Source: Paramuribaculum sp. (GTDB taxonomy: Bacteria > Bacteroidota > Bacteroidia > Bacteroidales > Muribaculaceae). From it: a stretch of DNA of 12,473 nucleotides. The translations under genes and the position numbers were made by a program. The notes beneath the pieces are model-generated. The model had not been told where the DNA came from, did not search any database, and saw only the letters and a list, made by a program, of their open reading frames with translations. Where the stretch lies: contig JAIDJZ010000052.1 of the NCBI GenBank assembly GCA_029051965.1, positions 1 to 12,473 on the forward strand. Direction: 5' to 3'. This document shows positions 1 through 12,473 of the stretch, in pieces (positions within the stretch are counted from its first letter, which is position 1; every line of letters starts with the position of its first letter).

Positions 1-444
1 GTGGTAAATGAAGTTTTCATAGATGTAACGGTCGACTGCTGCAAGTTTCTTTGATACGGATGCTGAGTTGGGCGCTCCGGATCCTATGTTGTAGGACAGA
101 CCCCCGAGAATCAGTGAATCAGCCCCAAAGTTACGGAAAACCGCGCAGTTTTTCAACAGGTCTTTGCGAAGAAGCGCGTCGGCTTCCGGTTCGGGGAGAG
201 CTTTGGTCCGGCTGAACTTCTCGCCGGGTAGAATGAGATGGCCGTAGCCGACCAGAGGCCAGTGGCGTGGCTGATGGAGGGTTTCATATTTCTTTATGAT
301 TCCGACGGCGACTTCGAATAGCGAGTCGGTTGCTGCCGGAGTGGCGTTTTCTGGCGCGGGTTCAGTGCCAGCGGCCGCGCCCATGTTGATGAACGCGCCG
401 ATGAGCAGCAGTGCTCCGCAGATTATGGCAAAGAGTTTTTTCAC
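1..444 (-). CDS. Secreted GH24-type (phage-like) lysozyme, 3' end missing
   Basis: This is a peptidoglycan muramidase of the T4-lysozyme-like fold, probably the endolysin or cell-wall hydrolase of the phage module. I read 148 codons from a GTG at 444; the frame is still open at the window edge. The first 25 residues (MKKLFAIICGALLLIGAF, then an Ala/Gly-rich end) form a signal peptide or a signal-arrest-release anchor, with a plausible cleavage after Ala25. The catalytic region follows: Glu54 in KKYE, then HWPLVGYGH at 61-69, which matches the E...G-x-GH signature of GH24. The Glu-to-GYGH spacing is shorter than in T4 lysozyme, and the T4 Asp20 and Thr26 equivalents are not obvious, as in a divergent branch of the family. 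Further family-like features are the DALLRKDL helix (89-96) and LSYNIGSG (116-123). GTG was chosen because no ATG lies upstream in frame after the TGA near 480 and because the signal peptide starts there. No holin is visible. The family call is firm; a role in phage lysis is inferred from context. Confidence 0.82.
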   Translation of the reverse strand, partial: MKKLFAIICGALLLIGAFINMGAAAGTEPAPENATPAATDSLFEVAVGIIKKYETLHQPRHWPLVGYGHLILPGEKFSRTKALPEPEADALLRKDLLKNCAVFRNFGADSLILGGLSYNIGSGAPNSASVSKKLAAVDRYIYENFIYH

Positions 445-521
445 AATTGTAGAGTCTGGTGAGGGTTGGGATTCGATTCAGAGTAAAAACATTGCAGCGG
501 GCTGAAGGTTCACGCGCTCTT

Positions 522-565
522 AGAGCCGGTTCCCCAGCATTAACAAATATTGGGGAACCGGCTCT
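522..565. terminator. Perfect 15-bp inverted repeat, possible terminator or RNA hairpin
   Basis: The arms AGAGCCGGTTCCCCA (522-536) and TGGGGAACCGGCTCT (551-565) are perfectly complementary and flank a 14-base AT-rich loop. On the minus strand the stem begins on the last base of the TAA stop of the 140-residue gene and lies 78 bases before the lysozyme start, so it divides the two genes. There is no T-run after the stem on either strand, so it is not a classical intrinsic terminator. It could instead be an attenuator, an RNA-stability hairpin or a protein-binding site. Confidence 0.6.
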
Positions 566-987
566 TAGATCCGAGAGGGAACAATGGTTGCCGGAGCTGA
601 CAGAAGACTTCGCAGAGCGGCGAGCGTCTCCGCCGCCTGAGAGGTGGCTGCCGAGGCTGTGCGGGAGCAGACTCCGGCGTAGGCGGTGGCTGCGATCCGT
701 GACGCGACGGTCTTTTCGATTAGCAGGCGCACCGTCGGGGCTGAGATTGTCGCCGGGATCTCCATTTCGAGGGTGAGGATTCCGACATCGTCGCCGGAAG
801 GGCTGACGGCTGCGCCTGTGGCTGCGGCAATGGCAGCGGCTTCCCCTTCGGCGAGGCATAAAAGTGCCTGGGTCTGGTCGCGGGTCAGCAGTGGCGGACG
901 GTCTGCGGACAGATGATGGCGCAGGGCGGTTTCGGCCAGCAGGGTGCTGACAATGGCTTCTGTTGAGATTGCGATTGATGTTTTCAT
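565..987 (-). CDS. Phage-module protein of unknown function, 140 aa
   Basis: I do not recognise a family with confidence. The protein is 140 residues, alanine-rich (including AAAIAAATGAA and TAYAGVCSRTASAATSQAAETLAAL), acidic in the middle (SGDDVGILTLEMEIP, a likely beta-strand pair) and helical at both ends, with no signal peptide or membrane segment. It starts 9 bases after the stop codon of the 159-residue gene and is preceded by CGAAGAA, so the two are almost certainly translated from one message. Its size and its place downstream of portal would suit a head-completion, neck or tail-terminator protein, but that rests on position alone. Its stop codon touches the 15-bp hairpin. Confidence 0.7.
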   Translation of the reverse strand: MKTSIAISTEAIVSTLLAETALRHHLSADRPPLLTRDQTQALLCLAEGEAAAIAAATGAAVSPSGDDVGILTLEMEIPATISAPTVRLLIEKTVASRIAATAYAGVCSRTASAATSQAAETLAALRSLLSAPATIVPSRI

Positions 988-996
988 TTCTTCGGG

Positions 997-1476
997 TCAG
1001 TTTTTCATGGTTTTGGATTCGGGACCGGATGAGGGGAGGGGAATGTGGCGGTGGTGGCGACGGTTGCGCTTTTGGCGGGCTTCGCGGCGCAGACGTCCGT
1101 AGAGAAATGCCGCGGCGGCGGGACGGATGTAGAAGCGCGGGGCATTGCCTTCGCAGAGCACAAGGGCCAGGGCTTCCGACTCGGTGATCCCTTTGCGGGC
1201 GATCAGCCGGTCGACACGGCGTCGCAGCTCATCGAATGCCGCTGTCGGACCGTCGTGGGTGGTTCTGTCGAGTCCGTTGCGCCGCAGATATGAGAGCCGG
1301 CGGCGTGCATAGGTGAAGGTGACGTAGAATTCCGGAGCGGGCGATTCGGCGGCAGCCTTCGCGATCTGCGCCGCCGTCAGAGGTCGGGTCGATTCGCTGA
1401 CGATGCGGCGGCAGATGCGGAGGAAGTCGCGGTCGCGACGGTTTTTCATAGTAATAGACTGTGTGTTGGCTGTCAT
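997..1476 (-). CDS. Small basic protein with internal duplication, unknown function, 159 aa
   Basis: No family is assigned. The protein is strongly basic, with Arg/Lys clusters near the N-terminus (KNRRDRD), in the middle (ELRRRVDR) and near the C-terminus (RREARQKRNRRHHRH), suggesting nucleic-acid contact. It has two similar halves: residues 32-64 carry a short helix followed by APEFYV and an Ala/Arg helix, and residues 96-130 carry an equivalent helix followed by APRFYI and an Ala-rich helix. Both repeats end in a leucine-rich stretch. The start at 1476 follows a TAACTTTG promoter box by about 50 bases; a second in-frame Met at codon 10 (1449) is possible. It lies 137 bases after portal and 9 bases before the 140-residue gene. 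It could be a packaging, head-completion or DNA-binding accessory protein. Confidence 0.72.
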   Translation of the reverse strand: MTANTQSITMKNRRDRDFLRICRRIVSESTRPLTAAQIAKAAAESPAPEFYVTFTYARRRLSYLRRNGLDRTTHDGPTAAFDELRRRVDRLIARKGITESEALALVLCEGNAPRFYIRPAAAAFLYGRLRREARQKRNRRHHRHIPLPSSGPESKTMKN

Positions 1477-1526
1477 GGTGTGTGATATCGGTTTATTAAG
1501 CGAAAGATTGTTGTGATGTGTGTTGG

Positions 1527-1534
1527 CAAAGTTA
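1527..1534 (-). promoter_or_regulatory. Bacteroidetes -7 promoter box before the 159-aa gene
   Basis: On the minus strand the sequence reads TAACTTTG followed by C, matching the Bacteroidetes primary sigma -7 consensus TAnnTTTG, about 50 bases upstream of the ATG at 1476. No clear TTTG -33 element lies 19-21 bases further upstream. The same octamer precedes the scaffold-position gene (5347-5354), which supports it as a real internal promoter driving the three distal genes. The 137-base gap after the portal gene otherwise shows no open frame or RNA gene. Confidence 0.5.
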
Positions 1535-1613
1535 CAATGAGGGCTGGGCCGTCAGTGATGACACGCTTGCTAATAAATGTTAAAGCGCGGGCGCTTGTTC
1601 GGAAGCGGTTGGG

Positions 1614-2978
1614 TTATGAGTTGACAATCAGTCGGTTTCTTGCAGCGCGAAATGAGTTGAAGCTGTCGAGAAGATCGAGGATAGCGATGCTTGAATTGCG
1701 CAGCTGGGCGTCGTAGAGCGCGGCGGAGGTGTGGTTGTTGGTAATATGACCCTGCAAAGCGCTGCTGACGCCTGAGATCTGGTTGAAAAGCTGCATCTGG
1801 AGATTGAGCAGCTGATAGGCGCCTGCGCACTCGCTGCTGCCGACCGTCTGACGGATTTCCCCTTTGCCGGGCACGTAGGGTATGACCGAGTTGGGGCGTG
1901 CCCACAGCTCGCCGAGCATTTCGAGGGTAAGGCCCGGAGGCAGGCCGTCGGAAGGGGCGAGAAGTGCGCCTTTGGCCGATACGCTCATTATGTGGTCGAT
2001 CAGTGTGATGAGCCGGTTGACTGTGCGCTGCTGGTCGATGATGTCCTCGACAAGCGAATGGACCTCTCCGTCGATCAGGGGGTAAAATTTGACCGCGAAG
2101 GGGTGGAGCGAGTGGGCGTATGGGGAATCGAATTCGTCGAGAATCATTCCGTCGGGGGCCATCATGCGACAGTGCCAGCGCAGAGTCGTGGAGGGTCGTG
2201 TGATGATCTCAGCCGGTGGGTTGCCGTCTGCAGGATGGCTGCTTCTGTTATCGGCGGAGGCAAGAAAGAAGCGGCCCGACGAGGGTTCGTGACACCGCAG
2301 GACCGACCGGCTCTCGAGAGTCCATAGCTCAATGACCCGGCATCTGTGGCTGCCGGCATCGAAAAAGGAGCGGCTGACGCTGTCGCCGAGCGGTCCGGCC
2401 GGCCCTTCGTGCCACGACGTATGGTAGGCCGCGGCTATCCGCGCTGCCCGACGGCCTCCCTGTGGGGCGAAGCGCATCAGCACTTCGCGCAGGCTCATCG
2501 AATGGAGCATTCCGACAAGCTCGATGTCGAGTCCGCGCGGATCGGTGAACCGGTTGATGAAAAACGAGTCGGGGCTGATATTGTCGACCCAGACCCCGTC
2601 GCCGGCAAGACGTCGCTCCGCCACTACGCGCTGGACCGCGCATCCCGAAATGAGAAATTCCTCGAGCATCCGGCAGTCGAGTTCGGTCAGAGCGTTGCGC
2701 GAAGCTGTCGCCTCGTCGGGCTCGGGGGTGACTGCCTGACGGTCGGGCGACGACAGGGAGTTGCGGAAGTTGCCGACCACCGATTTGACAAGCTGCCGGA
2801 TCAGATTGTTGGTGTGGGGGCGGAAGCCGGCTCTGAGAGCGGAGTCGTGTTCGCTCTCCCCGTCGGCGCCGGCATCGTTCCACTGGCGTCCGTAGGTATA
2901 GTCTTTATAGCGCCGGCGCCGGGCGCGCAGAGGTTCTCCTTCGCGCCACGCTTTAAGTGCGAGTTCGATATATTTCAT
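1614..2978 (-). CDS. Phage portal protein
   Basis: Portal proteins form the twelve-subunit ring at the capsid vertex through which DNA is packed and ejected. This 454-residue protein has the usual layout of a podovirus/P22-type portal. An N-terminal segment (ALKAWREGEPLRARRRRYKD, then YTYGRQWN at about 28-35) precedes a polar NNLIRQLVKSVVGNFRNS helix at 57-74. A central alpha/beta region contains DNISPDSFFINRFTDPRG. A late helical segment, EDIIDQQRTVNRLITLIDHI, is typical of the portal stem. Next come a hinge (GALLAPSDGLPPG) and a closing helical region rich in Asn/Gln (LLNLQMQLFNQISGVSSALQ). The length is at the short end for portals but the frame is uninterrupted. It begins 3 bases after the stop of the preceding gene, so translation is probably coupled. 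A large plus-strand open frame opposite it is only a GC-rich shadow. Confidence 0.82.
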   Translation of the reverse strand: MKYIELALKAWREGEPLRARRRRYKDYTYGRQWNDAGADGESEHDSALRAGFRPHTNNLIRQLVKSVVGNFRNSLSSPDRQAVTPEPDEATASRNALTELDCRMLEEFLISGCAVQRVVAERRLAGDGVWVDNISPDSFFINRFTDPRGLDIELVGMLHSMSLREVLMRFAPQGGRRAARIAAAYHTSWHEGPAGPLGDSVSRSFFDAGSHRCRVIELWTLESRSVLRCHEPSSGRFFLASADNRSSHPADGNPPAEIITRPSTTLRWHCRMMAPDGMILDEFDSPYAHSLHPFAVKFYPLIDGEVHSLVEDIIDQQRTVNRLITLIDHIMSVSAKGALLAPSDGLPPGLTLEMLGELWARPNSVIPYVPGKGEIRQTVGSSECAGAYQLLNLQMQLFNQISGVSSALQGHITNNHTSAALYDAQLRNSSIAILDLLDSFNSFRAARNRLIVNS

Positions 2979-2981
2979 TGG

Positions 2982-3536
2982 TCAGCAGATAAACAGGTTG
3001 GAATCCGCGACGCCCAGGCTGGCGAGCATCTGCGGGGTCAGATGATAGATGTCGTCGGAATCGGGCAGCATGACGGCCATTATCCGCGTTTTTCCTCCGT
3101 CGAGAGGTGGCTGGACCGTCAGTAGTCCGTCGCCGACGACAGCGACCGGACGGGCCCGGCCGGATCGGGCGAACGGGTTGCTCTGGGCAGCCGCGTCGGG
3201 GCTTGCGGGGTCGGTGACGATGAGTGCCGGACGTTCCCAGGAGTCGCAGTCGGCCGAGGCGACCCGCAGGCATCCGTCGGGCAGCCGTGCAGAACAGCTT
3301 CCGGGACACCTTTCGCTGAAAGTCAGTCGAGGCCCGATGTCGGTCAGGGGGAGATCGGAGAATGGTGCGGTATTCAGCAGGCCGACGTACCATGCGCGCA
3401 TCTGGAGCGTGAGGATGCGGTCGAGGTCGGGCCCGTCGGACCGGCTGACGGTGCAGTCGGTCCTCAGAGGCTCGAACCCTTTCGCGGTCTTCCACAACTC
3501 AAGCATGGAGTCGGCCGTGAGGGTGATTGGATTCAT
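2982..3536 (-). CDS. Phage-module protein between capsid and portal, unknown function, 184 aa
   Basis: I do not recognise this protein. I start it at the ATG at 3536 (MNPITLTADSMLELWKTA); an alternative TTG eight codons upstream (3560) lies closer to the capsid stop and adds nothing domain-like. The protein opens with an amphipathic helix (SMLELWKTAKGFEPLR), continues with a helix around DLDRILTLQMRAWYVGLLN, and then becomes strand- and loop-rich (RPVAVVGDGLLTVQPPLDGG, then IMAVMLPDSDDIYHL). It has four cysteines and no signal peptide or membrane span. It sits 45 bases after the capsid gene and 3 bases before portal, so it is very probably a virion or assembly protein, such as a neck or connector subunit. 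That role comes only from gene order. Confidence 0.72.
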   Translation of the reverse strand: MNPITLTADSMLELWKTAKGFEPLRTDCTVSRSDGPDLDRILTLQMRAWYVGLLNTAPFSDLPLTDIGPRLTFSERCPGSCSARLPDGCLRVASADCDSWERPALIVTDPASPDAAAQSNPFARSGRARPVAVVGDGLLTVQPPLDGGKTRIMAVMLPDSDDIYHLTPQMLASLGVADSNLFIC

Positions 3537-3581
3537 GATGGAAATAAAGGTTGTGAACAATCGGATGTGAGCGGATCTCCA

Positions 3582-4848
3582 TTATTCCGAAACGATGCGG
3601 AGGTGGGCTTTCGGATGGCGCAGGACAAGACAGCTTGCCTCGGTTGCCACAAGCGCGTCGGTGTTGCGCACGCCGGAGCTCTTCAGGTCGAGGTGTTCGA
3701 CACGGAAGGGGATGTGGGAGTACTTCGTCAGATACTGCGGATCGATGACCATTCCGTCATTTTCGTGGCCGCACTGATCGAAGACTTCGTTGTGGACAAC
3801 GCAGAGCACCCCGAATTTCGAGCGCAGCTCGGTGAAGTCGATGCCCCAGCGGGTCACGGTGTCGGAGGCGGAGATCACTTTCGTGTACTCCATATTGTTG
3901 AGGCGTTCGATCAGACCGGACCCTCCCATGAGGATTTTGCGGGGCGATCCGGCGCAGTCGCCGGTGAACGCTTTGCGCATGAGAGCCACGAGAGTCTCCG
4001 TCGAGATGGGCTCGTCGGTCAGGGCGAATTCCTCGCCGGCCTGATTCCAGATTCCTTTGGTGAAGAGCACCTCGTCGAAACGCCGCGGATCGGTCAGTCG
4101 GGCCTGAACGCCGAAAAGGAAACTCTTTTCCATTCCGAGGCGCATGTCCATGATCGCTACTTCCTCCTGGTCGGAGAGAGTCCATCCGACCTCTTTCGAT
4201 GAGAGCTTGGTCAGGATTGAATTTTCAACCTGGGCCTTGAAGATTTGGCAAAAATTGGTTGATTTGACGGGAAGTGCTTCAAACTGAGGTGTCTGGACGT
4301 CGAGTTCGCCTGCCGCGCGGCCCATTCTGACGAGTCGCTGGCCACTCTGGCCGAATGAGGCGGCTGCTTTCTGCTCGTCGGTCAGGTTGAGGGCAATCAC
4401 ATTCAGCGGATTGGAACTGCCTTTGTCGATGTCGACAACGTAGAGGATGACGGGTTGGCCGTCGACTCCGGTAGTGCCGTCGATCATTACAGTTTCGGTC
4501 ATCGCAATCAGGTCGGCGTTCTTGACCTTCAGCGAGTAGGTCTGATAGCCGCTGTAGTCACCGCCTGCAATCTTTGAGATCGCCGCCGTGGCTGGTGGTC
4601 GGTGCTTTGGCGTCGACCGAATAATAGTCGACAATCATTGATGAGGCGTGGCGCGCGCCGACCATTCGCGAGATCTGGTCGACAGGAGTGGCCATCGGGC
4701 GCACCTTGACGACACGGCTGTCGATCTCGTTGAGCAGAAGCGAGGGAGAACCTTCGCGGGCAGCGCCTGTGGTCAGAGGGCCGTCGATGACTTTGGGTGT
4801 GGTTTCGTCGGATGTGATGATTTTTGTGGTTTCGTCGGATTTGTACAT
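3582..4848 (-). pseudogene. Major capsid protein gene, interrupted by one frameshift
   Basis: Two overlapping frames together encode one protein of about 420 residues. The first frame starts at the ATG at 4848 and runs through SSMIVDYYSVDAKAPTT, then hits a stop at 4558. The second frame continues with AAISKIAGGDYSGYQTYSLK and runs to the stop at 3582. The second frame is offset by one base, and the break lies at about 4575-4605, in a GC-rich ACC/GGC stretch with no obvious slippery run. The joined product resembles the SU10-type phage major capsid family: an N-terminal arm with PLTTGAA and SRVVKVRPMATPVDQISRM; a NFCQIFKAQVENSILTKLS helix with EEVAIMDMRLGMEKSFLFG; and a C-terminal strand region with MVIDPQYLTKYSHIPFR. 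This is the shell subunit. It follows the scaffold-position gene and precedes an unknown gene and portal. The break may be a real inactivating mutation or a sequencing or assembly error; a programmed shift is less likely. The family call is moderately firm, the frameshift is seen directly. Confidence 0.8.
4798..4840. repeat. 27-bp-period direct repeat in the capsid N-terminus
   Basis: The 16-mer TGTGGTTTCGTCGGAT occurs at 4798-4813 and again at 4825-4840, a spacing of 27 bases or nine codons. In the capsid protein it gives two copies of SDETT within the first 18 residues (SDETTKIIT followed by SDETTPKVI). It is a local coding duplication in the presumably flexible N-terminal arm. Confidence 0.75.
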
Positions 4849-4923
4849 GTTCAGATTTGATTAAAGGTTAGAAAAAGAGATGATTGAAACGGTTTTCGTC
4901 GGTCAGGGCCGGCGGGACTGCGG

Positions 4924-5301
4924 TCAGTCCCAGACCCCTCGGGGGAGTTCCGACAGGAAGTTCTCGGCAAGCGAGCGGGCGGTCTCGGGGGTGTCGTGTC
5001 GGCGCAACGGATTTTCGAACAGCGCGGGGCGCGACATGAAGCTCTCGGCCATTTCGTTGCGGGCGCGCAGATATCCGCGCTGTTCGGCGTCGGCCACCAT
5101 CTGTGAGATCTCTTCCGGAGTCGGTCCGGAGGGCTGAGGCGTTTCCGGCAGCTGGGGCGTCTCCGGTTGCTGGGGCGTCTCCGGTTGCCGGGACTCCTGC
5201 GGCATCTGAGCGTCCGGTTCTTCAGGGATTTCGGGACTGACTGCTGATTCGGGAAGCTGGGAATCCGTAGTTGCAGAGGTTGGTTGAAGGTCTGTTTCCA
5301 T
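4924..5301 (-). CDS. Small acidic Pro/Gln-rich protein in the scaffold position, 125 aa
   Basis: This is a probable capsid-assembly scaffold or accessory protein, judged by position immediately upstream of the major capsid gene. I start at the ATG at 5301 (METDLQPTSATT). An upstream in-frame codon at 5349 would sit inside the promoter box and is rejected. The N-terminal half is low-complexity, rich in Pro, Glu, Gln and Thr, with hexapeptide repeats of the QPETPQ type. The C-terminal half is folded-looking: a helix PEEISQMVADAEQRGYLRARNE, then ESFMSRPALFENPLRR, then a closing stretch AENFLSELPRGVWD. A disordered N-terminus with a helical C-terminal capsid-binding part would suit a scaffold, although 125 residues is short for one. 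The stop is 75 bases before the capsid ATG. It is the first gene of the minus-strand unit. Confidence 0.7.
   Translation of the reverse strand: METDLQPTSATTDSQLPESAVSPEIPEEPDAQMPQESRQPETPQQPETPQLPETPQPSGPTPEEISQMVADAEQRGYLRARNEMAESFMSRPALFENPLRRHDTPETARSLAENFLSELPRGVWD
5135..5188. repeat. 18-bp tandem repeat, three units
   Basis: TGGGGCGTCTCCGGTTGC occurs twice head-to-tail (5153-5170 and 5171-5188) and is preceded by a diverged unit TGAGGCGTTTCCGGCAGC (5135-5152). On the minus strand each unit encodes a six-residue PETPQ-type repeat of the scaffold-position protein. Two identical units next to a diverged one suggest recent slippage expansion, so length may vary between strains. Confidence 0.85.
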
Positions 5302-5346
5302 AGGTCTTGGTCGGTAAATAGATTGAATCGGTTCGTTTCGGTGATG

Positions 5347-5354
5347 CAAAGTTA
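5347..5354 (-). promoter_or_regulatory. -7 promoter box of the phage module
   Basis: The minus strand reads TAACTTTG followed by C here, fitting the Bacteroidetes -7 consensus TAnnTTTG, 45 bases upstream of the ATG at 5301. The -33 region has no TTTG; it is occupied instead by TCCGGA palindromes, so transcription may depend on, or be blocked by, a bound regulator. The identical octamer lies before the 159-residue gene of the same module. Confidence 0.55.
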
Positions 5355-5356
5355 CG

Positions 5357-5409
5357 GGTCCGGACCGGCCTCCGGAGTGTCAGATTCAATATTTGGAGAA
5401 TCCGGAGGC
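5357..5409. promoter_or_regulatory. Palindrome cluster, candidate operator
   Basis: GGTCCGGACC (5357-5366) is a perfect 10-base palindrome directly upstream of the phage-module -7 box. A second inverted repeat follows: GCCTCCGGA (5368-5376) with TCCGGAGGC (5401-5409). The hexamer TCCGGA appears three times in 48 bases. This placement over the -10 to -60 region of the minus-strand promoter suits a repressor or activator site. TCCGGA is also found by chance in the GC-rich coding sequence nearby, so this is only a candidate. Confidence 0.4.
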
Positions 5410-5487
5410 ATGGCATTGTGGCAGGCAATGTTAACGGAGTGAAAAAAATAGTAATTGAACCTTTCCATAAATCCAAAAAAATTGTTT

Positions 5488-5495
5488 TATCTTTG
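5488..5495 (+). promoter_or_regulatory. -7 promoter box of the Na+/phosphate cotransporter gene
   Basis: TATCTTTG followed by TG matches the Bacteroidetes -7 consensus TAnnTTTG and lies in an AT-rich patch. Transcription would start near 5500, leaving an untranslated leader of about 55 bases before the ATG at 5558. A poor -33 match (TTTC at 5462-5465) lies 22 bases upstream. Confidence 0.5.
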
Positions 5496-5557
5496 TGTGC
5501 GGAATCATTTTTTCAGTGTCTTCCGCCGAAATACATTCTTTGCATAACCCAATTACA

Positions 5558-7396
5558 ATGAGTTACAGCTTTTTAGATTTTCTTTGCCTGCTCGGATCAG
5601 TCGGACTGTTCCTCTATGGCATGAAAGTGATGAGCGAAGGCCTGCAGAAAGCGGCGGGCGACCGTCTTCGCAACATCCTCGGGGCAATGACCCGTAACCG
5701 ATTCACCGGAACTCTTACCGGATTTCTGATTACCGCATTGATTCAGAGTTCATCCGCATCGACGGTAATGGTAGTCAGCTTCGTCAATGCAGGTCTGATG
5801 ACCCTTGCCCAGTCAATGGCTGTGATCATGGGTGCGAACGTCGGAACGACATTTACAGCATGGATCATCTCTCTCTTCGGATTTAAAGTCAACATATCGG
5901 CCTTTGTGCTGCCGATGATCGGCATCGCGGTGCCCCTGCTCTTCTCCAAGAAAAGCCGAAACAAATCGATCGGCGAATTCTTTGTCGGGTTTGCATTCCT
6001 CTTCATGGGGCTCAATATGATCAGCACCTATGTGCCTGATCTCCAGAGTAACCCCGAGATGTTTGCCTTCCTTCAGCAATACACCAACATGGGCTTCGGC
6101 TCCGTTCTGATCTTCATGTTTGTCGGCCTTCTGGTGACAATGGTGATCCAGTCGTCGGCCGCAACATTCGCTATCACGCTGATCATGTGCAGCAAAGGGT
6201 GGATCGACTTCGATCTGTCGTGTGCGCTCGTGCTTGGCAGCAATATCGGAACAACCATCACTCCGATTCTCGCCTCGATGAGCGGAAATGTAGCCGCAAA
6301 GCGAACCGCAATGGGCCATCTGCTTTTCAATGTGCTCGGATGCGCATGGGTGCTGGTTGTCTTCTTCCCGTTTGTCCGGCTCAACGTCGGGATAACCGAA
6401 CGGCTCGGCCAGGGCAATCCTGAGACTCTTTCGGCTTATGTCAACAATATCCAGCAGACCGACCCCGAAGTCTATAACAATCTGTTCAACAACCTCCCCT
6501 CCGACCATCCGCGTTTCGGCGACATAACAGCAGCCCAGAAAAAAGTTGAGACGCTCCAGCAGAGCGTGTCGATCGGTCTGGCTGTTTTCCACACAGTCTT
6601 CAATCTCATCAACCTTGCGGTAATGATCTGGCTGACCGGACTCTATGTGAAGATCGTCATGAAGCTTGTCCCGGCTAAACACAAGGAAGACGAGGAATTC
6701 CAGCTCAAGTTTATCTCCGGCGGTCTGATGAATGCTGCCGAACTCAACATCGCTCAGGCAGAAAAGGAAATTGCTGTCTACGGCGAGCGTGTGGCGAGGA
6801 TGATCGGCATGGCAAAGACGCTTGTGCACACCGATACGGATTCGGAAGAATATGCTCACCTGCTGTCGCGTCTTGAGAAATATGAGGACATCTCCGACCG
6901 TATGGAAATCGAGATCGCCCACTATCTCAACCGATGCTCCGAAGGACGCCTGTCGAATGAAGGTAAGCTCCACATTGCCGCGATGCTGCGCATTGTCAGC
7001 GAAATCGAAAGCATCGCCGACTGCTGTCTCGGTGCAGGCAGGATTCTCGAACGAAAGAATCAGGCCCACGTCGAGTTTACCGACGCGATCTATACCAACA
7101 TCGACGCCATGTTCCATCTCGTCAAGGAAGCTATGGACGATATGCTCAAGCTTCTGCGCGATCCCGAACATGCGCGCGAGCCTGAAATCATTGTTTCCTA
7201 CAACAAGGAGCGCGAAATCAACAACTATCGCAACCAGCTGCGTGCCGGCAACATCGAGAACATCAACAACCACTCCTATCCATATCAGGCCGGCATCTAT
7301 TACATGGACATGATTTCAAACCTCGAAAAGACCGGCGACTACATCATCAACGTTGTCGATGCAATCAAAGAGCAGCTTAGGCGTCAGATTGCATGA
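5558..7396 (+). CDS. Na+/phosphate cotransporter with C-terminal PhoU-like domain (NptA/YjbB family)
   Basis: This inner-membrane protein couples phosphate movement to sodium. The 612-residue product has the two inverted Na/Pi-cotransporter repeats of the family. The first carries LIQSSSAST at about 61-69 with GANVGTT at 92-98; the second carries VIQSSAATF at about 197-204 with GSNIGTT at 227-233. QSS motifs line the substrate path in this family. Multiple hydrophobic spans fill residues 5-270, and another lies at about 360-380. The cytoplasmic tail from about residue 395 is helical and charged and resembles PhoU, with an ISDRMEIEIAHYLNR segment and an ending GDYIINVVDAIKEQL. The start at 5558 (MSYSFLDF) is preferred over 5495 because the upstream codons overlap the -7 box and are not membrane-like. 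In bacteria this family (YjbB in E. coli) is often linked to phosphate export or homeostasis; the direction here is not determined. It is transcribed away from the phage module. Confidence 0.92.
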   Translation: MSYSFLDFLCLLGSVGLFLYGMKVMSEGLQKAAGDRLRNILGAMTRNRFTGTLTGFLITALIQSSSASTVMVVSFVNAGLMTLAQSMAVIMGANVGTTFTAWIISLFGFKVNISAFVLPMIGIAVPLLFSKKSRNKSIGEFFVGFAFLFMGLNMISTYVPDLQSNPEMFAFLQQYTNMGFGSVLIFMFVGLLVTMVIQSSAATFAITLIMCSKGWIDFDLSCALVLGSNIGTTITPILASMSGNVAAKRTAMGHLLFNVLGCAWVLVVFFPFVRLNVGITERLGQGNPETLSAYVNNIQQTDPEVYNNLFNNLPSDHPRFGDITAAQKKVETLQQSVSIGLAVFHTVFNLINLAVMIWLTGLYVKIVMKLVPAKHKEDEEFQLKFISGGLMNAAELNIAQAEKEIAVYGERVARMIGMAKTLVHTDTDSEEYAHLLSRLEKYEDISDRMEIEIAHYLNRCSEGRLSNEGKLHIAAMLRIVSEIESIADCCLGAGRILERKNQAHVEFTDAIYTNIDAMFHLVKEAMDDMLKLLRDPEHAREPEIIVSYNKEREINNYRNQLRAGNIENINNHSYPYQAGIYYMDMISNLEKTGDYIINVVDAIKEQLRRQIA

Positions 7397-7441
7397 CATG
7401 GATTGCTTTTCGGTGGTCGCGGGGGCTGAATTGTGTCCGGT

Positions 7442-7474
7442 GTTAAAATTCGGTCACAAATCCGCTACAAATCC
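7442..7474 (+). promoter_or_regulatory. Tandem 11-bp direct repeats, candidate response-regulator site
   Basis: Two units GTCACAAATCC (7453-7463) and GCTACAAATCC (7464-7474) share ACAAATCC at exactly 11-bp spacing. A weaker copy GTTAAAATTCG (7442-7452) precedes them, matching the first at 7 of 11 positions. The 11-bp period places each unit on the same face of the helix, the arrangement bound by dimers of PhoB/OmpR-type regulators. The array lies about 34 bases upstream of the -7 box of just such a regulator, so autoregulation is plausible but untested. Confidence 0.45.
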
Positions 7475-7507
7475 AGTTGCGTGAGCCGTTGTTTCATAAC
7501 GTTTGCG

Positions 7508-7515
7508 TACATTTG
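7508..7515 (+). promoter_or_regulatory. -7 promoter box of the response regulator gene
   Basis: TACATTTG fits the Bacteroidetes -7 consensus TAnnTTTG, 29 bases upstream of the ATG at 7545. A -33 match is not clear. The rest of the 148-base gap after the cotransporter gene holds the 11-bp repeats and no evident terminator hairpin. Confidence 0.5.
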
Positions 7516-7544
7516 TAGTAGACAATTCTCACGGAAACCAACAA

Positions 7545-8264
7545 ATGTCGGCCAATCCTTCATCAGATTTGAATGCATCAAGTGCGGGACGTGTCCTGAT
7601 AGCAGACACGGAATCGCTTATGTGTGAACTCCTGCAGGTTCGTTTGGAAAACGAGGGGTTCGGGGTCGTCATCGTCTCGAAGGGAGCTGATGTGATGAAA
7701 TTCGACATCAGTGAGTTCTCGATCGTGCTTGTCGATCTTATGGGCGAACCGGTCGACGGCCTGCAGGTGACAGCTGCGATCAAGCAGAATCCGGAGACTG
7801 TCGGTGTGCCGGTCATCATCATGTCGGCGAAAGCCTCGGAAGACGACATCGTCGACGGGCTGGAGGCCGGGGCGGACGATTATATTGCAAAGCCCTTCTC
7901 GACACGCGAGCTGATCGCAAGAGTCAAGTCGGTCATCCGCCGCCGCAACATGATCAACGCTCGTCGTCTGGCCAACGTTGTCCGCTTTCAGGACATGACC
8001 CTCGATATCGGGGCAGGTACGGCATTCATCGACGGCATGGAGCTCTCTCTGACCCAGAACGAATTTAAACTGCTCGCTCTATTCCTGCGTCGGCGCAACC
8101 ACTTTTTCGAGCGCGCCCAGATCCGCGAGATTGTCTGGAATAATGACAGCGGGATCAGCGACCGGGCCGTCGACACAAGCATCTCGCGTCTGCGTAAGAA
8201 ACTCTTTGACTATGGCCGCAACCTGGTCAACCGCAAAGGTTTCGGCTATGGATTTGTTGAATAG
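7545..8264 (+). CDS. OmpR/PhoB-family response regulator transcription factor
   Basis: This is a two-component output protein of 239 residues: a receiver domain (about 15-130) and a winged-helix DNA-binding domain (about 145-239). The receiver has the phosphoacceptor Asp64 in VLVDLMGEPVDG, Ser94 in IIMSAK and the conserved Lys116 in YIAKPF, so phosphorylation should be possible. The acidic pocket is atypical: the usual Asp-Asp or Glu-Asp pair reads Asp21-Thr22 (IADTES), which could weaken Mg2+ binding. The effector domain shows MELSLTQNEFKLLALFLR, then DRAVDTSISRLRKKL as recognition helix and GFGYGF as the wing. The start at 7545 (MSANPSSD) was preferred over 7503 because the upstream codons lie over the promoter box. 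No histidine kinase is adjacent. A place after a phosphate transporter suggests, but does not show, a phosphate link. It is followed by rnhB 42 bases downstream. Confidence 0.9.
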   Translation: MSANPSSDLNASSAGRVLIADTESLMCELLQVRLENEGFGVVIVSKGADVMKFDISEFSIVLVDLMGEPVDGLQVTAAIKQNPETVGVPVIIMSAKASEDDIVDGLEAGADDYIAKPFSTRELIARVKSVIRRRNMINARRLANVVRFQDMTLDIGAGTAFIDGMELSLTQNEFKLLALFLRRRNHFFERAQIREIVWNNDSGISDRAVDTSISRLRKKLFDYGRNLVNRKGFGYGFVE

Positions 8265-8306
8265 AAGCGTCGCCGCAAGGTGCGCCACGATGGTGAGTTG
8301 AACGTC

Positions 8307-8927
8307 ATGTCACAGAAATCCGCTGCCAATCCCCTCCCTTATTGTTTTGACCCGAACGTCATTGAAGCCGGATGCGACGAAGCCGGACGAGGCTGTCTGG
8401 CCGGTCCGGTCTACGCCGCCGCGGTCATCCTTCCCCGAGGATTCAGCCATCCGTGGCTCAATGATTCGAAGCAGGTCAGCGAGAAACGTCGCGACGAGCT
8501 TCGCGCCGTCATAGAAAACGAGGCTCTCGCATGGGCCGTCGGAGTCGTCGATAATGAAGAAATTGACCGGATCAATATTCTGCGCGCATCCATTCTGGCC
8601 ATGCATCGCGCGCTCGACGCGCTGAAACTGCGGCCGGAAGCCATAATCGTCGACGGCAATCGCTTCAGCCCCTACGGCGAGATCCCGTGGGCCACGTTTG
8701 TCAAAGGCGACGGACGCTTCGCCAACATTGCCGCCGCCTCGATTCTTGCTAAGACCCACCGCGACGAAGCAATGCGCCGGCTGGCCGACGAGTGTCCGGG
8801 CTATGGGTGGGAGATTAACAAAGGCTATCCGACCAAAGCCCACCGTGAAGCCATCGCCAGACTTGGCGCCACACGGTTCCACCGCCGCTCGTTCAGGCTG
8901 CTCGACAATCAGCTGACCCTCTTCTGA
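8307..8927 (+). CDS. rnhB: Ribonuclease HII
   Basis: RNase HII cuts RNA in RNA-DNA hybrids and nicks 5' of single ribonucleotides misincorporated in DNA, starting ribonucleotide excision repair in the cytoplasm. The 206-residue protein is of normal length and has all four catalytic acids: Asp24 and Glu25 in GCDEAGRG, Asp116 in IIVDGN and Asp135 in KGDGRF. The family signatures [18 protein letters not shown] and [13 protein letters not shown] are all present, as is the typical [13 protein letters not shown] near the end. The ATG at 8307 is chosen; an in-frame GTG at 8280 would add nine residues that do not belong to the conserved domain. It lies 42 bases after the response regulator and 52 bases before porU, which suggests a shared transcript. 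Confidence 0.96.
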
Positions 8928-8979
8928 AAAAGGCAATAATTCGCTGACGGTGTCGTTATATAAAGGTAAGATAATTTTA

Positions 8980-11900
8980 ATGAAGCGCTTATCCTCCGAT
9001 ATATACTCTCTCATCGCAATCCTGCTTTGCGTCGTCGGACTGTTGATGCCGTCCCGTGCGGCCGCTTTTGAGGCCGATTCCTATGCCGCGTCGTCGGCCC
9101 TCGCTTCCGGGCGATGGGTGAAAATCAGTGTGACTTCTTCCGGAATCCACTTTATTTCAAACGCGACTCTTCGCAACTGGGGTTTTGCCGACCCGTCAAA
9201 AATCAGCATTCATGGCTATGGTGGCCAGAGACTGCCCGACCGTCTTTCACGTGCCGGATATATCGATGATCTGCCCCGTCAGCAAGTGGTCAGGACTGCA
9301 ACAGGAATCTATTTCCACGCCGTCGGGCCGGTCAGCTGGACCTATTCGGGCAACAACTCCTACCATTCGCTCAATCCGTTTTCGTCGGTGGGCTGCTATT
9401 TTGTGACTGACAGTCAGACGGATCAGTCCGATCGTGAAGTGCCGGTCGAAGGATTTGAGACGGTTACCTCCACTCCTGCCACAACGTTTATCGACCGAAC
9501 CTTTCACGAGGTTGACCAGACGTCGCCAGGCTACACCGGCCATATGCTGCTCGGCGAGGATTTCCGCAGTCAACGTTCGCAGACTTTCAGTCTGAGTCTG
9601 CCCGACCGCGTCGAAGACACGCAGGTATGGATCCGCTCGTCGTTTGTCGCAGCAGTGTCGTCCCGTTCGGTGCTCTCATATTCGGTCAACGGCACTCCGC
9701 TCTCACAGACCTCCGCTCTCTCGGCCCTCAATGACTATATCTACGGCTCACGTGCGACCCTTGCGGCAAATGTCGACATGACAGGCAGTTCGCTCGCTTT
9801 CGGCATCACATTTAATCCTCAGGGAGTCGTGACCTCAGCCAACCTCGACGGAATCTCGGTCAACTACACCCGGCGAATCGCTCTGCGCGACAACAGACTC
9901 TCTTTCATCGTAGCCTCCCCGTCGGTCAGTCTCGAGGGTGCCGACGCATCGACAATCGTATGGGATGTCACCGATCCGCTGCGGATTACCGCTCTGCGCA
10001 CAATCCCTTCCGCCAGCGGAGTGAGCTGGACCAACACCTATTCAGGACGCCGGTCCTACGTGGCCTGGAATCCCGGAGCATCCCTCCCGTCGCCGACATA
10101 TGTAGGCGAGGTCGCCAATCAGGATCTGCATGCGACGCCCGACGCAACAGACATGGTGATTATCACCGTGCGCGACTGGGCCGGTGAGGCAGAGCGCCTC
10201 GCGCAGTTCCACCGCACAAACCCGGCCGATCCGCTCAACGTCGTTGTGGTCACTCAGGACGACATCTTCAACGAATTCTCTTCCGGAGTCCCCGATGTCT
10301 ACGCCTTCCGCCACTATCTCAAGATGCTCCATGACCGTGGCAAAGCATCCGGCCATCCGCTCCGCTATGCCCTGCTGTTTGGCCGCGCGAGTTTCGACGG
10401 ACGTCTTCTCTCACCTGAGATGAAAGCCCTGCGCGAGCCGGTCATGCCTACGTGGCAGTCGGAAGAGGGACTTTCAAAGACCGACTCATTCACCTCCGAC
10501 GATCCGATTGCGATGCTCGACGACAATTCCGGCACCGACCTCGCATCATCCGACCTCTCGCTGGCGATCGGCCGCGCGCCGATCCATTCGCTGACAAATG
10601 CCAGAACATTTGTCGACAAAGTGATAGCCTACTCGCAGAACACCTATCCGACCGATTGGAAAAATCAGGTGGTCATGATGGCCGACAATGGCGATCTCGG
10701 TGTCTTCATGAAAGATTCCGAACGACAGTTCGCGAATTTCAACGCCTCTGAGTCGGGCTCCAACATGTTCTATACGAAAGTCTATATCGATGCCTTCGAC
10801 ATTGTCGGCGGCCAATGTGTCGGCGGTCGCCAGCGTCTCCACAGGATGCTCGACGAAGGAACCCTCTGGTGGAACTATATCGGCCACGGAGCAATCTCGA
10901 CACTTGCCGAGGAGAACGTGATGACCAACACCGACATCAATAACATGTACAACCGTCGCTGGCCGCTTCTCTTCGCCGCCACATGCTCGTTTGGCAAGCA
11001 TGACGGTCCCTACGTGTGCGGATCGGAGACTATGCTTCTGACCCCCAACGCAGGCATCATCGCGGCAATTGCGCCGACGCGTGAGAGCATGATCTCCCAC
11101 AACGGCACCATATCGGCTGCCGTGGGGGCGACAGCCTTTGAGCGCGACTCCGACGGACGATTCCACACAATCGGTGAGATCGTGCAGCGCGCCAAACGCT
11201 ATATGCTGAAAAACTCGACTTCCGCAGCAAATAATCAGAAACTCTACTACATCCTGCTTGGCGATCCGGCACTGCGTCTTGCGACTCCGGAGCCTCGCGT
11301 CGTACTCGAACAGATCGGCGACGACGACGTCAACGAGGATAATCAGTGCACCATAATGGCCCGCCAGAGGGTGCGCCTGCGCGGCTCGGTCTATGACCCT
11401 GAGGGGCAGCTGATGCACGACTTCAACGGCTCACTCTCCCTCGCACTCTATGATGCCGAATACTCGACAACCTCCAATGGCGCTACGACCGGGGGCGGAA
11501 AGCCGACCGAAGGAGAAGCCGTGACCTTTGAGGAACAGGGTGCTAAACTCCACGTCGGGCGCGATTCGATCCGCAACGGACGTTTCGACATCACGATCGC
11601 AATGCCCTCGGAAGTCTCCGACAACTTCCGTCCTGCCGCCCTGAACATGTACGCTCTCGCCGACGATGGACGGGAGGCAATCGGATGCAACCGCCAGTTC
11701 TATGTCTACGGCTATGATGACTCTGCCGAACCCGACACCAGCGCTCCAGTAATCGAATATGCCTTCCTCAACCACGAATCCTTCACTCAGGGAGGAGTTG
11801 TCAATGAATCGCCTATGTTCATAGCCTCTGTTTCCGATGACATCGCGATCAACCTTTCGACCGCTGGCATCGGACATCAGATGACCCTCCGCCTCGACGA

Positions 11901-12399
11901 TTCCAGAACCTTCAGCGACGTTGCATTCTATTATACTCCCGCACCCGACGGATCATCCTCAGGCACGATTGCCTACCCCGTCGAGGACCTCTCGGAAGGA
12001 AACCACACGCTGACATTCCGCGTCTGGGACACCTCCGGCAACTCCGCGACAAAAACCCTCTCGTTCTTTGTCGAACAGGGCGCGACTCCGAAGATTTTCG
12101 ACATCTTCACCGACGCAAATCCCGCCTCGACAGAAGCCAACTTCTACATATCCCACAATCGGCCCGACTCGCGTCTGACAGTGACGCTCGACATCTACGA
12201 CATGCTCGGTCACAGAGTCTGGACCTCGACCGTCACAGACCGTTCCGACATGTTCCTCTCGGCTCCGATCCGATGGGACCTCAACGATATGGGAGGCCGG
12301 CGCGTTGGCCGTGGAATCTATATCTATCGGGCAACTGTGACAACCGACACCGGAGTTGTGCAGTCGGCCGGACGGCGCATTGCCGTGACAGGACTTTAA
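8980..12399 (+). CDS. porU: Type IX secretion system C-terminal signal protease PorU (gingipain-like C25 peptidase)
   Basis: PorU is the surface protease that removes the C-terminal sorting domain from type IX cargo and helps attach the cargo to A-LPS. The 1139-residue length is close to P. gingivalis PorU. A signal peptide (MKRLSSDIYSLIAILLCVVG, then LLMPSRAAA) is followed by a beta-rich N-terminal region. The C25 caspase-like domain runs from about 392 (MVIITVRDWAGEAERL) to about 770 (LGDPALRLATPEPR). The catalytic dyad is visible: His636 in WWNYIGHGA and Cys669 in FAATCSFG, 33 residues apart as in the gingipains. Ig-like regions follow, and the last 80 residues (SRLTVTLDIYDMLGHRVW, later GRGIYIYRATV) form a T9SS-type C-terminal domain, consistent with PorU carrying its own. 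The ATG at 8980 is preferred over a GTG at 8950 because it gives the better signal peptide. PorV is often encoded next to porU; the last 74 bases of the window show no start of it. Confidence 0.95.
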   Translation: MKRLSSDIYSLIAILLCVVGLLMPSRAAAFEADSYAASSALASGRWVKISVTSSGIHFISNATLRNWGFADPSKISIHGYGGQRLPDRLSRAGYIDDLPRQQVVRTATGIYFHAVGPVSWTYSGNNSYHSLNPFSSVGCYFVTDSQTDQSDREVPVEGFETVTSTPATTFIDRTFHEVDQTSPGYTGHMLLGEDFRSQRSQTFSLSLPDRVEDTQVWIRSSFVAAVSSRSVLSYSVNGTPLSQTSALSALNDYIYGSRATLAANVDMTGSSLAFGITFNPQGVVTSANLDGISVNYTRRIALRDNRLSFIVASPSVSLEGADASTIVWDVTDPLRITALRTIPSASGVSWTNTYSGRRSYVAWNPGASLPSPTYVGEVANQDLHATPDATDMVIITVRDWAGEAERLAQFHRTNPADPLNVVVVTQDDIFNEFSSGVPDVYAFRHYLKMLHDRGKASGHPLRYALLFGRASFDGRLLSPEMKALREPVMPTWQSEEGLSKTDSFTSDDPIAMLDDNSGTDLASSDLSLAIGRAPIHSLTNARTFVDKVIAYSQNTYPTDWKNQVVMMADNGDLGVFMKDSERQFANFNASESGSNMFYTKVYIDAFDIVGGQCVGGRQRLHRMLDEGTLWWNYIGHGAISTLAEENVMTNTDINNMYNRRWPLLFAATCSFGKHDGPYVCGSETMLLTPNAGIIAAIAPTRESMISHNGTISAAVGATAFERDSDGRFHTIGEIVQRAKRYMLKNSTSAANNQKLYYILLGDPALRLATPEPRVVLEQIGDDDVNEDNQCTIMARQRVRLRGSVYDPEGQLMHDFNGSLSLALYDAEYSTTSNGATTGGGKPTEGEAVTFEEQGAKLHVGRDSIRNGRFDITIAMPSEVSDNFRPAALNMYALADDGREAIGCNRQFYVYGYDDSAEPDTSAPVIEYAFLNHESFTQGGVVNESPMFIASVSDDIAINLSTAGIGHQMTLRLDDSRTFSDVAFYYTPAPDGSSSGTIAYPVEDLSEGNHTLTFRVWDTSGNSATKTLSFFVEQGATPKIFDIFTDANPASTEANFYISHNRPDSRLTVTLDIYDMLGHRVWTSTVTDRSDMFLSAPIRWDLNDMGGRRVGRGIYIYRATVTTDTGVVQSAGRRIAVTGL

Positions 12400-12473
12400 G
12401 AGTATGTTTACTTTTAACTCAGGTTAGCATAAAGATGGATTTTTGAGTGATTTCAGCGAGTTGAGAAAGGAGC

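Follow-up and report, generated by a model that had tools for sequence, protein, structure and literature searches.

The window, i.e. the whole 12,473-nucleotide stretch of DNA analysed here, probably carries an operon for the head of a short-tailed phage that has been domesticated and works as a gene transfer agent (GTA), as read from the genes alone. Within the same reading, most sampled Muribaculaceae are likely to keep the gene set as several chromosomal operons, and the set is best read as older than the split of the Muribaculaceae from several related families.

The head module of the window

The window is the entire contig C391 of a Muribaculaceae MAG. The head module occupies positions 1-5301 on the minus strand, and its identification as such in the preliminary description was confirmed, together with the gene order, by Pfam matches and gene positions. 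In the direction of transcription it encodes a scaffold-position protein, an SU10-type capsid, a 192-aa protein (u192), a P22-type portal, proteins of 159 and 140 aa (u159 and u140) and a Phage_lysozyme protein. This order had been called unusual, but the argument fails because the phage-like contig L010 has the same one (scaffold-capsid-137aa-u192 homologue-portal). A phi29-like order was considered and dropped.

The scaffold-position protein (4924-5301, minus strand, with its ATG at 5301) is acidic, about 125 aa long and assigned from its location upstream of the major capsid protein gene; such proteins form a single cluster, with 12 open reading frames among 27 loci. The capsid (3582-4848, minus strand) belongs to the SU10_MCP family (PF17236, E 5.8e-44), scoring 151.2 bits against a cut-off of 24.1, and its PDB match by sequence search is phage VP1. 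The capsid frame changes between about 4634 and 4558, where open reading frames 4848-4558 and 4634-3582 overlap. L051, the nearest relative, has an unbroken frame of 422 aa, and the break in the window may be a MAG error or a real mutation. The capsids of Duncaniella muris and Paramuribaculum intestinale have 398 and 421 aa. Among the matches listed, five capsids contain in-frame stops. An encapsulin-like compartment was considered and dropped. The head/neck protein u192 (2982-3560, minus strand) is homologous to the gene preceding the portal in L010. Its cluster (A5) includes L010 and L013, and the A5 profile matches more phage-like loci (L045 with E 1e-21, L047, L020 and others); a PDB sequence search with u192 gave no trustworthy relative.

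The portal (1614-2978, minus strand, 454 aa) is of the P22 type (PF16510, E 5e-19) and lacks its C-terminal part, scoring 68.7 bits against a cut-off of 26.1 while covering only positions 7-431 of the 594 in P22_portal. The same part is absent from the Muribaculaceae portals in the copies read; complete phage-like portals have 637-686 aa, and the portal of the sister families is still full length. We note that the missing part is one normally kept in phages. A PDB sequence search with the portal gave one weak match, to GP4 (E 6.6e-4). The L060 portal is spread across two frames, and two portals among the matches listed have in-frame stops.

Downstream lies u159 (997-1476, minus strand; phrog_27246, E 1.2e-6), which from its position would be a candidate small terminase subunit; in the prophage-like clusters L241, L266 and L270 its homologues adjoin the large terminase (TerL) gene or sit one gene away. 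The two small proteins had been left without assignment. One of them, u140 (565-987, minus strand), is from its predicted fold a probable head-to-tail adaptor, i.e. likely a tail part, although its structure match falls inside the noise range for helical models. The phage lysozyme (1-444, minus strand; PF00959) has a hydrophobic N-terminus and is cut by the contig end; so truncated, it scores 21.7 bits, below the cut-off of 22.3, and the complete lysozyme of L053 scores 43.3 bits. It is probably the endolysin of the module in the window's clade. Between u140 and the lysozyme gene lies a 57-nt palindrome (516-572) with about 50 copies in the genome, which is probably a genome repeat and not part of the system.

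To the right the module abuts a host gene, as had been described: a divergent Na/Pi cotransporter (5495-7396; PF02690, E 1.4e-60). The claim that base composition resembles that of the host half holds broadly, although GC is a little greater in the module (0.56-0.64 in 1-kb windows) than in the flank (0.51-0.60). There is no further left-side sequence in the assembly because the window is the whole contig. The window's genome and its clade relatives L051, L052 and L053 have the same locus, with the same junction. In L052 and L053 a single protein of 271-275 aa with no assignment follows the lysozyme, and then come host genes: phosphoglucose isomerase, glycerol-3-phosphate dehydrogenase and a class II tRNA synthetase in L052, a nucleotidyl transferase and an SPFH/zinc-ribbon protein in L053. 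None of the 10 neighbours scanned in these two loci matches a terminase, tail or integrase family (three of the 10 match no family). Across loci, scanning of the flanks gave housekeeping genes, including PGI, gpsA, hemD, thiF, nusA and infB types. Among the scanned neighbours, which are part of all neighbours and of which a few match no family, there are no integrase, recombinase or repressor families, nor any replication or integration families.

Terminase, nozzle and inheritance of the scattered set

The window's own genome has a TerL gene on another contig (G000:C231), adjoining the end of a nozzle gene that is cut by the contig end. A profile made from phage-like relatives was needed to detect it; Pfam Terminase_6N (PF03237) gave no match in this genome, so a conclusion of 'no terminase' would have been wrong. 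TerL matches T4 gp17 (E 3.5e-16), and its catalytic positions (ATPase and nuclease) are conserved in 57 of 58 sequences, the remaining one not covering the sites. In-frame stops are present in a few TerL matches, e.g. that of G544.

The nozzle gene is near TerL in 15 of 16 loci. It adjoins the portal gene in four of the six sister-family portal loci read, and no nozzle gene is found beside the portal in two sister-family genomes, G404 and G317. The predicted structure of the protein matches that of a short-tail phage tail nozzle: its best 14 VIA and best 13 Foldseek matches are all phage tail chains, and the fold match spans most of the length, scoring above unrelated propellers that trail closely. 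A PDB sequence search with the nozzle gave no trustworthy relative. Membership of the host set in the crAss-like phages was dropped, since several other folds match about as well as the phicrAss001 muzzle. Neither a receptor-binding nor an ejection protein could be identified for the gene set.

In tallies that for portal and TerL include prophage copies, 277 of the 297 sampled family genomes have a portal, 275 a TerL and 245 a capsid (194, 194 and 168 of the 204 high-quality genomes), leaving 20, 22 and 52 of the 297 with no match. Of the g26 genomes, four were sampled, and in three (G026, G047 and G084) portal, TerL and capsid are all missing, although two of these three are 87-91% complete. 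The loci lie up to hundreds of kilobases apart. On the single 2.63-Mb contig of G550 the capsid is at 832 kb, the portal at 854 kb and nozzle-TerL at 1.157-1.161 Mb, so that the head/tail loci span 330 kb, and a separate prophage lies at 2.07 Mb. In the single-contig genome G173, a distance of 535 kb separates the capsid from the portal. In genus g22 a single cluster comprises nozzle, scaffold, capsid, u192, portal, u159 and u140, and TerL lies a few genes away.

The portal and TerL trees have 16 of 24 splits in common (maximum after shuffling, 3), and each tree recovers all seven multi-member genera as clades, though one of the seven weakly. Both trees match rpoB less fully than they match each other; rpoB itself recovers only four of the seven genera as clades and is therefore a modest yardstick. 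In the TerL tree the 57 Muribaculaceae sequences group with two additional copies from genus g6 in a clade (0.951), which joins six sister-family copies and is separate from prophages and viral contigs. Values of dN/dS, which are approximate because dS is about 1 or more, are 0.028 for the capsid, 0.111 for the portal and 0.095 for TerL, in a range of 0.03-0.28 across genes. The gene set is thus vertically inherited and under purifying selection.

Promoter elements

Upstream of the scaffold gene lies TAACTTTG (5347-5354, minus strand), which we take to be a Bacteroidota-type -7 box; a second copy (1527-1534, minus strand), found in the scan upstream of u159, would serve the second transcription unit. 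Of the 14 loci scored, 9 have the pattern TAnnTTTG ahead of the scaffold gene (1.1 expected), and 10 of 14 u159 upstream regions have it too (0.7 expected). The window's scaffold box was scored as a miss because it overlaps the called TTG; this TTG, at 5349, falls within the box. In a first background count a shorter box was present in 9 of 158 other promoters.

By exact pattern search with a reversed control, which is the promoter evidence relied on here, three genomes were found to have one promoter element common to two or three head/tail operons and to holin and amidase genes. The element has the form ATCGCAC-N21-23-TAnnTTTG. In G550 it precedes all three head/tail operons, with no control matches, and 25 of its 30 sites precede other genes. 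Five genomes were searched, G549 and G122 giving three and one sites. Promoter position weight matrices were uninformative, all class pairs tested being significant. An amidase homologue lies within the head module of L067.

Function and comparison with known systems

We propose that the genes work as three operons, i.e. scaffold-capsid-u192-portal, u159-adaptor(-endolysin) and nozzle-large terminase, which in three genomes would be joined by holin and amidase under the same promoter element. The proteins would assemble a short-tailed head and the terminase would fill it with host DNA, because the genes are too far apart for packaging as a unit and replication and integration genes are not found nearby. 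Holin and endolysin might then free particles through lysis of a few cells, and neighbouring cells could take up the DNA.

Several features expected of a GTA are seen: resident phage-derived genes fixed in a clade, a large terminase with its ATPase and nuclease residues, and dispersed loci without autonomous replication genes among the scanned neighbours, so that the set cannot be packaged as a unit. The preliminary description had offered a GTA-like locus as one of three options. This option is now favoured: the genes occur family-wide, lie scattered among housekeeping genes and are inherited vertically under purifying selection, and a terminase lies elsewhere in the genome. The other two options, the end of an ordinary prophage and a mobile capsid-bearing satellite, are extremely unlikely. 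True prophages of the lineage do encode homologues of the proteins. However, an ordinary prophage would be a strain-variable element inserted as one unit, whereas the gene set is present in most of the family and the locus recurs in the window's genome, L051, L052 and L053, with housekeeping genes on the left in the longer contigs of L052 and L053, where a complete prophage with integrase and att sites, absent from sister strains, had been named as what would speak for a prophage end. No integrase, recombinase or repressor family occurs in that part of the neighbours that was scanned, the terminase is unlinked to the head module, and the domesticated TerLs form a clade of their own, apart from prophage TerLs. 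A capsid-bearing phage satellite is defined by its dependence on a helper for missing virion parts; here a terminase, a nozzle and a probable adaptor of the same lineage are present in the genome.

An ancient prophage whose broken remnants persist by chance, or are in part hypothetical gene calls, would account for the capsid frame break in the window, the L060 portal in two frames and the in-frame stops in some capsid, portal and TerL matches. Yet the range of dN/dS already makes this hard to hold, most matches listed have no in-frame stop despite deep divergence, unlinked genes give congruent trees and -7 boxes are retained upstream of the operons, so we regard it as very improbable. Domestication for another use (a killing particle, a nanocompartment or interference with the assembly of related phages), with DNA packaging secondary or lost, is unlikely. 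The portal C-terminus is lost throughout the family, and interference is thinkable because D. muris and G550 also carry related prophages. By contrast, the conserved ATPase and nuclease residues of TerL, and its evolution as slow as the portal's, speak against such a use, and a closed compartment would not need adaptor, nozzle, endolysin or holin.

In its fullest form the GTA reading is one that we somewhat favour: a Bacteroidota GTA of independent short-tailed origin, acquired before the Muribaculaceae split from several related families, then scattered, with the portal shortened once in the Muribaculaceae. One promoter element would switch it on jointly with holin, amidase and a small-protein family present in several copies. 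The Muribaculaceae make up much of the microbiota of the mouse gut, and if this is true the system could be a main route of gene exchange in the family, so far unrecognised. Should DNA-carrying particles be made, a dominant gut family would have a built-in gene-exchange system and GTAs a further independent origin; we found none described for the phylum, and the papers listed from the open-licence literature include none that deals with a system of this kind in either the Muribaculaceae or the Bacteroidales. The cultured type strains Duncaniella muris DSM 103720 and Paramuribaculum intestinale DSM 100749 allow direct testing.

The D. muris prophage (contig C1, L266/L267) holds homologues of portal, TerL, u159, scaffold, capsid, u192, u140 and nozzle together. 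It is compact, with a full-length 668-aa portal and giant polyvalent proteins, whereas the dispersed set of this strain is a separate second copy alongside it. Prophage, dispersed set with full portal and dispersed set with truncated portal form a natural series that bears on how a virus becomes a host trait. SU10, P22, VP1, GP4 and phicrAss001 resemble the set in capsid family, portal, nozzle fold and probable adaptor fold, but these are complete viruses; in the Muribaculaceae the portal is shortened and replication and integration genes were not found beside the genes.

The main cluster of RcGTA, from another phylum and another phage lineage, is less scattered than the Muribaculaceae genes. 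FpGTA I of Faecalibacterium (Bacillota), a gut-bacterial GTA candidate, resembles the set in having TerL, portal, scaffold and capsid genes, and forms one 10.5-kb operon (PMC12946183); the abstract of that paper reports lateral transduction for Bacteroides, and its main text has no mention of Muribaculaceae. With RcGTA (GTAs as defined in PMC7947584) the set has in common that head and packaging genes of phage origin have become fixed in a clade of bacteria, together with vertical inheritance and a conserved large terminase. It differs from RcGTA in its short-tail type, SU10-like capsid, truncated P22-like portal and nozzle, and in being known from its genes alone.

The head module and its setting in related genomes

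The metagenome-assembled genome (MAG) from which the window (contig C391) comes has 442 contigs and 2.3 Mb, and is 88% complete. The module (1-5301) is on the minus strand, in the order scaffold, SU10-type capsid, a 192-aa protein (u192), P22-type portal, a candidate small terminase subunit (u159), a probable head-to-tail adaptor (u140) and a lysozyme that is incomplete because the contig end falls inside the gene. Source-database names, where there are any, are DUF5309 protein for the capsid, and hypothetical or uncharacterized protein for the portal.

The nearest named relatives of the window are Muribaculaceae, and the capsid of L051, a Paramuribaculum MAG, is 93% identical. The capsid frame is broken in the window assembly and unbroken in L051. 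The frame change (4558-4634) lies within an otherwise strongly conserved gene that is intact in the nearest relative, and is either an error in the MAG or a recent loss in this strain. Between u140 and the lysozyme there is a 57-nt near-perfect palindrome (516-572), with a predicted hairpin of -35 kcal/mol. It is a REP-like repeat with ~50 matches elsewhere in this genome, some close to contig starts, and may give rise to assembly breaks.

L051 has the same gene order as the window, i.e. module, nptA, regulator, rnhB, porU, where rnhB and porU are the names used in the preliminary description and nptA is a Na/Pi cotransporter by its family match. The abutment of module and host genes remarked upon in that description recurs, the junction with nptA being common to four genomes (window, L051, L052 and L053), and the other end of the module likewise meets housekeeping genes in L052 and L053. 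A capsid scan of named genomes gave 27 relatives at 46-93% identity, including the type strains Paramuribaculum intestinale DSM 100749 (L061) and Duncaniella muris DSM 103720 (L077); the portal is downstream on the same stretch in 15 of these. At other loci among the 27 the scaffold gene is adjoined by a protein cluster of 11 ORFs, of which the one scanned is a biotin/lipoate ligase. Further neighbours scanned in the two type strains were peptidase U32, ribonucleotide reductase, OmpA, FKBP, a riboflavin-synthase-type protein and cobalamin adenosyltransferase. We note that the records of L075 (JAMPDC010000001.1) and L053 are titled Staphylococcus sp. and Bacteroides sp.; both have Muribaculaceae-type genes, and the public labels look wrong.

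Links between the scattered genes

In D. muris and in the single-contig genome G550 the capsid is separate, and u192-portal-u159-u140 lies ~20-23 kb off, flanked in D. muris by hemD and thiamine genes. The scattered genes are tied together because different loci pair them differently. In genus g22 a single cluster holds the short-tail nozzle, scaffold, capsid, u192, portal, u159 and u140, with the large terminase (TerL) four genes beyond. In G013 u159 and u140 adjoin TerL, with capsid and portal on a different contig. Of six portal loci in sister families, four have the nozzle gene immediately beside the portal; none was seen there in the other two (G404 and G317). In the genome of the window TerL is on a separate contig (C231).

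A TAnnTTTG box occurs upstream of scaffold (9/14), u159 (10/14) and nozzle (9/14), where ~1 would be expected. A longer element, ATCGCAC-N21-23-TAnnTTTG, is found in five Duncaniella-like genomes (30 sites in G550, 25 in D. muris, 8 in G215, 3 in G549 and 1 in G122), in which the reversed control gave zero matches. In G550 each of the three head and tail operons has it upstream; in D. muris the capsid and portal operons do, and in G215 those of capsid and nozzle. No exact site was found for the D. muris nozzle, which starts 163 nt from a contig end. G550, D. muris and G215 also have the element ahead of a holin-family gene (PF05105, with one of the three matches exceeding the cut-off) and of an Amidase_2 endolysin; a homologue of this endolysin lies within the L067 head module between portal and u159. 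Of the 30 sites in G550 and the 25 in D. muris, 14 and 7 respectively are followed by copies of a small basic protein family, and the others by assorted genes. This multi-copy family (L306-L363; 150-197 aa, weak DUF6291), whose copies were counted behind the element, is possibly a key to regulation.

Distribution, inheritance and selection

A survey covered 297 Muribaculaceae genomes (204 of high quality), and its tallies take in the prophage copies that some of them have. Matches were obtained in 277 genomes (194 high-quality) with the portal query, in 245 (168) with the capsid profile and in 275 (194) with a TerL profile made from phage-like relatives, leaving 20, 52 and 22 without a match; each gene is present in 29 of 30 genera. 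Portal frames were all <610 aa among the matches listed. All three genes were unmatched in three of the four sampled genomes of genus g26 (G026, G047 and G084), two of which are 87-91% complete. This suggests loss of the system in g26, a candidate lineage useful as a natural control.

Across the order all three genes occur in 18 of 247 sampled genomes, four being Muribaculaceae and the rest from seven other families (f20, f22, f28, f60, f68, f88 and f109), with weak or partial extra matches to TerL in G458 and G535 and to portal in G412 and G487. In these sister families the portal is full length and the genes are either separated by tens of kilobases or spread over several contigs; the cluster in G315 and one of the copies in G430 are compact and probably prophages.

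Domestication had been ventured in the preliminary description, and the dN/dS values of capsid (0.028, intact part) and portal (0.111) are in its favour; these and the following values for the window genome against its nearest relative are approximate, as dS is ~1 to 1.9. TerL (0.095), u159 (0.148), u192 (0.225), u140 (0.260) and scaffold (0.276) may be compared with the flanking nptA (0.033), rnhB (0.071) and porU (0.062). A g22 pair gave 0.11-0.28. The ATPase and nuclease positions of TerL are conserved in 57 of 58 sequences, and the last two aspartates in 56, the others being gapped there. Among 27 genomes the portal and TerL trees have 16 of 24 splits in common, portal and rpoB 13, and TerL and rpoB 11, compared with ≤3 on shuffling names. 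All seven genera with at least two members are clades in both the portal and TerL trees (g24 with support of 0.384 in the portal tree), and four are clades in the rpoB tree.

Relation to prophages and gene transfer agents

An ordinary prophage, one of the origins raised in the preliminary description, can be compared directly with the dispersed genes. Besides the dispersed set, D. muris and G550 each have a prophage-like stretch of this lineage that is compact and encodes giant polyvalent proteins, that of D. muris matching DarB-like antirestriction, and a portal of 668 or 677 aa. These stretches (L266-L267 on contig C1, and L270) have proteins of 2479 and 4460 aa, and appear to be prophages of the ancestral lineage. 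The TerL tree places 57 dispersed Muribaculaceae copies and two more of genus g6 in one clade (support 0.951), which six dispersed sister-family copies join; 14 TerLs of prophage type and 14 from viral contigs stand apart from them, and ten TerLs among the survey matches, with frames of ~700-830 aa, group with prophages. Since the dispersed TerLs group apart from those of prophages and viral contigs, their phylogeny fits a single domestication event.

The portals also differ in length. In 38 complete phage-like portals from viral contigs (637-686 aa) 119-155 residues extend beyond the match end, compared with 0-20 in Muribaculaceae by the same count. A second count gave ≤25 residues after the profile match for 69 of 71 Muribaculaceae portals, the remaining two being only 437 and 425 aa and aligned in pieces; ten sister-family or prophage portals (621-714 aa) had 96-140 residues more. 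In P22-like portals the corresponding part is the crown and the end of the barrel.

Two further features were noted by eye. Phage-like clusters (L270, L245 and L010) have a small rhomboid-like membrane protein between the u159 homologue and TerL, or beside u159, that was not seen in the dispersed set. Capsids of phage-like contigs and genus g22 (L148, L149, L013 and L045) have a hydrophobic N-terminal leader that is absent from the eight domesticated capsids aligned.

Genes for a head, a packaging motor, a probable adaptor, a nozzle and lysis are thus fixed in a bacterial clade, and no replication, integration or immunity genes were found among the neighbours scanned. A reading of these genes as akin to a gene transfer agent (GTA) has against it that the capsid is broken in the window's own genome, that the L060 portal is split, that a few copies have in-frame stops and that the portal end is missing. 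In the open-access PMC literature we came upon no account of a system like this from Muribaculaceae or from Bacteroidales at large. A study of packaged bacterial DNA in the human gut reports that GTAs are active in Oscillospiraceae and Ruminococcaceae and that lateral transduction occurs in Bacteroides, and Muribaculaceae are not mentioned in its main text (PMC12946183, 2026). GTAs are defined by particles, by host DNA inside them and by its delivery, and on the evidence of its genes we term the system GTA-like; the set would work in the manner of a gene transfer agent.
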